From Bacteroidota bacterium (lineage in GTDB: Bacteria > Bacteroidota > Bacteroidia > JACPRZ01), in contig JACPRZ010000012.1 of the NCBI GenBank assembly GCA_016193485.1, positions 97,109 through 161,108 on the forward strand: a stretch of 64,000 nucleotides of DNA. Direction: 5' to 3'. Shown in pieces: positions 1 to 64,000 of this stretch. A program made the translations under genes and the position numbers. Numbering within the stretch: the stretch's first letter is position 1; each line of letters starts with the position of its first letter. The notes under the pieces were generated by a model, which saw nothing but the letters and a program-made list of their open reading frames with translations, made no database searches and was not told the origin of the DNA.

Positions 1-310
1 ACAACGGGGTTGATACCCTGACAGGTTTTGTCCATTTCCGGATATTTTTCAGATTATGTTCTATTTCCGCAATGGTTATTCCGAATTCAGTTGTATATGC
101 TTCGGCTTCGGATTTATTGAGATCGCTTTTCATGGCGGCATACAAATTCTTTTCGTGAACCAGAAACGCTTTTTTAAGGGTTGTCAGTTGCTTAATCCTG
201 AATTGGATATCCTTTGTTGCGCCTGAATTGAAGTAATAACGCTGCGAATGTATAATGCCGGATTGGGAAGTATCAGCAGGATTGGCGTTATTATTTGATA
301 CGGTGTCCAT
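1..310 (-). CDS. Aldehyde dehydrogenase, N-terminal part (cut by window edge)
   Basis: Reading the minus strand from an ATG at 308-310 gives an open frame of 103 codons that runs off the left edge. The translation has an N-terminal helical region (QLTTLKKAFLVHEKNLYAAM, then KSDLNKSEAEAYTTEFG and NIRKWTKPVRVSTPL). This is the pattern at the start of class-3-type NAD(P)-dependent aldehyde dehydrogenases, where the helices precede the Rossmann domain. The catalytic Cys and Glu lie outside the window, so the substrate cannot be inferred. The start is 4 bp downstream of the stop of the TonB receptor gene, suggesting cotranscription. The family call rests on the N-terminal pattern only. Confidence 0.7.
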   Translation of the reverse strand, partial: MDTVSNNNANPADTSQSGIIHSQRYYFNSGATKDIQFRIKQLTTLKKAFLVHEKNLYAAMKSDLNKSEAEAYTTEFGITIAEIEHNLKNIRKWTKPVRVSTPL

Positions 311-314
311 TGAT

Positions 315-2789
315 TCAGAATTTCATGGAATATTGAATTGCAACGGTTCGTGGCGGCTGCATATCTCCGGGACGCTCCATATATTCACTGTTGAATACGT
401 TTGCGGACACCAGGGAAATTTTTGAATTTTTTGATGCCTGGAATGAAATTCTTGCATCGGATACAATATCGCCTTTATTGTGATTCCTGCGGTATTCTTT
501 AACTCCCTTGATAACGAGTGGTTCCTCAAATGTTGCATCAATATTGACAATATTACTGTTATACCGGATGCTCCATCCGAATGAGAAATTTTTATAAACA
601 AATTCCAGGTCCGCTTTTGCCATGTGATTAAAACGATACTTAAGCATATTTGAAGAAGTATCCGTCAAGGTGGTGAGATATAAAGAATCATTGTTGAAAT
701 TTACAGGAATCATGTACGTATATCCCCCAAGGAGATTGACAGTAACCCCCCCCAATTTTCCCGTGCCGGCAGCGCTTATTTCTATTCCTTTGATCTGAGC
801 CCTGCCTATATTCATCGCTTTCACTCCAAAGTATTTTTCTACTGAATCATATAATGCTTTTAAAATGTTTCCAGGAGGAACACCGTGGCTTAATAAGTAG
901 GGAACCATAAGCGTATCAGTTGTCATGCTGTCAAGGTCTATCCATTCAGGGTAATACAATCCGAATACGAATTCAATCATATCATTGTATTCCGTCCAGA
1001 ATCCGGCTATATCTATGTACCCTTTCCAATCCGATACTTTAAAACCCTGCTTAAAACCGAGTTCACCACTCCACCCGGTTTCGGGTTGAAGAGATATGTT
1101 TGGAAAAATATTAATATTACTCACTGAGGTGTTAATATATTTTTCGGCTATTGACGGAAAACGGTATCCCTGACCGAACGAAGATCTGAGATATGTTTCT
1201 TCTAAGAGGCGGTAGTTTAATCCTGCGCGCATAACCGGGTAAAAGGGTATAGTAACGGTATTTGATTTCAGCCGGAATGAATATATAGTTTCGGCAGTAT
1301 CAATACGGAAATATTCGGTGCGAAGTCCTGCCGATATGGATAGCCGGTTAATTCGTTTATCTGCCTGAATGTATCCCGCAAAACTGTTCCCAACGCGTTT
1401 TCCATACAGGGTAGACCTGACGATGGTATTAGTGCGAACTATTCCGCCTGTTAATGTAAGATTGTTGTTAAACCTTTTCTGGTATTGGTATTCCGAATAA
1501 AAAATATTATCAAAAGTATTCTGGCCGGTTTCATTGATAACAGCGGTATTCAGGTAGCGGTTTTTCAGGGAGTGTTTGCCGCCTTTTTTGGTATGATAAA
1601 TAATAAACGGATCAACATTTGTATTCACATGGGTAAACCCGGTAATGGTGGTATTGGGAGTATCAAGACCTCCTTTAGGACGGTAGGCGCCCGAATCGGC
1701 ATCTTCCCACATAAAAAACCACCCCCCCCTTATATTGATCGTTGTGGCGTTTATTCCGGCACTTAATCCTTCAATTTTTTTAAACCTGTATCTTGTATTG
1801 ATAAATGCTTTACCCCACTGTTCTTTTTCCCCTTCCCGGTATCCCATATCTGAAAAAATATTTCCGCCTGCAACCAGGTCAAGGTTATTAATTTTACGGC
1901 TGTGCATCATATTCATGCCGGTATAAACGGGATTGGCGTTACCCCACCATTTTAACGGCTTGTAAAAATCCCCATTGGTATCGCGCTTGGCTCCGGTAAT
2001 AGTATCAATACGTACAGGGTCGCTATAAAACCCTTGGAAAATATTTATTGAGGTAAGCGAAGTGTGTTTTTTATTTACACCTGCTTCATTATCTTTCGGA
2101 TAAGCGGTGCGGATATTGACTACTCCGTTTAATGCGGATGATCCGAACAGCGCTGATGAAGCGCCTTTAATCACTTCAATCTGTTCCAGGTTTTCTACCG
2201 GCAGAAAACTCCACTTCACTTCATTGGTGGCTGCGGTCAGCATCGGCATATCATCTACTAAAACAAGTACCCTGCTGCCGGCACCATAGGTATAACCGGC
2301 CCCCCCCCGGATATTGGGTTGCCTGTCAACCATGTGAACCCCGGGAACCTGCGACATTACATTTTCAAGATTGTATGTGTTTTTATTGGTAATTAACTGC
2401 GGTCTGATGACTTCCATGGAAACGGTGACTTCCTCTATCTTTTGCTCAAATTTTCCCGCAGAAACGACAACCAGATCCAACTCGGTTACACTTTCTTCCA
2501 TTTCAATATTCAGTTCGGTATTTTGGGTTGAGGAGATAGTGACGGTACGCTGAATGGATTTGAATCCGAGAAACCGGAATAATATATTGTGCTGTCCGGG
2601 TGATAGTGTAATCCTGTATTCACCGTTTATATCGGTTGCGGTTCCGGAAGTATCATCAACAATAATATTTACTCCCGGTAACGGCTCCTGGTTTTTACCG
2701 CTGACAATTTTCCCGTGTAAAGCACTTTCCTGGGCAAAAATGCAAAGCGGGAAAAGGAGCATAATAAAAATTCCGTTAACTTTTTTCAC
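315..2789 (-). CDS. TonB-dependent outer-membrane receptor with CarboxypepD_reg-like domain
   Basis: The 824-residue protein has a signal peptide (about residues 1-19, cleavage before QES). A carboxypeptidase-regulatory-like beta-sandwich follows (about 23-105, with PLPGVNIIV and GEYRITLSPG), then a TonB plug (about 115-230, with LVLVDDMPM and IEVIKGASSALFGSSALNGV). A long beta-barrel ends in an aromatic residue (SMKF), as outer-membrane proteins do. It should import a ligand through the outer membrane using TonB energy. No SusD partner is adjacent, so a polysaccharide-utilisation role is not supported; siderophore, cofactor or peptide uptake is equally possible. The coding strand contains three G runs of 8, 8 and 9 bases (plus-strand C at 746-753, 1722-1729 and 2300-2308), the last in the plug, which makes it a candidate for slipped-strand variation. 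The frame is intact here. Confidence 0.9.
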   Translation of the reverse strand: MKKVNGIFIMLLFPLCIFAQESALHGKIVSGKNQEPLPGVNIIVDDTSGTATDINGEYRITLSPGQHNILFRFLGFKSIQRTVTISSTQNTELNIEMEESVTELDLVVVSAGKFEQKIEEVTVSMEVIRPQLITNKNTYNLENVMSQVPGVHMVDRQPNIRGGAGYTYGAGSRVLVLVDDMPMLTAATNEVKWSFLPVENLEQIEVIKGASSALFGSSALNGVVNIRTAYPKDNEAGVNKKHTSLTSINIFQGFYSDPVRIDTITGAKRDTNGDFYKPLKWWGNANPVYTGMNMMHSRKINNLDLVAGGNIFSDMGYREGEKEQWGKAFINTRYRFKKIEGLSAGINATTINIRGGWFFMWEDADSGAYRPKGGLDTPNTTITGFTHVNTNVDPFIIYHTKKGGKHSLKNRYLNTAVINETGQNTFDNIFYSEYQYQKRFNNNLTLTGGIVRTNTIVRSTLYGKRVGNSFAGYIQADKRINRLSISAGLRTEYFRIDTAETIYSFRLKSNTVTIPFYPVMRAGLNYRLLEETYLRSSFGQGYRFPSIAEKYINTSVSNINIFPNISLQPETGWSGELGFKQGFKVSDWKGYIDIAGFWTEYNDMIEFVFGLYYPEWIDLDSMTTDTLMVPYLLSHGVPPGNILKALYDSVEKYFGVKAMNIGRAQIKGIEISAAGTGKLGGVTVNLLGGYTYMIPVNFNNDSLYLTTLTDTSSNMLKYRFNHMAKADLEFVYKNFSFGWSIRYNSNIVNIDATFEEPLVIKGVKEYRRNHNKGDIVSDARISFQASKNSKISLVSANVFNSEYMERPGDMQPPRTVAIQYSMKF

Positions 2790-2858
2790 CGGTAATTTCC
2801 TGAAATTTTGGGTAAAAATACAAACAAAAGAAACGTGCTGAAACCTGGTTTGTTAACG

Positions 2859-4055
2859 TCAGATAATCATGAACTCCTTAAACTTCGTCAACCCTTCTTT
2901 CAGGTCATTGAGGTTTATTCCTGAATAAGCGATACGGATATAAAACTTTTTTTCTCCGGGCATGATTTTTCCGAAATGCTGTCTTGTGCAGAAGGATACC
3001 CCGGTGTTATGCAATACCTCTTTCCGGAGGGTATCGTAATCCTTGAAACCTTTTGCGCGCATGGCTTCGGTGACATCGGGATAAAGATAAAAGGTCGCAT
3101 TGGGTCTGTAACACCGGATTCCTTCAATGGATTGAATTATTTCATGAGCCGCATCACGCCTTTCTTTCAGGATATTCAGAATATTTTTTACACCCTCCTG
3201 GTTTCCGGTGAGCCCTTCAACAGCCCCGTATTGAATAAAATGGTTTGTACACGATTCAAAATTTACATTCAGTTTGGCGATGACATCAACTATTTTTTTC
3301 GGACCTACGGCAGCGCCAAGCCGCCATCCGGCCATGGCGAATTTTTTGGAGAAAGCGTACAGGATTACAGTTCTTTTTTCCATTCCTGGAAGCGAAGCGA
3401 TGGAACAACTTTTTCCCTTATAGCGGATGTCAAAATACGCCTCATCGCTCAGCACAATTAAATCATGATTAATTGCGAGCCGCGCGATTTCATTTAATTC
3501 TTCTTGAGAACATTCAGCACCGGTGGGATTATGAAGATCATTAAGAATAAAAAGCCGGGTTCGTTTTGAAATGGATTTTTTTATCGAATCGACATCTATT
3601 GCGAAATTCTTTTTCCCTTCAATATAACCGTATGGAACCGGCACCCCGCCATTGAATTCAATCTGCGATTCGTAAATCGGGTACCCCGGATTCGGATAGA
3701 GCACTTCATCACCGGGATTCATCAGCGCAAGAAGAAATTTTCCGATTACCGGCTTCCCGCCAGGTTGTATGGCAACATTTTCAAATGTATAACTGGTACC
3801 ATGGGAACCGTTGAGGTCAGCGGCAATCATTTCCCGCAGTTTCTGAATGCCTGCAGTCGGGCAATATCCTGTTTTACCTTCCTTTATTGCTTTAAATGAG
3901 CCGTAAATCACCGTTGCCGGAGTAGGTATGTTGATGTCGCCAAGATGGAACGGATAGATTTTGTTTCCTTTTGCCGCCCAGGCGGCCGCTTCGGCAGAAA
4001 CTGCAAAGGCGGTTTCGGTTCCCAAACGTGATATTCTGTCAGCAATATGTATCAT
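2859..4055 (-). CDS. PLP-dependent aminotransferase, class I/II
   Basis: This 398-residue fold-type I aminotransferase has the usual landmarks in order: a substrate-side GDINIPTP segment, the cofactor-binding LHNPTGAECS loop, the Asp-Tyr pair in LSDEAYFDIRY, and the Schiff-base lysine in AFSKKFAMAGWRLG at roughly residue 235. The Arg in KFYIRIAYSG near the C-terminus fits the carboxylate-binding arginine. Length is normal for aspartate/tyrosine-type aminotransferases. Substrate specificity cannot be read from sequence. It starts 17 bp after the transketolase-like gene on the same strand, so the two are probably cotranscribed. The ATG at 4055 places the first conserved region at a normal distance from the N-terminus. 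Confidence 0.88.
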   Translation of the reverse strand: MIHIADRISRLGTETAFAVSAEAAAWAAKGNKIYPFHLGDINIPTPATVIYGSFKAIKEGKTGYCPTAGIQKLREMIAADLNGSHGTSYTFENVAIQPGGKPVIGKFLLALMNPGDEVLYPNPGYPIYESQIEFNGGVPVPYGYIEGKKNFAIDVDSIKKSISKRTRLFILNDLHNPTGAECSQEELNEIARLAINHDLIVLSDEAYFDIRYKGKSCSIASLPGMEKRTVILYAFSKKFAMAGWRLGAAVGPKKIVDVIAKLNVNFESCTNHFIQYGAVEGLTGNQEGVKNILNILKERRDAAHEIIQSIEGIRCYRPNATFYLYPDVTEAMRAKGFKDYDTLRKEVLHNTGVSFCTRQHFGKIMPGEKKFYIRIAYSGINLNDLKEGLTKFKEFMII

Positions 4056-4072
4056 AATATCCTGATATCACC

Positions 4073-6421
4073 TCATTTTTTATTCCTGATAAACTCCACT
4101 ATTGACCTGTATTGACTTTCTCCATCCAACCCTGCCTCGGCTATCACGCTTTCCGCTTTTCCGCTTCCAAGGAAATGACCTTTTTTGAAAGGATAAAGCG
4201 TATGCTTTCTTCCTGCGGATGATAAAATCCACCTGTACATGGTTGGCAAAGTGAAACCGGTTATTCCCATCGCCTGTCGCGCAATTTTTTCAGGGAATAT
4301 TTTTTCCTGTTCTTTCCCAGGCAAAAGGTCAAAGAGTTCAGCGCTTGATACGTACCAGGCGGCAACATCAATTTTTTTCCTTCGCAAAACCGGCAGTGCA
4401 CGGGAAACGAATTCATAAGCGACTTCGCTGCCCTGCAAAACGATTGCGCAATCCGGATTCTTCTTTTTGGATTTAAGGAGTTGATACACTCCTTTTATTG
4501 ATGCAGTTGCCGGTTCCAGCCCGGCACTATTCCTGTCTATGATTGTTTCATTGGGCCTGGTAACAAACGGTACGATAACTGCAGGGCGTTTACAGAAGGT
4601 TTCCGAAACCAGATACCATATTTCCTGCGGATCCCATGGAGTCAGTGTTATGAGCGTTCCTCTCGGAAAATTTTCCTGTACAAGTTGCAACGGCTGAGGG
4701 TCAGCGTGGGTGGGACCATCTTCACCGGTTTTTATTCCGGCATGTGCGCAAATAAGGAAAAAAGGATTGTAGGGTTCATCCGCGATAACTTTGCGCGCCT
4801 GCCCGCCAATGGCATGAAGACGGGCTGCAATATGCCCGAGTGCTGCAATAAACGCACCGTAAGATGAACAGACACCAATATGTTTCCCATAGGAAGAAAT
4901 GCCTGACATGATTCCGGCCATTGCATCTTCGCAGATACCGCCAATGGATAGAGTGCGGGAAGAGGGATTGGTTTTGACGTTAAAATACCCGTCACCGAAT
5001 CCCTGCCCGATGATATTCACGCTGGTTGAACCGAGAAGGTCAGCGGCAGATGTAAAAAGCGAGCCACCGCTTTCTTTATTGTAGAAATGCAGTACCTTTC
5101 CGAGTTCGTTGCGAAGGGTTGTTGTTGTGCCCGGTTGCAATAATAGGGCTGGGAGGGGAATGGGGGATGTGCGGTAAACCTTGCTGATATCAGGTGCACC
5201 ATTTCGTTGTTTTCTTCCCATGCGGTTCAATTCTGTTTGCGAATAGAGCAGTTGCCGGGCAAGGAATGATGTTACCTGTTTATTTTTTTCAAGAACTTCC
5301 CTGATAATGAGCAGGGCATCCCAGAAACATTCTTCAACCATTGCAAGATTCGTCCCCCCCCTGCATTCCTGTTCATCTTTGCAGAGTTCAATATCTTTTC
5401 CTGTCAGGTCAAGCAATGGTTTAATGGCATTATAAAAACCCGCACTGCACAGCGGGTGTCCGGCACCGTGTGATTTTTTTCCTTCCATGCCGTAATTCCA
5501 CCCTTTTACAGTGCGGTAAACGATTGCAGTTGGCTGATCGTTACTGATGGCAAGCGCCTTCCGTTGCGCAGAAAAAATCTGATTAAAGTCCATTCCGTCT
5601 TCAACCGAAATCACATTCCAGTCGTGCATGTAGGCAAGTTCACAGGGATCCCATTGAACGTAGTCACCCGGTTTTGAACCCTCCCTGCACACTTTCTCAG
5701 AATCAATGGATGCCTGGTTCCAGTCAATATGTAAAATAACATTATGAAGTGAAGCGGTTCCTGCCGCAGCCAATGCTTCGCTTACCCTGCCGGGGGTGAG
5801 ACCGCCTTCTCCTTCAACAATATTAATTTTCGGTGCATTTTTCCCATAATAATCCGCGGCAGCAAATGCCAATCCGATAGATGAGGCAATGCCAACCCCG
5901 GAAGCGCCTGTAGAAAGGCGTAGAAACGGAGTAGCCGGTGTAGGATGGCCGTCAAGGGGTTTTGATTGAAATTTTCTGAAGAGGGGGGTATTGTTTACAG
6001 GGTTCCTTCTGAAGCCGGGGAGGTCTTCGAGGCGAAGGCGGTATTTAATATCGGCAGGCAGCAATTGAGGAGCGGCAATGCGGATTATTTCATCGCGTAA
6101 AGCCCAGTGGGAGTATAATCCAAGCGCCTTATGTCCGGCAGCATAGGAAAGGATATCGGCATCTTCACGGTCAGGATTTAAAAAATCATATTTAAGTAAA
6201 TCATACAGGAGTGCGGCAACAATCCTTCCGGAAGAGATGGAACCACCGGGATGTCCTGACAGAGGCGCATAATTGTACAGCGCTGCACACAGAGAACGGT
6301 AAATGGTGTCAAAGCGTTCAAAATTTTTCAGTTCTTCAGCAGTAATTCCGGCTTCCTGCAATGAAACTGAAGATGAGATCACATGGTATTCCGCCCGCCT
6401 GGGTCCAAAAGGGAGAGTCAT
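4073..6421 (-). CDS. Transketolase-like thiamine-diphosphate enzyme (long form)
   Basis: The 782-residue protein has the transketolase layout: an N-terminal pyrophosphate domain (SGHPGGSISSGRI, SYAAGHKALGLY), a central pyrimidine domain with the catalytic-Glu region (SIGGICEDAMAGIMSGIS) and a C-terminal domain (GEDGPTHADPQPL, ITLTPWDP). Typical transketolases are about 660-680 residues, so this is a longer variant. The cofactor motif differs from the usual GDG...N form: the sequence reads VEGEGGLTPGR, then IDWNQASID about 30 residues later, so Asp is replaced by Glu and the Asn-Asn-type end by Asn-Gln. The active site otherwise looks complete. It could act in the pentose-phosphate pathway or on another ketose/2-oxo acid donor; a pathway name would be a guess. 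One 8-base G run (plus-strand C 5354-5361) lies in frame. Confidence 0.8.
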   Translation of the reverse strand: MTLPFGPRRAEYHVISSSVSLQEAGITAEELKNFERFDTIYRSLCAALYNYAPLSGHPGGSISSGRIVAALLYDLLKYDFLNPDREDADILSYAAGHKALGLYSHWALRDEIIRIAAPQLLPADIKYRLRLEDLPGFRRNPVNNTPLFRKFQSKPLDGHPTPATPFLRLSTGASGVGIASSIGLAFAAADYYGKNAPKINIVEGEGGLTPGRVSEALAAAGTASLHNVILHIDWNQASIDSEKVCREGSKPGDYVQWDPCELAYMHDWNVISVEDGMDFNQIFSAQRKALAISNDQPTAIVYRTVKGWNYGMEGKKSHGAGHPLCSAGFYNAIKPLLDLTGKDIELCKDEQECRGGTNLAMVEECFWDALLIIREVLEKNKQVTSFLARQLLYSQTELNRMGRKQRNGAPDISKVYRTSPIPLPALLLQPGTTTTLRNELGKVLHFYNKESGGSLFTSAADLLGSTSVNIIGQGFGDGYFNVKTNPSSRTLSIGGICEDAMAGIMSGISSYGKHIGVCSSYGAFIAALGHIAARLHAIGGQARKVIADEPYNPFFLICAHAGIKTGEDGPTHADPQPLQLVQENFPRGTLITLTPWDPQEIWYLVSETFCKRPAVIVPFVTRPNETIIDRNSAGLEPATASIKGVYQLLKSKKKNPDCAIVLQGSEVAYEFVSRALPVLRRKKIDVAAWYVSSAELFDLLPGKEQEKIFPEKIARQAMGITGFTLPTMYRWILSSAGRKHTLYPFKKGHFLGSGKAESVIAEAGLDGESQYRSIVEFIRNKK

Positions 6422-6448
6422 AAGTATTTCAAAACCTAATACGCAAAG

Positions 6449-6548
6449 CCCCGCACATAAGAATAATGATTGTGAAACTCATAGATGTACTGAATAACGG
6501 TTAAGTTTCACTCATGGTTTATGAGTGGGGTCAAATTTATGTGCGGGA
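6449..6548. mobile_element. 100-bp MITE-like element with terminal inverted repeats and 5-bp target duplication
   Basis: The segment begins CCCCGCACATAA (6449-6460) and ends TTATGTGCGGGA (6537-6548). The ends are inverted repeats matching at 11 of 12 positions. Directly outside lie CAAAG (6444-6448) and CAAAG (6549-6553), a candidate 5-bp target-site duplication. The interior holds two overlapping hairpins, GTGAAACT/AGTTTCAC (6472-6479 with 6504-6511) and CACTCAT/ATGAGTG (6509-6515 with 6521-6527), which cannot form together. There is no coding capacity. It sits between the divergent transketolase and gcvT genes. The structure was found by eye; the parent transposase family is unknown. Confidence 0.5.
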
Positions 6549-6670
6549 CAAAGATTAGAAAAAAAAGCAACCTCCGGGTGTTAAAGAAAACATGACTTTT
6601 GGCAGGAATTGAAAAGGCAATACCAGCGACTCAACTTATCATCAGCCAATTCTTTGTATTTTCGCCATCC

Positions 6671-7771
6671 ATGAACGATCACATGAAACAAACTCCTTTT
6701 ACTTCTTTCCATAAAGCCCTTGGCGCCAAAATAGTTCCTTTTGCAGGGTTTGAAATGCCGGTCTATTATTCGGGCATTAATGAAGAACATCTTGCCGTAA
6801 GAAACGGTGCCGGAATTTTTGATGTATCACATATGGGTGAGTTCATCATCAGCGGTGAGAAAGCCCTTGAACTGATACAATATATAAGTTCCAATGACGC
6901 CTCAAAACTGGTGGTCGGCCAGGCGCAATATTCCTGCATGCCGAATGAAAAGGGTGGGATTGTGGATGATATTTTGGTTTACCGGCTTGGAGAAAAGGAA
7001 TATTTACTTGTGGTAAATGCTTCGAACATTCAGAAGGATTGGGATTGGATCGTAAGGCAAAATTCTTTTGGCGCGCAAATGAAAAATGTTTCGGATGAAA
7101 CCGCCCTCCTTGCTGTTCAGGGTCCGAAAGCAACTGAAGTACTGCAGCCGCTGACCGGTACAGACCTTAAATTAATGAAGTATTATCACTTCGTATCCGG
7201 TACCTTGGCGGGAATTCCGGGAGTAATCATCTCGGCAACCGGCTATACCGGCTCCGGTGGCTTTGAACTTTTTTTCAAAGCGGAATATGCCGGAACAATC
7301 TGGAATGCAGTGATGGAGGCAGGAAGAAAATACGGATTAAGACCCTGCGGTCTTGGTGCACGCGATACCCTGCGGCTTGAAATGGCTTACTGCCTGTATG
7401 GCAATGATATTGATGATACAACTTCTCCCATTGAAGCCGGGCTGGGATGGATAACAAAATTCACAAAGAAATTTATCCATTGTGATAACCTCCTTGCTCA
7501 GAAAAATAATGGTGTCAGCCGGAAACTTATCGGTTTTGAAATGGCAGACCGGTCAATACCGAGGCAACACTATAAAATAATATCTTCCGGAGGTGAGATT
7601 ATCGGTGAAGTTACATCTGGCACAATGGCTCCCTTGTTAGGAAAAGGAATAGGTCTCGGTTATGTGAAAACCGGTTATGAAACGCCAGGCGCTGAAATTG
7701 CCATTCAAATCAGGAATAATGTTTCACCCGCAAGGTTGGTCAAAGTTCCATTCTTCAAAACCGGTGTTTAA
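6671..7771 (+). CDS. gcvT: Glycine cleavage system T protein (aminomethyltransferase)
   Basis: The 366-residue protein has the GcvT folate-binding layout: [20 protein letters not shown] at the N-terminus, then FDVSHMGEF, the [10 protein letters not shown] loop and [17 protein letters not shown] with the conserved Arg-Asp. The C-terminal domain includes [18 protein letters not shown]. It transfers the methylene group from the aminomethyl-lipoyl H protein to tetrahydrofolate, releasing ammonia. The H, P and L proteins are not in the window. I chose ATG 6671; ATG 6683 is four codons further in, and an upstream in-frame start at 6599 would add non-conserved residues. The coding strand is opposite to the transketolase cluster. 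Confidence 0.93.
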
Positions 7772-7805
7772 TCATTATTTTTACTTTTTATTTTCCGAGT
7801 ATTTT

Positions 7806-8798
7806 ATGAGACGAATTCTTTCCGGAATAATTTTATTTTTCTCTCCTGCTGTCGTCTTTTGTCAGATGACCAAAGTAAGGAATGTACCAATGATTGATTC
7901 TGTTGAACTCACTCCGGACTACGGTTTGCAACTTGAAGAGTTAATCGATCAATGTGAATTCGGTTATGTGGATAAGGATATCCTGCAGGAAACATTTTCC
8001 TTCCTGACGGTTCCGAAAAAAGAAAAAATAAAAATTTATATATGGAGATTCCGCTCACCCGTTCTGTCGGACACCGTTATAAAATATTTTGATAGAGCGG
8101 GAATGGCCACTGCTTCTATCAGGGATCTTCTGACCTTCGGGTATACATTTCCAAAATACCAGGAAAAAGCGCCTGTAGTTGCATTGTACCCGGCACAGAA
8201 TGTCCGGGGAGGGGAATATATGATTCCAATGATTGAAAAAGACACCGAATCGCTAAATAAAATCAAAGCAGGTGCCAATGATGGCGGGAAAAGGGGACTC
8301 CTGCTGGTGGAATGGGCTGGTTTCTGGCGCCTGGGTACCGCTTTTTTAGCCGTCAGGAAAAATTTGAGGGTCATTCAGCAGGGTGAAATTAAATTTGACC
8401 AACCTGATCTTACGCCATTCCTGGTCGACTGCCAGGTTGAGAAAGACCTGAAAAAACTTGATTTAACTGTTCCCGCGGATAAAAAGGGAAAAACCTTTAA
8501 GTATTTTTTAATTAATTCCTCATCACAGATTAAATATCCCGATCTGTTGCGTAAGGTCAAAAAAATCAATAACAAGTTTCGTCCGGGTAATTTATTTGAT
8601 CTCATAGCCGCTAAAGATACGGTGCTCAGAACGGATATAGCCGTGATCGCAACCGGTACCATGGCAGGACAAACGGATAACCGGTTTCCTATGGTAACGG
8701 GTCCCGATTGCCGGTTGGAGGTAATAGGGGTAAGCAACGACTTCAGGTTCGGGCCTGAAATTTCTTTTTTATTTGCACTACCGGGCGCCAAAAAATAA
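7806..8798 (+). CDS. Secreted protein of unknown function
   Basis: The ATG at 7806, 34 bp after the gcvT stop, gives a 330-residue protein with a clear signal peptide (MRRILSGIILFFSPAVVFC). An upstream frame overlapping gcvT has no signal-peptide character, so I rejected that longer form. The mature part is about 310 residues, mixed alpha/beta by composition, with no motif that I recognise. Its segments include DQCEFGYVDKDILQ, RFRSPVLSDTVIKYF and GGKRGLLLVEWAGFW. It is probably periplasmic or surface located. It lies between gcvT and a ComB-like gene on the same strand, but no functional link is evident. Confidence 0.75.
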   Translation: MRRILSGIILFFSPAVVFCQMTKVRNVPMIDSVELTPDYGLQLEELIDQCEFGYVDKDILQETFSFLTVPKKEKIKIYIWRFRSPVLSDTVIKYFDRAGMATASIRDLLTFGYTFPKYQEKAPVVALYPAQNVRGGEYMIPMIEKDTESLNKIKAGANDGGKRGLLLVEWAGFWRLGTAFLAVRKNLRVIQQGEIKFDQPDLTPFLVDCQVEKDLKKLDLTVPADKKGKTFKYFLINSSSQIKYPDLLRKVKKINNKFRPGNLFDLIAAKDTVLRTDIAVIATGTMAGQTDNRFPMVTGPDCRLEVIGVSNDFRFGPEISFLFALPGAKK

Positions 8799-8852
8799 CA
8801 CTGATATTTACCATGGTTTTACACTACAAAAATTTTTTCTGATATTTGCAGA

Positions 8853-9641
8853 ATGACCACTGGCGATAGTTCCTATAAAATTGAAGTTTGCCTGTCACCG
8901 CTCCTTTACCCGGTTTATGAATATGAAGATAATGTTGTGGTAATAATTGACATTCTCAGGGCTACTTCTGCCATTTGCACCGCACTGGAATACGGAGCCG
9001 AGAAAATCATACCGGTTCCTACCATTGAAGAAGCGCAAAAGTACAAAGAGCAGGGGTATCTCGTTGGAGCAGAAAGAGACGGTTCCCCTGTACCCGGTTT
9101 TGATTTCGGAAACTCCCCGTTTCACTACATGACCGATAAAATTAAGGGAAAGGCAGTAATTCTCACTACTACAAACGGTACTCTTGCCATTGAAGCAGCC
9201 AAGAAAGCATATAAAGTGGTTATTGGGTCATTTTTAAATTATTCTTCCCTGTGTCGTTATCTTGCAGAGCAGAAAAAAAATGTTTTATTGTTATGTGCCG
9301 GATGGAAAAATAAGTACAACCTTGAGGATTCTCTTTTTGCCGGGGCTGTTACGCATGAACTGTCAAAAAATTCATTTTTCAGTCATATTTCCGATGCCGC
9401 ATTATCCGTAAAATATTTATATCAGGCGGCAAGAAAAGATCCCTATAAATTTCTCCGGAATGCTTCACATCGCAAGCGGTTTGCCCGCCTTAATCTGAAA
9501 GATGACATTAAATACTGCCTCCAGATTGATAAAACCGGTACCATTCCCGTATTCGAAAATCAGGCGATTATCAGAATGAATTTTCCTGCCGGTGTAATAC
9601 CGGTTAATACCATTGTCAATATTCCGAAAAGTGAGAACTGA
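8853..9641 (+). CDS. comB: ComB-like 2-phosphosulfolactate phosphatase family protein
   Basis: This 262-residue protein matches the ComB family, with the metal/phosphate-site segments VVVIIDILRATSAICTALEY, AERDGSPVPGFDFGNSP and ILTTTNGTLA in order, then LLCAGWKNKYNLEDSLFAGA. In methanogens ComB hydrolyses 2-phosphosulfolactate to sulfolactate in coenzyme M synthesis. In most bacteria carrying it, including this one, no other coenzyme M gene is nearby, so the physiological substrate is unproven. The stop overlaps the start of the next gene by about 10 bp, which implies translational coupling. A TAnnTTTG-like sequence just before the ATG has one mismatch and is too close to call. Confidence 0.85.
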   Translation: MTTGDSSYKIEVCLSPLLYPVYEYEDNVVVIIDILRATSAICTALEYGAEKIIPVPTIEEAQKYKEQGYLVGAERDGSPVPGFDFGNSPFHYMTDKIKGKAVILTTTNGTLAIEAAKKAYKVVIGSFLNYSSLCRYLAEQKKNVLLLCAGWKNKYNLEDSLFAGAVTHELSKNSFFSHISDAALSVKYLYQAARKDPYKFLRNASHRKRFARLNLKDDIKYCLQIDKTGTIPVFENQAIIRMNFPAGVIPVNTIVNIPKSEN

Positions 9642-10620
9642 AATCAGGACGGTTGTATATTTTGCTGTCGGCTTGCTCATGCTGGTCGTTTTACCCGGTA
9701 ATATTTTTTCATGGGGTTTTTTCGGGCATAAAAAAATAAACAGGATGGCGGTATTTACTCTCCCTCCGGAAATGATCGGGTTCTACAAAAAACATATTGA
9801 GTTCATAACCGAACATTCGGTAGATCCTGACCGCAGGAGGTATGCCGTTAAAGAGGAAGCGCCCCGTCATTATATTGATCTTGAATTATACGGGGAATAT
9901 CCGTTTGATTCGGTTCCCCGGTGGTGGAAAAAAGCGGTTGCAAAATATACCGAAGATACACTGATGTCCCGCGGTATTCTTCCCTGGTACATCGAAAGAG
10001 CGGTTTTCCGGCTCACGGAGGCGTTCAAAGAAATGAATGGTGAAAAAATAATTAAAAATTCAGCCGACCTCGGGCATTACATTGCCGATGCCCATGTGCC
10101 TCTCCACACCACTCATAATTACAACGGTCAGATGACCGGCCAGCACGGCATTCACGGCTTTTGGGAATCGCGCCTCCCTGAACTTTTTTCGGGATCATAC
10201 GATTTCTTTACCGGAAGGGCCCGCTATATTGAACGGGTGGGCGATTTTGCATGGGAAACCGTTCTTGAAAGTTTTCTTCAAAAAGATTCAGTGCTGATTA
10301 TGGATGCTGAATTGCATAAAAATTTTCCTTCCGATCTTAAATTCAGTTTTGAAACCAGGGGAGCATCAACCGTGAAAGTGTATTCTGAAGAATATTCGAA
10401 AAAATACCACATGATGCTTAATACCATGGTGGAACGCAGGATGAAATCAGCCATTCTTGCAACAGGCAGTTTATGGTACACCGCCTGGGTGAATGCAGGC
10501 CAGCCCGATCTGAAACTGCTTTACGACAAAGAATGGTCAGAGCAGTTTTGGGAGGAAATAAAACAGCAGGAAAAAATGTGGGAGAAAGGCACTTTGAAGG
10601 TGCGCGATCATACCGATTGA
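9631..10620 (+). CDS. Secreted zinc-dependent phospholipase C / S1-P1 nuclease-fold protein
   Basis: The protein has an N-terminal hydrophobic export signal ending before SWGFFGHKKIN. In the S1/P1 nuclease and zinc phospholipase C fold the mature N-terminal Trp and the nearby His bind zinc, and the WGxxGH arrangement is present. Further ligands appear in DLGHYIADAHVPLHTTHN and HGIHGFWE (about residues 150-190). Length, about 330 residues, is normal. It should cleave phosphodiester bonds in nucleic acids or phospholipids outside the cytoplasm; which one cannot be decided. No ATG precedes the signal. GTG at 9631 or TTG at 9613 must be used, both inside the end of the comB-like gene. The internal ATG at 9679 would shorten the signal too much. 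Confidence 0.78.
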   Translation: MRTEIRTVVYFAVGLLMLVVLPGNIFSWGFFGHKKINRMAVFTLPPEMIGFYKKHIEFITEHSVDPDRRRYAVKEEAPRHYIDLELYGEYPFDSVPRWWKKAVAKYTEDTLMSRGILPWYIERAVFRLTEAFKEMNGEKIIKNSADLGHYIADAHVPLHTTHNYNGQMTGQHGIHGFWESRLPELFSGSYDFFTGRARYIERVGDFAWETVLESFLQKDSVLIMDAELHKNFPSDLKFSFETRGASTVKVYSEEYSKKYHMMLNTMVERRMKSAILATGSLWYTAWVNAGQPDLKLLYDKEWSEQFWEEIKQQEKMWEKGTLKVRDHTD

Positions 10621-10666
10621 TATTAAGATGAAAAGTTATTGTCCTGGTTGTTTGGGGTACAAAGGG

Positions 10667-10710
10667 ATAGGGAGATAAGGGGGATAACGGAATTACCCTC
10701 TCTCCCCTAT
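10667..10710. terminator. Candidate hairpin after the phospholipase/nuclease gene
   Basis: An imperfect inverted repeat pairs the G-rich arm ATAGGGAGATAAGGGGG (10667-10683) with the C-rich arm CCCTCTCTCCCCTAT (10696-10710). It lies 46 bp after the stop at 10620 and upstream of the next promoter-like box. There is no clear T-tract, so it may be a processing or attenuation structure rather than a classical terminator. Confidence 0.35.
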
Positions 10711-10737
10711 ACCTGAATAGTTGCGAAGAATAAATTG

Positions 10738-10745
10738 TACATTTG
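10738..10745 (+). promoter_or_regulatory. Bacteroidota-type -7 box (TAnnTTTG)
   Basis: TACATTTG matches the -7 consensus of the Bacteroidota primary sigma factor and lies 30 bp before the ATG at 10776. A TTG (10721-10723) lies upstream but only 14 bp away, shorter than the usual spacing to the -33 box, so the match is partial. Confidence 0.4.
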
Positions 10746-10775
10746 TAACCGGTTTTAATGATTTAACCTCAACTG

Positions 10776-11534
10776 ATGAATTTTCTCTTTCCAATACTTT
10801 TTGTTCCTTTATTTTTGCCGGCTCTCGCCATGGCGCAATCGCTGCTGCCTGCCGAAACAAGGAATGCGCAGAATATCCCTGATGAACGGCTGCTTAGTAC
10901 GATCAGTGACACCACCGGGATCCTTATTTATGAACCGTTGAATTATGCCCTGGGGGGTGATTCAATCCGCAATGACCGCAGGGGGTATGCCGCACGGGGA
11001 TGGATTGAAGATTTTTATCCCAGCGGCAAATTACTGCACCGCGGCTACTATTTTGAAGGACAATTAAAAGCATATAAAAATTTTTATGAACCCGGACAGG
11101 TGGAACGGGATTTTAAAACCATTGATAATTTCAGGAGCGTCCTGATAACCTATTATTCTAACGGGAATGTGAAATCAAATATACAATACAGAGAGGGATA
11201 CCCGGTTATGTGGGAGGACTTTTATGCTGACGGAAAACTGGAGTATATGGAGGAATTCCATAAGAGTTTGGAATATTACCTGGTAAAAAAATCATTTTAC
11301 CCGGGTGGCCAGCAGGAGATGATTTTTGAACTGCTTGATCCCAAAAAACGCATTTTTTCCAGTAAAGAATTTTATGCCAGCGGGGTGGTAAAAGAGGAGG
11401 GCAAACTTGTATTTAATAAAGAATTGTCGGATTATCAGCGCATTGAAAAATGGCGTTTTTTCAACGAGAACGGAAAATTAATCAAAGAGGAATATTACGA
11501 AGAAGGAAGGGTAGTGAAAGAAAATGAATACTGA
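10776..11534 (+). CDS. Secreted MORN_2-repeat protein
   Basis: The 252-residue protein begins with a signal peptide (about residues 1-21, ending MAQS). The rest is built from MORN_2-like units of the form FYxxGxL: DFYPSGKLLHRGYYFEGQL, YYSNGNVKSNIQYREGYP, DFYADGKLEYMEEF, SFYPGGQQEM, EFYASGVVKEEGKL and FFNENGKLIKEEYYEEG. These short beta-hairpin repeats are common in secreted proteins of Bacteroidota and suggest an extended beta-sheet used for binding or scaffolding rather than catalysis. A promoter-like box precedes it, so it is probably its own transcription unit. The biological role is unknown. Confidence 0.75.
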   Translation: MNFLFPILFVPLFLPALAMAQSLLPAETRNAQNIPDERLLSTISDTTGILIYEPLNYALGGDSIRNDRRGYAARGWIEDFYPSGKLLHRGYYFEGQLKAYKNFYEPGQVERDFKTIDNFRSVLITYYSNGNVKSNIQYREGYPVMWEDFYADGKLEYMEEFHKSLEYYLVKKSFYPGGQQEMIFELLDPKKRIFSSKEFYASGVVKEEGKLVFNKELSDYQRIEKWRFFNENGKLIKEEYYEEGRVVKENEY

Positions 11535-11611
11535 TATAAAAATCCGAATATTGAAATTAGAATGTTTTAAAATCAAAAATTTAATAATGGAATCTATTTC
11601 GGATTTCGGGA

Positions 11612-11637
11612 TTCCCTGCCTGACGGCAGACAGGGAA
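11612..11637. terminator. Hairpin between convergent genes, candidate bidirectional terminator
   Basis: TTCCCTGCCTG (11612-11622) pairs with CAGACAGGGAA (11627-11637) around a 4-base loop, with one mismatch. It lies between the ends of the MORN_2 gene (plus) and a secreted-protein gene (minus), where a shared terminator is expected. TTTCGG follows on one side and CCGAAATAG on the other. Confidence 0.45.
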
Positions 11638-11661
11638 TTTCGGATTTTGCTGATGTTACTT

Positions 11662-12129
11662 TTATTTCTGCTTATACCCGATAATCAATACTGTGCACCC
11701 TTCCACGCTGGTCGAATCGGCAGATGCTTTGAAAACATCAGGTGCAAAAGATGCCTCTATTTTGCAATTCACAGTTGAACTGAATTCAAGATCCCAGAAA
11801 GGCGCATATTGCTGTGATGAATTGGTGTAGAGTACATTTCCCTGCGGGTCATCTTTTACGGTATAGACCACTGAACCCCCCACGTCTGAGCATGCCGCTA
11901 CGCGGTATAAATTACCGCCATAAAAGGTAAGGTAAAATTCTGCATTTTCTTTCCCCTTGATTACGGCACGGTACTGCTGACCGTCTAAAAGATAGGAAGG
12001 ATCACTGTGCTTTTTTGCGCATTCGGTTTCGAGTTCATAAAATGGTTTCCGGTCTTTACACTGCGCAAAAATTAAATTGGCAATCATAATGAAAAGACCA
12101 CCAAGCAAAAATGCAGTAAAATTTTTCAT
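11662..12129 (-). CDS. Small secreted protein of unknown function
   Basis: This 155-residue protein has a signal peptide (MKNFTAFLLGGLFIMIANLIFA, then QCKDRK). The mature region contains three cysteines (QCKD, ETECAKK and AACSDVGG) plus two near the C-terminus (TVNCKIEAS, VEGCTVLIIG), which suggests disulfide bonding outside the cytoplasm. YRAVIKGKENAEFYLTFYGGNLYRVAACSD looks like a compact beta-rich domain. I do not recognise a family. It lies 9 bp after the lipoprotein gene upstream on the same strand, so the two are probably cotranscribed. Confidence 0.65.
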   Translation of the reverse strand: MKNFTAFLLGGLFIMIANLIFAQCKDRKPFYELETECAKKHSDPSYLLDGQQYRAVIKGKENAEFYLTFYGGNLYRVAACSDVGGSVVYTVKDDPQGNVLYTNSSQQYAPFWDLEFSSTVNCKIEASFAPDVFKASADSTSVEGCTVLIIGYKQK

Positions 12130-12138
12130 GGGTTGAGA

Positions 12139-13113
12139 TTATTTTTTTGTTGTATCGGCTCCTGCCGTTGTGGTAGTGTTGCCAGATTCCGGTGTACCGA
12201 CCTGGTATTTGTTTTCAATAATTTTTGTACGGATCATTTCAACCATCCGCACTATTCTTTCAAGTGTCATATCTGAAATTACAATATCGCTTGTGCTGTT
12301 GATAACCGCTGTTTTTTTACCTGCATCAATGGTAGATTCCTTATATTGGTATTTAATGTGAACATCTTTGAATTCATTTTGCAGGGCAGTCAGATCATCA
12401 ACAAAGGCGGAATATTGAGGGGCTTCCTTTTTACTGTAATAAGGACTCACGAGCATGAGCAGGTTATCGAGCGATTGTTTTTGCTCACCTAAACTTTTTA
12501 ATATTTCGGGGTCTTTAGTGGTTTTTGCCAGGAAGGCGGTAAAATGGATCGATTCAAGCCATCCCCCCGCAATCATCATTGCGCCCACATCGGCCTGGTT
12601 GTTCTCTTTAAAATATCCATCACATTTCTGGTATGCCATGGTCACAACTTTTAAAAGTTCACTCTGGTTGCCAAGGCTTTTTTCGAGATTACCCATCAAG
12701 ACGGCATCAAAAATTCCTGCCGCACCGAGTTCTTCGGCAAGTTTTTTTATGATACCGAGGTACGCGATGGCTTCCTGGCTTTGTTCGTTAAGGACAATAA
12801 ATCCGAGGTCGCCTCCGAATATCCCGATATTTACTCCCTTCTCGAATTTTGATTTATAACTCGCAGATTTCTCGGTATTATTCAGCAGGGATTTATCAAA
12901 TTTTACATTTATTTTTTTGAATAGTTGCATCGTCTGAACGGGTGATGGTATTATGAACACCTTATTGCCCAGAGTATAAATATTTGTGGATTCCGATACC
13001 ATTTTATCGGCCTGAGGTATAGATTCCGCCTGCTGTACCTCCCCACCGCAACCGGCAAGAAGGAAAAGAAGGGGTAATGCCGGGCTGATGTTAATGAATT
13101 TCAGTTTCATCAT
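12139..13113 (-). CDS. Lipoprotein of unknown function
   Basis: ATG at 13113 (or 13110) gives a protein of about 324 residues starting MMKLKFINISPALPLLFLLAGCGG, a typical type II signal with a LAGC lipobox. A further in-frame ATG at 13152 would add 13 polar residues in front of the signal, so I rejected it. The mature protein is largely helical by composition. Segments include GVNIGIFGGDLGFIVLNEQS and LMLVSPYYSKKEAPQYSAF, with a Thr-rich tail (SGNTTTTAGADTTKK). It should be anchored in the outer or inner membrane. No family was recognised. It precedes a small secreted-protein gene, which supports a shared envelope role. Confidence 0.68.
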   Translation of the reverse strand: MMKLKFINISPALPLLFLLAGCGGEVQQAESIPQADKMVSESTNIYTLGNKVFIIPSPVQTMQLFKKINVKFDKSLLNNTEKSASYKSKFEKGVNIGIFGGDLGFIVLNEQSQEAIAYLGIIKKLAEELGAAGIFDAVLMGNLEKSLGNQSELLKVVTMAYQKCDGYFKENNQADVGAMMIAGGWLESIHFTAFLAKTTKDPEILKSLGEQKQSLDNLLMLVSPYYSKKEAPQYSAFVDDLTALQNEFKDVHIKYQYKESTIDAGKKTAVINSTSDIVISDMTLERIVRMVEMIRTKIIENKYQVGTPESGNTTTTAGADTTKK

Positions 13114-13169
13114 AATTGGAAAATTGGTTGAAAAAAGTATGCGAATATACAAATTGTGACAAATATCAA

Positions 13170-14792
13170 TTACAGTACTACCTTACCTGCCGGTATTTTG
13201 GGCGCTGCAGAGAGAATTTCAGCAGTTGCAAAATCCTGGTATTTCTTGAAATTATTATTAAATGCCCCGGCAAGATGGATCGCTTTCGCATCATAAGCAT
13301 TTTTATCTGTCCAGGTATTCTTCGGATTTAATAATTCAGACGGAATACCCGGGCAGGATACCGGAGTATGCAAACCAAAAATTTCCTGTTCGCGGTACTG
13401 CACGGAATTGAGTTCACCATTAAGGGCAGCGGAAATCATCCCGCGTGTAAATGGTAACCTAATGCGATTGCCAATTCCATAAGGGCCTCCGGACCAGCCG
13501 GTATTGATAAGCCACACAATGGCTTTTGATTTCTTTAACCGTTCGCCCAGCATAGTAGCATACCGGGTCGGATGTAAGGGTAAAAAGGGTGCACCGAAAC
13601 AGGCCGAAAAGACAACCTGCGGTTCCGTAACTCCTGCTTCGGTTCCGGCAACTTTTGCAGTATATCCCGACACGAAATAATACATTGCCTGGCCGATAGT
13701 CAGCCGTGAAACAGGCGGCAGTACTCCAAAGGCATCGCATGTAAGGAAGAAGACATTTTTTGGAATACCGCCAATAGCCGGATTTACGGCATTTGAAATA
13801 AAATGGAGCGGATAACTTACACGTGTATTTTCAGTTTTTTTAGCATTATTAAAATCGATGGTCACAGTTTCGTCAAAAAAGAGGGTATTTTCCACCAGTG
13901 ATCCGAACCGTATGGCATCCCAGATGAGCGGTTCTCTTTCGCGGGTGAGATTAATGCATTTTGCATAACAGCCGCCTTCAAAATTAAAAACGCCTTTGTC
14001 GGACCAGCCATGCTCATCATCTCCTATAAGTCCCCTGTCGGGATCAGATGATAAAGTGGTTTTACCGGTACCGGATAACCCGAAAAAAATGGCTGTGTCT
14101 TTTTGTTTCCCGATGTTAGACGAACAATGCATTGAAAGAACATTCTTATCGGAAGGAAGAATATAATTCAGAACGGAAAAAATTGATTTTTTTACTTCAC
14201 CTGTATAACCTGTTCCTCCGATGAGAACCATCTTTTTTGTAAAGTTTATGATTGCGAAATTATGCTGTCGGGTTCCATCGGTAGCAGGGTTGCTCAGGCA
14301 ACCGGGGGCGCAAAGGATTGTCCAGTCAAATTTGAAGTCATTCAGTTCTTCACCGGAAGGCCGCTGAAAAAGATTATAGGCGAAGAGATTTGTCCACGGA
14401 TATTCACTTATCACCCGCAGATTAAGGCGGTATTCAGGGTCTGCGCATACTGAAGAATATCTGACATATAGTTCTTTGCCATGTAGATAATCCACCACCT
14501 TATTGAAAAGGAGGTCAAATTTTTCAGGTTGGAATTTAATATTTACATCACCCCACCAGACGCTGTTTTCGGTCATTTTATCGCAAACCACATAACGGTC
14601 TTTCGGGGCTCTTCCCCTGAACTCACCGGTATCAACAATGAGCGCACCGGTATCGGATAGTTCGCCCTGCCCGTTTTTTATTGCCGCTTCTATAAGTTTA
14701 GCAGGGGGAAGATTCCAATGTATTTTTTTTGTCCTGATGCCGAGAATCCCGGATTCCCCTGAGCCATTTGAATGTATTGAATCGGTTTTCAT
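13170..14792 (-). CDS. pckA: Phosphoenolpyruvate carboxykinase (ATP)
   Basis: The 540-residue protein is a full-length ATP-type PEP carboxykinase. It has the P-loop GLSGTGKTTLSSDP at about residue 240, the metal-binding LIGDDEHGW next to it, and the substrate-site RGRAPKDRYVV near the N-terminus. It interconverts oxaloacetate plus ATP with PEP, CO2 and ADP, the first committed step of gluconeogenesis. The ATG at 14792 gives the normal N-terminus (MKTDSIHSNG, then the HWNLPPAKLIEAAI region); a further in-frame ATG at 14855 would add 21 non-conserved residues. A TACCTTTG box lies 50 bp upstream. Confidence 0.96.
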   Translation of the reverse strand: MKTDSIHSNGSGESGILGIRTKKIHWNLPPAKLIEAAIKNGQGELSDTGALIVDTGEFRGRAPKDRYVVCDKMTENSVWWGDVNIKFQPEKFDLLFNKVVDYLHGKELYVRYSSVCADPEYRLNLRVISEYPWTNLFAYNLFQRPSGEELNDFKFDWTILCAPGCLSNPATDGTRQHNFAIINFTKKMVLIGGTGYTGEVKKSIFSVLNYILPSDKNVLSMHCSSNIGKQKDTAIFFGLSGTGKTTLSSDPDRGLIGDDEHGWSDKGVFNFEGGCYAKCINLTREREPLIWDAIRFGSLVENTLFFDETVTIDFNNAKKTENTRVSYPLHFISNAVNPAIGGIPKNVFFLTCDAFGVLPPVSRLTIGQAMYYFVSGYTAKVAGTEAGVTEPQVVFSACFGAPFLPLHPTRYATMLGERLKKSKAIVWLINTGWSGGPYGIGNRIRLPFTRGMISAALNGELNSVQYREQEIFGLHTPVSCPGIPSELLNPKNTWTDKNAYDAKAIHLAGAFNNNFKKYQDFATAEILSAAPKIPAGKVVL

Positions 14793-14841
14793 ATAAGAAA
14801 TATTGAGGGTATGAAATAATATGTCGTTATAAAAAACGGGG

Positions 14842-14849
14842 CAAAGGTA
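14842..14849 (-). promoter_or_regulatory. Bacteroidota-type -7 box upstream of pckA
   Basis: On the minus strand the sequence reads TACCTTTG, an exact TAnnTTTG match, 50 bp before the pckA start. No good -33 element is seen at the usual spacing. The match is supported mainly by its position. Confidence 0.42.
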
Positions 14850-14952
14850 TTCCAATTAAAGAAATATTAAGAGTTTCGGATAAATAGTTTTGAACAAAAT
14901 TGCGGCAATTGTTGAAAAAAAAGAGATAAAGAGGACTTTCATCAGATTCAGG

Positions 14953-15909
14953 TTACTTTCTCACTGCCTGGATATATTCATTTAATTCATCAATGGATGA
15001 TTCAAAACTGAAAGCATCATTGACTTTGTAGTAATTGCCGGTATCAAAAGTATAGGAATAGGCATATTTGGCAAAATCAAGCCGTGTGTTTTCAAAGGTA
15101 AAGAGAAGCATTATTTCTTTAACCTGCGAGGATAAAAGGCAATTGGAAGAAGTAACCTGTTTGGCGATCTGCAGTTTACTGTCTTCAAACGATTTTGAGG
15201 AGACGGACTGTTTTACTCCTGAAAAATCATTATCGTTCATGGGCCTCGGGCAACCGGTAGGCCCGTTATAACCGGGGAGAATATAAACGGTTTCTGCCGG
15301 AGTATTTATTCCGGTATTTCCCGAAGTGGTGGTTGTGGAATAGGTCATGGTGGTTGTTTCATGGGTATGGACACCCTGTGTGGTTCCCACGTTCATGTTA
15401 ACGCCAAAACCCTGTTCCCCGGCATTGATGTCAATGGATACACCACCCGTAGGGGGGGGTGTGATCCCGGTTCCGGTTACCGTGGTAGTGGTTGTCGTAA
15501 CTGTAGTAGTTGTGGCGGGAGTTGTTGTGTAAACGCAAATGTGTTGGTCCGTAGGGGGGGGAGGAATCGAGGCAATAGGCGTCTCGCTCTGCCAGCGGAT
15601 GACCCATTCTCCCTTATTGTTTTTCTTTACGGCAAAGACGGTTTCAGTACCGGGATTGAAGGAGAGATTTTTTTCTAAAGGTAAAAGATTGGGGTTTTCA
15701 AATATCAGTTTTACCTTATAATACGGCTGGTCGCAGCCGGTGATCTTAACATTTGTTTCGGGATCCGGGTTCTGACGAATACCGTTTAGAATTACGTAAA
15801 AACGTTCTCCTTCGTTGCAGTAAAAAACGAGGTTGGAAGTTTGGGCGGAAAGTGTGCCGCCTGCCCACAAAAAAAGACCTGTAAGGGTAATGAGCATTTG
15901 TGTTTTCAT
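14953..15909 (-). CDS. Secreted protein with C-terminal DUF4476-like domain
   Basis: ATG 15909 gives a 318-residue protein with a signal peptide (MKTQMLITLTGLFLWAGGTLSA). An N-terminal beta-rich domain (about 25-110) is followed by a low-complexity linker rich in Thr, Pro and Gly (about 115-215). The C-terminal helical domain contains DFSGVKQSVSSKSFEDSKLQ and LLFTFENTRLDFAKYAYSYT, the pattern I associate with DUF4476 in Bacteroidota. The linker holds two Pro-coding runs of eight C (plus-strand G at 15452-15459 and 15554-15561). A longer frame starting at 16026 adds 39 residues without signal-peptide character. Function unknown; extracytoplasmic. Confidence 0.72.
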   Translation of the reverse strand: MKTQMLITLTGLFLWAGGTLSAQTSNLVFYCNEGERFYVILNGIRQNPDPETNVKITGCDQPYYKVKLIFENPNLLPLEKNLSFNPGTETVFAVKKNNKGEWVIRWQSETPIASIPPPPTDQHICVYTTTPATTTTVTTTTTTVTGTGITPPPTGGVSIDINAGEQGFGVNMNVGTTQGVHTHETTTMTYSTTTTSGNTGINTPAETVYILPGYNGPTGCPRPMNDNDFSGVKQSVSSKSFEDSKLQIAKQVTSSNCLLSSQVKEIMLLFTFENTRLDFAKYAYSYTFDTGNYYKVNDAFSFESSIDELNEYIQAVRK

Positions 15910-15929
15910 GAGATTGTGTAATTTTTTTG

Positions 15930-15937
15930 CAAAGGTA
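15930..15937 (-). promoter_or_regulatory. Bacteroidota-type -7 box upstream of the DUF4476 gene
   Basis: The minus strand reads TACCTTTG, identical to the box before pckA, 21 bp upstream of the start at 15909. The -33 region is not convincing. The short distance implies a very short leader. Confidence 0.38.
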
Positions 15938-16036
15938 AGATTAAATCCGGTTAATAACCGCTTGATCATTATCATACGGATTAACGAGGATAAGAAGTCA
16001 AGATTGAAGAAGTCAAGAAACATCATTAGACAAAGC

Positions 16037-16060
16037 GTCTTTACATCTTTACGTCTTTAC
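16037..16060. repeat. Short direct repeat (TCTTTAC units)
   Basis: GTCTTTACATCTTTACGTCT then TTAC forms three imperfect copies of a TCTTTAC-like 7-8-mer beside the end of the WbqC-family gene. The 14-base core CTTTACATCTTTAC (16039-16052) recurs in inverted orientation at 34454-34467, again outside genes. It looks like a dispersed simple repeat. Confidence 0.4.
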
Positions 16061-16794
16061 AATGAATACTGCCAGATATAATTTTTGACTTCTTCAATTC
16101 TGATGTTTGCCAGGAGGTCAATGATAGAGACCTGGTGAGTGAAGGGTTCTTTCATCTGTTTATATGGGGGATAGAATGAATAATCTTTAAATGTCAGTTT
16201 AATTCCGTTTTTCCTGAAAAGATGTTCTGAACCGCTCAGGTAATCCCTGCCTGCCGGTCCTGAGATATATTCGGTTGCTTTCAACTCCGTTAATATACCC
16301 ATTAAGCGTTCCACCTTTTCACCGGACAAATTGAAATTTTTTGAATCCGTAAAAGCGGTTTGAATTCCAATATTGGCTGAAATTTTTTCAATAAGGTACC
16401 TGTTTAACTCAATCAATGATTTCCAGGTTCTTTCCATATACGTTTCGTTAATGAGCGGTTCAATCTGTGAGAAGAAAGGGGCTCTTTTATATGCGTAGTA
16501 AATGGCCTTGAAATGCGCTTCCTGCCAAGAAGAGTTCGGTATCTCCACTTCGCTTATTTTCAGTTTTACCGCCTCTCTTGAAATAGGGATGGTTAACCAC
16601 TGCAACCCGTTAGGAGAATATATTTTATTGCGGTTCCGCCAGTCGTTTTTGGTGTATTTGACCTCATCATAATAAACAAATACATCGGCATCGTTGATAA
16701 TGTCAAAGTATCCTTTCCATGGCAGGTAATTGGATTGAATAACGGCTACTTTCAAAGGTATTACAGAAGTAAGAAGATATGTAAATAAAGACAA
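16057..16794 (-). CDS. WbqC-family protein
   Basis: The core starts KVAVIQSNYLPWKGYFDIIN and continues DADVFVYYDEVKYTKNDWRNRN, the hallmark N-terminus of the WbqC-like family. This family is often encoded beside lipopolysaccharide or O-antigen genes; its reaction is not established. Length, about 230-245 residues, is normal. The first 14 residues from ATG 16794 are not conserved; a TTG at 16755 would start right at the conserved block and is an alternative start. A TACTTCTG sequence resembling a -7 box lies between them, favouring the shorter form. It is the first gene in the window with an expected link to the glycan locus. Confidence 0.8.
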   Translation of the reverse strand: MSLFTYLLTSVIPLKVAVIQSNYLPWKGYFDIINDADVFVYYDEVKYTKNDWRNRNKIYSPNGLQWLTIPISREAVKLKISEVEIPNSSWQEAHFKAIYYAYKRAPFFSQIEPLINETYMERTWKSLIELNRYLIEKISANIGIQTAFTDSKNFNLSGEKVERLMGILTELKATEYISGPAGRDYLSGSEHLFRKNGIKLTFKDYSFYPPYKQMKEPFTHQVSIIDLLANIRIEEVKNYIWQYSL

Positions 16795-16874
16795 AAAATG
16801 CGAATGATACTAATAAATACTAATGATACGAATTTATTTCAAGTTTCAGGTACAGTTCTCAGATAGCGCAAGTA

Positions 16875-17405
16875 TTATCGCGGTCTGTCGCCAATCTTTT
16901 TAGCGGGGCTTCCGACATAAATTCCCCACGGATCAAGGTTTTTATTGACAAAACTGCCGGCACCGATAACAGCGCCTTCTCCGATGATTACGGGCATAAT
17001 TACGCTCCTTGCTCCGATATATACATCATCACCTACAATACATTTTCCGCCAATGGCTTTAGCCGTGCCTTCACCTAATCCATCCACCATTTTCAATCCT
17101 TTTGCATGTGAATAGGTAGCGGACAGGAAAACAGTTCCCGGGCCGGTAGATACCCTGCTGCCGATTATGGTCAGCCCCCCTCCCCAAAAAACCGTATGAG
17201 GTTGAACATCGGTATATTCACCAATCTTCACCCCCTCTCCTGCAAATATGAAAACAAAATCACCAATGCGGCAATAGTCGCCCAGGTCAACGACTTCGGG
17301 TTTTGCAATTTTCGCCATGGGATAAATTTTTACTCCCGTTCCGCAGGACCTGAGTTTATCCCTGACATTATCACCCATAAATTCAATGCCTTCAAGTTTG
17401 TACAT
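16875..17405 (-). CDS. Left-handed beta-helix (hexapeptide-repeat) acyltransferase
   Basis: The 176-residue protein is made of hexapeptide turns: VDLGDYCRIGDFVFI, GVKIGEYTDVQPHTV, IIGSRVSTGPGTVF, CIVGDDVYIGARSVIM and VIIGEGAVIGAGSFVN, ending in the IYVGSPAKKIGDR tail typical of WbbJ/CysE-like trimeric acyltransferases. These enzymes transfer acetyl or other acyl groups from acyl-CoA to sugars or amino sugars. A histidine (TYSHAKG) lies in the insertion loop and could be catalytic. The acceptor is unknown, but the location beside the glycan locus points to a nucleotide sugar or glycan precursor. Confidence 0.85.
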   Translation of the reverse strand: MYKLEGIEFMGDNVRDKLRSCGTGVKIYPMAKIAKPEVVDLGDYCRIGDFVFIFAGEGVKIGEYTDVQPHTVFWGGGLTIIGSRVSTGPGTVFLSATYSHAKGLKMVDGLGEGTAKAIGGKCIVGDDVYIGARSVIMPVIIGEGAVIGAGSFVNKNLDPWGIYVGSPAKKIGDRPR

Positions 17406-17440
17406 GATGATGGGTTTTAAAATAGTCTGAAACTTCAGAT

Positions 17441-17698
17441 TTACTCCTCATAAATATCCTTTCTGTGCCCGATAGCAATTACATCTACAACGAGAATAGT
17501 ATCAAATATGTCGTAAATAATCCGGTAATTTCCTTGCCTTATTCGGTAACCTGAACGATTTTTCAGCTTAATATATCCTTGCGGTCGTGGGTTATCAGTT
17601 AAACTGTAGATAGTTGTTTTTATTTTGGAGTAATCGGGTTCGTTGATCTTTTCCAGTGCTTTTATTGCCTTTTTGCCAATAGTTACCTTATATCTCAT
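17441..17698 (-). CDS. RelE/ParE-superfamily toxin
   Basis: The 85-residue protein shows the RelE-type fold pattern: a helical N-terminus (IGKKAIKALEKINEPDYSKI), then GYIKLKNRSGYRIRQGNYRI and the C-terminal DVIAIGHRKDIYEE. Most RelE members cleave mRNA in the ribosomal A site; ParE members attack gyrase. The RIRQGNYRIIY and GHRKDIY segments fit the RelE type better. Its ATG overlaps the end of the antitoxin gene by 4 bp (ATGA), the usual arrangement of type II toxin-antitoxin operons. Confidence 0.85.
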   Translation of the reverse strand: MRYKVTIGKKAIKALEKINEPDYSKIKTTIYSLTDNPRPQGYIKLKNRSGYRIRQGNYRIIYDIFDTILVVDVIAIGHRKDIYEE

Positions 17699-17907
17699 GC
17701 CTTTTTCCTGCGTTTGGCTTCAATCATTTTAAATGCTTCATCTATGGGAATAGAAGGACCATTGCCGGCTTTAGCTTCATCATACAGGATAATATCCTCA
17801 ATCTCTTCCAGTTCATCCAATATTTTTTTGTACTCCTGAATGGGCAAAAGCACAGCAACCTTTTTGCCATGATCATCAGTTATGAACTGTTGTCTGAGTG
17901 TACTCAT
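17695..17907 (-). CDS. Antitoxin, Phd/YefM-like
   Basis: This 70-residue protein lies immediately upstream of the RelE-like toxin and overlaps it by 4 bp. The N-terminal part (LRQQFITDDHGKKVAVLLPIQEYKKIL) matches the DNA-binding beta/alpha fold of Phd/YefM-type antitoxins. The acidic centre (DELEEIEDIILYDEAKA) and basic tail (MIEAKRRKKA) fit the toxin-neutralising region. It is expected to bind the toxin and repress their shared promoter. Confidence 0.75.
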   Translation of the reverse strand: MSTLRQQFITDDHGKKVAVLLPIQEYKKILDELEEIEDIILYDEAKAGNGPSIPIDEAFKMIEAKRRKKA

Positions 17908-18136
17908 AAAATAAAATTTTATCAGATATTACATGAGTCCCCTCCATAAAATATCCTTATTAAAGCGGACACATACCTTTTTTTGTCTGATTTAACGCAA
18001 ATACAGACACAAAGGTACATAAAATGTCGAAATTCAGCGGCATTACCCACCGGGGTAAAATGACATTATATGATTTTTATACGGACTGAACATCTATGCC
18101 GATTCATTTAGTACACGTAAACGCAGTGCCAAAACA

Positions 18137-19165
18137 CTAACTTTCTCTGAACATCCTTTTCCGTTTTTCCAACAGGAAACCGAACTTGTTATTAGCGGCT
18201 TCTTTTTTATAATCATGCAGCATGTCTTCAAAATCGTATTGGGGGTACCAACCCAATTCAATCCTGGCTTTTGCATTATCATAAAGAAAGGAATCCATCC
18301 GATGAGGTTTTTCGGGCATGTTAATAATAACCGGTTTTGATTTTGCACTCCAGAAAACCCTGGCAATGGTTTCTACCTCTTCTTTAAGGGTCAGATAGTA
18401 ACCCGAGGCGATGTTGTATAAACCACCCGCTGTTTTACTTTCTATGGCTTTTATCAACGCAGCCACAACGTCCCTGACATAAATAATATCCCTCCCAACG
18501 TTGCTGTCTCCCCATACTTCAAGGGGTTTAGCGGACATGGCATTTTCAATGAATGTCTGGAAACCGGTTTTTACGGGTTTGCCGTTCTTAAATATTTCGA
18601 GGTGAGGTCCAAAGCCGTATACAGGTGGAAGGCGGAAAATTATTCCCTGCAGACCGTAATTAGCGCGATAATATTCCACGCAATCCTGGGCTGCGCTTTC
18701 TGAAATGCTGAACATGGCGTATTCTCCACCATACTGTATGGCTCTTCCATCCGCTTCCTTTACCACTCTTTTATTCTTCCATAAACCGGACGTGTTTCTA
18801 TGCGAACTTGCGTAAATTATTTTTCCGATTTTATTTTTCATGCAAAATTCCAGGATATTCAGCGTTCCATTAACATTGGTATCAATGTAATCCTTCGGCA
18901 TGAATTTTTTCCTGTTGAAATTAGCCGGCTGGAGCGCTGCCAGATGGATGACCGCGTAAAAAGATTTATTGGGTAATTTTTTAAAAGCAGATTGATCGGT
19001 AATGTCAACAGGTATATAGGAGACGTTAATTTTACGGTAATATTTTTCTCCTATGCTGCTGATGTCCGATGCAATAACCGCATAATTGTCTGATAATAAT
19101 TCTTCAATCAGGTAAGTTCCGATGAAACCAGCAGCACCAAAAACAAGGATATTTTTTTTCTTCAT
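18137..19165 (-). CDS. Extended-SDR NAD-dependent epimerase/dehydratase family protein with altered active site
   Basis: The 342-residue protein has the Rossmann motif GAAGFIG at the N-terminus, DITDQSAF, IHLAALQPA, and the substrate-domain RLPPVYGFGPH. In this family the catalytic Tyr and Lys lie in YxxxK about 150 residues in. Here the aligned segment reads MFSISESAAQDCVEYY, so Tyr becomes Phe and Lys becomes Glu. A nearby Tyr (GGEYAMF) does not restore the spacing. The protein may bind a nucleotide sugar without classic redox catalysis or use different residues. It starts 7 bp after the GT2 gene, so it belongs to the same unit. Confidence 0.82.
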   Translation of the reverse strand: MKKKNILVFGAAGFIGTYLIEELLSDNYAVIASDISSIGEKYYRKINVSYIPVDITDQSAFKKLPNKSFYAVIHLAALQPANFNRKKFMPKDYIDTNVNGTLNILEFCMKNKIGKIIYASSHRNTSGLWKNKRVVKEADGRAIQYGGEYAMFSISESAAQDCVEYYRANYGLQGIIFRLPPVYGFGPHLEIFKNGKPVKTGFQTFIENAMSAKPLEVWGDSNVGRDIIYVRDVVAALIKAIESKTAGGLYNIASGYYLTLKEEVETIARVFWSAKSKPVIINMPEKPHRMDSFLYDNAKARIELGWYPQYDFEDMLHDYKKEAANNKFGFLLEKRKRMFRES

Positions 19166-19172
19166 ATTTGTT

Positions 19173-20135
19173 TTAAGGGACTATCTGAAAATTAACCATT
19201 TTATTAATTAAGAACAGCGGTCTTTGCCTGACTTCGGTGTAAATATTGGCAAGGTATCTGCCGATAAAGCCAAGCATAAGAATGATAATGCCTCCGAAGA
19301 AGAATAAAGTAAGGATAATCGAGGTGAATCCGGGAGCAATATCATAAAAAAAGTATCGGGCAAAATACCAGGCCGATGCCGCTATGGTAAAAAGGAAAAT
19401 AAATAACCCGAGATAAATCATAAAATTCAGCGGGGCGGTGCTTAAACTGATCACCACATCTATCATCAGGTTGAACCTTCTGAGTACATTATAGTTGCTC
19501 TTTCCGGAATGTCTTTTCCGGTTCTGAACTTCAAGGACATCATATTTTAATCCTATATCCTGAACAATTCCTGAAACGGTTCTGTTTATTTCGTTATACA
19601 TGTTATAATGCTCCACGAATTTTTTTGTCATTATCTTCATCATTAACTGGTTTTTGATAATCTTTACGTTGAAGATGCGCGCGAGCAGAAACCAGAACAG
19701 GCGGGATGACCATTCATCTGCAAAATCGTTTCTTGTTTTGGAAGCGCAGTAAATAATATCAAAGCCCTCCATTATTTTATTGTATAAACGCGGTATTTCA
19801 GACGGAGGATTCTGCAGATCGCCATCCATGATCAGGATATAATCGCCAGCAGCATACCGCATCCCGGCACTCATGGCAATCTGCTGCCCGAAATTCCTGC
19901 TCAGTTTTATTCCTTTCACAAAAGAATATTTCCGGCAGGTTTCTTCAATTTTTTCCCAACTCAGATCCGGGCTGTGATCATCAACCAGGATGATTTCAAA
20001 CCTGCAGGGCAATTGCCCAGTTGCCGCAACAATTTCAGAGACCAGGTTATCAATCACCTGTTCTGCTCTGTAAATAGTACAGACAACGGATAATAAGGGA
20101 TGTTCAGCGTTTTTGGATTCGGTCTTCATTGGCAA
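19173..20135 (-). CDS. Family 2 glycosyltransferase with C-terminal membrane segments (DPM1/ArnC-like)
   Basis: The 320-residue protein has a GT-A fold: SVVCTIYRAEQVI, the nucleotide-site VDDHSPDLSW and the metal-binding LIMDGDLQNPP. Two C-terminal transmembrane hairpins follow (FMIYLGLFIFLFTIAASAWY and FTSIILTLFFFGGIIILMLG). This matches undecaprenyl-phosphate sugar transferases such as ArnC/GtrB-type enzymes, which make lipid-linked sugar donors at the inner membrane. The start overlaps the stop region of the membrane-protein gene at 20104-21576 by about 32 bp, which suggests that the pair are partners: GT2 makes a polyprenyl-linked sugar that the membrane protein uses. Confidence 0.88.
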   Translation of the reverse strand: MPMKTESKNAEHPLLSVVCTIYRAEQVIDNLVSEIVAATGQLPCRFEIILVDDHSPDLSWEKIEETCRKYSFVKGIKLSRNFGQQIAMSAGMRYAAGDYILIMDGDLQNPPSEIPRLYNKIMEGFDIIYCASKTRNDFADEWSSRLFWFLLARIFNVKIIKNQLMMKIMTKKFVEHYNMYNEINRTVSGIVQDIGLKYDVLEVQNRKRHSGKSNYNVLRRFNLMIDVVISLSTAPLNFMIYLGLFIFLFTIAASAWYFARYFFYDIAPGFTSIILTLFFFGGIIILMLGFIGRYLANIYTEVRQRPLFLINKMVNFQIVP

Positions 20136-21576
20136 CTATTCTATCACTGAGTTTGACTGAAATATTAAAATACGAACCGGTTTCCCGAAGATATTTTTCT
20201 TCATTTACAAAATAAGAATTTCCGCAATGATCTTCTTCGCGGAATAAATATAATTTTGGAACGGCTTTTATGGGCGGTACGGCAACTTCCGCCTGATGGT
20301 TTTGTATAGCGCTTTCAATCAGAGCATATCGCTGATGCATTTGCTTGTTGAATGCCGGCAGTTTCCTGAATAAATCGCCCCAAAGCAAACGATTATTTTC
20401 AGAAAAACCAAACATGAAAACCACAGTGATAAGCAGAGGTTTTACTGCAAAAGGAGGCAGTAGCGCCTGATCCGTGTTTATATTCACGGAAAAATATTTT
20501 AAAATGACGAAGAAGTTATAAACGATGGCGATCCAGAATAGTAAGACGCTGAAATTAAACACACGACCCAGTAAGGAATATCCCGCTCCGTAAATAGTCA
20601 GGGCGTGATGAATATAAAAAATCAAAAGAGTAACGATAACGGAAAAATAAGGATTCACATTAAAAATGTTCAGAGCCGGTGAATTTGACCTGAGGAAACT
20701 GATAATCCAGGGAATGCAAATTAACAGGAAAAACAAATAGGGTGTTCTGAGAAAAGTATATTCAATGTGGAAGATGATTAAATCATAGGCAGCCCTTCCG
20801 GCACTGAACAAAAAGCCGTTATCGGGATTTGCGGCCTTCATGCGGATAAGATTACCCGGTGCGGCAATATTTAAAATTGCGCATGACCAGAAAAGGAGCA
20901 ATATTAAAAGCCAGAACCTGAGATGATTGCCATTTGTGAAATACTGATACAGCACGATGGCAAAATAAAGCAACCCGAATGTGAATACAGTAATTTCACT
21001 GAAGCCGGCAATAAAAATATTTAAGAGAAGAAGGATGATTTTTTTAGTCCGGCTTCCGGGTTTCTTAAAATAACCGATAATTAATGCACCGTTCAGCAAA
21101 AGAAGAGCGAGACACAACTGGTAGTAGGATGAACAATTCCAATAAAAAGATGTGAATAATTCAGGTAGACAAACAAGATAAAAAGTAAAGGCAACCAGGG
21201 CTATCAGAATCCTGGATGAAAGCGTTACGATTCCTTTCAATAAGACATTTACCAGGTAATAAAATGATGCGTACACGACCGTTAAAATAAAAACGCCAAA
21301 GAGAAAATATTGGATATTGGTTGTTGTAATTTTAATATTGAATAATGCCATCAATATTTCCTCTGAATACCGTCCTGACCAATGGGTATAAAAGTACGTG
21401 ATAAAAGAATACTTTCCTTTGGCGCTTATCTGATCCGAAAAGAAATAATCATCAAAGTAGGGATGAATGTACCAGCAGGTTAAAAAATAGGGCAGAATTG
21501 TTGCCATGCATAAGCAAAACAGAATAAGATCCGATCGTTTCTGAACAAAGGGAATTAATCTATTATAAATTTCCAT
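20104..21576 (-). CDS. Polytopic membrane protein, DUF6056-like putative GT-C glycosyltransferase
   Basis: ATG 21576 gives about 490 residues with roughly eleven hydrophobic segments. A GT-C-like acidic motif occurs in the first periplasmic loop (IHPYFDDYFFSDQ), followed by THWSGRYSEE, a pattern I associate with DUF6056-type proteins. GT-C enzymes transfer sugars from polyprenyl-phosphate donors on the outer face of the inner membrane. The overlap with the DPM1/ArnC-like GT2 gene supports use of its product. A longer start at 21618 adds 14 residues and would place the TATATTTG box too close, so I prefer 21576. Confidence 0.65.
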   Translation of the reverse strand: MEIYNRLIPFVQKRSDLILFCLCMATILPYFLTCWYIHPYFDDYFFSDQISAKGKYSFITYFYTHWSGRYSEEILMALFNIKITTTNIQYFLFGVFILTVVYASFYYLVNVLLKGIVTLSSRILIALVAFTFYLVCLPELFTSFYWNCSSYYQLCLALLLLNGALIIGYFKKPGSRTKKIILLLLNIFIAGFSEITVFTFGLLYFAIVLYQYFTNGNHLRFWLLILLLFWSCAILNIAAPGNLIRMKAANPDNGFLFSAGRAAYDLIIFHIEYTFLRTPYLFFLLICIPWIISFLRSNSPALNIFNVNPYFSVIVTLLIFYIHHALTIYGAGYSLLGRVFNFSVLLFWIAIVYNFFVILKYFSVNINTDQALLPPFAVKPLLITVVFMFGFSENNRLLWGDLFRKLPAFNKQMHQRYALIESAIQNHQAEVAVPPIKAVPKLYLFREEDHCGNSYFVNEEKYLRETGSYFNISVKLSDRIVANEDRIQKR

Positions 21577-21631
21577 AATGTTACGAAGGAGTAACCCGAA
21601 TATGGTATGAGGGCTCACTATCTTTACACTA

Positions 21632-21639
21632 CAAATATA
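21632..21639 (-). promoter_or_regulatory. Bacteroidota-type -7 box for the 21.6 to 18.1 kb minus-strand unit
   Basis: The minus strand reads TATATTTG, an exact TAnnTTTG match, 56 bp upstream of ATG 21576 and in the intergenic gap shared with the divergent wecE-like gene. No clear -33 motif is present. Confidence 0.4.
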
Positions 21640-21772
21640 TGAAAAAATATCCGGTGTAGCCGGGGGTAATGTACCTCATCAGAATTACCGGAAGTTATTT
21701 TTGATTTACCTTTATCGGTCTTTTGGAGGCATTCGTTGAACCCGTAATGCGGGGTATTATTTCATATTTCTG

Positions 21773-22912
21773 ATGATTGATTTTAACAGGCCATACCTTA
21801 CCGGAAAAGAGTTGGAATATATTCACCAGGCAGTTAAACTGCGTAAGATATCGGGCAATGGGGAATTTACGCGTAAATGCCAGAATTTTTTTGAAAAGCG
21901 GTATGGATTGATAAAATGTCTGCTCACCACATCATGCACCGATGCGCTCGAAATGTGCGCTTTACTGATCGGGATCAAAGAAGGCGATGAAGTCATCGTG
22001 CCCTCCTATACTTTTGTAAGCACTGCCAATGCCTTTGTGCTACGAGGCGCCCGGATTGTTTTTGCCGACAGCGGCAGTGAAAATCCAAATGTTGATGCCG
22101 GCCAAATCGAGAATCTCATAACATCAAGGACCAAAGCCCTTGTTGTTGTTCACTATGCCGGAGTTGCCTGCGATATGGATAAAATAATGAAAATTGCAGA
22201 GAAATACAAATTATATGTCATTGAGGATAATGCCCAGGGGATTGATTCTTTTTATAATGGAAAACCGCTCGGTTCCATAGGTCACCTTGGGGTTTTTTCA
22301 TTCCATGAAACAAAAAATATTATTTCAGGTGAAGGCGGGATGCTTGTAATTAATGATAAAAGGTTTCTGGAAAAGGCCGAAATTATATGGGAAAAAGGAA
22401 CAAACAGGGCTGCTTTTTTCCGGGGCGAAACCGATAAATACGGATGGGTTGACATAGGCAGTTCCTTTTTGCCTTCTGAAATAATTGCGGCTTTTTTATA
22501 TGCCCAACTGGAAAACCTTCAACTGATCCAGGAAAAGCGCAGGGAAATATGGAACCGTTATTACCATTCCCTGCTCCCTCTTGAAAAATCAGGATTGCTT
22601 GGATTACCTGTTATTCCAGAGTATTCCACCAACAATGCCCACATGTTCTACCTTGTTTCCCGGAACGCAGAGGAAAGAACGTCCCTGATTGGATTTTTAA
22701 GAAAAAGGGGGATTTATGCTGTTTTTCATTACCTGTCACTGCATCAAAGCCCATATTACCGGAAGTTGCATGACGGGAGGTCACTTCCAATGGCAGACCG
22801 CTATTCGGATTGCCTTGTCCGGCTGCCTCTTTTCTTTGAACTCACCGGAAAAGAAACGGATCAAATCACCGCAGCCATAAAGGAATTTTATAAGAACAGG
22901 ATAAAAAAATAA
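21773..22912 (+). CDS. wecE: dTDP-4-amino-4,6-dideoxygalactose transaminase (WecE-like)
   Basis: The 379-residue DegT/DnrJ-family enzyme follows WecE/RffA almost throughout: an N-terminal DFNRPYLTGKELEYI, EVIVPSYTFVSTANAFVLRG, VVVHYAGVACDMDKIM, the PLP-lysine segment VFSFHETKNIISGEGG, and WEKGTNRAAFFRG then YGWVDIGSSFLPSE. WecE converts dTDP-4-keto-6-deoxyglucose and glutamate to dTDP-Fuc4N, a precursor of Fuc4NAc. RmlA/RmlB, which would make the substrate, are not in the window. The gene starts a plus-strand run of four genes and is 11 bp before the next. Confidence 0.9.
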   Translation: MIDFNRPYLTGKELEYIHQAVKLRKISGNGEFTRKCQNFFEKRYGLIKCLLTTSCTDALEMCALLIGIKEGDEVIVPSYTFVSTANAFVLRGARIVFADSGSENPNVDAGQIENLITSRTKALVVVHYAGVACDMDKIMKIAEKYKLYVIEDNAQGIDSFYNGKPLGSIGHLGVFSFHETKNIISGEGGMLVINDKRFLEKAEIIWEKGTNRAAFFRGETDKYGWVDIGSSFLPSEIIAAFLYAQLENLQLIQEKRREIWNRYYHSLLPLEKSGLLGLPVIPEYSTNNAHMFYLVSRNAEERTSLIGFLRKRGIYAVFHYLSLHQSPYYRKLHDGRSLPMADRYSDCLVRLPLFFELTGKETDQITAAIKEFYKNRIKK

Positions 22913-22923
22913 GGTTTTACTGA

Positions 22924-24435
22924 ATGGCAATGATATCGTCACTCAACCGGAAATTTGCTGACTATTATTTCGGGAATCATTTTATTTTACCGGTTCTGGC
23001 CTGTTTTTATGCTTTGGCTTTGGCCATCCTGTTGGTGTATGCCGTTTCGGGTACCGGCAGTTTCCCCGCTCATGAAGATGAAACCATCTTTTATAATGCA
23101 GCACGGGTATTTACTGAAACCGGTTCCATCCAGGCATCTTCAATCATTGAGGAGAAAGTGGCTCTTGTAGGAAGTTGCAACTGGTATGGTCCTTTTTATA
23201 ATATTTTTTACGGTTCGTTTGCTGACATCTTCGGTTTCCGTCAGCACCTGCTTATTTATATTCATTTTCTATTCCTTGTTGCTGCCGTTTCTCTCTTTTT
23301 TCTTTTTCCCGTGCGATTTCCCGAAAGGATATTCCTTGTCTTATGTTTCTTGTCTGCGGAAGCCACCGTGGGATTCGCGTTTACGTATTATCCGGAGACA
23401 TTTCATTTGTTTTCCGGTGTCCTGATGACTCTTGCGCTGATCCGTTTGGATTCACATTACGGGTCGGAAAATTTCAACAGGTACAGGATTATCTTTATGG
23501 CATTGGTTTTTTTATTTACCCTGTGCAGGGTTACTTCGGTTTTCTGGCTTGCCGCACTGATCCCCTATTCAGGAAACCGGATGTCAGTCATGGTTAATTT
23601 TCTTATCTTTATTGGAGGAGTTCTCTTCGCCATGCTCTTTTTGCGTTTTTTTACGGCACCGCCTTATGCAGAAGGGCAACTGGCATTTCAATATCTTTAT
23701 TCTTTTGAATGGTGGACTTTTATTCAAAAGGCAATGGATAAACTCGCAACTAATCTCTTTAAACTAACCCATACAGCCAGGCCGGCATCAATACTGCTCT
23801 TTTTTTTATTGTCCTTGACCCTGTACCGTGGTTTCATGGAGAGAAACCGGCTGATGAAGGCTGCTGTCCTTACCGGGGCTGTACTGATATCAGTGTTGAT
23901 GACTTTTTATACGACTCATCCCCTCATGTTCACCCGTCAGACAGCCATTCTGATACCATTACTGGTCGGAACCGGACTTGCCGGGCTTATGAACGGAAGA
24001 GCGATAATCATTATTTTATTTTTAATTTCCGCACCATTCGCTTTTGGAACCGCATTAAAAAATATTCTGGACCGGAAGGAATCGGCTGTACGTTTGGCGG
24101 ACAACCGGGAATTAATTTCATCCTTTTCGGGTATAAAAGAATATATGGATCCCATGAAAAAAAATACCGTTTTATGGGTTTATAATGAATATCACGAACT
24201 CGGTAACGCTGCCGAGGCATTTATTCCCCTTTCCACCAAAGAGAATCTGCCGGTTTTATATACTACAAATCTTAATCCTTCGGACGCTCCGGCAGATATC
24301 AAATTTGTCCGGCATAACAAATTAAACATTGATTACATTCTTTCGCGGCAACCGCTCGGTGAACCGGATTTAAAGGAGGTTTATACCACAAAATATTTTC
24401 ATTTTTACCAAATTCATAAACAGAAAAACCTATGA
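22924..24435 (+). CDS. Polytopic membrane protein, putative GT-C (GT39-like) glycosyltransferase
   Basis: The 503-residue protein has about ten hydrophobic segments and a large hydrophilic C-terminus (from about residue 390). The first periplasmic loop carries acidic residues in PAHEDETIFYNAARVF, reminiscent of the catalytic loop in dolichyl/polyprenyl-phosphate-sugar transferases, and SCNWYGPFYNIFYG follows. It probably transfers a sugar to the glycan at the periplasmic face. It ends in a 4-bp ATGA overlap with the epimerase gene, so it is translationally coupled to the cluster. The exact family is uncertain. Confidence 0.6.
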   Translation: MAMISSLNRKFADYYFGNHFILPVLACFYALALAILLVYAVSGTGSFPAHEDETIFYNAARVFTETGSIQASSIIEEKVALVGSCNWYGPFYNIFYGSFADIFGFRQHLLIYIHFLFLVAAVSLFFLFPVRFPERIFLVLCFLSAEATVGFAFTYYPETFHLFSGVLMTLALIRLDSHYGSENFNRYRIIFMALVFLFTLCRVTSVFWLAALIPYSGNRMSVMVNFLIFIGGVLFAMLFLRFFTAPPYAEGQLAFQYLYSFEWWTFIQKAMDKLATNLFKLTHTARPASILLFFLLSLTLYRGFMERNRLMKAAVLTGAVLISVLMTFYTTHPLMFTRQTAILIPLLVGTGLAGLMNGRAIIIILFLISAPFAFGTALKNILDRKESAVRLADNRELISSFSGIKEYMDPMKKNTVLWVYNEYHELGNAAEAFIPLSTKENLPVLYTTNLNPSDAPADIKFVRHNKLNIDYILSRQPLGEPDLKEVYTTKYFHFYQIHKQKNL

Positions 24436-25406
24436 AGAATGTCCTCGTCACCGGTGTTGCAGGCATGATCGGATCCCACCTGCTGGATGAACTTTTACGG
24501 CAGGGTTACCAGGTTACCGGGATTGATAATCTTTCCTATGGAAAAGAGCAGAACATTTCACACAATTTTTCGCATCCTGCCTTTAAATTCTACAAAGTGG
24601 ATATCTCCGACTTTGAAACGCTGAAGATACTTGGCAAAGATGCCGATACCATTGTTCATCTTGCAGCCGTTAAAAAAATCAGCGAAAAGGATTCCGGTAT
24701 GCCTACGCTTCGGGTAAATGCAAAAGGAACAGAAAATGTTTTTGAAGTTGCAAGGATGTGGGGCAACAAGGTAATTTTTGCTTCCACATCCGATGTTTAC
24801 GGAATGTCACCCGATCTTCCTCTGAAAGAAGACGGAGATCTGCTCATTGGTCCCAGCATGATCCGGAGATGGAGTTATGCGGTCTCAAAATTGTATGGGG
24901 AGCAACTCGCCTTTGCCTATTACCGCGATTATAGCGTTCCGGTTGTTATACTCCGTTATTTCGGTGCCTTCAGCCCGCGGTCCAGTTTTGCCTGGAGCGG
25001 TGGCCATGTTCCCATTTTTATCCAGGCGATACTCAATGACCGGGAGGTGCCCATCCACGGTGACGGCACTCAAACCCGTTCCATGGGGTTTGTCAGTGAT
25101 CTTGTACAGGGAACGGTCCTTGCCATGCAGCAGGAAAAGGCACTTGGCGAAATCATCAATATCGGCAACGATGAGGAACTCTCCGTTATCGAAACCGCGT
25201 ACCTGATATACCGGATTGCCGGCACAGGAAAAGAACTGAAGTTGAAATTTATCCCCATGGAGGAGGTCTTCGGAAAGTACAGGGATATTTTAAGAAGGAT
25301 TCCCGACCTCTCCAAAGCGCGGAGAATCCTCTCTTATGAACCCCGGGTACGAATTGAAGAGGCGATAAAAGTTACTGTTGATACCATACGGGCAGAAACG
25401 AAATAG
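24432..25406 (+). CDS. NAD-dependent sugar epimerase/dehydratase
   Basis: This 324-residue extended SDR has the full set of motifs: GVAGMIGSHLLDELL at the N-terminus, DNLSYGKEQN, HLAAVKKIS, STSDVYG, the catalytic YAVSK pair, LRYFGAFSPRS and the substrate-side HGDGTQTRSMGFVSDLVQG. The pattern is closest to UDP-glucose 4-epimerase/UDP-glucuronate-type enzymes, but specificity within the group cannot be fixed. It overlaps the preceding membrane-protein gene by 4 bp and precedes a GT2 gene by 13 bp, so it likely supplies a nucleotide sugar for this sub-operon. Confidence 0.88.
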   Translation: MKNVLVTGVAGMIGSHLLDELLRQGYQVTGIDNLSYGKEQNISHNFSHPAFKFYKVDISDFETLKILGKDADTIVHLAAVKKISEKDSGMPTLRVNAKGTENVFEVARMWGNKVIFASTSDVYGMSPDLPLKEDGDLLIGPSMIRRWSYAVSKLYGEQLAFAYYRDYSVPVVILRYFGAFSPRSSFAWSGGHVPIFIQAILNDREVPIHGDGTQTRSMGFVSDLVQGTVLAMQQEKALGEIINIGNDEELSVIETAYLIYRIAGTGKELKLKFIPMEEVFGKYRDILRRIPDLSKARRILSYEPRVRIEEAIKVTVDTIRAETK

Positions 25407-25419
25407 TAAATATTACTCA

Positions 25420-26142
25420 ATGATTTACTTCCTCATCCCTGTTTTTAACGAAGAGGATCACATCCCCGCTCTGGCAAGGGAGTTAACCGCATTTCCGGAT
25501 ATGGCTCAGAAGTTCTATGTTTTTTCCGATGACGGATCAACGGACGGAACCGTACGGCTCATTGCAGAATATTTTCCTTCCGGAACGTTTATGATACTTG
25601 GTGACGGAAAGAATTACGGACCCGGTCATGCTTTCAATACCGGCTTTGAGTGGATACTGCAACATTCTTCCTCTCCGGATGATGCCGTAGTGACCATGGA
25701 AGCGGATGGCACATCCGACATAGGGATATTACGGGATATGATTCAGGTAGGCCGGCTCGGTTACGGCCTGGTGCTCGCTTCGGTTTATGCCCAAGGGGGG
25801 GGGTTTGACAGGACATCCCTTTTGCGCAAACTGGTTTCTTTCGCTGCCAACATGCTTTTCCGTCTCTTCTTTGACCTCAAAGTGCTTACCCTCAGTTCAT
25901 TCTTCAGGGTTTATTCAATGCCTGTTCTCAGGGAAATAAAAAACCGGTATGGCGGAACCATTATCGGGGAACCGGGGTTTATTTCAATGCTCGAAATTCT
26001 TGTCAAAGCCATCCGGTGCAAAGCAAAGATCATTGAAATTCCTATGAAACTGCACTCATCAAAAAGAAAAGGGAAGTCGAAGATGAAGGTTATGAGGACA
26101 GGGTTTTCTTATGTACGGTTTTTGATTAATCCGGTGAAATGA
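25420..26142 (+). CDS. Family 2 glycosyltransferase
   Basis: ATG 25420 gives 240 residues beginning MIYFLIPVFNEEDHIPALAR, the standard GT2 start. The nucleotide motif is FSDDGSTDGT and the acidic pair lies in VTMEADGTSD. RVYSMPVLREI and IGEPGFISMLEI match the acceptor half of DPM1-type enzymes, but no C-terminal membrane segments are present. A nine-base G run (25795-25803) encodes three consecutive Gly (YAQGGGFD, residues 126-128) and is intact in frame. The last 17 bp overlap the end of the convergent gene at 26126-27649. Confidence 0.85.
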   Translation: MIYFLIPVFNEEDHIPALARELTAFPDMAQKFYVFSDDGSTDGTVRLIAEYFPSGTFMILGDGKNYGPGHAFNTGFEWILQHSSSPDDAVVTMEADGTSDIGILRDMIQVGRLGYGLVLASVYAQGGGFDRTSLLRKLVSFAANMLFRLFFDLKVLTLSSFFRVYSMPVLREIKNRYGGTIIGEPGFISMLEILVKAIRCKAKIIEIPMKLHSSKRKGKSKMKVMRTGFSYVRFLINPVK

Positions 26143-27649
26143 AACTTTTCTTCGGGAGATTATTTTTCCGGATAAATTTTTCCAGTATATACTCAAAGAC
26201 AAACCCAGCGAAAAGAAGAAAAACCGGATACGCCCCTATGAAATAGCGGCCGGCAATGATCCGGTTCGCATGCGGATAAAAGATAATGGTATAAATGATA
26301 ACTATGGGAATCAGCACCGGCACGAACCAGAAAAAATCTGCCTTATTTTTCAGGAAGTATAAAATTATTCCTGCAATGCCGGATAACAGGATAATAAAAT
26401 AGATACCCGTGTAGAATAACTTTACCCCTTTCTGAAAAAGGGTCATGGAGGAAAAGGCGGGAAGGGGCAGAAGGTAGGTTGGACTGGAAAAAACAAGCCG
26501 CTGAAAATAAACGAGGAAATTTACCCCGTAGTAGCGGACCGGATTTTTTGCGATGTAGTCATTGCGGTAACGGGTTGCTGTGCTCTCTGCAAGGAGATTC
26601 AGGGAATCAAGTTCCTTTTTTAGCCGGCCGGTCTTACCGCTTTCCTGGAATATTTTTTTCAGGCGGATTAATGAATCAAAGGTAAAAGAGGCGCAGAAGA
26701 CATGCGGCTTGAACGGGTGAGCGCCTTCTTGTCCTCCGTCTTTCGCAAAATGGAACCACCATACTTCCGAACCCTCATAAAACCATCTTGTTTCGCCCCC
26801 CCATGCCGCCACAAGGTTTTCAATGGCGATGGCCGATGTGCGGTACATCCCATCGGATCCGTACGATTCCTGCGGATCCGATTCAAGCGGTATGAATTTC
26901 CCGATGGAGATATAATTGCGGATGATCCAGGCGGACTCGCAAAGCGTAAAAGGCAAAAGAAACAAAAAGCACCGGAATAAAATTTTTTTCAGACGGCAGG
27001 TTTTCCATTCTGTTGCCGTAAGGACAACCGGCACAAGGGCAATCAAAAGTCCGAGAAAAGGTCTCAGAAAAATTGCCCAGGTGAGAAAGAAACCGGAAAT
27101 GAACCAATCAAATGGTTTTCCGGTTGACCTGCCCCTGTATAGGAAAAAAAGGAAAACAATGAGCGCTGAAACTGAAAAACTCTCGGGTAAAGTGAAAAAA
27201 TCAAACAGCGAAGTTTGTATGCTTACAGCGGAAAGAAAAAATACAGGATAAAATATTTTTTCATTTTTAAAAAGATCGCAGGCAATTCTCCCCAACAGGT
27301 AAACCGACAGGGCGGAAAGAAAAATCTGTAATAACCCAAGGAGTAAAAGCGCTGCTTCTCTTTCAAAAAGAAACCGGAGAAGAAGATAAGGCAGAGTATA
27401 TCCCGGCATCCGGCCGGCAAAGGGCTTTCCTTCACGGTATGACAAGGTGCCTGTCGAGTGAAAATTGTCTGCTACACTAATGTACGTGGAATAATCGTTC
27501 TGGATAAGCATTATCAGCCCAGTAATTTTTCCCTGATAGAGGTTATGCGATTGCACGATAAAATAGGACAGAATTATACTTTTTATCATGAGGGAAATCA
27601 GAATCCAGGCAGAATAATTGCTGATTCGGGGTATTAACTTTTGTGACAT
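26126..27649 (-). CDS. Polytopic membrane protein, GT39/ArnT-like glycosyltransferase
   Basis: The 507-residue protein has 10-12 hydrophobic segments and the acidic first periplasmic loop seen in protein O-mannosyltransferase/ArnT-type enzymes (IQNDYSTYISVADNFHSTGT, GRMPGYTLPYLLLRFLF). These transfer a sugar from polyprenyl phosphate at the periplasmic side. The soluble stretch around residues 260-370 (EGSEVWWFHFAKDGGQEGAH) is unusually long. It converges on the preceding GT2 gene with a 17-bp overlap of coding ends, and starts 24 bp after the epimerase gene that lies upstream on the minus strand. Confidence 0.68.
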   Translation of the reverse strand: MSQKLIPRISNYSAWILISLMIKSIILSYFIVQSHNLYQGKITGLIMLIQNDYSTYISVADNFHSTGTLSYREGKPFAGRMPGYTLPYLLLRFLFEREAALLLLGLLQIFLSALSVYLLGRIACDLFKNEKIFYPVFFLSAVSIQTSLFDFFTLPESFSVSALIVFLFFLYRGRSTGKPFDWFISGFFLTWAIFLRPFLGLLIALVPVVLTATEWKTCRLKKILFRCFLFLLPFTLCESAWIIRNYISIGKFIPLESDPQESYGSDGMYRTSAIAIENLVAAWGGETRWFYEGSEVWWFHFAKDGGQEGAHPFKPHVFCASFTFDSLIRLKKIFQESGKTGRLKKELDSLNLLAESTATRYRNDYIAKNPVRYYGVNFLVYFQRLVFSSPTYLLPLPAFSSMTLFQKGVKLFYTGIYFIILLSGIAGIILYFLKNKADFFWFVPVLIPIVIIYTIIFYPHANRIIAGRYFIGAYPVFLLFAGFVFEYILEKFIRKNNLPKKSFISPD

Positions 27650-27673
27650 ATCAAAGATGAAGTAAGGTAGAGG

Positions 27674-28534
27674 TTACAGGATTGTTGCACTGTAGCGGTG
27701 TAAAATTCTCCTGATCCCTTCCTCAAACGAAATTTTTGGCTTCCATCCCGTGTCGCGGTTTATTTTTGTAATATCCGCCACTACATCAGGAATCTCATTT
27801 TTCCTGATATTATTTGCCGTAATTATTTTTTTTGAGATGCCTGCCTGTTTAAAAATGCAATCGGCAATCTCTTTCACGCTGTACGAAATCCCGCTGCCGA
27901 TATTATAGGTATCAAATTTATTCTTCTCAAACAGAAGAACAAGGGCATCAATCAGGTCATCAATATACAGGTAGTCCCTTTTCGGAGAGAGGTCCTGCAA
28001 TTCAATAAATTTTTTGCTTTTATCCAGTAACTGTCCGATGATGAGCGGGATGAGGAAGAAATCACTTTGGCCGGGGCCATAAATATTAAAGGGCCTGATA
28101 ACAGCAATTTTCATCTTGTGGTTTTTACGGTAAAATTCACACAATTCTTCAGCAACTATTTTACTATGGGTATAGGGATTAAAAGGTGAAACGGGATGAT
28201 CTTCGTTTACCGGGAGGTAACGTGGTATGCCATATACATAAGCGCTTATGTATGTAAGTGAAACATTCTGCTTTCTGCAAAATTCAAGTATTCTCAATGT
28301 GCCCAGTGCATTGACTTCGAAAAAAGGCACCGGGTTTACCCAACTTTCGGGGATAAACGTTTTACCGGCAAGGTGAAAAATATGATCAATACCCGGAAAG
28401 TCAAGATTGGTTTTAGTAATATCGCCATGGTTCAGGTTAAATTCCGTAATAGCATATCCTTTCTCAATAAGTTTTGACGTTAATACCCGCCCGATAAAAC
28501 CATCCGAACCGGTGATGACTATTTTTTTACCCAT
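27674..28534 (-). CDS. NAD-dependent epimerase/dehydratase (GDP-6-deoxymannose-type group)
   Basis: ATG 28534 gives 286 residues starting MGKKIVITGSDGFIGRVL. The core includes IFHLAGKTFIPESW, the catalytic YTHSK pair, RPFNIYGPGQ, the substrate-side SPKRDYLYIDDLIDAL, and a C-terminal ITKINRDTGWKPKISFEEGI. The layout resembles GDP-4-keto-6-deoxymannose reductases and related nucleotide-sugar epimerases, slightly shorter than average. A longer in-frame start at 28609 would put 25 extra residues before the Rossmann glycine loop, so I rejected it. It follows a GT4 gene by 22 bp on the same strand. Confidence 0.85.
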   Translation of the reverse strand: MGKKIVITGSDGFIGRVLTSKLIEKGYAITEFNLNHGDITKTNLDFPGIDHIFHLAGKTFIPESWVNPVPFFEVNALGTLRILEFCRKQNVSLTYISAYVYGIPRYLPVNEDHPVSPFNPYTHSKIVAEELCEFYRKNHKMKIAVIRPFNIYGPGQSDFFLIPLIIGQLLDKSKKFIELQDLSPKRDYLYIDDLIDALVLLFEKNKFDTYNIGSGISYSVKEIADCIFKQAGISKKIITANNIRKNEIPDVVADITKINRDTGWKPKISFEEGIRRILHRYSATIL

Positions 28535-28556
28535 ATCCGGGGATAAATATAGATGT

Positions 28557-29750
28557 TTAAGAGATTCTCTGATTAAGAACGGAAGAAATGGTCTGGTGCA
28601 AAGTTGCATGATAAACGGTTTCTGAATATCGTTTTTTTAATGCATGGAAGCCATTTTTTCCTATTTGAATACGTAAAGCGTCATTTTCGATCAACTCTCT
28701 TACATAGTTAAAAATCATCTGGCGGGAATTATTGTCCGTAAAAAGAAGGACCTCTTCCTTATCTTTAAAAATTTCTTTTATGGTGGGAGTAGCCGGTGCC
28801 ACAACGGGTATCCCGAGGGCCGCATATTCAAATAGTTTCATCGGGCTGCCGTACCAGTTGCTTGAAGGAATAACGGCAATATCAAATAATTGCTTGAAAT
28901 CCTCCAGTTCTGAATCGCTGACGAATCCGGGCAGAAAAATTTTATCCTTAACGGGTGATTTCCTTACCACAGCATCAATATCATGCCAACATTCGCCATA
29001 ACCGATAAGACAAAGTTTTAAATTATGGAATATTTTACACAGATCTTCAAAAACAGCGATGAGAATTTCAGGTTTATGATATTTCAGAAATGATCCGATA
29101 AAACCGATCGTAATAACAAACCCGGTTGCGCTCCGTTTTTTTACTGTCAGCCGATGGTGACTTATGGTGGGTAAGACCGTGCATCTATTTTTATCAATAT
29201 TATATTTATGAGTCAGATAATTGACTACAGCATTGGAATAACAGATGATTGCATCGGCATGCTGAACCGATAATGTTTCTCTTTGGCGGATGGCATCAAG
29301 CAATAATGAACCTGCTCCGGACATTTCCTTGTATTGTTCGGCTAAAGGCGCATCGTAGATGAGAATATAAGGAATGTTATTATTTTTTTTCAAAAGGTAT
29401 CCGGCCATGCCGAAGAAACTTAAAAACTCCAGGGTAATATCAGGAGAGCAATTTTGAATAATTTTCCTGTGAGCCCGGTTAGTTTTAAGCAGGTTACTAT
29501 AATCAACGAGAGAATGGTACAAAAAAGGAAGGTTGGTTTTCAAAAGTTTTTTTGCGACCCGGATTAGGCCGCGCGTACGGCTTTGAACTGGGGAAGTAGT
29601 ACCGGAAGACCGGTGAGGAAACAGCGTTATTTCATATCCTGCACCATCAAGCAACTCTTTCACCGAATTAAGGTAATTGGCAACGGCAGAATTTTTGTCC
29701 GAGAACGAAAAATGCGGGTTGGCGTTAGCCATAAGAATCCTTTTTTTCAT
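28557..29750 (-). CDS. Family 4 glycosyltransferase (GT-B)
   Basis: The 397-residue protein has a GT-B fold: an N-terminal acceptor domain and a C-terminal donor domain with IGFIGSFLKYHKPEIL, LIGYGECWHDIDAVV, IFLPGFVSDSELEDF and the donor-binding SPMKLFEYAALGIPVVAP (the conserved Glu in EYAA). It retains the anomeric configuration when moving a sugar from a nucleotide donor to the growing glycan in the cytoplasm. Donor and acceptor are unknown. A start at MKKRILMANANP fits the family. Confidence 0.87.
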   Translation of the reverse strand: MKKRILMANANPHFSFSDKNSAVANYLNSVKELLDGAGYEITLFPHRSSGTTSPVQSRTRGLIRVAKKLLKTNLPFLYHSLVDYSNLLKTNRAHRKIIQNCSPDITLEFLSFFGMAGYLLKKNNNIPYILIYDAPLAEQYKEMSGAGSLLLDAIRQRETLSVQHADAIICYSNAVVNYLTHKYNIDKNRCTVLPTISHHRLTVKKRSATGFVITIGFIGSFLKYHKPEILIAVFEDLCKIFHNLKLCLIGYGECWHDIDAVVRKSPVKDKIFLPGFVSDSELEDFKQLFDIAVIPSSNWYGSPMKLFEYAALGIPVVAPATPTIKEIFKDKEEVLLFTDNNSRQMIFNYVRELIENDALRIQIGKNGFHALKKRYSETVYHATLHQTISSVLNQRIS

Positions 29751-29777
29751 AATGAGAAACTATGTGCCTTCAAAATA

Positions 29778-30962
29778 TCATTGTCTGGCCAGATCAAGAA
29801 ATTTTTGCGCCACGTTTTCAATTTTGTATTTTTCAATATCCATGACCCGGCAGAAATCATTCCGGTAGTTTCCGGTGATGAATTCATTAAAAATTTCCGG
29901 GGAAAACTCCTCCTGTTTAAAAGAGTAAACAGGCCTTCCGCAGATTTTGTAGTCAATGAGTTTGCTCGGAAGAGGTCCGTCATTTTTATTGGCAATGTTA
30001 ATAAGAAAATCGGCTTTGCTCAATTCATAGATTAATTCCTGACGCGGAATAAGCGGTGATACGGTCAACCGCTCCTCCAGTTTTGAGATATAGGGTGAGA
30101 GTAAATCAAAACTGTCCCTGTTATTGAAATCAGTGTACATAAAAAATTTAAAAGGAAGATGAAATGAACTGCAGAGATAATCGAGAAAAGCGGAAGGATT
30201 ACGGATCCTTTCATAAAAAGTTCCTGCACAGGCGAAAACCGGATTTTTACCGGGTACATAACCGGCTCTTTTATAATCGGATATTTTTATTCCCTGGGGA
30301 ATTTCCAGTATCCTCTCCTGCCGTTTAAAAGGTATTTTGCAGTAATATGAATTAATACGGGGAACAGACGCATAATCATACCGGTTCACAAGATATTTTT
30401 CCACCCATTTATGAAAAAAAGGAGGATTGATGTTGTCATTACCGCTGTAGGGATCCCCATAATCGGCAACCATTACCTTTGCGAGGTTTTTATTCCTGAT
30501 CTTTGCCATGCCTCCCGCCAGGTGAGCGCAGATGGGCAACGCGGAAGAAATCAAAAGATCAAACCGGTAACCCGGTTTGCCGAGTTCCCTGGCGCAGGTG
30601 AAAGAAAATTCAAACGGGAATGCACCCATATAAAAAAATTCAACAATCTTTTTTTTGACTATTTTTGAAAAAGAGGGTTTACCGGTTTCCGGGGGCAAAG
30701 CGCTATTATTCGAGGAATCACCCGTGATATGATGACTTTTTGCAAGAATCCTTTCTTTGCGGTTGAGAAAAAAGCCGGGGCTGACTTTTACGATCTCAAG
30801 GCCATGTGTATTTTCTATATCCCCCAGATACTGGTTTATATCGGGTATAAAAACAATTACGCGATGATTTCTCCTGCAGAATTCCCTGGCAAGTTCCGTT
30901 ACCCGTAATGCGCGTGCATTGATTTCCGGGTAAAAAGTATAGGTGACTATGGCGATGTTCAC
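29778..30962 (-). CDS. Glycosyltransferase, GT4-like
   Basis: A GTG at 30962 gives about 394 residues starting MNIAIVTYTFYPEINARALR, the common GT-B opening. A longer form from ATG at 30986 adds eight hydrophobic residues and seems less likely. The donor domain includes KNPVFACAGTFYERIRNP, DSFDLLSPYISKLEERLTV and KADFLINIANKNDGPLPSKLIDY, where the classical E-x7-E region is weak. It is probably a cytoplasmic sugar transferase. A -7-like box lies just upstream, next to the divergent wecB gene. Confidence 0.75.
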   Translation of the reverse strand: MNIAIVTYTFYPEINARALRVTELAREFCRRNHRVIVFIPDINQYLGDIENTHGLEIVKVSPGFFLNRKERILAKSHHITGDSSNNSALPPETGKPSFSKIVKKKIVEFFYMGAFPFEFSFTCARELGKPGYRFDLLISSALPICAHLAGGMAKIRNKNLAKVMVADYGDPYSGNDNINPPFFHKWVEKYLVNRYDYASVPRINSYYCKIPFKRQERILEIPQGIKISDYKRAGYVPGKNPVFACAGTFYERIRNPSAFLDYLCSSFHLPFKFFMYTDFNNRDSFDLLSPYISKLEERLTVSPLIPRQELIYELSKADFLINIANKNDGPLPSKLIDYKICGRPVYSFKQEEFSPEIFNEFITGNYRNDFCRVMDIEKYKIENVAQKFLDLARQ

Positions 30963-31014
30963 TAAACAAAGTAATGAAAAAAACATTCATCCGTGAGAAT
31001 AACAGTTATTACCC

Positions 31015-32121
31015 ATGAAAAAAATCCTGATCGTAGCCGGCACGCGTCCTAATTTTGTCAAGATCACCCGGTTTAAAAAGATTACGCTGAAATATCCCTT
31101 GCTGGAATTTAAAATCGCTCACACCGGCCAGCATTATGACGACAGGTTATCGGATATTTTTTTCAGGCAATTTGACCTGGTTCCGGATTTTTTCCTGAAT
31201 ATTTCCTCCCGGAGCCCGGCCTCCCAGGTTGCCGAAATCATGATGCGGCTCGAAAAAGTCGCGGACCGGTATAAACCGGATCTGATAATGGTTCCCGGAG
31301 ATGTAAATTCAACTCTTGCCGCAGCGCTGACCGCCAATAAAATGAACATAAAACTGGCGCATATTGAGAGCGGGTTAAGGAGTTTTGACACATCTATGCC
31401 GGAAGAGTTCAACAGGATTATTACGGACCGTTTATCGGATTACCTGTTCGTGACCGAACAGAGCGGCATTGATCATTTACTGAGAGAGGGAAAACAACGG
31501 GAAAATATTTATTTTACCGGTAATACAATGATTGATACTTTAATTGCATTTAGAAAACAGATTGACCGGTCGGATGTGCTTAAAAAATTGAATACCGGAA
31601 AAGAGAAATATTTATTGATGACGATGCATCGCCCGTCAAATGTAGATAGCCGGAAGGGGTTGAGAAAACTGGTAAGGATAATTACCCGTATTACGGGGGG
31701 GTATAAGGTTGTGTTTCCGGCACACCCGCGGACCGTCAAAAACCTGAAACAATACCGGCTGTTCGGCACTCTTCTTGCCAATAAGAATCTTATTCTCTCA
31801 GGACCGATGGATTATTTTTCTTTCCAGAAACTGGTCAGCGGATCATTTGCAGTGATTACCGACAGCGGTGGCATACAGGAAGAGACAACCTTCCTGGGAA
31901 TTCCCTGCCTTACGCTCAGGGAAAACACCGAAAGGCCGGTTACCGTTTCAATGGGTACGAATGAACTGATTCAATTTGATGAGGATATAATATGCCGCAA
32001 AATCTCATCCATTGAAAAAGGCCTTTACAAAAAAGGAAAAATTCCTCCGCTCTGGGATGGAAAGGCAACGGAGAGGATTATGAAAGTCCTTCATAATAAA
32101 AGAGATTTGATGGACTGCTGA
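31015..32121 (+). CDS. wecB: UDP-N-acetylglucosamine 2-epimerase (non-hydrolysing)
   Basis: The 368-residue protein matches the WecB/MnaA family from end to end: VAGTRPNFVKI, HTGQHYDDRLSDIFF, VPGDVNSTLAAALTA, AHIESGLRSFDTSMPEEFNR, a catalytic-site YLLMTMHRPSNVDS and the nucleotide-binding TDSGGIQEETTFLG. It interconverts UDP-GlcNAc and UDP-ManNAc, a precursor for ManNAc-containing glycans. The dehydrogenase that would make UDP-ManNAcA (WecC) is not in the window. It is a single plus-strand gene between minus-strand glycosyltransferases. Confidence 0.94.
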   Translation: MKKILIVAGTRPNFVKITRFKKITLKYPLLEFKIAHTGQHYDDRLSDIFFRQFDLVPDFFLNISSRSPASQVAEIMMRLEKVADRYKPDLIMVPGDVNSTLAAALTANKMNIKLAHIESGLRSFDTSMPEEFNRIITDRLSDYLFVTEQSGIDHLLREGKQRENIYFTGNTMIDTLIAFRKQIDRSDVLKKLNTGKEKYLLMTMHRPSNVDSRKGLRKLVRIITRITGGYKVVFPAHPRTVKNLKQYRLFGTLLANKNLILSGPMDYFSFQKLVSGSFAVITDSGGIQEETTFLGIPCLTLRENTERPVTVSMGTNELIQFDEDIICRKISSIEKGLYKKGKIPPLWDGKATERIMKVLHNKRDLMDC

Positions 32122-32129
32122 TATATGAT

Positions 32130-33389
32130 TCACGAAGAGATCAATATTCCATCAATGAACCTGTTGTAGTTGACTTCGGCATTGAAATTCTTCTTCCAGA
32201 ATTCCCTCACCCCCCGCCTGAATTCACCGGTGTTTTTACGGCTGTTCTTAAAGGAAGCGATAGCGCCAGCGATTTCTTCCGGTGTAATTTCTTTGGGCAA
32301 CAAAATTCCCGTTTCATCATTGATGATCTCGGGTACTCCACCAACATTACATCCCATCAGGGGTATCCCGAAACTTGCCGCTTCCATAAGAACACCGGGC
32401 AATCCTTCAGTTTCGCTGGTATGTATAAAGAGGTTGACGGAACGTGTGCTGTAGATAGCGAGAATTTCATCGCGGGTAATATAACCGGTTAATTCTGCCT
32501 CTATACTGCCGGGAAGATTTTTTGTTTTTAACCGGATATCACCGAGCAGAGGTCCTTTGCCAATGTGAATCCACCGGAGCGGAAAATTACAGTGCCGCAG
32601 CGCTTCTGCAATCAGATGAACCCGTTTCAGCGGAATGAGGGCAGAACATGAAAGCAGCGTAAAACATTCGTCCGGGTTAAACGGGTTAGTGTCCATATCA
32701 GGAGTTCCCAGGTGGGCGCAACTTATTTTTTTACTGAAGCGGGGATATTGCTCTTTCAAATATTCAGTCCCCCGCTTTGAATCGGGAAAAACCTTATCGG
32801 CCATTTCCAGTTGGAAATTGCGGAACGGGATGATGCCGTGAGTCCATCGCTCCTCGTACACATCATATCCATGAGCCCGGCTCACAAATCCGTAATTTTT
32901 TGTCTTCATCTTTATCAAAGCGAGCATGGTAGCCCATTCGTCAAACCAGGAAGCGTAGAAGACGGCCCGTTGACCGGCATGTCTCCCGATGATCTCCTCA
33001 AGGCGTACGCTTTTCTCCATTATCTGCAGCAAAAAACTTTTTGCATAAGGAAGTACCTTCAGAAATTTTATTTTTGATTTACAATGGAAAAATTCAAAAA
33101 ACATTACCCTGAAAAAAGGAACAAGGAATTTAATGCAGGACAGCAGGCGGCCGAAGCGGGAAGAATACATTTCCCCGCCTTTGGCGGGACAGGCCTGAGG
33201 GAGGTCAATCACTTCAACATTGGAAGGCAGGGGGGGGAGTTGGTTTTCTTTTTTCCGGTAGGGTAAAATCAATACCTTTTTGAACCTCCGGGCAAGGATC
33301 CTTAATTCAATATCCTGCCAATGGTTTGATTCTGAATCGTAGGGATAATGCTGGGTAAAGAGATAAAGCAGATCGCAGGTTTGGGCCAT
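32130..33389 (-). CDS. Family 4 glycosyltransferase (GT-B)
   Basis: The 419-residue GT-B protein has SRAHGYDVYEERW in the acceptor domain and ALIPLKRVHLIAEAL, IHIGKGPLLGDIRL and TSETEGLPGVLMEAASFG in the donor domain, the last being the canonical E-x7-E region. It should act in the cytoplasm on the growing glycan. A Pro-coding run of eight C (plus-strand G 33230-33237; residues NQLPPLPSN) is in frame. The gene lies 8 bp after the convergent wecB gene and 46 bp after the next upstream GT2 gene. Confidence 0.87.
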   Translation of the reverse strand: MAQTCDLLYLFTQHYPYDSESNHWQDIELRILARRFKKVLILPYRKKENQLPPLPSNVEVIDLPQACPAKGGEMYSSRFGRLLSCIKFLVPFFRVMFFEFFHCKSKIKFLKVLPYAKSFLLQIMEKSVRLEEIIGRHAGQRAVFYASWFDEWATMLALIKMKTKNYGFVSRAHGYDVYEERWTHGIIPFRNFQLEMADKVFPDSKRGTEYLKEQYPRFSKKISCAHLGTPDMDTNPFNPDECFTLLSCSALIPLKRVHLIAEALRHCNFPLRWIHIGKGPLLGDIRLKTKNLPGSIEAELTGYITRDEILAIYSTRSVNLFIHTSETEGLPGVLMEAASFGIPLMGCNVGGVPEIINDETGILLPKEITPEEIAGAIASFKNSRKNTGEFRRGVREFWKKNFNAEVNYNRFIDGILISS

Positions 33390-33435
33390 AAAGCAAATTA
33401 TAGTACCCGGCAGGTTTTCAGCGCCTGCCGAATAT

Positions 33436-34449
33436 TTAGAATAATCTGTGTTTTAAATGGCGGTATTCCATCACGCACAAATGCCGCCAGGGAACTTGTA
33501 ACTGCCGGCAGAGCGAAAAAAAATATTCAATGATCTCAGGTCCATATTTTTCGTCCAGCAGCAGATAAAACGTATTTAACCATAATTGCATTAATTTTCC
33601 TGAAAATTCCGGTTCAGGAAAACCCCCCTTTTGCCGGTTGGCATTCAAAAGCGCCAGGTACCATTCTTTATAACGATCAAGTGTCTGACGGATCGGTTTC
33701 CGCAAAATTTTATTTGCGAATTCAAAATGCAGTTCTTCCTCCCGGTTACTGCAGGGTATATTCATCCCGGTCAGGATTTCCCTGATAAATGAGTTTATTT
33801 TTTTTTCTTTCTCATCCTTCTTGCGAACGGTAATGTTCTGGCCTGCATAACGGAACAAAAGAATAATTTTATTGAGGTTCATGAAACGGGTGAGGTTGCG
33901 CATGCGGTACCATAATTCGTAGTCCTCCATGTGCAAACAGGAGGGATTATAGTAAAGTTTATTCCGGATCAGAACGTCTTTGCGGATCATGACTGTCGGG
34001 TGAAAGAACGGGTTCTGAAAAGGAAAGGAGGCAAGGATTTCCCGGTGGGAAAGAGGAACCTTCCATATCTCCTTTTTGTTCCCGATAATTTGCATATACC
34101 CTCCCACTACTCCAAGTTCAGGATGGTTATCCATTGTATCAACCTGCCAGTGCAGCCGTTCGGGATGAGCGATATCATCAGCATCCATCCGGGCGATATA
34201 TTCTGTTGCAGCAAGTTCAATACCCCGGTTGAGTGTTGCTGCTATCCCGGCATTTTTTTCATTCCTGAAATACCGGATCCGTTTATCTTTATAAGATAAG
34301 ATAATTTCTTCTGACCGGTCCTCGGAGCCATCATTGATAATGAGAAATTCAAAGTCGCAATATGTTTGTCCAAGGATGCTTTCAATGGCTTCGCGCAGGT
34401 AATCAGCGGCATTAAAAACCGGCATAAGCACTGTAATCCTCGGCTTCAT
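33436..34449 (-). CDS. Family 2 glycosyltransferase
   Basis: The 337-residue protein begins ITVLMPVFNAADYLREAIES and has FLIINDGSEDRSEEII, the DXD-type ARMDADDIAHPERL and FFHPTVMIRKDVL, all classical GT2 inverting-enzyme motifs. A helical C-terminal part (about 230-337, including WYLALLNANRQKGGFPEPEF) could bind acceptor or partner. It belongs to the minus-strand run 34.4-32.1 kb. No neighbouring feature fixes the donor sugar. Confidence 0.87.
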   Translation of the reverse strand: MKPRITVLMPVFNAADYLREAIESILGQTYCDFEFLIINDGSEDRSEEIILSYKDKRIRYFRNEKNAGIAATLNRGIELAATEYIARMDADDIAHPERLHWQVDTMDNHPELGVVGGYMQIIGNKKEIWKVPLSHREILASFPFQNPFFHPTVMIRKDVLIRNKLYYNPSCLHMEDYELWYRMRNLTRFMNLNKIILLFRYAGQNITVRKKDEKEKKINSFIREILTGMNIPCSNREEELHFEFANKILRKPIRQTLDRYKEWYLALLNANRQKGGFPEPEFSGKLMQLWLNTFYLLLDEKYGPEIIEYFFSLCRQLQVPWRHLCVMEYRHLKHRLF

Positions 34450-34453
34450 TCAG

Positions 34454-34486
34454 GTAAAGATGTAAAGTATAAAGATACCAAGATGT
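34454..34486. repeat. Simple AAAGATGTAAAG-type repeat
   Basis: GTAAAGATGTAAAG (34454-34467) and its partial copy AAGATGTAAAGAT shortly after form a degenerate repeat outside coding sequence. The 14-base core is the reverse complement of the 16039-16052 repeat. Its meaning is unknown. Confidence 0.4.
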
Positions 34487-34600
34487 AAAGATATTAAAAT
34501 GTGAAGACGTATAGAAGAATGATTGATAGTTTATTCAGGATGGAAGTTAAACAAGGACAATGTCAATAGCATCTTCACTTTTGCATTCTTTGACATCTTG

Positions 34601-34651
34601 TCCGCCAAAGGCCACGCCATAGGCGGGTAAACGGATCCGTCCTATGGCGGA
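34601..34651. terminator. Palindromic hairpin downstream of the T9SS propeller protein
   Basis: CGCCATAGG (34615-34623) pairs with CCTATGGCG (34641-34649), flanked by TCCGCC (34601-34606) and GGCGGA (34646-34651). The loop holds a second palindrome, ACGGATCCGT (34631-34640). It lies 33 bp beyond the stop of the gene ending at 34684 (minus strand), where a terminator is expected. It may instead be a dispersed repetitive palindrome. Confidence 0.4.
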
Positions 34652-34683
34652 TATTTTTGAATTCTTGTCTTTTTGCTTTGAGG

Positions 34684-37185
34684 TTATTCAATAATTAATT
34701 TTCCGGTTGCGGCAACCGTGTCTCTTGAAATGACCCTGTAAAAATAAAATCCGGGCGGCAGTTTGCCGCGGTGAAAAATAACCGGTTTAGCGGGATCATT
34801 AACACGGAGTTCATAAATGTTTTGCTGAAGTTCATTCATGATGACGATCCTGATGGGGGAAGAGGGTGAAGATGCCTGGTCGGCCAGGTAAAATAATGCC
34901 GATGTGCTGACCGGATTCGGAATGACTCTAACGGGGTTTTGTCCTGCAGCAACAGGATCCAAAATAATGGTGCAGGTATCAAGGAACAGGGTATCGGATG
35001 TGGAACAAAGATCAGCGGTTGTTACCGTAATCACGTAGGTATCTTTTTTCATGGCAATAATGGACTGGGTAGTTTCCCCGGTTGACCACATATAAGATGA
35101 ATAACCATTGCCGGCATCAAGCATAATGGTATTGCCGCATAAAAAAGTATCGGGACCCAGATAAATATCAGGAACAGGATGGATAATGAGGTTAATTGTG
35201 TCACTTCCCTTGCAGTAATTTGAATCAATAACCACCACAAAGTACTGGCCGGAAGAATCCGGGAACAATTGCTGGTTTGCAGAGCCGTCAGACCAGAGAT
35301 ATTGCATAAAACCGCTGCCGGCATCGAGCAAATAACCATAACAGGCAGCAGTGTCGGGACCCAGTACGACCTGGGGCAGGGTATTCGGAAAAATAGTGAT
35401 GCTTCCGGATATGGTATCCGTTTCATAAGGATTTGAAACGATGAGCGAATAATTGAAAATACCTGGAGTATCAAACCGGACCCATGCGCTTTTGGCCGTG
35501 GCCCCTGCAATGGAACCACCGCTGAATGTCCAGGAATAAGTAAGAGGCGAGCCGGGCGAAGTAGAGGTAAATAATAGTGAATCCCCGGTGCACAGGGAAT
35601 CTGCAGTTGTCATGACGATACCGTTAAGTGGCGGGAAGAGTTTTGCGACAAAGGCATATTTACCCCCCCCGCCATCCCACAAAACAGTTGAATCGAAAGA
35701 GATGGAGTCCGTATACTCACCGCCACAGAAAATATTGCCATCCTTATCAAGAGCCATTGAATTTGAAAAACACCAGCCGCCATTAAGGGTCCGGGTGGTT
35801 TTTACCCATTGGTATTTTCCGCTTGAGTCCAACTGCATTACAAATGATGTTGTCCCGGTGGAGGTACCGATCGTATCGGAATCCAGTTTCAGCGTGTCAC
35901 CAAAGTGAGTGGAAACAAAAATATTATCATATTTATCGCAATCCATTCCGATATTCCATGTTCCTACGACACCGGAATCGCCAAAAGAACGCGCCCACTG
36001 AAAATCACCCCCGGAGTTGTACCTGGCGAGGAAGAGGAATCCATTGGGGGAAGGATAAATGTTTGGATTGTAGAGCATGGTATCTCCGAAATCAAGTTGA
36101 TAATAGTAATGCCCTGCGATATAAATATTTTCTCTTGAATCAACTGTAAGGGTATGACTGATCTGGCTGTAATCTCCGATTGCTGCCGAAGCCCAGAGAA
36201 AACCGGCAGAGGTGTCATACGCTGCGAGAAAAATATCATCCCATCCAGGATTGATGCCGATTGCCGTTTGTCCGCCACTTGCCGGAAAAATAATGGAATT
36301 CCTGAAGATACCGGTCAGGTATATTTTTCCGTTTTTGTACCGGATACAATTTCCGGCACTGCCATAAAGGGAATAAAAGGTCTTTACCCATAAACATGTT
36401 CCATCAGCGGAATATTTCGCCATGAAGCATTGAGAAATTCCGGCACTTCCGGAGGTAATGGAACCAAAATAAGAAACACCTGTGATATACCCTGTCACAT
36501 AGATATTACCATCTTCATCGGTACAAATGCCATAACCTCGCGCAACGGGCTCGGCACCGCCAGCGCTTTTTGCCCACAGGCAGTTACCCATTGAGTCATA
36601 TTTGGCAATAAAAATGTTCCGGTTCAAGTCGTAGGGGGGTATGCTAGCGCCACTTGTGCCCAAGGCATACAATTTAAAATTCCCAAACCATGCAGAATCG
36701 CAAAAGTCGCCTGTCACCAGAACGTTTCCTGATAAATCGGTTGTGATCGCCCTGCCCCAGTCGGGTGCAAATCCTCCTTCCTGCCGGGCCCATTTGACTT
36801 TACCAGCATTATCATATTTGACAATAAAAACATCTGATTGAGAACCATAAGGCGCTGAATTTATTGCACTGGTGATCGTATCATAGGGGGGGTAACCAAA
36901 ATGCACAAATCCTTTTACGCGCCCTGTCGCTACAACATTTCCCCATTGGTCCGTGGCGACAGACCAACCGTAATTATTTCCACCCCAAGGCGGTTCCATC
37001 CGGATATTGTCAACCCAGTCCCAGTGCTGGGCAGCCCCCATTTGTCCCCCGAACCCTGCATATAAAATCAGGAATAATAACAATTGAATAAATCTCTTTG
37101 CAAAATTTATGTGCGGGGTGAAGGGTGGGAGAAGAAACAGCGAAAAACAGAGATAAAATATTAAACGATTATTATTTGTTTTCAT
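34684..37185 (-). CDS. Secreted SBBP beta-propeller protein with PKD/Ig-like domains and T9SS sorting domain
   Basis: The 833-residue protein contains SBBP-like repeats (about 60-520), recurring as TGDFCDSAWFG, VTGYITGVSYFG and AGHYYYQLDFGD. A PKD-like domain (YSWTFSGGSIAGATAKSAWV) follows, then two copies of a short beta module (VVLGPDTAACYGYLLDAGSG and IYLGPDTFLCGNTIMLDAGN) and a type A T9SS C-terminal signal (VIPNPVSTSALFYL to ATGKLIIE). It is expected to be exported by Sec and then T9SS to the cell surface. The N-terminus has two hydrophobic segments separated by PPFTPHINFAKR; a 15-base match to the end of the 6.4 kb element lies between them, so the original signal may be the inner one. 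Confidence 0.82.
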   Translation of the reverse strand: MKTNNNRLIFYLCFSLFLLPPFTPHINFAKRFIQLLLFLILYAGFGGQMGAAQHWDWVDNIRMEPPWGGNNYGWSVATDQWGNVVATGRVKGFVHFGYPPYDTITSAINSAPYGSQSDVFIVKYDNAGKVKWARQEGGFAPDWGRAITTDLSGNVLVTGDFCDSAWFGNFKLYALGTSGASIPPYDLNRNIFIAKYDSMGNCLWAKSAGGAEPVARGYGICTDEDGNIYVTGYITGVSYFGSITSGSAGISQCFMAKYSADGTCLWVKTFYSLYGSAGNCIRYKNGKIYLTGIFRNSIIFPASGGQTAIGINPGWDDIFLAAYDTSAGFLWASAAIGDYSQISHTLTVDSRENIYIAGHYYYQLDFGDTMLYNPNIYPSPNGFLFLARYNSGGDFQWARSFGDSGVVGTWNIGMDCDKYDNIFVSTHFGDTLKLDSDTIGTSTGTTSFVMQLDSSGKYQWVKTTRTLNGGWCFSNSMALDKDGNIFCGGEYTDSISFDSTVLWDGGGGKYAFVAKLFPPLNGIVMTTADSLCTGDSLLFTSTSPGSPLTYSWTFSGGSIAGATAKSAWVRFDTPGIFNYSLIVSNPYETDTISGSITIFPNTLPQVVLGPDTAACYGYLLDAGSGFMQYLWSDGSANQQLFPDSSGQYFVVVIDSNYCKGSDTINLIIHPVPDIYLGPDTFLCGNTIMLDAGNGYSSYMWSTGETTQSIIAMKKDTYVITVTTADLCSTSDTLFLDTCTIILDPVAAGQNPVRVIPNPVSTSALFYLADQASSPSSPIRIVIMNELQQNIYELRVNDPAKPVIFHRGKLPPGFYFYRVISRDTVAATGKLIIE

Positions 37186-37250
37186 GGGATACAGAATTAA
37201 ATTTGGCTCTATTCTAATAAATGGATGAAAGATTTAAGAAATTGTGTTTT

Positions 37251-37386
37251 TATACTGATGGAATTTCATTTTGCGAATTGCAAAAGTGAAATTCATCAGT
37301 ATATGCTGACCTAAATGATTTGTGCTGACGATAAATATCAGTATCCAGACCGTAAGCGTCTGGACAAAATCATTTAGCGGCAGTAT
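37251..37386. repeat. Two adjacent extragenic palindromes inside the MITE
   Basis: The first palindrome (37251-37303) pairs TATACTGATG with CATCAGTATA and extends inward through GAATTTCA/TGAAATTC and TTTTGC/GCAAAA. The second (37303-37386) pairs ATGCTGACCTAAATGATTT with a right arm ending AAATCATTTAGCGGCAGTAT and encloses a perfect inner hairpin, TCCAGAC/GTCTGGA (37344-37363). The outer ATACTGAYG ends recur at 53087-53180. Confidence 0.6.
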
Positions 37387-37407
37387 AGAAATCAGTGAGT
37401 AAAGCCC

Positions 37408-37512
37408 AAAACTCAAAGTTCAAAGTTCAAAATAAATCCCAACCTCCAAATCCAAAGTTCAAAATAAATCCCATGCACGTTTTGAACTTTGAACTTTGAA
37501 CCTTGAACTTTT
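37408..37512. repeat. Inverted TCAAAGT heptamer repeats
   Basis: The left arm (37408-37432) contains AACTCAAAGTTCAAAGTTCA and the right arm (37480-37512) contains TTTTGAACTTTGAACTTTGA. They form a long imperfect palindrome, with a middle copy CCAAAGTTCAAAATAAATCC repeating part of the left arm. The units are 7 bp. There are no spacers of CRISPR type. Confidence 0.6.
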
Positions 37513-37568
37513 TGATCATTTGGTAATATGTTAAGTCTTTAAAAACAATCCTGTTTTAGAATAGAGCC

Positions 37569-38450
37569 TTAAATTTTAGTCCAACTGTACGGTACGATGT
37601 CACCTGCCTGACCCTGTTTAACCGGATCGGAAAACCAGCGGGCGGGAGCAATAACGATTTTTCCGGGTTTATTATTCAGCCAGGCGCCCCACCAACTGAA
37701 GGTGCTGTTTGCAATGATATGATGACGGCATTGGCTCATCAGGTACATATCGGTAATTTGTCCATCGTTTTTTTCAGTGGGAACCACTGCATTAGGACAA
37801 TTCAGTTGTTTGCGGAATTCATCCGGAACCTTATGGTCGCTGAAAATAAAAATAAACGGTTTTCCGGTTTTCTCTTTAATGAATGACACGGCTTTCAGGT
37901 AATAGGACGGATTCAATAAGCCATGCGTTGCAGCATCTGCTGTGCCATAGTCGCCATACCGGATGTGCAAAGATATCGAATTTTCGCTAATAATTTTTTT
38001 CTGAATTCCATGGTATTTGAAATCATCAGACAAATGGAAGATAAATGTCCGCCTGAAAAAGTCCTCAAACCTGATAAAATAGTTTTCCGACTGGAAATAT
38101 CCTTCAAGGCAACTATTCTTTCCAAGATTGAAAAACGAAGGATCAAAGGCGAGGGAACTCTCGCAATAATAGGAAAAGCGGATCAGCCGTCTTTTGATTT
38201 TCGTAAAAAATCTTTTTGCGGGATTCACGGGCAATTCAATCATTTTCCGGTAAGGATTGGCACAAATGTTTTTGCCCAGGCCAAAAATGTTTAAACTGAA
38301 AGTACGGTGTGTAATATTTTTTTTTGATTGGCCCTCCAGTGATGAAATATCAAAGCACACCCGTGTATCATGAATCAAAGCCAGCGATTGGGCAGCCGCG
38401 TACTGGAACATCTGGTTTCCGAGCCCCCCCTGGAGTTTTATGACGATCAT
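37569..38450 (-). CDS. GT11-family fucosyltransferase (alpha-1,2-type)
   Basis: The 293-residue protein has the GT11 set: the N-terminal IKLQGGLGNQMFQYAAAQSL, SLHIRYGDYGT (HxRxGDY donor motif, about residue 160) and NSTFSWWGAWLNNKPG near the C-terminus. GT11 members transfer L-fucose from GDP-fucose, usually in alpha-1,2 linkage, often on O-antigens or blood-group-like structures. GDP-fucose synthesis genes are not in the window. The stop TAA (37569-37571) lies inside the 8-bp duplication at the edge of the MITE, so the element inserted without disturbing the protein. The ATG overlaps the preceding small ORF by 4 bp. Confidence 0.92.
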   Translation of the reverse strand: MIVIKLQGGLGNQMFQYAAAQSLALIHDTRVCFDISSLEGQSKKNITHRTFSLNIFGLGKNICANPYRKMIELPVNPAKRFFTKIKRRLIRFSYYCESSLAFDPSFFNLGKNSCLEGYFQSENYFIRFEDFFRRTFIFHLSDDFKYHGIQKKIISENSISLHIRYGDYGTADAATHGLLNPSYYLKAVSFIKEKTGKPFIFIFSDHKVPDEFRKQLNCPNAVVPTEKNDGQITDMYLMSQCRHHIIANSTFSWWGAWLNNKPGKIVIAPARWFSDPVKQGQAGDIVPYSWTKI

Positions 38451-38554
38451 ATATTTTTTTGGCAGGAGTTATACACAAAAGGCATCGTATTGATCCTTGC
38501 CGATTTCGGATAATGGGGATGGTGGATCAATGCAATATTACGGCCGTTGCTCAT
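38447..38554 (-). CDS. 35-residue ORF coupled at both ends (possible glycosyltransferase remnant)
   Basis: The ATG (38552-38554) overlaps the methyltransferase stop, and the TGA (38447-38449) overlaps the fucosyltransferase ATG. Both junctions are ATGA. The peptide begins MSNGRNIALIHHPHYPKSAR and ends MPFVYNSCQKNI, which resembles the first strand-loop of a GT-B glycosyltransferase. It may be the leftover 5' end of a deleted gene, kept because it maintains translational coupling. It is also possible that it is not translated in its own right. Confidence 0.4.
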   Translation of the reverse strand: MSNGRNIALIHHPHYPKSARINTMPFVYNSCQKNI

Positions 38555-39289
38555 AGTTTTTTTACCACATAGGTTACGTACCAGGTTTTATCAGAGGGGG
38601 GGAACCCGGTCATCCATTGCTCCCGGTGAATGAGAGCCATGTGATTGGGGCGGATAAATTTTTCCAGTTCATCCGTGAATAAATATCTCATCGAATGCGT
38701 CTCTTCTATAGTACTCTTTTCACCGGTATGTTTATCGGTGATGTTCAGGGTAAAATATACATGGACAAATTTTTTTTTTGTGATATGCTTTGGTACGCCA
38801 TTCCGCACGATTTGGAAGCGATCATTTTCAAATTTTTTTGTGCGTTTGCAGGGGGGATCGGCAAGGACGGCCGGCCCGTACCAGGAATCAAAAATAAAGA
38901 TTCCATTTTTATGGAGATGGGATGCAGCGGTTTTAAAGAAGAGAAGGAGATCGTCATCGGTATTCTGATAATTCGCCACATGAAAGAGGGAAACGGCAGC
39001 ATCAAATTTCTTACCCAGTTGTAAGCGTAAAATATTTCCTGTAAAAAAGCAGGCATTTTTTACCCCCGCACCATTTTTTTCAGCCAGACCTATCTATGCC
39101 GGTAACGGAAAAGCCGTTCCGGGCCAGGATCACTTCATGTTTACCGGTACCGCACCCTAAACTCAAAAGATTTTTTGCAGCAGGCGCATATTTTTTCAAC
39201 AAGCCGTCAATATAAATAGATTCCGCATTATAATCCTTATCGCTGTAAAGCAGATCATAGTAAAGGGCGTAGTTGCTAAAGGGATTCAT
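38551..39289 (-). pseudogene. Class I SAM-dependent methyltransferase, frameshifted
   Basis: The first 69 codons (39289 to 39080) encode the N-terminus with motif I LSLGCGTGKHEVIL and end GFSVTGIDRSG-stop. In the next frame the rest of the protein continues without a break (GLAEKNGAGVKNACFFTGNI, KKFDAAVSLFHVANYQN, to TWYVTYVVKKL at 38551). Comparison with the usual GIDxSxxMLxxA sequence suggests that five or six residues and the frame were lost together, near 39085-39095, where GGTCTG may have recombined with a second copy. The product should be inactive unless this is a sequencing or assembly error. It lies between a DegT gene (4-bp overlap) and the 35-residue ORF. Confidence 0.75.
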
Positions 39290-40404
39290 TCTGCGATAAT
39301 GGTTTTGACCGCTTCTGCCGACCCCCTTATCTGCTCTTCGGTTAATGCAAGCCCGCTGGGAATGTAAAAACCTTTTCGTGCGAGGCGTTCAGATACAGGG
39401 TATTTTTCATTTTTGAACAACCCCATTTTCCGGAACACCGGTTGCATGTGCATTGGGATGAAAAAGGGCCGTGTGCCTATTCCCATACGCTTAAGTTTTT
39501 CCATTGCCGCAAAGGCATTAAATGGTATTTTTTTATCAAGGACAATTCCGAAAACCCACCAGATGTTTTCAGCATAAGATGTTTTTACGGGTTGAAGTTC
39601 AATACCGGGTACTTCCCGAAGCAATTCATGGTACAATTTACCCATCCTGCGTTTTTTCTGAATAAATTCATTCATTCGTTCCAGTTGCGCTAAACCGAGG
39701 GCTGCCTGAAGATTGGTCATCCGGAAATTGAAGCCCAACACCCTGTGATAAAATCTTTTTTGAGGCAGGAAACAGAGGTTTCTCAGGGAGCGGCATTTTT
39801 CAGCGATTTTTTTATCGTCCGTAACGATCATGCCCCCCTCGCCTGTGGTTACTAATTTGTTCGGATAAAAACTAAAGATGCTCACATCGCCAAAACTTCC
39901 GCATGGTTTACCGTAACAGGTCTGCCCGTGCATTTCGGCTGCATCTTCAATGATCCTTAAGCCGTGTTTACGTGCAAGTTGGAGAATCGGGTTCATATCG
40001 GCCGGCAGCCCGTAAATATGGACGACCATAATGGCTCTTGTCCTTTTGCCGATCTTTTTTTCAACGTGGCTTACATCCATATTCCAGGTGGAATCGCAAT
40101 CCACAAGGACAGGTTTCGCGCCTGCCCTTACAATGGCTGCGGCACAACTGATGATGGTAAATGCCGGTAAGATCACTTCATCGCCCGGTTTTATTCCAAG
40201 TGCGAGAACGGCAGCATCAAGCGCTGAGGATCCGTTGGTTACTGCAATGCCAAAGTTTCTGTTCACCCGTGTCGCAAACTGTTCTTCAAATTTTGAAACA
40301 AAAGGCCCTTCACTGGAAATCCATCTGGTTTCGATACATTCGGCAAGGTACTTTTTTTCATTGCCGTTCAGAAGCGGCTCATTAACGGGGATAAACCTCT
40401 GCAT
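39286..40404 (-). CDS. DegT/DnrJ/EryC1/StrS-family sugar aminotransferase
   Basis: The 372-residue protein begins FIPVNEPLLNGNEKKYLAEC and has TNGSSALDAAVLALGIKPGD, VHIYGLPADMNPIL, the PLP-lysine segment FSFYPNKLVTTGEGG and NFRMTNLQAALGLAQLE. It should transfer an amino group to a keto-deoxy nucleotide sugar; the sugar is not identifiable. Its 5' 63 bases (40334-40396) are nearly identical to those of the truncated gene at 45131-45319, although the two proteins diverge after residue 24. It overlaps the frameshifted methyltransferase gene by 4 bp and has a -7-like box just upstream. Confidence 0.9.
   Translation of the reverse strand: MQRFIPVNEPLLNGNEKKYLAECIETRWISSEGPFVSKFEEQFATRVNRNFGIAVTNGSSALDAAVLALGIKPGDEVILPAFTIISCAAAIVRAGAKPVLVDCDSTWNMDVSHVEKKIGKRTRAIMVVHIYGLPADMNPILQLARKHGLRIIEDAAEMHGQTCYGKPCGSFGDVSIFSFYPNKLVTTGEGGMIVTDDKKIAEKCRSLRNLCFLPQKRFYHRVLGFNFRMTNLQAALGLAQLERMNEFIQKKRRMGKLYHELLREVPGIELQPVKTSYAENIWWVFGIVLDKKIPFNAFAAMEKLKRMGIGTRPFFIPMHMQPVFRKMGLFKNEKYPVSERLARKGFYIPSGLALTEEQIRGSAEAVKTIIAE
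40334..40396. repeat. Direct repeat copy 1 (61/63 bp), left border of AT-rich island
   Basis: This 63-bp block at the start of the intact DegT gene matches 45255-45317 at 61 of 63 positions by eye (mismatches near 40351 and 40390). Both copies are in the same orientation. Homologous recombination between them would remove 4.9 kb and leave one DegT 5' end. Confidence 0.7.
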
Positions 40405-40408
40405 AAAG

Positions 40409-40416
40409 CAAAATTA
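40409..40416 (-). promoter_or_regulatory. Bacteroidota-type -7 box next to the DegT gene
   Basis: The minus strand reads TAATTTTG, an exact TAnnTTTG match, only 4 bp upstream of the ATG at 40404. If used, the transcript would have almost no leader. A match to the consensus by chance is possible. Confidence 0.28.
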
Positions 40417-40477
40417 CAGGTAATTTTGAAGCAGATGGGATCAGGATAAAAAATAATAAATGGAAATTTATTGAAAT

Positions 40478-40624
40478 TCAATGTGGAGTAGAACTGCTAT
40501 TGCTATTGCACCCATTTTTCAAAAGTTGTATTTGCTCCTGTAAAGATTGATTCTGCTCCTGCAAGGAAAATATGGTTGCTTGCTGGTCAAGTATCATTTG
40601 CTTTAACGCCTCGTATTCGGCCAT
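40478..40624 (-). pseudogene. IS66-like transposase N-terminal remnant
   Basis: A 48-codon frame begins MAEYEALKQMILDQQATIFS, a coiled-coil, and ends QIQLLKNGCNSNSSSTPH-stop. IS66 transposases (TnpC type) begin with such a coiled-coil followed by a LKNGRNSxTSSTPPS-like segment. Only the start is present and no other IS66 parts follow. The gap 40405-40929 otherwise shows nothing but AT-rich sequence and a promoter box. This remnant sits at one end of the AT-rich island, so an IS66 element may have taken part in its arrival. Confidence 0.55.
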
Positions 40625-40881
40625 ATCTATAGTGGCTGTTTCGATGTGAAAAATTTTTTAGCAAAGAAAAATCATTTCATCCATACGGAAAATGACGCAT
40701 TAAAATATTTTTCAACCGACTGCGGTTTATATCAAAAAAAATTATACCTTTACTGTTGAGTAGTAACATAGAAATTAATTGATGATAATTTGTTTCGATA
40801 ATGTGATAAAATTCACAGTATAGCAAACAAGAAATTTTTACCGAGTGTTTGATATGAATTTTTTTTACTTTTACATGGGTA

Positions 40882-40889
40882 TATTTTTG
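40882..40889 (+). promoter_or_regulatory. Bacteroidota-type -7 box upstream of the S74/T9SS protein
   Basis: TATTTTTG matches TAnnTTTG exactly, 40 bp before the ATG at 40930. A T-rich stretch (about 40858-40867) lies at the expected -33 distance but lacks the TTTG consensus. Confidence 0.42.
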
Positions 40890-40929
40890 ACTTTTCAAAA
40901 TGTTTTTAAACCTTTAATCTTCTAAACTT

Positions 40930-42921
40930 ATGAAAAATATTAAAACCAACACACTGCAAATGCTCTTGTCATTGTTTTTCTTAATGACAATAAGCTTTTC
41001 GGGTTATTCTCAACCACCATTAAACTATTGGAAATTAGGAGGTAATCCAATAACCGGAGTCACCAATGATGTGGTAGACACCACTAACAATTTTTTTGGT
41101 ACAAACTCAGGTATTGCTGTACCTGTAAAACTTGGAGCAAATGGTAATCAAAACCAGTTGTATTTATCTCCAATTACTTCTGGTATTGTCGGTATTGGTA
41201 CGACAACACCCACAGAAAAACTCGATGTTGATGGCAAAATCCGTATGCGTACCGGAGGCATTAGTGGTTTTATTCCTGTTTCCGATGCCAATGGAGTAAT
41301 GACATGGACTAATCCCACTACTATCACAACTGCAGATGACGGGGATTGGACAATTTCCGGGAATGATGTTTACCGAGCCAATGGAAATGTCGGCATTGGA
41401 AACACTGCTCCAACTGCACGATTGCATGTTATGGGAATTAACAATTCCTCCTCTGATTTCGGACTTAAAATACAGAATGGCTCCGGAGGCAATTTATTCA
41501 GCGTCCGGAATGACGGGGCAATTCAGGTGGGAGTTCCCGGTGGGACTGGAACAGTTAATATGTTTTGTAATAACGGCATAGATATGCAGGGAGAAATTAT
41601 ATTGAAGAATAATGTAGGCAAAATCGGATTGCACCTGACCAATCAGGGAACAGGCAATCTAGTGATTCTTGGCGACCCAACATGGTCTTTAAGAATTGAG
41701 AGTCCAGTAAGGTCAAATGTCGTTCTTGGAAACAGTGAGGCCTCCTTTGTACAGGGAGCAGGAAATGAAAAAAGAGGCGTCATACTTCATATACCAGATG
41801 TAACATTGTTTTATAACAATACAAACCCATTAAATACAGCAGCAGCTGTTTCTCTTGGAACTCCGACATTCGCATCTGTTCAGACAACAGTAATTACGAA
41901 AGCAGCAGCTCTTTACCTCAATGGCTCTCCACTAGCCGGTGCAGGAACAACTATATCAGAAAGATACACATTATTAATAGGAAGCGGTAATAGTAGATTT
42001 GACGGTAATGTCGGTATTGGAGTTGCTCCTTCCGAAAAATTGACCGTTGCCGGCACAGTTTTTTCCACCACCGGAGGCTTTAAATTTCCGGACGGAACGG
42101 TGCAAACTACAGCAGCAAGCGGATCTCCGCAATGGACAACTTCCGGCAACGATATTTATAACAGCAATATCGGCAACGTGGGTATCGGAACGACAACTCC
42201 AACAGAAAACCTGCATGTTCTTGGAAACATCTTAGCATCAGGCAGCATTACTCCTTTTTCAGACCAGCGGTTTAAAAAGGATATTAATAGATTGGAGAAT
42301 TCTTTGGAGAAGGTGTTAAAGCTAAGAGGTGTGAATTATTATATGAATACCGAAAAATTTCCTAAATACCATTTCAGCGACAAGAAACAAATCGGATTCA
42401 TTGCACAGGAAGTAGAAAAAGTGCTGCCTGAATTGGTTATTGCCCACAAGGATGGGTATAAGTCATTGGACTATATGAAAATTACTCCTCTATTAGTTGA
42501 GGCCATTAAAGAACAACAGGCAATTATTGAAAAACAGGCAAAACAAATAGAGGAACACTCAAGACACATAGAAGAAATAAAAACTTATGCTACACAATCA
42601 AATAAAGCGGATGATTTTTACAGTGAAACTCTCCAGACAACAGACAAAAAACAAGAAAACGGAATAGTTCTGTATCAAAACAAACCGAACCCGTTTACCG
42701 AAAACACCGTCATCCAATACAAGATTCCCTCAACAGTGAATGAAGCATCTGTCTTAATCTTTGATATGCAAGGCAAGCAATTAAAGAAGTATGAGAATTT
42801 AAAAAGAGGAGAAAGCAGCATTGTTATCAATGGAGGAGAATTATACATGGGTATGTTTATTTATTCTCTTATTGTAGATGGTAAAGAAGTAGCGATAAAA
42901 AGAATGATTTTAACAGAATAG
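40930..42921 (+). CDS. Fibre-like surface protein with S74 intramolecular chaperone and T9SS sorting domain
   Basis: The 663-residue protein has a signal peptide (about 1-27) and a fibre-like region with four copies of a trimeric-fibre motif: VGIGTTTPTEKLDVDG, VGIGNTAPTARLHVMG, VGIGVAPSEKLTVAG and VGIGTTTPTENLHVLG. A peptidase_S74 chaperone domain follows (SDQRFKKDINRLENSLEKVL to GFIAQEVEKVLPELV), with the Ser/Lys arrangement used for autocleavage in endosialidase-type tail spikes. A coiled-coil (IKEQQAIIEKQAKQIEEHSR) leads to a type A T9SS C-terminal domain (NPFTENTVIQYKIP to RMILTE). It probably forms a trimeric surface fibre. It is the only plus-strand gene in the AT-rich island. Confidence 0.88.
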   Translation: MKNIKTNTLQMLLSLFFLMTISFSGYSQPPLNYWKLGGNPITGVTNDVVDTTNNFFGTNSGIAVPVKLGANGNQNQLYLSPITSGIVGIGTTTPTEKLDVDGKIRMRTGGISGFIPVSDANGVMTWTNPTTITTADDGDWTISGNDVYRANGNVGIGNTAPTARLHVMGINNSSSDFGLKIQNGSGGNLFSVRNDGAIQVGVPGGTGTVNMFCNNGIDMQGEIILKNNVGKIGLHLTNQGTGNLVILGDPTWSLRIESPVRSNVVLGNSEASFVQGAGNEKRGVILHIPDVTLFYNNTNPLNTAAAVSLGTPTFASVQTTVITKAAALYLNGSPLAGAGTTISERYTLLIGSGNSRFDGNVGIGVAPSEKLTVAGTVFSTTGGFKFPDGTVQTTAASGSPQWTTSGNDIYNSNIGNVGIGTTTPTENLHVLGNILASGSITPFSDQRFKKDINRLENSLEKVLKLRGVNYYMNTEKFPKYHFSDKKQIGFIAQEVEKVLPELVIAHKDGYKSLDYMKITPLLVEAIKEQQAIIEKQAKQIEEHSRHIEEIKTYATQSNKADDFYSETLQTTDKKQENGIVLYQNKPNPFTENTVIQYKIPSTVNEASVLIFDMQGKQLKKYENLKRGESSIVINGGELYMGMFIYSLIVDGKEVAIKRMILTE

Positions 42922-43077
42922 TTCTTAACCCTGATATTTTTTGAGTAGATGAAAGATGCGGTTTGAAGATTTACATTCTGGGAGAGAGAAATAACTGGTG
43001 TTGCATATATAACCTGACATAGCGACATAAACCTCTTAGGTTTACAGAGAAGAGGGTAGAAGATTTTGTCACAAGTA

Positions 43078-43824
43078 TCATTTCTTTTTTGCTAAAATAT
43101 GATAACCGAAACAAAGTAACTCCGAAGATATTTGATCATTGCGGGAAAAATTATCCAGCATTTTCAAAATATTATTTAATGTTTTTTTTTCACTTCCGGA
43201 CAATCTTTTTAAACTATATTTTTCAGCTATAGAAGGCAACCTTCTTATCTCTTGAGCAATATACTCAAAATAGTTCCCATTAGGTGTGGCCTCTATAATT
43301 TCAAAATCATTTAATTTCAACGCATTTTCATAAAAATATTTATTAAAACCGCTATAAAAGTGATAGGGGGCAAAATGAGTAAGACTGCAAAAAGGAGCGG
43401 TAATAATTATGTACCCGTTTTTTTTTAGCAAGCGCGAAAATTCCCTTACAGCATCAATAGGATTTATTATATGTTCAAAAACTTCTGTACACATGATTGC
43501 ATCAAAAGATGAATCTGCTTCCGGAATGGAAGCGATATCAGAAACGATGTCTAAAGCCCCGTAGTCCCATTTATCCATTTGCAAACCTTCAGGCAATTCT
43601 TCAGGCTTATACTGGGCAAAATCCTGTGAAACATAATTCAAATGAGTGCACAATTTCTTAAATTGTTGTTCTCCTGCACCTGCGTCTAATATCCTAAGGC
43701 CTTGTGGAATTTTTTTTAACGTATTCTCAAGCCAAGCTATACGCGTACTTTCATTATAGGTGCCAACTTTATTAATGCTAACTTCTGAAATACCTAATAT
43801 TTTCTTAATTACTTTTTTAATCAT
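43078..43824 (-). CDS. Class I SAM-dependent methyltransferase
   Basis: The 248-residue protein has motif I LRILDAGAGEQQFKKLC, DYGALDIVSDIASIPEADSS, the post-I DAIMCTEVFEHIINPIDAVR and KKNGYIIITAPFCSLTHFAP, the usual order of Methyltransf_11-type enzymes. The target could be a sugar hydroxyl, an amino sugar or a lipid carrier. It lies 6 bp after the putative GT gene on the same strand. The sequence is distinctly AT-rich compared with flanking genes, which supports separate acquisition. Confidence 0.85.
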   Translation of the reverse strand: MIKKVIKKILGISEVSINKVGTYNESTRIAWLENTLKKIPQGLRILDAGAGEQQFKKLCTHLNYVSQDFAQYKPEELPEGLQMDKWDYGALDIVSDIASIPEADSSFDAIMCTEVFEHIINPIDAVREFSRLLKKNGYIIITAPFCSLTHFAPYHFYSGFNKYFYENALKLNDFEIIEATPNGNYFEYIAQEIRRLPSIAEKYSLKRLSGSEKKTLNNILKMLDNFSRNDQISSELLCFGYHILAKKK

Positions 43825-43830
43825 TGCAAA

Positions 43831-44982
43831 TCATGTATTAATTTTAAAACCTAATTGAACTAAAATCGAACTTATATATCTATCAAAATCATACAATCTA
43901 CTTACTAAATCAAATGCCGCTTGTGCATACTGTTCCCTATTAGCATTAATTGTTTCTAATGCAATTCGTATATATTCCGGTGAATAGTTTTCTATATATA
44001 TAAAGGGTGGTTTTTTTGTTATGTCTTCATTAATATTAGTCAATATGGCTAATCCACTTTTCAAATACGAAGCTATTTTTCCGGAAGAGGTAATCAAATT
44101 TTCAAAATTACTACTATTGCCAATATTATTGTAAAAAGCCAAACCAACATGTTTATCTGCCAAAAGATTCAGATGTTCCGCATCAGAATAAAAACATTCA
44201 TCAATCGTACATCCGGAAATAGATAGAATTATTTCATGGAGTTCAGCCAAATATTTTTCAGTTGCTATGGAATGACCTTGTAATACTAAATCACACATAT
44301 TAAATGATCCCGACAATTTATATCCATATAAAAACTCTCGCAAACCAGACCACTCGGCAAAATATCCTGAATATATAATCTGAATCCTGTTTTGAAGTCC
44401 TTTCCGGCTGATAACTTTTTCTTGACGCTGAGAAACCGGTAAAAAATTAAATACCAAGTTTTTTTCTAAATAATTTGATACGTCTTCTGCTCTTTCTTTA
44501 TTCTGAATAATTCGCATCTTACAACTTTCTAATAGAGCATAAATATGAGATTTTTTTAAAGTAGAAATTTTCATGAAATCAATACCTTCAAATGAAAGAA
44601 AAACTACTTTTTTTAAATCAAAACCCACATCATATAAACATAATAACGATAAAAAATCAACTGCAAAAATTAAATCATATCTCCGAATTTTATTTTTAAT
44701 AAAATATTTGAACGAATTAATCTGTGATAATTGTAAAATATTTTTATAAAAAAAACTACGTAAAGGATAATGATCCGAAAGGCTAAAAATATTTGCACCT
44801 TTGACCTTTACCAGTTTATCTCTATATATATTTTCAACAAATACATCTATTTTTAAATGAAATTTATCATAAAAAAAAGTACAAATATTTTTTAAAACAG
44901 GAGATAATTCAAAACAATAGTAATAACAAACAATAGATATTTTTTTAACAGATATAATAGATTGTTCATTAGGATTTTTCAC
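43831..44982 (-). CDS. Putative glycosyltransferase (GT-B-like), AT-rich
   Basis: The 383-residue protein has weak GT-B features: the opening KKISIVCYYYCFELSPVLKN, the middle QIIYSGYFAEWSGLREFLYG (donor-domain start) and CDLVLQGHSIATEKYLAEL. The C-terminal LNLLADKHVGLAFYNNIGNS then SSGKIASYLKSGLAILTN corresponds to the donor-site region of GT4-like enzymes. No canonical E-x7-E is visible. Base composition and codon choice (many TTA, ATA, AAA) differ from neighbours. It is probably a sugar transferase that arrived with the adjacent methyltransferase. Confidence 0.6.
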   Translation of the reverse strand: MKNPNEQSIISVKKISIVCYYYCFELSPVLKNICTFFYDKFHLKIDVFVENIYRDKLVKVKGANIFSLSDHYPLRSFFYKNILQLSQINSFKYFIKNKIRRYDLIFAVDFLSLLCLYDVGFDLKKVVFLSFEGIDFMKISTLKKSHIYALLESCKMRIIQNKERAEDVSNYLEKNLVFNFLPVSQRQEKVISRKGLQNRIQIIYSGYFAEWSGLREFLYGYKLSGSFNMCDLVLQGHSIATEKYLAELHEIILSISGCTIDECFYSDAEHLNLLADKHVGLAFYNNIGNSSNFENLITSSGKIASYLKSGLAILTNINEDITKKPPFIYIENYSPEYIRIALETINANREQYAQAAFDLVSRLYDFDRYISSILVQLGFKINT

Positions 44983-45130
44983 TTCATCAAAAAAATAAAG
45001 TATATTAATTGTAGTTCCTGCAAAATTCCGATATTCAAATTTTACTGACTAATGAAAAAATATTAAGAATTCAGAAATGATTCATTAGATAAAATATTCA
45101 TTGAAACAAATATTGTACAAATAATTATTT

Positions 45131-45319
45131 TTATCTATCTAAGGTAGCTGATCCATTTGCTACAGCAATGCCGTGATTTCGTTGCTCATGAGCCGAAAAT
45201 TTTTTTTCAAACACTGAAATGAAAGACCCTTCCCTTGAAATCCAGCCGGAATCAATACATTCGGCAAGGTATTTTTTTTCATTGCCGTTCAGAAGCGGCT
45301 CATTAACGGGTATAAACAT
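45131..45319 (-). pseudogene. Truncated DegT-family aminotransferase (5' fragment)
   Basis: The frame encodes 62 residues, FIPVNEPLLNGNEKKYLAEC to NGSATLDR-stop, equivalent to the first 63 or so residues of the complete gene at 39286-40404. The protein breaks off after ATLD, where full members continue AAVLALG; the following bases are AT-rich and unrelated. The first 21 codons are nearly identical in DNA to the intact copy, but the next 40 are much less similar. It is the older border of the AT-rich island: an aminotransferase gene cut when foreign DNA arrived. Confidence 0.85.
45255..45317. repeat. Direct repeat copy 2 (61/63 bp), right border of AT-rich island
   Basis: This block matches 40334-40396 at 61 of 63 bases, in the same orientation, 4.9 kb away. 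It is the 5' end of the truncated aminotransferase gene. Sequence identity drops sharply outside the block, which suggests past recombination or gene conversion limited to it. Confidence 0.7.
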
Positions 45320-45356
45320 ACCGGTGAATTTTTATTAAATAATTGCTATTAGCATT

Positions 45357-46547
45357 TTATAAATCCATTGCAGGAATAATTCCGGTTTCGTAAGAAAACA
45401 TTCCGGATGTTACATAGAATTCTTTTATTCCTATGGAACCGGCCGTTTTTGCAAGATTAAAATAATCCCTGGCGGACGCTTTACTTTTCACCTCAAGGGC
45501 AATTTTTTTTTCGGGTAAAATAAAATCAATTTCGGGACCGCTTCGCCTTTGGTAATAATTTAACTTGCCATACTTTCTAAGATTAAGAAAGACAGAGTTT
45601 TCAAGCAAACTGCCTTCCGGAATTTTTGCTAGGTGTGTTAAAAATCCGGTATCGCACAGATAGACCTTTTTAGCTCCGCTTACTTCTTTATCTGCATTAT
45701 TAGAGAATGGGGAAAGCAGAAAAATAAAATAAGTGCCCTCTAAAAAGGCAATATAAGAATAAATGGTTTCACGGGTAACTCCCAACTCTGAAGATAACTT
45801 TGTAAAATCCAGTTTTGAACCTGTGCGTTGCATCAGGAGGATAAGCATATCACGGAAAACGGTTATTTTTTTGAAATCAGCCAACGCTCTTACTTCCTTT
45901 TCAAAATAGGAGTTAAAAATATCATTCAGGTATATTTTTTTTTGCTCATTGTTATCGGCAAGCGCAACCTGCGGGAAACCGCCATACGTAAGATATTCAT
46001 CATAAAACTTTTTCAGTTTTTCACATTTAATGAAGTTTTTATTTTGTTCTTTTTGCATAAAATCCGATTCAATAGAAGTTTCATGCTCCACATTTTTAAA
46101 GGTTAAAAATTCATCAAAATCAAGCGGGAAGAGTTCAAATATCACCTTTCTTCCGGCCAAACTCTCCGGGAAAAGGTTTTTGAGATAGAAACTGCTTGAA
46201 CCGGTAACAAAAAATTTAATATTATGGTGATCATAAAGATATTTTAATGCGTTTACTATTTCCGGTTTTACCTGAATTTCGTCTAAAAATATATATGACT
46301 TTTCATTTTGGTTGATTCCGTAGGGTTTAAGATTATTAAGAATGTTGTTAAAGTCGGTTTCTTCAAAAATCTTTTGTTCCAGTATATTTTCAAGGTCAAG
46401 GAATACTTTGTTTTTACCTGGAATTAAGTCGTATATCATTCGCAACAGGGTGGTCTTTCCTACCCTGCGCATACCGGTAATCACAATAATTTCTTTAGTA
46501 TTAATTTGTGAATCAATATGTTTTAAGATAGTCCTTCTGTATTGCAT
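45357..46547 (-). CDS. AAA-type ATPase with C-terminal DUF4143-like domain
   Basis: ATG 46547 gives 396 residues starting MQYRRTILKHIDSQINTK. Walker A is GMRRVGKTTLL and Walker B is YIFLDEIQV. The segment FVTGSSSFYLKNLFPESLAG is typical of the ATPase/DUF4143 family. A winged-helix-like part (KLDFTKLSSELGVTRETIYS) and a C-terminal nuclease-like fold (RRSGPEIDFILPEKKIALEV) follow. These proteins are widespread, often mobile and of unknown function. A longer start at 46613 would add 22 residues. It interrupts the glycan gene order and has lower GC, so it is probably a later arrival. Confidence 0.85.
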   Translation of the reverse strand: MQYRRTILKHIDSQINTKEIIVITGMRRVGKTTLLRMIYDLIPGKNKVFLDLENILEQKIFEETDFNNILNNLKPYGINQNEKSYIFLDEIQVKPEIVNALKYLYDHHNIKFFVTGSSSFYLKNLFPESLAGRKVIFELFPLDFDEFLTFKNVEHETSIESDFMQKEQNKNFIKCEKLKKFYDEYLTYGGFPQVALADNNEQKKIYLNDIFNSYFEKEVRALADFKKITVFRDMLILLMQRTGSKLDFTKLSSELGVTRETIYSYIAFLEGTYFIFLLSPFSNNADKEVSGAKKVYLCDTGFLTHLAKIPEGSLLENSVFLNLRKYGKLNYYQRRSGPEIDFILPEKKIALEVKSKASARDYFNLAKTAGSIGIKEFYVTSGMFSYETGIIPAMDL

Positions 46548-46649
46548 GGTGTAAATATACAAATTTGTATCAAATATGTAGGGTATTAACAGACAATTCC
46601 GCGTTGTTATCAATAATTTGTTCGGACAATGTGAAAAAAATCACATACG

Positions 46650-47078
46650 TCATTCAAAATTCAACTTATCCGGGTCAATAGGGGGGAAGCGTGTTTTTTC
46701 GCCATCGCCTGCATAGGGACCCTGCTTAACTTCTATCATTTCGGTTGGTTCCAGCATTTCAAAGCCATGGCCTCCATGGGCAAGGAGGATGACATCGCCC
46801 TTCTTAAGGATCCTGCTCCGCAGATATTTTTTTTCATCGTCATAGAAGTCAACCCGTACTTTGCCGCTTTTGATGAAAAGTACTTCCTGTGTATAGGTAA
46901 TTTCACGCGGCAGGGGGGTATGGACATGGGGTTCAATTTTATATCCTTCAGGGCGGTTCATATAGGCGAGTTGCTGAGAGAAATTATCGGGGGTGAAAAA
47001 TTCAATACCCGGTTTTAAAAAATCACGCGGGATGATAATGGCGAGGATTTTCCCATTATGAATTATGCGGTGAATCAT
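46650..47078 (-). CDS. Cupin-fold protein, WxcM/FdtA-like
   Basis: ATG 47078 gives 142 residues. The cupin core includes EGYKIEPHVHTPLPREITYT (metal-ligand His-x-His and Glu), LFIKSGKVRVDFYDD and KKGDVILLAHGGHGFEML. In glycan loci such cupins can act as sugar ketoisomerases or epimerases (for example FdtA-like), but this one lacks a full match and may only bind metal. Its ATG overlaps the stop of the preceding GT2 gene by 4 bp. A longer form from 47126 would add 16 residues inside the GT2 gene. Confidence 0.7.
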   Translation of the reverse strand: MIHRIIHNGKILAIIIPRDFLKPGIEFFTPDNFSQQLAYMNRPEGYKIEPHVHTPLPREITYTQEVLFIKSGKVRVDFYDDEKKYLRSRILKKGDVILLAHGGHGFEMLEPTEMIEVKQGPYAGDGEKTRFPPIDPDKLNFE

Positions 47079-48196
47079 TGAATAAACCTTCTTTTGATAT
47101 AAGCAAGAAACTTCAACAGACGGCAAAAGTATGATTTTCGGAATTCAATGACCGAATGATAGCGCAGAAGTATTGCCAATTTGTATTCTTTGATATTAAT
47201 TAATCCGGTTTTTGGAACATTCCTTAATAGTACACCTGCTTCCCGCCACAGACCGAAATAAAGGAACTTATCAATGAAATATAACAAAACCCTTATGTAA
47301 TCCTGAACCGGAATATCCTGTTGGGTAGTTATATTGATTTGCCGGAAAACCTGCTGAAGTTGTACAGAAAAGGTGCGATTCTTTCTGTTTAATTTTTCTT
47401 TCAATGCATTCAAAAGAGCGATCCTAAAATCCATCCAATTGTAATATTTCTTTTCATTTTTTGACTCCAGATATTTCCTCACATGAATATAATAAGGCAA
47501 ATCCCTGATTTCCTGCCGGAGATGCAATAATTTATTGTGAGAATAATCCGAATGTAAGCCGGACAGATTGGTTCCGTGAATCCGGTACCTGTACAGAGGT
47601 TTGGAGGAAAAGAATATTTTATTTTCATGTGAAGCGAGGAGGGGTATCCACCAGTCCTCATGGGGAAGGGTTTCAGGCATGGGGAAGATGGTTTCGGCAA
47701 TTTTTCTTTTCATTAAGATGCTGCCTACTCCTGAAGGGGTCAGCAGCATGGATTCAAAAGAAATTTCGGAATCATGAAATTTTTCCAGCCAGTTTTCCTT
47801 TACAATATCGTTCTCATTGTTGATTTGTTTAAGGTTGCAGTAGGTCAGGTCATACGTATTCATGTATTTTAACTGTTCTTCAATCCGGTTGGGTTCGTTC
47901 ACATCATCGGCTCCAACGATTGCAATATATTCACCCGATGCGCAAGCAAATGAATTATTAAAAGCCGCGATTTTTTTCCTGTTCATTTCAAAGCGGAACA
48001 GTTTAACCTTCGGGTTGCCGGAATAATTTTCGTTGAGGCTATTAAATGTACCATCGGAAGAACCATCATCCGTTATTACCACTTCAATACTGGAATAGGA
48101 TTGGCGCAGGCAGGATTCAACACAATCCAGGATATACTTCCGGCAATTGTAAGCAGCGATAATGAAAGAAACCAAATCTTTTTGGACGGTTATCAT
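47075..48196 (-). CDS. Family 2 glycosyltransferase
   Basis: The 373-residue protein begins LVSFIIAAYNCRKYILDCVE and has VVITDDGSSDGTFNSL, IAIVGADDVNEPNRI (acidic pair) and LTPSGVGSILMKRKIA. The C-terminal half is helical and basic (RLLKFLAYIKRRF). GT2 enzymes with this layout make O-antigen or capsule linkages in the cytoplasm. ATGA overlaps on both sides (deacetylase upstream, cupin downstream) place it in one tightly coupled operon. Confidence 0.87.
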   Translation of the reverse strand: MITVQKDLVSFIIAAYNCRKYILDCVESCLRQSYSSIEVVITDDGSSDGTFNSLNENYSGNPKVKLFRFEMNRKKIAAFNNSFACASGEYIAIVGADDVNEPNRIEEQLKYMNTYDLTYCNLKQINNENDIVKENWLEKFHDSEISFESMLLTPSGVGSILMKRKIAETIFPMPETLPHEDWWIPLLASHENKIFFSSKPLYRYRIHGTNLSGLHSDYSHNKLLHLRQEIRDLPYYIHVRKYLESKNEKKYYNWMDFRIALLNALKEKLNRKNRTFSVQLQQVFRQINITTQQDIPVQDYIRVLLYFIDKFLYFGLWREAGVLLRNVPKTGLINIKEYKLAILLRYHSVIEFRKSYFCRLLKFLAYIKRRFIQ

Positions 48197-49251
48197 TGTT
48201 TCAGCGTATGAAGCAGTTCCTGCATAAGTTGGGAGTATTGTTTTTCACGCCACCATTTTACCAGGTCAATAGCGGATGTCATCCAGCCGTTTTTATTATA
48301 AACATATTTCAGAATTGATTCATAAAATTCACCCATTTCGCCTGTTACATAATTATTGTGCCAGAGAAAAGTCAAGACACCTCTGCAGGATTCAACTTCA
48401 TCAATTAAACGGCAACATTGCTCCAGGGCATCCCTGTAAGAGAAGCGCATATAATGAAACAAAGAGACATCCATAATAACGAGGGGCAGTTCGAGGAGAT
48501 CAAAAAAATTACCGGTTTTGACATTGAAAGGGCTAAAAGGATAACACATGCCGTTCCTGAATCCAATATGGTCGGCAAAACCGAACGTTGTATCGTACAC
48601 AAAACCGGCAGAGGCAAGGTGTGACCAGGTTTCAGGAATGCTGAATCGCAAAAAGTGGTTTCTATACCCGGCAATTTTTGTTTTCGCTATTTCCTGCAGG
48701 GTATTTTTCTCCCGGATCATTCCGGACAGGTTACGGTACGCCTCGTGGCTGCCATGCAATCCTATTTCACAGCCCGAATTCACCAGCAGGGGAAAAAGAT
48801 ACTTGATCTGTTCAAGTTCATAATTAAAATCCTTTTCATTTTTCTTCAATGCGAGAAAAAAATAGGTGGCTGTTGCGTTATACTTTTTATCAAGTGAAAT
48901 CATTTTTTCCAGTCTCCAGTCAGGATTGAGTTGAACCGGTTCTTTAATGCCGAGTATTTTTTTAGCAGTATGCCTGACTTTGTTTTCAAATGAGTGAGGA
49001 ACATACCTATAGTTCGGGTCATATTTTGCAAGCAGGTCAACGTCATGGGTCAGGCAGACGGCAAACTTCCGGTTACCCGGATAAGTTGGCTGAAACCCGC
49101 TTTTGTGCAGATATTTTGATACTACAGGATACAGGAGTTCTTTATTGGAAGTAAATTTTGAACTTACCCGACCGTATTCATCCTTTTCGGCAGCAGAATA
49201 TTCGGATTTTGCAGTAAATACATCCCATAATATATTTTTTTCGTCATTCAT
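48193..49251 (-). CDS. Polysaccharide deacetylase-like protein (NodB homology)
   Basis: ATG 49251 gives 352 residues. The NodB-type metal site starts with KFAVCLTHDVDLLAKYD (Asp pair), followed by TATYFFLALKKN and CEIGLHGSHEAYR (His-x3-His), and GYRNHFLRFS supplies the later Arg. It should remove N-acetyl or other acyl groups from a glycan or lipid-linked sugar. The 80 residues before the catalytic domain are not typical. It overlaps the upstream methyltransferase gene by 8 bp (ATGAATGA) and the downstream GT2 gene by 4 bp. Confidence 0.82.
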   Translation of the reverse strand: MNDEKNILWDVFTAKSEYSAAEKDEYGRVSSKFTSNKELLYPVVSKYLHKSGFQPTYPGNRKFAVCLTHDVDLLAKYDPNYRYVPHSFENKVRHTAKKILGIKEPVQLNPDWRLEKMISLDKKYNATATYFFLALKKNEKDFNYELEQIKYLFPLLVNSGCEIGLHGSHEAYRNLSGMIREKNTLQEIAKTKIAGYRNHFLRFSIPETWSHLASAGFVYDTTFGFADHIGFRNGMCYPFSPFNVKTGNFFDLLELPLVIMDVSLFHYMRFSYRDALEQCCRLIDEVESCRGVLTFLWHNNYVTGEMGEFYESILKYVYNKNGWMTSAIDLVKWWREKQYSQLMQELLHTLKQ

Positions 49252-49972
49252 TTTTTTTGTAAACATGGTACGTAGAAAGGCCATGGCCATACGGATTTGT
49301 AAAATTACCGATCAACGATAAACCCGCCCCTGCAAAATAATCTTTAACCGCATGGGCTGATAGCACCACAGGATAGCGCTCCTTAAAGGATAACCATTTA
49401 TTAATGGATTCCTTGTCAAAGGTCTCGGATGAAAAAAAGTCAAAGACAATGATCCCGTCTTTTTTTGTAACCCGCATCATTTCATTAAAATATTCAAATG
49501 AATGAAGAAACGGCAGATAAACAAATAAACCATGTGCTTGTACCAGGTCAAATTCATCATCTTCCTCGAAGGATAGGGTTCTGCCATCGGCCTGCCTTGC
49601 AATAATGGAATAATTTTGCCCAAGCCACTCTGACCAGTCCTCATCGGTTTCATAAATGACATATTTTTTGGGAGAATACCTTTTTATTATTTTATCGAGG
49701 TAACGACCGGTTCCCGGCCCTATTTCCAGGATATTATCAAGGGAGGCAGGATTTACAATCCTTGAGATGTTATCGATTATTTTTTGGGTTGCGCCAACCT
49801 GGTTCCACATTTTTTCAACATAGTCACCGACTGACAGGTTATTTTTCCGGGCATTCCACAACGTTTCCCGGCAATCTATATAAGTTCCTTTTTTCTTTTC
49901 ACCGCCACGATCCATTTTTACCATACGGTAACCCGCTTTACCGATAATCCTGTTGATTAAAGTGCCTATCAT
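49244..49972 (-). CDS. Class I SAM-dependent methyltransferase
   Basis: The 242-residue protein has motif I LDNILEIGPGTGRYLDKIIK, the acidic YVIYETDEDWSEWLGQ, EFDLVQAHGLFVYLPFLHSF and TKKDGIIVFDFFSSETFDKE. An N-terminal segment of about 90 residues (WNARKNNLSVGDYVEKMWNQ) precedes the fold. It probably methylates a sugar in the glycan. Only 27 bp separate it from the FkbM-type gene upstream; the 3' end overlaps the deacetylase gene. Confidence 0.85.
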   Translation of the reverse strand: MIGTLINRIIGKAGYRMVKMDRGGEKKKGTYIDCRETLWNARKNNLSVGDYVEKMWNQVGATQKIIDNISRIVNPASLDNILEIGPGTGRYLDKIIKRYSPKKYVIYETDEDWSEWLGQNYSIIARQADGRTLSFEEDDEFDLVQAHGLFVYLPFLHSFEYFNEMMRVTKKDGIIVFDFFSSETFDKESINKWLSFKERYPVVLSAHAVKDYFAGAGLSLIGNFTNPYGHGLSTYHVYKKNE

Positions 49973-49999
49973 AAATTTAAGGGTAATAAATTTTCAGAG

Positions 50000-50980
50000 T
50001 TATTTATCAAACCAGGCATAAATGGCTTTCTGATCAACAACAACCCATTTATATCCCTTACCGGTGAGGATCGCGGTAATTTTTTTCCAAAGTTGAATTC
50101 CGTCTCTTTTATAGATCCCCACAACAGCCAACCTGGGTTTATGCTTCTCAAGTGTTTTTGACATCCCCTCAAGCGCTTCCGGTTCTGCGGCATTTATGGT
50201 TACTCTTATAAAAGAAACCCTGTCAATATCCAGGTCAGCCAAAATATTATCAAGGGTATCACTGGTTACATCAATTTTATCGCCTGCCGGGATCATATCC
50301 TGAATGATACTATTTTCCTGGTATGTTTTTTTATAGAAGGAAATTTTCCCTCTCTTGTTCCACACCGCTTTATGCACAATGGTCACATTATTTATATTAT
50401 TTTCTTTAATATTTTTTTCCAGCAGTTGTACACATTCGGGGTCTGCTTCGACAGCAATAATCCTGCCCGAATTTTTAACCAGTTCGGAAATCTTTATTGC
50501 CCCATATCCGATATAAGGACCCACATCAATAAAAATATCCCCTTCCTTTATGGTAAATAAGGTATAAAGGGTTTGCTTCTGGCGATTTGAAATTCGTGGA
50601 AAATAGGTATTCAGGTCAAAGGAATTATCGAGAAAAACACCGCCCCTTAACAAGAGGTACCTGCTGGTTTTACCGGGTATCATATGCGGATAAAGATACC
50701 GGTAAACAATATCAATGGCAACCAACATGGCGTTCTCTTCAATCTTTGCCTTATATTCTGAAGGCAGGTATTGATATAGTTTTTTGTAATTCCATTCATT
50801 TGAAACGGGCAGAAATCCATAAAACGTATAGCCATTCTCCAATTCAATCCATGGAAGTTTATCTTCGGATATGCCGGATGCTTTTATGGGCAGTTTTTTT
50901 ATCTCGCGAACAAGCAACTTTTCCAGCAATGAATTTTTGATACTTTCCCGGATTGTCTTATATTTAGCCGCTAAAGTCAT
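50000..50980 (-). CDS. FkbM-family methyltransferase
   Basis: The 326-residue protein has the FkbM layout. An N-terminal helical region (about 1-115) is followed by YLLLRGGVFLDNSFDLNTYF and motif I DIFIDVGPYIGYGAIKISEL, then IIAVEADPECVQLLEKNIKE, IVHKAVWNKRGKISFYKKTY and VSFIRVTINAAEPEALEGM. FkbM enzymes O-methylate hydroxyls, in glycan loci typically on sugars. The usual motif VKIDVEGxE is altered here to VTINAAEPE, which removes the catalytic-region Asp; this may reduce or change activity. Confidence 0.82.
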   Translation of the reverse strand: MTLAAKYKTIRESIKNSLLEKLLVREIKKLPIKASGISEDKLPWIELENGYTFYGFLPVSNEWNYKKLYQYLPSEYKAKIEENAMLVAIDIVYRYLYPHMIPGKTSRYLLLRGGVFLDNSFDLNTYFPRISNRQKQTLYTLFTIKEGDIFIDVGPYIGYGAIKISELVKNSGRIIAVEADPECVQLLEKNIKENNINNVTIVHKAVWNKRGKISFYKKTYQENSIIQDMIPAGDKIDVTSDTLDNILADLDIDRVSFIRVTINAAEPEALEGMSKTLEKHKPRLAVVGIYKRDGIQLWKKITAILTGKGYKWVVVDQKAIYAWFDK

Positions 50981-51012
50981 TAAATCGGTTTTTAAGATAT
51001 CAGGTACAGATA

Positions 51013-52188
51013 TTATTCAATAAGTGATTTATATACCGGTAAAATATCGTTTGAATTTTTTGCGGATTCATAGTTTTGCATCACATGGCTTCTTGCTTCC
51101 CCTGCAAATTTCTGATAATTTTCGTTGTTCATCCGGTAAAAGGCACAAATATATTCCGATAATTCTTCAACGTTTTTCTCCTGGGCAAGGAAACCTGTGC
51201 AACCATGGATCACTTCCGAAGGAATATCGCAGTGTCGGGTAGAGATAACCGGCATTCCTGTTGCCTGCGCATCAAGCAAAACGACCGGAGCTCCCCCTTC
51301 GCAATCCATGTCTCCGGCATACCTGCTCGGATGAATAAAAACATGGAAATCCTTTAAGAAACCATGTAACCGATAATAATCAAATTTTACACCCTCCTGA
51401 AATTCAATAAAATTCATTCTGCCTTTCAGGAAAATACTGTTGTGAATATATTCGAGGATTTGTTGCTTGTATGGTTCATCTCCGTAGCCGGCAAGGGTTA
51501 ATTCGATACCAGGACACTTTGGTAATGCTTTTTCAAATGCCTTCAGGGTATCCAACTGTCCTTTTTTTTCCCGGAAAGCGGCTACCTGCACCAATTTGAG
51601 TTCCCCGGATTTTTTATTTCTTTTAAAAAAAGGAATTGAGTTTGAATCCACGCCTAATTTTACCACGTGGATTTTCTCCCGCGGGCAACCGATTTTTGAC
51701 AAAATACCGGCTCCGTGATTTCCTTCACAGATGAAAGCGTCCGCTTCTTTAAAAAGCATTTGGTACCGTTCTTTAAATTCAGGTTGGGAATTGGGCAGGG
51801 ATTCATAATCAAAACCGTAAAAGGAAATTACATAAGGAATTCTTAATTTTTTGGCCAGGGGAAGATATTCCCAACCCATGTGGGCAAAATGAGCATGGAG
51901 AATATTAATCCGGTGAATCCGTGCCACATCTTTCAGGTATCGCTGATAGGGATAATGGGTTCTGATGCGGTCAAGAATTTTATTGGATAATCTCAAAACC
52001 GGTGCCGGTCCTCCGGAAAGATATTGGAATGGATATTTAAAATAGGTGAAATCAGGATTTAAAAATGCGTTTTTCAGGAAATTTTCCGCTGCAATATGGA
52101 TTTTTACACTACTTGTTCCGGTTAATAACCGGTAGATCCAGTTTTCACTGGGGTAGAGATAAGCCCAAAAGCAGTGTAATATTTTCAT
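51013..52188 (-). CDS. Family 4 glycosyltransferase (GT-B)
   Basis: The 391-residue protein has INILHAHFAHMGWEYLPLAK and VISFYGFDYESLPNSQPEF in the acceptor domain. The donor domain has LVQVAAFREKKGQLDTLKAF, TLAGYGDEPYKQQIL, FLKGRMNFIEFQEGV and the E-x7-E-like DCEGGAPVVLLDAQATGMPV. The layout is that of the colanic-acid-type GT4 WcaL/AmsK group. It overlaps the sulfotransferase gene by 4 bp (ATGA), so both are expressed together. Confidence 0.87.
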   Translation of the reverse strand: MKILHCFWAYLYPSENWIYRLLTGTSSVKIHIAAENFLKNAFLNPDFTYFKYPFQYLSGGPAPVLRLSNKILDRIRTHYPYQRYLKDVARIHRINILHAHFAHMGWEYLPLAKKLRIPYVISFYGFDYESLPNSQPEFKERYQMLFKEADAFICEGNHGAGILSKIGCPREKIHVVKLGVDSNSIPFFKRNKKSGELKLVQVAAFREKKGQLDTLKAFEKALPKCPGIELTLAGYGDEPYKQQILEYIHNSIFLKGRMNFIEFQEGVKFDYYRLHGFLKDFHVFIHPSRYAGDMDCEGGAPVVLLDAQATGMPVISTRHCDIPSEVIHGCTGFLAQEKNVEELSEYICAFYRMNNENYQKFAGEARSHVMQNYESAKNSNDILPVYKSLIE

Positions 52189-53042
52189 AAATAACCTAAT
52201 TGCCGCATTGATTTTCCGGCTATCTGATCAAATTTCTTTTTTAAAGATTCATCCCAATTTTTCCAGGAAGGCAACTCATAAGAAGAATTAGCATTAACCC
52301 TGGAACTCATGCGTTTTGCATATTCAGTGTATGTGAGGAACCTCCGGTCCTGAATCCCGCAAAAATCGATTATACGGTTCAAACCCGGAAAGCCGGAAGC
52401 AGAGTTAAAAATTTCTTCAAATTTAACAACCAGAACTTTTTTTTCGTTTTCCAGGTGATTGACCATAATTGTATTTTTTTTCACCCAGTGCCAGCACAGC
52501 CGTTCAAAACGATCCATATCGCCCCATTGGGAATAATATGGGTCATCTTTAAAGTCAATCGCTTTTATGCGGGTCCGGCTGTCATCATCTTCTATGAATA
52601 AAGTTTTTCCACCGGTTTTTGACTCCACAATTTTACTGTAACAAGACCGGACATAATCCCTGCCATCCCTTATTACACATACAATTTTATATTGTTTGAA
52701 TATTCTTCTGAACAGCGGAATCAGGCACCATAAATTGGTATTGGATTCGACATAAACATTACAATTTCGCCTATGGACTTCATGGCATATCTTTTCCCTG
52801 TCTTTCTTAAATTCCATTACGGCTCTTCTGCCCACAATCTTTTTTTTAATATAATCAACCCCGAGGTCGTACAGGTCAGGTACCGGTTCATGAAGTGCAT
52901 AAACTCCACGAAATCCCTCATTAAAGAACCGGGCAAGGAATTCTGTGCCGGTCCTTCCGGTGGAAACGATAATATTTACATGGATGTCATTCCAGGTAAT
53001 TTTGTTAAACGAACTGAAAATAGTATTAATTTGCCGGAGCAT
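52185..53042 (-). CDS. Sulfotransferase-family protein (PAPS-dependent type)
   Basis: The 285-residue protein has the P-loop-like 5'-phosphosulfate-binding STGRTGTEFLARFFN near the N-terminus and the 3'-phosphate-binding CVIRDGRDYVRSCYSK at about residue 125, the two signature regions of cytosolic and carbohydrate sulfotransferases. It is likely to transfer sulfate from PAPS to a glycan hydroxyl. The catalytic His/Lys cannot be assigned. PAPS synthesis genes are not in the window. A second, diverged sulfotransferase lies 140 bp upstream. Confidence 0.83.
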   Translation of the reverse strand: MLRQINTIFSSFNKITWNDIHVNIIVSTGRTGTEFLARFFNEGFRGVYALHEPVPDLYDLGVDYIKKKIVGRRAVMEFKKDREKICHEVHRRNCNVYVESNTNLWCLIPLFRRIFKQYKIVCVIRDGRDYVRSCYSKIVESKTGGKTLFIEDDDSRTRIKAIDFKDDPYYSQWGDMDRFERLCWHWVKKNTIMVNHLENEKKVLVVKFEEIFNSASGFPGLNRIIDFCGIQDRRFLTYTEYAKRMSSRVNANSSYELPSWKNWDESLKKKFDQIAGKSMRQLGYL

Positions 53043-53086
53043 GATCTTTATTATTATTAATTGCGATACGGTATAAGGAGTTATTT

Positions 53087-53180
53087 ATACTGATGCTGAA
53101 TGATTTTGCAAATCATTCAGATCAGCATATACTGACGAATTTGATTTTGCAAACTTGCAAAATCAAATTCCGTCAGTATA
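53087..53180. repeat. Pair of extragenic palindromes (REP-like) between sulfotransferase genes
   Basis: The first palindrome (53087-53128) has an 11-bp perfect core, CTGAATGATTT/AAATCATTCAG, around TGC, extended by ATACTGAT/ATCAGCAT. The second (53128-53180) pairs TATACTGACG with CGTCAGTATA and AATTTGATTTTGCAA with TTGCAAAATCAAATT. The outer ATACTGAYG motif and inner TTTTGC match the palindromes inside the MITE at 37251-37386, but no TIR/TSD surrounds these. Confidence 0.6.
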
Positions 53181-53181
53181 T

Positions 53182-54060
53182 CTAAATGGTATATCCGTGC
53201 GTTTTCATCTGTTCACCGCACCATTGAATGAATTTATTTTTTTGTAATTCGCTCCAATCCTCCCATTTACCAATAGAATAATCCTCAGTTCTGTTCCTGG
53301 GATTTGGAACGGATTTTTGCCAGATTTCGTACGGAATTTTCAGATTCAGAGGTGATGCAATGGAATCATTGAATTTTTCATAACTGAGGATGATATCTTC
53401 AAATTTTACCGAAAGATCGGAATTTTCCCTGAGAAATCCATTTTCATAGGACCAGACCCAGCAGATTTTTTCAAACCGATCCATGTAATTCCATTGAAGA
53501 GGATCAATACATTCCTGTGGAGGCAGATAGTTGCGTTTGTCTTTTTCAGTAAAGGGGTCCCTTGAAAACACAGAGCGTACCACATCGCGGCCATCCCGTA
53601 TTACATGAATGATTTTAACGGTCGGTATAAATTCCCTGAACAGGGGGGCGAAATATTTCAGTGCAGGGTTTACTTCACCGTAAACCGAAGAGAGGGTCAA
53701 ACGACACCGCAATGCCATCTCTCTTAAACGGAAATTGATAAGATAATTTCTTGCGAAATCCTTATCCCTGAAAGCCCGCACATTCGCTATTTGCTCTTCA
53801 GGAACCGGTTCATGCATGACGCATGCACCCGCAGCATTGCTCAACAGGTCGGTTAACCACATGGTACCTGTCCGCCCGGTGCTCAGGACAAGGAAAAAGT
53901 TACAATCGGATAATATTTTCAGCGCTCTCTTTTTATCCGGTGCCATACACCGGATCAGCAACCGGTAAACCATTTTTTTGTCGGTTCCGGTTTTCCGGGA
54001 TATCCATTCCGAAATACGGAAATAGCGTAATAACGGATTTTTATTCATCGTACTTGTCAT
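53182..54060 (-). CDS. Sulfotransferase-family protein (PAPS-dependent type)
   Basis: The 292-residue protein shows FFLVLSTGRTGTMWLTDLLS (5'-binding loop, about residue 60) and IHVIRDGRDVVRSVFSRDPF (3'-binding motif). VWSYENGFLRENSDLSVKFE follows, matching the preceding sulfotransferase in spacing but with clear sequence divergence. It may sulfate another position or sugar. The first five residues (MTST, then MNKNPLL) are optional; ATG 54048 is an alternative start with an 8-bp overlap of the SGNH-like gene. Confidence 0.83.
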   Translation of the reverse strand: MTSTMNKNPLLRYFRISEWISRKTGTDKKMVYRLLIRCMAPDKKRALKILSDCNFFLVLSTGRTGTMWLTDLLSNAAGACVMHEPVPEEQIANVRAFRDKDFARNYLINFRLREMALRCRLTLSSVYGEVNPALKYFAPLFREFIPTVKIIHVIRDGRDVVRSVFSRDPFTEKDKRNYLPPQECIDPLQWNYMDRFEKICWVWSYENGFLRENSDLSVKFEDIILSYEKFNDSIASPLNLKIPYEIWQKSVPNPRNRTEDYSIGKWEDWSELQKNKFIQWCGEQMKTHGYTI

Positions 54061-55072
54061 CCGGGTTCAGATTTTCCCGGGAATATATTTCCTTTAAGAT
54101 TTTTTGCCCCACATGAGGCATATAATGATTATCATCATAATAATTTTCACGGCTTTCCGTGATGAAATTTATTCCCGTGTAATCAAAAACATTTTGTTTA
54201 CCGAACAATTCATACAAAATTTCCAGATCACCTGCATTAAATTTTTTCTGGTCGTACATCGGCCCGATGACGATTTTGTATTGCGTTCCCATCTTCCCGA
54301 ATATTTCTGCGATATCTTTAAGCATGGTGAGTTGGGGGGGTCTGATTATGGCTTTACTGGTCACCGGATTTTGCGGTCTCGCATAAAACATTTTCTCTCT
54401 TTTTGAATAATAATCTTTCATATTCCTGTTACGTTCAACCTGGTTTGAAATCCGGTAGAAATCATTGGTAACCGGGTCGCTTTTGACGATCCGTTCATCA
54501 ATGAATCCCTTCATGTATGGCCGGTACCTTTTGAAAAAACAGTAATCCAGGTAACGGACGAAAAAGAAATCCGCCATATAAGCATAGACGAAAGAACTGT
54601 AAAATTCGTAACGTGATCCGTTGGACAAGAGAGGGTGTTTGATGAAAATATGTCCCTTTGAATTTCCGGTTCTGTTAAGGGTAGCCCCGTTATCCATTAC
54701 AAGTATGGAGTTTTTTATCGTGTCGTTAAGCGAATGAAGAAATTTTATTTTAGACCACATACCGAATAATGTTTCACCGGAAGCCCAGAAGACAAAGGGT
54801 GATGCATTGTTCTGCAGGTATGGCTTCCAGTCCTTTGTATTAAATGCCAGGGTTCTTGAACTTCCGAAAATAAATGAATCGTAGTGCATTTTTTTGCGGT
54901 TCTGCATATACAGTTCCGTTCCCGCATAATCACGGTTAATGATTATGGAATAATCGCTGAAATAATCGTCATAAGCGTACCATATTTTAAAAGGGTCAAA
55001 AATAAAAAATGTCGCGGTAACGGAAAAAAAAGGAAGCAGGAACAGAAGCGTTTTTACAAGAAAGGTATTCAC
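54041..55072 (-). CDS. SGNH/GDSL-like membrane-anchored protein, partner of MBOAT
   Basis: GTG 55072 gives about 343 residues with an N-terminal membrane segment (NTFLVKTLLFLLPFFSVTAT). The SGNH nucleophile region is SFIFGSSRTLAFN, and the Asp-His pair is likely DDNHYMPHVG near the C-terminus. Such proteins partner with MBOAT acyltransferases (AlgI/AlgX-AlgJ-like, DltD-like) and transfer acyl groups to glycans outside the cytoplasm. It lies 11 bp after the MBOAT gene. An in-frame upstream start at 55165 would overlap the MBOAT gene with non-conserved sequence, so I used the GTG. Confidence 0.7.
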   Translation of the reverse strand: MNTFLVKTLLFLLPFFSVTATFFIFDPFKIWYAYDDYFSDYSIIINRDYAGTELYMQNRKKMHYDSFIFGSSRTLAFNTKDWKPYLQNNASPFVFWASGETLFGMWSKIKFLHSLNDTIKNSILVMDNGATLNRTGNSKGHIFIKHPLLSNGSRYEFYSSFVYAYMADFFFVRYLDYCFFKRYRPYMKGFIDERIVKSDPVTNDFYRISNQVERNRNMKDYYSKREKMFYARPQNPVTSKAIIRPPQLTMLKDIAEIFGKMGTQYKIVIGPMYDQKKFNAGDLEILYELFGKQNVFDYTGINFITESRENYYDDNHYMPHVGQKILKEIYSRENLNPDDKYDE

Positions 55073-55083
55073 GGTAAATAATT

Positions 55084-56511
55084 TTAAAATTGGAAATAAA
55101 TAAAAGTTTTCTCGCCACCGTAAAATCCCAACACCATCAGCGCAACGGCATAATAGCAAATCCATCTTACCGTAAACGGCAGGTCATGAATCTGAAGTGC
55201 AAATTGCTTTTTTCTTTGCAGCCATTCAACAACGACCAAAAAGATGACCAGGTACAAAGGTATAAGGTCGGCAGACGGGAGTTGAAATAATGTACGTGAA
55301 AAAAGAGCGGTGATATATTGTATTGCATGGCGGATATTTTCAGCGCGGAAAAATATCCAGGCAATTAAGGTCATCAGAAATGTAAGGACAATCTGAAAGA
55401 GTTCATGTAAAGAAGGAAAAAACCTGTTTTCAGCGACTATACCGGTATGCTGTTTCTGGCGATTGGAAAGTAACAAGGGCAAATAATACAAACCGTTAAG
55501 AAAACCCCATGCGATAAATGTCCAGTTGGCTCCGTGCCAGAATCCGCTGATGGTGAAAGTAATAATGATGTTCCGTATCCATTTCCATTTACCTCCATAA
55601 CTTCCTCCCAGTGAAATATAAACATAATCCTTAAACCAGGTTGACAAGGAAATATGCCATCGCCTCCAGAATTCTGCAATATCCCTTGAGAAATAGGGGA
55701 GGGCGAAATTGCGCATTAATTCAAAGCCGAACAACCGGGCTGTACCGATAGCGATATCGGAATATCCTGAAAAATCACCATAAATCTGGAATGCAAAATA
55801 GAAGGCCCCAAGCCACAAATCGCTGCTTTGCATCGTAGTGCTGTTTGAAAAGATTAAATCAACCTGCCCGGCACAGGTATCGGCAATGACTATCTTCTTA
55901 AAAAGTCCCCATATTATCTGCCTCATTCCGTCTTTAGCTTTCCCGTAATCAAACACCCTTTTTCTAAGGCACTGGGGAAGCAGGTTTGCCGCCCTTTCTA
56001 TAGGACCGGCAACCAATTGAGGAAAGAAACTTACAAAGGTCAAAAAGGCGATAAAGTCCTTTGTGGAAGCAATTTTCTTCCTGTATAAATCAATAGTATA
56101 ACTCATGGTCTGAAAAGTATAGAAACTGATGCCGACCGGCAGGATGACATTAAGTGAACGAGTGTTTAAGGTGACGCCAGCCGATGCCATTGCAGTAACC
56201 AGCGAGTCAACAAAAAAATTGTAATATTTAAAAAAACCAAGAAGACCTAAATTAGTTGACAAACTTAGGATTAAAAGAAGCAATCTTTTTACAGGATGCC
56301 CTGTTTTATCCAAAAAATACCCGGCAAAATAATCTATAACTGAACTGATGAACAGAAGTGAAAGAAAACGCCAGTCCCACCAGCCGTAAAAAAAATAACT
56401 TGCAACCAGCAATAAGAAATTCTGGGCTGTCAGGTTTTTATTCGTTACAAACCAGTAGAGAAAAAACACTAATGGTAAAAAGAGAGCAAACTCAAGAGAA
56501 TTGAATAACAT
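55084..56511 (-). CDS. MBOAT-family O-acyltransferase (AlgI-like)
   Basis: The 475-residue polytopic protein begins MLFNSLEFALFLPLVFFLYW, the AlgI/DltB-type start. It carries ILPVGISFYTFQTMSYTIDL, FPQLVAGPIERAANLLPQC, YGDFSGYSDIAIGTARLFGF and FWRRWHISLSTWFKDYVYI with the catalytic-His region FTISGFWHGANWTFIAWGFL. It moves an acyl group, often acetyl, across the inner membrane for transfer to a glycan, probably with the SGNH-like product of the next gene. It begins 2 bp after the upstream methyltransferase stop. Confidence 0.93.
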   Translation of the reverse strand: MLFNSLEFALFLPLVFFLYWFVTNKNLTAQNFLLLVASYFFYGWWDWRFLSLLFISSVIDYFAGYFLDKTGHPVKRLLLLILSLSTNLGLLGFFKYYNFFVDSLVTAMASAGVTLNTRSLNVILPVGISFYTFQTMSYTIDLYRKKIASTKDFIAFLTFVSFFPQLVAGPIERAANLLPQCLRKRVFDYGKAKDGMRQIIWGLFKKIVIADTCAGQVDLIFSNSTTMQSSDLWLGAFYFAFQIYGDFSGYSDIAIGTARLFGFELMRNFALPYFSRDIAEFWRRWHISLSTWFKDYVYISLGGSYGGKWKWIRNIIITFTISGFWHGANWTFIAWGFLNGLYYLPLLLSNRQKQHTGIVAENRFFPSLHELFQIVLTFLMTLIAWIFFRAENIRHAIQYITALFSRTLFQLPSADLIPLYLVIFLVVVEWLQRKKQFALQIHDLPFTVRWICYYAVALMVLGFYGGEKTFIYFQF

Positions 56512-56513
56512 GC

Positions 56514-57935
56514 TTATGCGATTTTCTGTGCAATAATAAAGAGATTACCGCCTTTTGTTTTAAGGCATTCAGGTTCATCGCTTTCAATAAAGGGCAAAAA
56601 TGATTTTTCCATTACATGTTTATATATAGATTTGAGAGGAGAAATTTTTTTGATTATTTTTTCAATGTAAAGAAGCCACATTCGTGTCACAGGCATCAAT
56701 TCAAGGGTAAACATCCGCATCAAAGCCCTTACCTTATGAAAGGGTATGGAATCAAAATAAGAAAAATCCAATATTTTAAATCCCGATCCCTGAAATGCCG
56801 ATCGGTATTGCGATTCAGTCCAGATGCTTTCAATGATACTGGTTTTCATCCGGTATTTTTTGTAACGATGGGAGGGTTTTACGAGCCCGAACGTTTCAAA
56901 AAAGTCACTTACATAGTTCATTTCCCAGTATTCGCTGACATCCGACAGGGCAAAAATTCCACCGCACTGCAGCACTCTTGCTGCTTCCCGGATCACCGGT
57001 TCTTTGTTTTGAATATGATCGATACCATGGACGAAGAAAACCGTTTTGAATGAATTATCGCTGAAGGGCAGGTTGGTCGCATCCGCCACCTGAACGGATT
57101 TATAGCACGGATATTTTCTGGCCCGCTCAGCAACTTCCGGCAGATAATCGCTGCCTATATCAATGATTTTGCCGTCCAGCATAATAGAAGAAAAAATTCC
57201 ATCTCCGCAACCCAGTTCGAGAGAAGGAGAGCGATATTCCATTTTACGGAATAAACCGGCTTCTATGGTTTTTGAGGCGGCATTCTGGGGAGCCGTTACA
57301 TATCTTGTCCATAGAAATTTTTTAAACATCTCAGAATGAGTACCTGTTGGTTTTATTCCCTTTCTGAAGAAGTGACGTATGTAGAGCAATAGAATAAAGC
57401 CATAATATATTATTATCAAAACGAACCCTGCCAGAGGTCTTGCGGATTTAAGGATCATGGCGGAGAGAGTATAAAATTTAACCTTCATGGCAATTAAAGG
57501 GTGCCATTTCATTACGGCTAAATCAATTAAATTTTTTTCATGCTTTTCGGAATAGTTCATCCGTTGTAAAAGTGGATCAATGGCACTTCGGAGAGATGTA
57601 CTATGGTATAAATAATATTTTTTAACTGAACCCGGAAGAAGCGCCAGTTTCAGATCAATAGCGATTTTCTCAACACCGGAATAGTTGTAATGTACCTGAA
57701 AAACCTGTTTATATTTTTTCCAGGATATTTCAACGTAATTTTTGATACACACCGGTTCCGGATGGTTAATGGGCGGCACCTGTGCTAGTGTGATTCTTTC
57801 CCCCTTGTTTCCCCCCCCCATTTTATTGATAAAATAATCGAAACGGATATTGCGGTTCAGTAAAAAATCCAATGCCGCCTGGTTCATCATGGGATTTTCG
57901 CTGCCGATGAGTAAAGTGTCTGTCTCTAAAATCAT
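56514..57935 (-). CDS. SAM-dependent methyltransferase with unusual N-terminal and membrane-associated region
   Basis: ATG 57935 overlaps the stop of the DegT gene by 4 bp (ATGA) and gives 473 residues. Residues 1-160 (MILETDTLLIGSENPMMNQA, then INKMGGGNKGERITLAQVPP) match no family I know. A hydrophobic segment follows (AGFVLIIIYYGFILLLYIRH, about 175-195), then a methyltransferase domain with SPSLELGCGDGIFSSIML and NSFKTVFFVHGIDHIQNKEP. The N-terminal part may be a fused acceptor-binding or enzyme domain. A nine-base G run (plus-strand C 57811-57819) encodes the Gly triplet MGGGNK. A longer form to 57959 would add eight residues. Confidence 0.75.
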   Translation of the reverse strand: MILETDTLLIGSENPMMNQAALDFLLNRNIRFDYFINKMGGGNKGERITLAQVPPINHPEPVCIKNYVEISWKKYKQVFQVHYNYSGVEKIAIDLKLALLPGSVKKYYLYHSTSLRSAIDPLLQRMNYSEKHEKNLIDLAVMKWHPLIAMKVKFYTLSAMILKSARPLAGFVLIIIYYGFILLLYIRHFFRKGIKPTGTHSEMFKKFLWTRYVTAPQNAASKTIEAGLFRKMEYRSPSLELGCGDGIFSSIMLDGKIIDIGSDYLPEVAERARKYPCYKSVQVADATNLPFSDNSFKTVFFVHGIDHIQNKEPVIREAARVLQCGGIFALSDVSEYWEMNYVSDFFETFGLVKPSHRYKKYRMKTSIIESIWTESQYRSAFQGSGFKILDFSYFDSIPFHKVRALMRMFTLELMPVTRMWLLYIEKIIKKISPLKSIYKHVMEKSFLPFIESDEPECLKTKGGNLFIIAQKIA

Positions 57936-59056
57936 GTTTTCGCAATCATTGAATTCCATTGATGAGAAAATACGCTTAATTTTTCAGTAAGGATGGCGGT
58001 ATTGTCATTTTCGAGGGAATACGTCAGGTTATAGACCGTAGAAGCAAGATCGCGGGCATGATCCAGGTCACAGTTGATTACCAGATTCTTAAAATGACGA
58101 TCAAGGGGGGGATATAACCGGGTAAAATCAATTTTATTCTCCTGGGCCAGTTTTTCGAAAACCATCCGGTTAGTCCCATCAGGAATTTTGAAACTATATC
58201 GCCAGGGCAGCCAGTTAACGCCTGGGTCATAGCCGAAGGTGTTTATTCCCCTGCACTCAGAAATAATCCCATGCACCTGACTCATATTTTTTAAATTTTT
58301 CTCCAGATGGTTAATGAACATAGTCCACTTTTCCGGCAATAATTGAATCTGGCGCAAAGGCCAGTTATAATCCAGTAAAAAAAAATAGCGGGCAAGATAT
58401 GAGAATAAGGAATATTTACTTTCCATCATCAGGTTGAGAGCGATTTCATTTCTTTTGGATTTCACCTGGTAAAACCACCACTGGGATATGATTTGTTTCA
58501 ACCGTTGAGCAAGGGTATCTGACTGTGTCAGCAGGAAACCTCCTCCCAGAAGATCAACGGGTTTTGAATACCCGAAACTCAACACGCCTGCATCACCTCG
58601 GGTACCGATTTTTTCGTTACCCGATTTGCCGCCATAGGCATGGCAGGCATCTTCAAGAACAAAGCATTGATAGGGTGCTGTTATTTTTTTTATTTCCCGG
58701 ATGGGCGCAGGATAACCGAAAGAATCCACAGCGATTACCGCTTTAACATCATGATCCATGGCTCTTTTCAGGGAAGGCAGGGAAATATTATAATCATTTT
58801 CAGAAACGTCCACCACTACGGGTATTCCTCCGGCCGCATAGACAGCAATGACAATATTCGGGCAAGTCAATACAGGAAGAATTACTTTTTTTTTCCGGAC
58901 ACCAATGGCCCTGAGGCACGTGTAAAGACCAGACGTTCCGCTGCCAACAGGTAGGAGGTGCTTGCATTGAAAAAAGTCCCTGATTTTCGTTAGAATTTCT
59001 GCCTGCACGGAAAGATTCTGTTGGTCACCACCATTTCGGTTCAGCCCAATCGACAC
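57932..59056 (-). CDS. DegT/DnrJ-family sugar aminotransferase
   Basis: The protein has PVGSGTSGLYTCLRAIGV, ILPVLTCPNIVIAVYAAGG, FVLEDACHAYGGKSGNEKI and the PLP-lysine segment SFGYSKPVDLLGGGF, a clear DegT-family set. About 374 residues are predicted from GTG 59056, which starts just before IGLNRNGGDQQ and overlaps the radical SAM gene; no ATG is available there. It likely aminates a keto sugar whose precursor may come from the adjacent radical SAM product. The C-terminus overlaps the next gene by 4 bp. Confidence 0.82.
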   Translation of the reverse strand: MSIGLNRNGGDQQNLSVQAEILTKIRDFFQCKHLLPVGSGTSGLYTCLRAIGVRKKKVILPVLTCPNIVIAVYAAGGIPVVVDVSENDYNISLPSLKRAMDHDVKAVIAVDSFGYPAPIREIKKITAPYQCFVLEDACHAYGGKSGNEKIGTRGDAGVLSFGYSKPVDLLGGGFLLTQSDTLAQRLKQIISQWWFYQVKSKRNEIALNLMMESKYSLFSYLARYFFLLDYNWPLRQIQLLPEKWTMFINHLEKNLKNMSQVHGIISECRGINTFGYDPGVNWLPWRYSFKIPDGTNRMVFEKLAQENKIDFTRLYPPLDRHFKNLVINCDLDHARDLASTVYNLTYSLENDNTAILTEKLSVFSHQWNSMIAKT

Positions 59057-60101
59057 AATTTTTGCAGTAAGGATAATCAAACGTGCCGTCAACATGCATT
59101 TGCCGCAACTTCCGGAAGTTTTCCCCTTGCCAGATCTCCTTAATGGTATTTTTGCGTATATCGCCTAATATATGCTCTCCTTTCCAATCGTATTCGCAGA
59201 ATTTTACCAATCCGTTGGTATGGATAATAAAACGGTCCCAGAGATAAGGGCAGGGATGACGGTATTTGAACGACTGTTGATTATGACGTCCATGATCATC
59301 TACCAGGTTATTATGCTGATGATAATCACGGATCAATACGACATCGGCTTTTCCGGTCCAGAATTCTTGGAACATTTCAAGTTCATGCTGATTATCCTTT
59401 TGATAAACAAAACTTACGTCTATCTTATTATCGGAGTCATGCGCCTTTGCTTCTTCTATGTATGAGAGCGTGTTCTCCACAAGCCGGTTGAATAATTTTG
59501 ACTGCCGGATCTTTAAATAGGTTTCGGGTGTTGCCGCATCAATACTTACTTCAATGTGATTCAACCCGCCCTCTATCAGTTTTTTTCTCCTGCTTTTAAC
59601 TAATAGGGTTCCGTTTGTGTTGAGCGAGAGGTTGGTCAGTCCTTTTTCATGGGCATACCGTATCAGATCTTCCATGTCTTTTCTGAAAAGAGGTTCACCT
59701 CCTCCAAAAGGCCGTACGCGAATATGCGGGGCTTCCTTTGCCACTTCATCAATAATTTTTTTATAAACACCGGTATCAATGTCTTCTAAGAAACCCTCCA
59801 CATCCGATAATACGCTGTTAGGGCAATGAGTGCAGGTCAGGTTGCATCGCGTGGTGGTTTCGATACGGATGGTAGGTGGAAAATCCAATACGGTGGGAAT
59901 AAATCGTTCACCTGTTTTGTGCAACTTTTCCATCAGGAGACGTTCTTTCCTGAAGGAATGGGTTCCATTAATTTTATAGGAGGGTGATGCGGGAGGACCA
60001 TAAAACACCTCTCTGTAAAACTTTTTAACGAAACCCGGAACGGCATTTTTGATTACCGGTGGTATTGCGTTACTGATATTTTGTGCAATATTTGAACTCA
60101 T
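59025..60101 (-). CDS. Radical SAM/SPASM protein
   Basis: The 358-residue protein has the [4Fe-4S]-SAM motif ETTRCNLTCTHCPNSVLSD (CxxxCxxC, about residue 85). A SAM-binding GGGEPLFRKDMEDLIRYA follows, and the C-terminal auxiliary-cluster region is HPCPYLWDRFIIHTNGLVKF with CEYDWKGEH and YPYCKNCVDWAEP. SPASM-type enzymes modify peptides or sugars; several glycan loci use such radical SAM enzymes for sugar epimerisation or dehydration. Overlap with the DegT gene implies a shared pathway, but the substrate is unknown. Confidence 0.85.
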   Translation of the reverse strand: MSSNIAQNISNAIPPVIKNAVPGFVKKFYREVFYGPPASPSYKINGTHSFRKERLLMEKLHKTGERFIPTVLDFPPTIRIETTTRCNLTCTHCPNSVLSDVEGFLEDIDTGVYKKIIDEVAKEAPHIRVRPFGGGEPLFRKDMEDLIRYAHEKGLTNLSLNTNGTLLVKSRRKKLIEGGLNHIEVSIDAATPETYLKIRQSKLFNRLVENTLSYIEEAKAHDSDNKIDVSFVYQKDNQHELEMFQEFWTGKADVVLIRDYHQHNNLVDDHGRHNQQSFKYRHPCPYLWDRFIIHTNGLVKFCEYDWKGEHILGDIRKNTIKEIWQGENFRKLRQMHVDGTFDYPYCKNCVDWAEPKWW

Positions 60102-60191
60102 GTAGATAAATAGAGATGATTTAACAATAAAAATCTTAGATAATAATCCCGAAATGAAAGCAAATATAAATAAAATGTGGTTATTTGTAAT

Positions 60192-61238
60192 TTATGAATG
60201 ATTTTGAGGTACAATATTATGAATTGCATTTGAAAAGTTGTTTCGTACCCTGTACAGGGCGGAACCAACTGTTTTGCGGATTTTTTGCCTGAGATTAACA
60301 ACAGGTTTCAACACCACTGCAGGACATAGCTTTTCCACAGTCCCGAAACTTTTTTTAAACGCTCGCACACCTTCCAGATGTCCGCTCGGATTAAAATCAA
60401 ACCATTTAAAACCTGCGGAATGGGCGTCTTTTATCGCTTCATATAATAACAAATTGACAGGCCTTAAACTGAAATATTCATCAAGTGCAGCGCCATGCCA
60501 GTAAACTGCATGGCACTTTGCATAAAAACATAAAGCGCCAGCAATAAGATTATTGTTTTTCAGGGCGATCCATAATTTTATATTTGAAGAATGGCAATTC
60601 TGCATCACTTCGAAAATTTTCCATGGATAGCGCATGGTAGCGGTTTCGCCCCATCGCCTGATGGAATCGCAGTATACTTCATAATAACCTCGCCACTCAT
60701 CTAAGGATTCCGCCTGTTTGATCAACACTCCCGCTTTTCTTGCCTGGTTTACTGCCGCTTTATGTCCCTTGCTCCATCGTCTGAATATATCCTCAAAATT
60801 GCCAGTCAGCGCAAGTACGGATGTGGTTTCAGGTTTTACATCCGGAGGAGTTGCCCTTAATTCCATCTCATTATAAGGATTCATCCGCCATAGCAGCGGG
60901 CGGTATCTTTCTTTTAATAAAGAAATCAATAACCGATAATGTTTTACGGTCAGTTCATTCACGCTTATCCAACCCCCGAAGGTACCGGCAGGCGAGGCAA
61001 TGTATTCCTTTTGCTCTCCATTTCTGTTGGCGTATGAAGAAATCGGGAGCAGGGTTCTTTTTCCATCTGAAAAAGATACTATCAGAGGTTCATATTGGTA
61101 GGGTTGTTCGCTGACCTTCGTATATTCTTGCCATATTTCAGCCCATTCACGGGAGTGGAAATAGGTTGCGTGGTCGCAATTTTTCCAGATTTCATCCCAC
61201 TCTGCATTCGTGGCCGGGTGTGAGTTTGTGATATTCAT
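60192..61238 (-). CDS. FemAB/GNAT-like protein
   Basis: The 348-residue protein has an N-terminal lobe with TYFHSREWAEIWQEYTKVSE and a GNAT_6-type C-terminal lobe (RWSKGHKAAVNQARKAGVLI, LWIALKNNNLIAGALCFYAK, HGAALDEYFSLRPVNLLLYE and FDFNPSGHLEGVRAFKKSFG). FemAB-like proteins transfer amino acids from tRNA, or acyl groups, onto peptidoglycan or amino sugars, and they are frequent in exopolysaccharide loci. It may acylate an amino sugar made by the DegT enzymes. It lies 18 bp before the Wzt gene. Confidence 0.75.
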   Translation of the reverse strand: MNITNSHPATNAEWDEIWKNCDHATYFHSREWAEIWQEYTKVSEQPYQYEPLIVSFSDGKRTLLPISSYANRNGEQKEYIASPAGTFGGWISVNELTVKHYRLLISLLKERYRPLLWRMNPYNEMELRATPPDVKPETTSVLALTGNFEDIFRRWSKGHKAAVNQARKAGVLIKQAESLDEWRGYYEVYCDSIRRWGETATMRYPWKIFEVMQNCHSSNIKLWIALKNNNLIAGALCFYAKCHAVYWHGAALDEYFSLRPVNLLLYEAIKDAHSAGFKWFDFNPSGHLEGVRAFKKSFGTVEKLCPAVVLKPVVNLRQKIRKTVGSALYRVRNNFSNAIHNIVPQNHS

Positions 61239-61256
61239 AAAAAAGAATCAAAAAAA

Positions 61257-62552
61257 TCAGGGCATGAGCACTGCTTCCACATTCCATTTTATATAGGGCT
61301 GTAATATCCCTTTTCTCACAGGTGTCATTTTAAATTTAATTGTCGGAGATCCGTCATCAAATATTTCGAAACCGATCGTATCAAATGAATCAATTCTTTC
61401 TTTTGTTGCTGAATTAATAAAAACGATAAAAATCTTGTATTTACCGGGATTTAACCATTGGGCAGGAATAGTAAAAGAGGATCTGTACTTACCCGGCTTT
61501 CTTGTGCCCAGAAGTTCCGGATTTTCGTCAAAATCAGTGGTTGTAAAAGCCACCACATCGGATAAGGTTCTGAAACTTACGCCAACGAACCAATGAGATA
61601 TTTCGTGAGGAACTATATATTCCATAATAACATCAAAAGATTTTGAATAAAAAGCCATTTTTGCCGGATTTTGGGTGCCGTTCACGGAGATAAACATCCG
61701 TTCTAAAAAAATTGAATTATTTCCAACAGGTTGGTGTTTACTTTGATAAACAGTATTCAATTCCTGTACTTCAATATAACTCCTGATTACGGTATCCGTT
61801 TCATTGTCAGAAATAAGATTTCCTTCTTTTAATAAAATGGTTCTTTGGCATAAATTTGATATTGCCTCCATATTATGGCTCACAAACAAAACCGTTCTCC
61901 CCTGTCCCGCCACATCCTTCATTTTCCCAAGGCATTTCTTTTGAAACTCAGCATCCCCCACCGCCAACACCTCATCCACAATAAGAATTTCCGGGTCTAA
62001 ATGCGCTGCAACAGCAAACGCTAATCGCACATACATGCCGGAAGAGTACCTTTTTACCGGGGTGTCAATATACCGCTCAACGCCTGAAAATTCTATTATC
62101 TCATCCAATTTGCTTTTTATTTCCTGTTTTGTCATGCCGAGGATTGCACCATTCAAAAATATGTTTTCCCTGCCGGAGAGTTCCGGATGAAAGCCGGTTC
62201 CCACTTCAAGCAAACTCGCTATCCTGCCTTTAATGCTTACTTCACCGGTAGTGGGCATGGTTACCCGCGAAAGAATTTTTAATAAGGTTGATTTTCCCGC
62301 CCCGTTTTTACCAATGATTCCGAGAACTTCGCCTTGCTTTACTTCAAAATTAATATTTGATAATGCCCAAATATATTCTTCACTGCCATTGGAATCAATG
62401 CGGTTTGCTTCGCCAACTTTCAGATAGGGGTCTTCTTTCCCTCTTATGAGGTGCCACCAGCGGTTCAAATCATGGGCGAGCGTTCCGGTGCCAACCGTGC
62501 CGAGGCGGTATTGTTTGCTGAGGTTTTCTACTTTTATTACGATGTCGCTCAT
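61257..62552 (-). CDS. wzt: Polysaccharide ABC transporter ATPase, Wzt-like with C-terminal extension
   Basis: The 431-residue protein has Walker A GIIGKNGAGKSTLLKIL at about residue 80, signature YSSGMYVRLAFAV, Walker B EILIVDEVLAVGD and switch FVSHNMEAIS. Residues from about 270 form an additional beta-rich domain (IFLERMFISVNGTQNPAKM, PEILLGTRKPGKYRSSFTIP-like region), as in Wzt proteins whose C-terminus recognises the finished glycan. It powers export of lipid-linked polysaccharide across the inner membrane with the permease gene upstream on the same strand. Confidence 0.88.
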   Translation of the reverse strand: MSDIVIKVENLSKQYRLGTVGTGTLAHDLNRWWHLIRGKEDPYLKVGEANRIDSNGSEEYIWALSNINFEVKQGEVLGIIGKNGAGKSTLLKILSRVTMPTTGEVSIKGRIASLLEVGTGFHPELSGRENIFLNGAILGMTKQEIKSKLDEIIEFSGVERYIDTPVKRYSSGMYVRLAFAVAAHLDPEILIVDEVLAVGDAEFQKKCLGKMKDVAGQGRTVLFVSHNMEAISNLCQRTILLKEGNLISDNETDTVIRSYIEVQELNTVYQSKHQPVGNNSIFLERMFISVNGTQNPAKMAFYSKSFDVIMEYIVPHEISHWFVGVSFRTLSDVVAFTTTDFDENPELLGTRKPGKYRSSFTIPAQWLNPGKYKIFIVFINSATKERIDSFDTIGFEIFDDGSPTIKFKMTPVRKGILQPYIKWNVEAVLMP

Positions 62553-62674
62553 CTGGCAGAGATATTCTATATTGTCAGATATTGCAAGGCCAAAAATTAT
62601 ATATCAAAAGTGATTATTCTGTAATTCGCAAAATTCCATAGAAATGAAAGGTATAGGCGCGACACATCCCAATG

Positions 62675-63520
62675 CTACACTGTATCCATAAAACTCTTTT
62701 CAATTTTATTAAAAATCAATATCCCGGTTATCAGGACGAAAACCATGAATATTCCGCTGTAAGCAAGATGAAAAAAATTTATCTCTCCAACACCAAGGAA
62801 AGCATATTTAAACGCTTCTATTATTGCAGTCATCGGATTTGCCAGGAGCAGCCAGCGGTACGTACCGGTAACAAACGATAAGGGATAAACAACGGGGGTA
62901 AGGTACATAAGCAATTGGGTTCCAAAACCGACTAAGTTCTGGAGGTCCCGGTATTTGGTGGTCAGGGATGAGATAATGATTCCGAATCCAAGTCCAAGTC
63001 CGGCCATAAGGATTATTAAAACAGGTACAAGAAAAATATAATAATTGGGATGAATGTCTGTTCCATTAAAATAATAGAAAATAAGGAAACCGAGAAAAAG
63101 GCAGAACTGAACTGAAAATTTTACCATGTTTGAAATTACAATTGACAACGGTACGATCAAACGGGGGAAATATACTTTGCCGAAAATATTGGCATTGGCA
63201 GTGAACGTAGTTGAAGTTTTGGTCAGGCAGTCGGCAAAATAATTCCACCCGATAAGGCCGCTGAGGTAAAACAGCAAGGGTGGCACTCCATCCGTGGGTA
63301 TCTTTGCAATTCGCCCGAAAATCACGGTAAAGATAATGGTTGCAACTACCGGCTGAATAAAAAACCACAGGGGTCCCAGGATAGTTTGCTTGTAAACCGA
63401 AACAAAGTCCCTCCATACGAACATCTGTAAAAGGTTACGTGATTTCCAGATGTCCTTCCAATTAATATCCCACCAGGCCGATTGGGGGCGGATGACTAAT
63501 GTCCATTCTTTGCCGTTCAT
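62675..63520 (-). CDS. wzm: Polysaccharide ABC transporter permease, Wzm-like
   Basis: The 281-residue ABC-2-type permease begins MNGKEWTLVIRPQSAWWDIN and has the characteristic QMFVWRDFVSVYKQTILGPL segment. About six membrane helices follow, including VVATIIFTVIFGRIAKIPTD, LIGWNYFADCLTKTSTTFTA and LLMYLTPVVYPLSFVTGTYR. It forms the membrane channel for Wzt. The gap to the ATPase gene is 122 bp, so an internal promoter is possible. Presence of Wzm/Wzt predicts ABC-dependent rather than Wzy-dependent assembly. Confidence 0.9.
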   Translation of the reverse strand: MNGKEWTLVIRPQSAWWDINWKDIWKSRNLLQMFVWRDFVSVYKQTILGPLWFFIQPVVATIIFTVIFGRIAKIPTDGVPPLLFYLSGLIGWNYFADCLTKTSTTFTANANIFGKVYFPRLIVPLSIVISNMVKFSVQFCLFLGFLIFYYFNGTDIHPNYYIFLVPVLIILMAGLGLGFGIIISSLTTKYRDLQNLVGFGTQLLMYLTPVVYPLSFVTGTYRWLLLANPMTAIIEAFKYAFLGVGEINFFHLAYSGIFMVFVLITGILIFNKIEKSFMDTV

Positions 63521-63537
63521 AATTTCTATTATTACCG

Positions 63538-64000
63538 TTAAAATGGCGTTAACGCCACCTCTGTCAGAAAATTTCTTATTTCATCATCAGGAACCGGGTT
63601 GCCGATGAATTCAACCGGTTCGCTGTAATCAATATTTTTAAAATATGATAACTGCTGCCGGAAAAGTTTTTCGGTAAATACAATACTTTTATTGATATTG
63701 AAAAGATTTTCTGTTCGCTTACAGATGTCATTAAAATTCAAATTGTTTTTTAAAAGAAAGTACATATCAACATAATCTTTCCATTTTGCTCTTTGCCCGA
63801 AGGCAAATGCTTTCATGGCGGCAAGGTCAGGCAAAGACGGTAAATTAATAATACCGTCAAAATCAATAGTAGCGGGAACAGAATACGGATAATTAAAAAA
63901 AGTGATTTTTACAGAATTAATTTTTGCATGCATCTGATTTACGTCCTCGTAACCAAATTCAATGTTGCCTGGAGATTTATCGGATAGAATTTTTTTTATT
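63538..64000 (-). CDS. AbiEii/AbiGii-like nucleotidyltransferase, C-terminal part (cut by window edge)
   Basis: The frame is open through the right edge: reading on from the ATG at 63933, the preceding residues (IKKILSDKSPGNIEFGYEDV) are also in frame, so 63933 is unlikely to be the real start. The visible part has YPYSVPATIDFDGIINLPSL, AAMKAFAFGQRAKWKDYVDM and FNDICKRTENLFNINKSIVF, which match the C-terminal half of AbiEii-type nucleotidyltransferases (toxin components of type IV-like AbiE systems). The nucleotidyltransferase catalytic motif lies outside. The antitoxin partner cannot be checked here. Confidence 0.7.
   Translation of the reverse strand, partial: IKKILSDKSPGNIEFGYEDVNQMHAKINSVKITFFNYPYSVPATIDFDGIINLPSLPDLAAMKAFAFGQRAKWKDYVDMYFLLKNNLNFNDICKRTENLFNINKSIVFTEKLFRQQLSYFKNIDYSEPVEFIGNPVPDDEIRNFLTEVALTPF

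Follow-up and report, generated by a model that had tools for sequence, protein, structure and literature searches.

A direct repeat around genes for surface structures may look like a switch, and the question raised by this locus of a Bacteroidota bacterium is whether the repeat pair bounds a cassette or is the footprint of an older rearrangement. The preliminary description favored the former and proposed that the DNA between the repeats may be excisable, which would vary the cell surface. We analyzed the locus within a window of 64,000 nucleotides (64 kb), and all coordinates given here are positions within this window. The repeat and the two genes that carry it are as follows:

40334..40396, (-) strand: repeat copy A of 63 bp, located 5' in the intact DegT gene
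45255..45317, (-) strand: repeat copy B, likewise of 63 bp and located 5' in the DegT stub
39286..40404, (-) strand: DegT-A, intact DegT/DnrJ/EryC1/StrS aminotransferase of 372 aa (PF01041, 6.9e-112), with orthologues in 19 other genomes
45131..45319, (-) strand: DegT stub B, decaying and truncated at around codon 60 (PF01041 positions 5-52)

The repeat and the two DegT genes

A base-by-base comparison bore out the direct repeats flanking the 4.9-kb interval, as 61 of 63 bases were identical between 40334-40396 and 45255-45317 in direct orientation and at an offset of 4,921 bp. The longest exact run between the copies was 38 bp (40352-40389 and 45273-45310), and this core had no match across 100 dinucleotide shuffles. 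No other direct repeat in the window reached 40 bp, just two places in the 4.0-Mb genome matched with a third copy being absent, and the viral contigs searched yielded only unrelated chance matches. Weaker homology between the two genes covered 168 bp at 79% identity and extended, by eye, up to codon 60 of the stub, while on the start-codon side the block stopped exactly where the homology itself stopped.

Read in frame, the block comprises 21 codons (FIPVNEPLLNGNEKKYLAECI) with 60 of 63 bases identical between DegT-A and the stub, in contrast to only 73 of 108 (68%) in the following 36 codons. The identity change point was located at nucleotide 62, and none of 5,000 codon permutations produced an equally strong one. 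Identical codons were used at 18 of the 21 block positions (P about 2e-4 or lower, uncorrected for the choice of window), compared to a codon agreement at identical residues of 37-46% across whole orthologues.

Among the observations that would speak against it, the preliminary description had named such identity being the norm for this gene family. For this check the comparison set consisted of 21 DegT genes, i.e. DegT-A, the stub and the orthologues from 19 other genomes of the phylum (60-75% amino-acid identity to DegT-A), which provided 209 pairs besides DegT-A and the stub. At the block position these pairs shared a mean of 42 and a maximum of 50 of 63 bases, and no other DegT pair thus approached the value of 60. 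In the next 36 codons they shared a mean of 69 and a maximum of 81 of 108, so that the 73 observed here fell inside the range, and 68% is what orthologues from different families typically show. Identity therefore changed abruptly inside a homologous stretch and rose above the family norm, as expected of a scar. Since the block exceeded anything found elsewhere and the remainder was within the normal range, the block would represent a patch of recent common descent in otherwise diverged copies, and such a sharply bounded mosaic is indicative of recombination or gene conversion involving two DegT alleles that had diverged. Even though the protein motif at the DegT 5' end is strongly conserved, chance or codon conservation in a slowly evolving 5' end is a hardly tenable explanation for the repeat, given the maximum of 50 of 63 among the orthologues and a codon agreement of 86% in the block where codon bias leads to an expectation of 45% (P 5e-5). 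The block contained three synonymous differences, which indicates that it is not brand new and that the copies are drifting apart. Beyond the orthologues, the contig scan for DegT relatives returned distant ones only (33-51%), and phage relatives were under 36% among the matches listed.

Closer examination of the stub revealed a perfect block part followed, just beyond the block, by departures at two residues that are invariant in the 19 orthologues (WISSEGPF to WISREGSF). This combination is in keeping with the selected gene having converted the remnant once decay was under way, and we infer that the transfer ran in this direction, from DegT-A to the stub. Outside the block the stub, compared over 36 codons (108 bp) only, matched the orthologue of genome G313 best (80/108) and not DegT-A (73/108). 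In a tree of these 108 columns DegT-A and the stub were not supported as sisters, and this grouping was not rejected either (p-AU 0.146), so that an old duplication with subsequent conversion is a further possibility. The stub starts with MFIP, as does the nearest relative, G058, while DegT-A starts with MQRFIP, and the end of the stub at codon 60 adjoins an AT-rich gap (19% G+C). Upstream of DegT-A a 48-codon ORF (40475-40624, (-) strand) encodes a coiled-coil-like, Q-rich sequence (MAEYEALKQMILDQQATIFSLQEQNQSLQEQ...).

The interval and the modules around it

The interval and its surroundings contain the following genes:

40930..42921, (+) strand: protein with an S74 chaperone domain (PF13884, 2.4e-17) and a T9SS sorting tail (PF18962, 1.6e-5, below the curated cut-off; TIGR04183, 24.0 bits, cut-off 23)
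43078..43824, (-) strand: MT, SAM methyltransferase (PF08241; gene order), whose relatives adjoin GT11
43831..44982, (-) strand: GT, putative glycosyltransferase, AT-rich, without family match
45357..46613, (-) strand: AAA_14/DUF4143 ATPase between the cupin and the stub (PF13173, PF13635)
46650..47126, (-) strand: WbuC-like cupin of the cupin-DegT-MT' module (TIGR04366, below the curated cut-off), adjoining DegT in relatives
38551..39289, (-) strand: MT', the frameshifted methyltransferase that belongs to the cupin-DegT module
37569..38450, (-) strand: GT11 glycosyltransferase, conserved neighbor of MT (PF01531; gene order)
33436-34449: GT2, after GT11 and outside the interval

The cargo had been correctly described, as the S74/T9SS gene, the methyltransferase and the putative glycosyltransferase were the only genes in the interval. 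No transposase, integrase or replication genes were present inside it, and it did not qualify as an IS, transposon, plasmid or phage. GT had no Pfam match and no relatives on plasmids, nor did any of 389 other genomes from the class contain one at E<=1e-15; a weak 22% match was obtained to an ORF in L061.

The interval had also been called AT-rich, which is correct for its overall G+C content (33.6% versus 40.9% in the window), but the repeats do not delimit the AT-rich stretch. Among the individual genes the G+C content was 39.5% for S74, 32.7% for MT and 26.5% for GT, followed by the gap before the stub mentioned above, and low values persisted beyond the repeat, in the AAA_14/DUF4143 gene (33.9%). 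The continuation of low G+C outside the repeat together with the value for S74 places the composition boundary elsewhere than at the repeats. Putative secreted proteins encoded in opposite orientation were found inside or beside the same polysaccharide rows in the window (40930-42921), L080 (5267-7186) and L060 (6343-8364), with a T9SS tail shown for the window protein only.

In 17 of the 19 other genomes with DegT orthologues a compact module was apparent, in which the WbuC-like cupin is located directly upstream of DegT or separated from it by just a methyltransferase, and in many of them a methyltransferase follows DegT. The exceptions were G167, where no cupin is nearby, and G067, whose contig breaks off immediately upstream of DegT. 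The window contains cupin, DegT and MT' once each, but the module is split, with the cupin beside the AAA_14/DUF4143 gene and the stub, and the intact DegT-A together with MT' 6.2 kb further. The frameshift in MT' lies beside homopolymer runs and reflects either a real pseudogene or a sequence error. The genome encodes ten DUF4143 genes including 45357-46613, and a relative of this gene on C39 is 50% identical in protein.

MT follows a different pattern. Relatives were present in 11 other genomes, and gene order was read in nine of these, leaving out G088 and G076. MT was located upstream of GT11 in eight of the nine, directly adjoining it in five (G147, G006, G203, G043 and G323) and separated from it by at least one gene in three (G005, G077 and G521), and the order was reversed in the remaining one (G664). 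In the window MT is part of a conserved methyltransferase-GT11-GT2 row with both partners, GT11 and GT2, outside the interval, which is why the interval is not self-contained cargo. Apart from the genome under study, no sampled genome had both a close DegT relative and this methyltransferase. The split cupin-DegT module, the MT-GT11 row and this separate distribution are best read as two interleaved modules that other sampled genomes carry separately, and judging from gene order the repeat-bounded interval is probably neither a natural unit nor a discrete mobile one.

Deletion, switching and the origin of the repeat pair

Scripted joining of the flanks removed 4,921 bp and left an open DegT frame of 370 codons starting with MFIPVNEP, confirming that a deletion across the repeats would keep a full aminotransferase gene. 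A spontaneous homologous or slippage deletion across the repeat is possible; it would probably be rare, and it would take away the backbone methyltransferase MT. Since only two copies exist and both are in direct orientation, such a deletion would be irreversible, and sites that permit reversal, i.e. inverted sites or several cassettes, were not found, the locus having one direct pair and no third copy. The part of the window's ORFs scanned with Pfam and NCBIfam included no recombinase, transposase or integrase, and neither an Rfam nor a tRNA scan revealed an integration site. The exact 38-bp core within the repeats and the open frame remaining after deletion are what one would expect of a cassette excised between them. 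Considering the one-way nature of the deletion, the lack of a recombinase among the ORFs scanned, the loss of a backbone gene and the drift between the copies, we regard both excision of a cassette, one of whose genes belongs with GT11 outside, and the switching of surface structures as very improbable. Phase variation of Bacteroides capsules is based on invertible promoters and recombinases. The locus described here resembles that system in being a surface polysaccharide cluster from the same phylum, as judged by the T9SS tails, but differs from it in having a direct repeat only, no inverted sites at the repeats, no invertase found and an irreversible change.

With a probability of roughly two in three, we consider the repeat pair to be the scar of ordinary recombination or gene conversion, left in a polysaccharide cluster of mosaic structure in which two modules have become interleaved. 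According to this reconstruction from sequence and gene order, a surface-polysaccharide cluster of the ABC-transporter type would have been remodeled so that cupin-DegT-methyltransferase and methyltransferase-GT11-GT2 became interleaved, with two diverged DegT alleles ending up 4.9 kb apart. One allele would have stayed intact while its counterpart was truncated at codon 60 and began to decay, and the conserved 5' ends of both would subsequently have exchanged a patch of about 63 bp, either through a crossover during the rearrangement or through later gene conversion.

Campbell-type or homology-assisted insertion, in which incoming DNA with a partial DegT gene crossed over at the conserved 5' end, brought GT, MT and S74 and split cupin-DegT-MT', is an unlikely alternative with several points in its favor. 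The interval is flanked by direct repeats and nests exactly within the conserved module, joining of the flanks restores the order cupin-(AAA_14)-DegT-MT', GT and MT are low in G+C, and the start of the stub resembles that of G058 and not that of DegT-A. Campbell integration as the main model was nevertheless downgraded, as MT is part of the MT-GT11-GT2 row and low G+C continues past the repeat; in addition, crossovers are disfavored between alleles with a similarity of only about 68-75%, and mobility genes were not detected in the ORFs scanned. An assembly chimera joining the clusters of two strains would be compatible with a metagenome-like assembly of 72 contigs and a mosaic boundary inside a conserved gene. 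At 38 bp the exact repeat is short relative to usual read lengths, the contig extends well past the repeat on both sides and the copies differ, all of which renders a chimera just as improbable as the excised cassette.

Relation to known systems and neighboring features

Mosaic polysaccharide clusters commonly feature swapped glycosyltransferase and methyltransferase genes, low-GC islands and broken genes, all of which were also seen here. Compared to O-antigen or capsule clusters of this kind with pseudogene remnants, the locus stands out through an unusually clear 63-bp identity patch in diverged copies, and no close match was found among open-access papers on remnants in polysaccharide clusters. 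As a recombination scar, the repeat pair would be a concrete trace of surface-polysaccharide cluster reshuffling in Bacteroidota, its site being flagged by what is left of a decaying aminotransferase gene. Direct repeats can surround surface genes without constituting a switch, and it is the comparison with relatives that separates a footprint from a cassette.

In the T6SS effector-immunity arrays of Vibrio cholerae, modules are proposed to be displaced through recombination anchored in the conserved 5' part of a gene, with remnants left behind, and homology-facilitated illegitimate recombination has been put forward as the mechanism (PMC5361080). Similarly, a conserved 5' stretch would be the anchor at the present locus, a truncated remnant is left and module genes are parted from their partners. 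Unlike in V. cholerae, a sugar aminotransferase gene is involved, the anchor occurs twice, the 5' remnant is the part retained and there is no related strain with intermediate states. The resemblance is one in outcome. Whether the conserved DegT 5' end (VNEPLL-GNEKKYL-ECI) acts as a recurrent recombination anchor for the exchange of polysaccharide modules between clusters, leaving 5' stubs, is a speculative proposal to which we assign little likelihood.

Several further features were noticeable in the window. A VimE deacetylase-related protein (48193-49290; 117 bits, cut-off 440) is clustered with a T9SS-tailed protein, and a link of this VimE-related protein to anionic LPS synthesis is possible. 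A ParE-like toxin gene (17441-17698, PF05016) is located beside sugar genes. A dispersed REP/BIME-like hairpin repeat at 37251-37322 (+) and 53109-53180 (-) belonged to no Rfam family at the gathering threshold; it forms two back-to-back stems with a folding z-score of -11.5 and had 46 matches in the genome, mostly at 76-91% identity apart from the query itself.

Follow-up and report, generated by a model that had tools for sequence, protein, structure and literature searches.

A predicted Peptidase_S74 fibre protein with a T9SS sorting signal beyond its predicted cleavage site in a member of the Bacteroidota

How can a protein use an export signal that lies beyond the site at which it is predicted to cut itself? 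This question is raised by an open reading frame on contig JACPRZ010000012.1 of a Bacteroidota bacterium, within a stretch of 64,000 nucleotides (the window) whose positions are used throughout. The initial annotation of this frame, the coordinates and strand of which are borne out, proposed that a Peptidase_S74 (S74) domain is combined with a T9SS signal, and argued that self-cleavage would separate the stalk from the part needed for attachment. The reasoning is sound, in that a cut at Ser444 would part the stalk from the T9SS signal. Here we combine profile searches, a structural model and the comparison of related proteins, and suggest how the two activities might be reconciled. The predicted features are as follows.

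40930..42921, plus strand: whole gene, ORF of 663 aa, T9SS-exported S74 fibre protein (predicted)
40930..41013, plus strand: Sec (SPI-type) signal peptide, residues 1-28; cut after ...GYSQ judged by eye; no lipobox Cys
41014..42258, plus strand: stalk, residues 29-443, with four VGIG...P...L.V loops
42259..42438, plus strand: Peptidase_S74 domain, residues 444-503; Pfam E=2.4e-17; model matches MyRF ICA 7dc3
42259..42276, plus strand: SDQRFK, predicted cut Phe443/Ser444; Ser444/Lys449 dyad, in register with MyRF S587/K592
42472..42603, plus strand: 44-residue helix, predicted S74 trimerisation helix, residues 515-558, from the AlphaFold model
42604..42684, plus strand: linker, residues 559-585; pLDDT < 50 at 564-574; would hold the PorU site
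42685..42909, plus strand: T9SS type A sorting domain (CTD), residues 586-660; TIGR04183 above cut-off; model matches CTDs 8glk_D and 8gl6_D

Domain architecture, structural model and genomic context

The predicted signal peptide, MKNIKTNTLQMLLSLFFLMTISFSGYSQ, has no lipoprotein cysteine, and the relatives also have signal peptides. Within the stalk, residues 359-424 match the Bdellovibrio Bd2133 MAT fibre (8ond, E=1.7e-13) and residues 405-446 match 8ol4, while residues 414-504 match the stalk and self-cleaving domain of MyRF (7dc3, E=3.8e-6). The Peptidase_S74 profile scores 63.4 bits against a curated cut-off of 22. The SDQRFKK motif noted in the initial annotation is present, and its first six residues are in register as a Ser/Lys dyad, Ser444/Lys449, with a spacing of +5 at the start of the S74 domain. 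The equivalent dyads of MyRF (S587/K592) and endoNF (S911/K916) have the same +5 spacing (PMC8326128); the chance of finding S....K at any of four adjacent offsets is approximately 2%. The Pfam S74 match is followed by 160 residues, the T9SS CTD among them. TIGR04183, the T9SS type A signal, scores 24.0 bits with the whole protein and 27.2 with the C-terminal part alone (cut-off 23), and Pfam PF18962 gives 25.6 on the full protein, i.e. 1.4 bits under its cut-off of 27. Judged by every sequence feature tested, the protein belongs both to the S74 proteins and to the type A cargoes of T9SS.

An AlphaFold model of residues 360-663 was built as a single chain with 45 relatives. Most S74 and CTD residues have pLDDT > 90; the stalk is modelled poorly, which is to be expected when a single chain stands in for a trimer. 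The best fold match of the C-terminal model is MyRF ICA 7dc3 (E=1e-6; TM 0.72-0.76 on the target), and the monomer model has the ICA fold with its C-terminal trimerisation helix. For the CTD, the match is to that of NucA in complex with the T9SS translocon (8glk_D, E=5e-4); the RemA CTD (8gl6_D) and PorU (6za2) follow closely, and the remaining fold matches are mostly generic beta-sandwiches. In MyRF, helix alpha4 drives trimerisation and mutating it blocks cleavage (PMC8326128). According to the model, helix 515-558 corresponds to this helix and belongs to the S74 machine. The initial annotation placed both a coiled coil and a T9SS signal beyond S74; the latter stands, and the coiled coil as a separate module is ruled out since the model helix is S74's own trimerisation helix, leaving the T9SS signal as the only extra part.

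The gene is the sole plus-strand gene between minus-strand sugar genes, and its neighbours are sugar-polymer genes. Close by, positions 34684-37185 encode a protein of 833 aa whose C-terminus is T9SS-like and which also has SBBP beta-propeller and PKD domains; it adjoins genes for a glycosyltransferase of family 11 and a DegT aminotransferase. A methyltransferase-like reading at 38551-39056 is split over two frames (38551-38979 and 38745-39056) and is perhaps a broken gene. The genome to which the window belongs has seven S74 matches on four contigs. Three of its S74 proteins have a CTD, namely the 40930-42921 protein, one on contig C30 (with two S74 domains) and one on C1, and three on contig C2 have none. 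SprA and PorU of the T9SS machinery were both detected above cut-off, together with at least 150 T9SS CTDs. The SprA reading (G000:C43:10110-17403) consists of two overlapping frames of 1388 and 1145 aa, i.e. a frameshift or an assembly error.

Distribution of the S74-T9SS arrangement and conservation of the dyad

Across the phylum, 39 of 148 sampled genomes have S74, as do 258 of 395 in the class, where many copies are fused to a T9SS signal. A whole-genome listing of 69 S74 proteins has a CTD on 15 and none on 54. With a fusion profile that runs from the S74 core to the CTD and leaves out the dyad, we found matches to most of its length at about a hundred places in 198 class genomes; carriers of the fusion include Bacteroidales, Saprospiraceae and Chitinophagales. 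The combination was initially taken to be unusual, and these counts speak against that: as judged from the searches, the fusion is widespread across Bacteroidota. A full-text literature search, partial in coverage, returned no paper in which S74 and T9SS are brought together, though routine annotation does imply the fusion. Among lipobox anchors that might separate tagged from untagged S74 proteins, only four weak regex matches were found.

Six proteins have a pair of S74 domains, with an SDxxxK in either one, and a terminal T9SS signal (L008:576-4004, which is the C30 protein of G000, and L174, L153, L177, L185 and L198); two cuts would here yield two separate trimers per chain. At L046:12615-13764 an S74 fibre and its T9SS end lie in different frames, suggesting a frameshift or a broken gene.

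Were cutting to conflict with the presence of a T9SS signal past the cut, Ser or Lys would be expected to disappear from tagged proteins. This comparison, which had been proposed in the initial annotation, was made with S74 domains detected by a model stripped of the dyad, and the counts refer to evaluable domains. S....K is in register in 100/101 T9SS-tagged and 112/114 untagged S74 domains, and after clustering at 50% identity in 60/61 and 49/50, respectively. The source of some loci was a Pfam search in which the dyad columns take part, and this could bias the count towards retention; among the loci gathered with the dyad-blind profile, the dyad is present in 68/69. Moreover, when 46 tagged proteins of wide divergence (mean column identity 24%) are aligned, only five columns are invariant, Ser and Lys among them; the 46 rows were picked from dyad-bearing proteins, and the unselected counts are the stronger evidence. 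On a rough tree of the S74 core the T9SS tag was gained or lost at least 23 times with the dyad persisting, a count that is only indicative as it comes from a quick FastTree of a short domain without a shuffled-label control; the dyad thus persists whatever lies after it.

A few tagged relatives depart from this pattern. Ala and Gln replace Ser and Lys in L187 (minus strand), which keeps stalk, S74 and CTD; Ser is changed to Gly in L222 and Lys to Arg in L231. Going by their sequences, these three are probably natural uncleavable variants, and the loss of the dyad would make cleavage dispensable in some tagged relatives. In two small secreted proteins (L056:2067- and L071:2205-) S74 follows immediately on the signal peptide; they have no stalk and a lost Ser/Lys motif, an apparent case of dyad decay where nothing remains to cut.

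Loss of the dyad in T9SS-tagged S74 domains as a class is contradicted by the retention in 100 of 101 and by the invariant columns. Cleavage appears not to have been generally lost among tagged S74 proteins, and the conservation of both residues, which favours active cleavage, indicates that cutting is used; it could also partly reflect a folding role of Ser and Lys. Blocked cleavage is therefore unlikely as a rule. The initial annotation had held that export must precede cleavage or cleavage be blocked; the second branch fails as a general answer, which leaves export first, or a cut after which the parts are held together.

Order of export and cleavage

We put at about even the chances that the protein forms a homotrimeric surface fibre, like those of phages and MAT, which is exported by T9SS, trimerises at the surface and is cut by S74, freeing the stalk from the S74-T9SS module. 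The chains would cross the inner membrane by Sec and be carried over the outer membrane by T9SS via the C-terminal signal, in keeping with T9SS cargo in general, which uses Sec and then SprA and has its CTD removed by PorU (PMC10202324). At the surface, three chains would trimerise through their S74 helices, and the S74 domain would fold the stalk and then cut before Ser444, at Phe443/Ser444. This would free the mature stalk trimer from the S74-plus-T9SS module, which PorU would process separately. In function the arrangement would resemble that of MyRF, whose N-terminal trimer is released by the S74 cut from a membrane anchor at the C-terminus. Self-cleavage is known for the bacterial S74 fibre Bd3182, where S782A blocks it (PMC10769870), and cleavage of MyRF requires the trimer (PMC8326128). 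That selection has retained the export signal alongside the cutter suggests that use of the signal normally comes before the cut. With no N-terminal lipid anchor visible, the cell would lose the freed stalk unless some other component bound it.

The chief threat to export before cleavage comes from the proposal that T9SS cargo folds in the periplasm before export, because folding there would favour periplasmic cleavage; the 2023 review that relates this proposal leaves the stage of the final fold unclear (PMC10202324). Were the chains to trimerise and be cut in the periplasm, the stalk would stay or exit by other means, and the CTD would export only the S74 part or be wasted. S74 proteins in the same genomes do manage without a CTD (54/69), but if the signal were lost every time before use, there would be no point in keeping it together with the dyad across approximately 60 divergent sequences, and we consider this order of events unlikely. 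Marginally less probable still is an intact adhesin, anchored through T9SS, in which S74 trimerises without cutting: L187, L222 and L231 may be of this kind, as they keep stalk, S74 and CTD without an intact dyad, whereas the protein studied here has the dyad in register, as do practically all tagged domains.

A somewhat better case, though still an improbable one in our judgement, can be made for S74 cleavage after export with the fragments remaining non-covalently joined, so that a PorU-anchored S74-CTD keeps the fibre on the cell. The sequence evidence for it is the same as for export followed by release; a surface fibre without a visible N-terminal anchor would need some tether, and T9SS cargo is either released or surface-anchored (PMC10202324). 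Against it, the N-terminal trimer of MyRF departs from its anchor after cleavage (PMC8326128), and processed Bd3182 runs on SDS-PAGE as a fibre domain and a separate chaperone domain, an assay that does not test their association (PMC10769870). Finally, a recent phage remnant or a mis-assembly in place of a cellular fibre is very improbable. S74 and the stalk are related to phage tail fibres, but in the phage matches listed the identity stays below 36% and the aligned part amounts to between a fifth and about half of the protein, and S74 matches recur on four contigs of a genome within a group where the fusion is widespread; the weak phage matches and the sugar-polymer gene neighbours rule out a prophage origin.

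Returning to export followed by cutting at the surface, we tentatively propose a more general form, in which a trimerisation-dependent autoprotease, and not PorU alone, releases a T9SS cargo: T9SS would deliver the chains before they assemble, surface assembly would trigger the cut, the trimeric fibre would be shed, members with tandem S74 domains would give two trimers, and the proteins would form a widespread class in Bacteroidota. Periodic renewal of the fibre, as suggested initially, finds no support in this analysis. A cargo that cuts itself only when three chains have assembled would be a natural reporter of the step at which the final fold is reached, since the place in the cell where the cut occurs marks completed folding, and it would also reveal a route for Bacteroidota to shed phage-like trimeric fibres. 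The paradox is real, but it is shared by the members of a common class of proteins, and its interest lies mainly in providing a natural probe of the time at which T9SS cargo folds.

Comparison with known systems

The cargoes NucA and RemA are type A cargoes of T9SS, and the CTD fold of our model matches their translocon-bound CTDs (8glk_D and 8gl6_D). To our knowledge, neither is an S74 trimeric fibre. Likewise, we know of no export signal after S74 in phage S74 spikes and fibres (endoNF, T5 L-shaped fibre and GA-1 gp12). Phage matches to the 40930-42921 protein are weak; the shared features are S74, the upstream stalk and a dyad equivalent to that of endoNF (PMC8326128). MyRF has the Ser-Lys dyad, the trimer helix, a C-terminal tether and a cut that frees the N-terminal trimer, but its tether is a transmembrane segment in the ER and MyRF is a transcription factor.

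The MAT fibres of Bdellovibrio bacteriovorus (the Bd3182 S74 group and Bd2133) have a signal peptide, a long trimeric stalk and similar loop sequences, and the S74 group has S74 with SDxxxK. A conserved beta-rich domain of ~130 aa after the signal peptide is a further mark of the S74-group MAT fibres. In the MAT fibres described, the chain terminates in S74 or a different tip domain, and none is reported to have a T9SS signal (PMC10769870); CTD cargo is restricted to Bacteroidota (PMC10202324). The stalk studied here is homologous to that of MAT fibres (8ond, E=1.7e-13), but the protein continues for 160 residues past the Pfam S74 match and does not end in S74, and it is therefore not filed as MAT despite the related stalk. 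By analogy, the 40930-42921 protein may nevertheless work like the S74-group MAT fibres.
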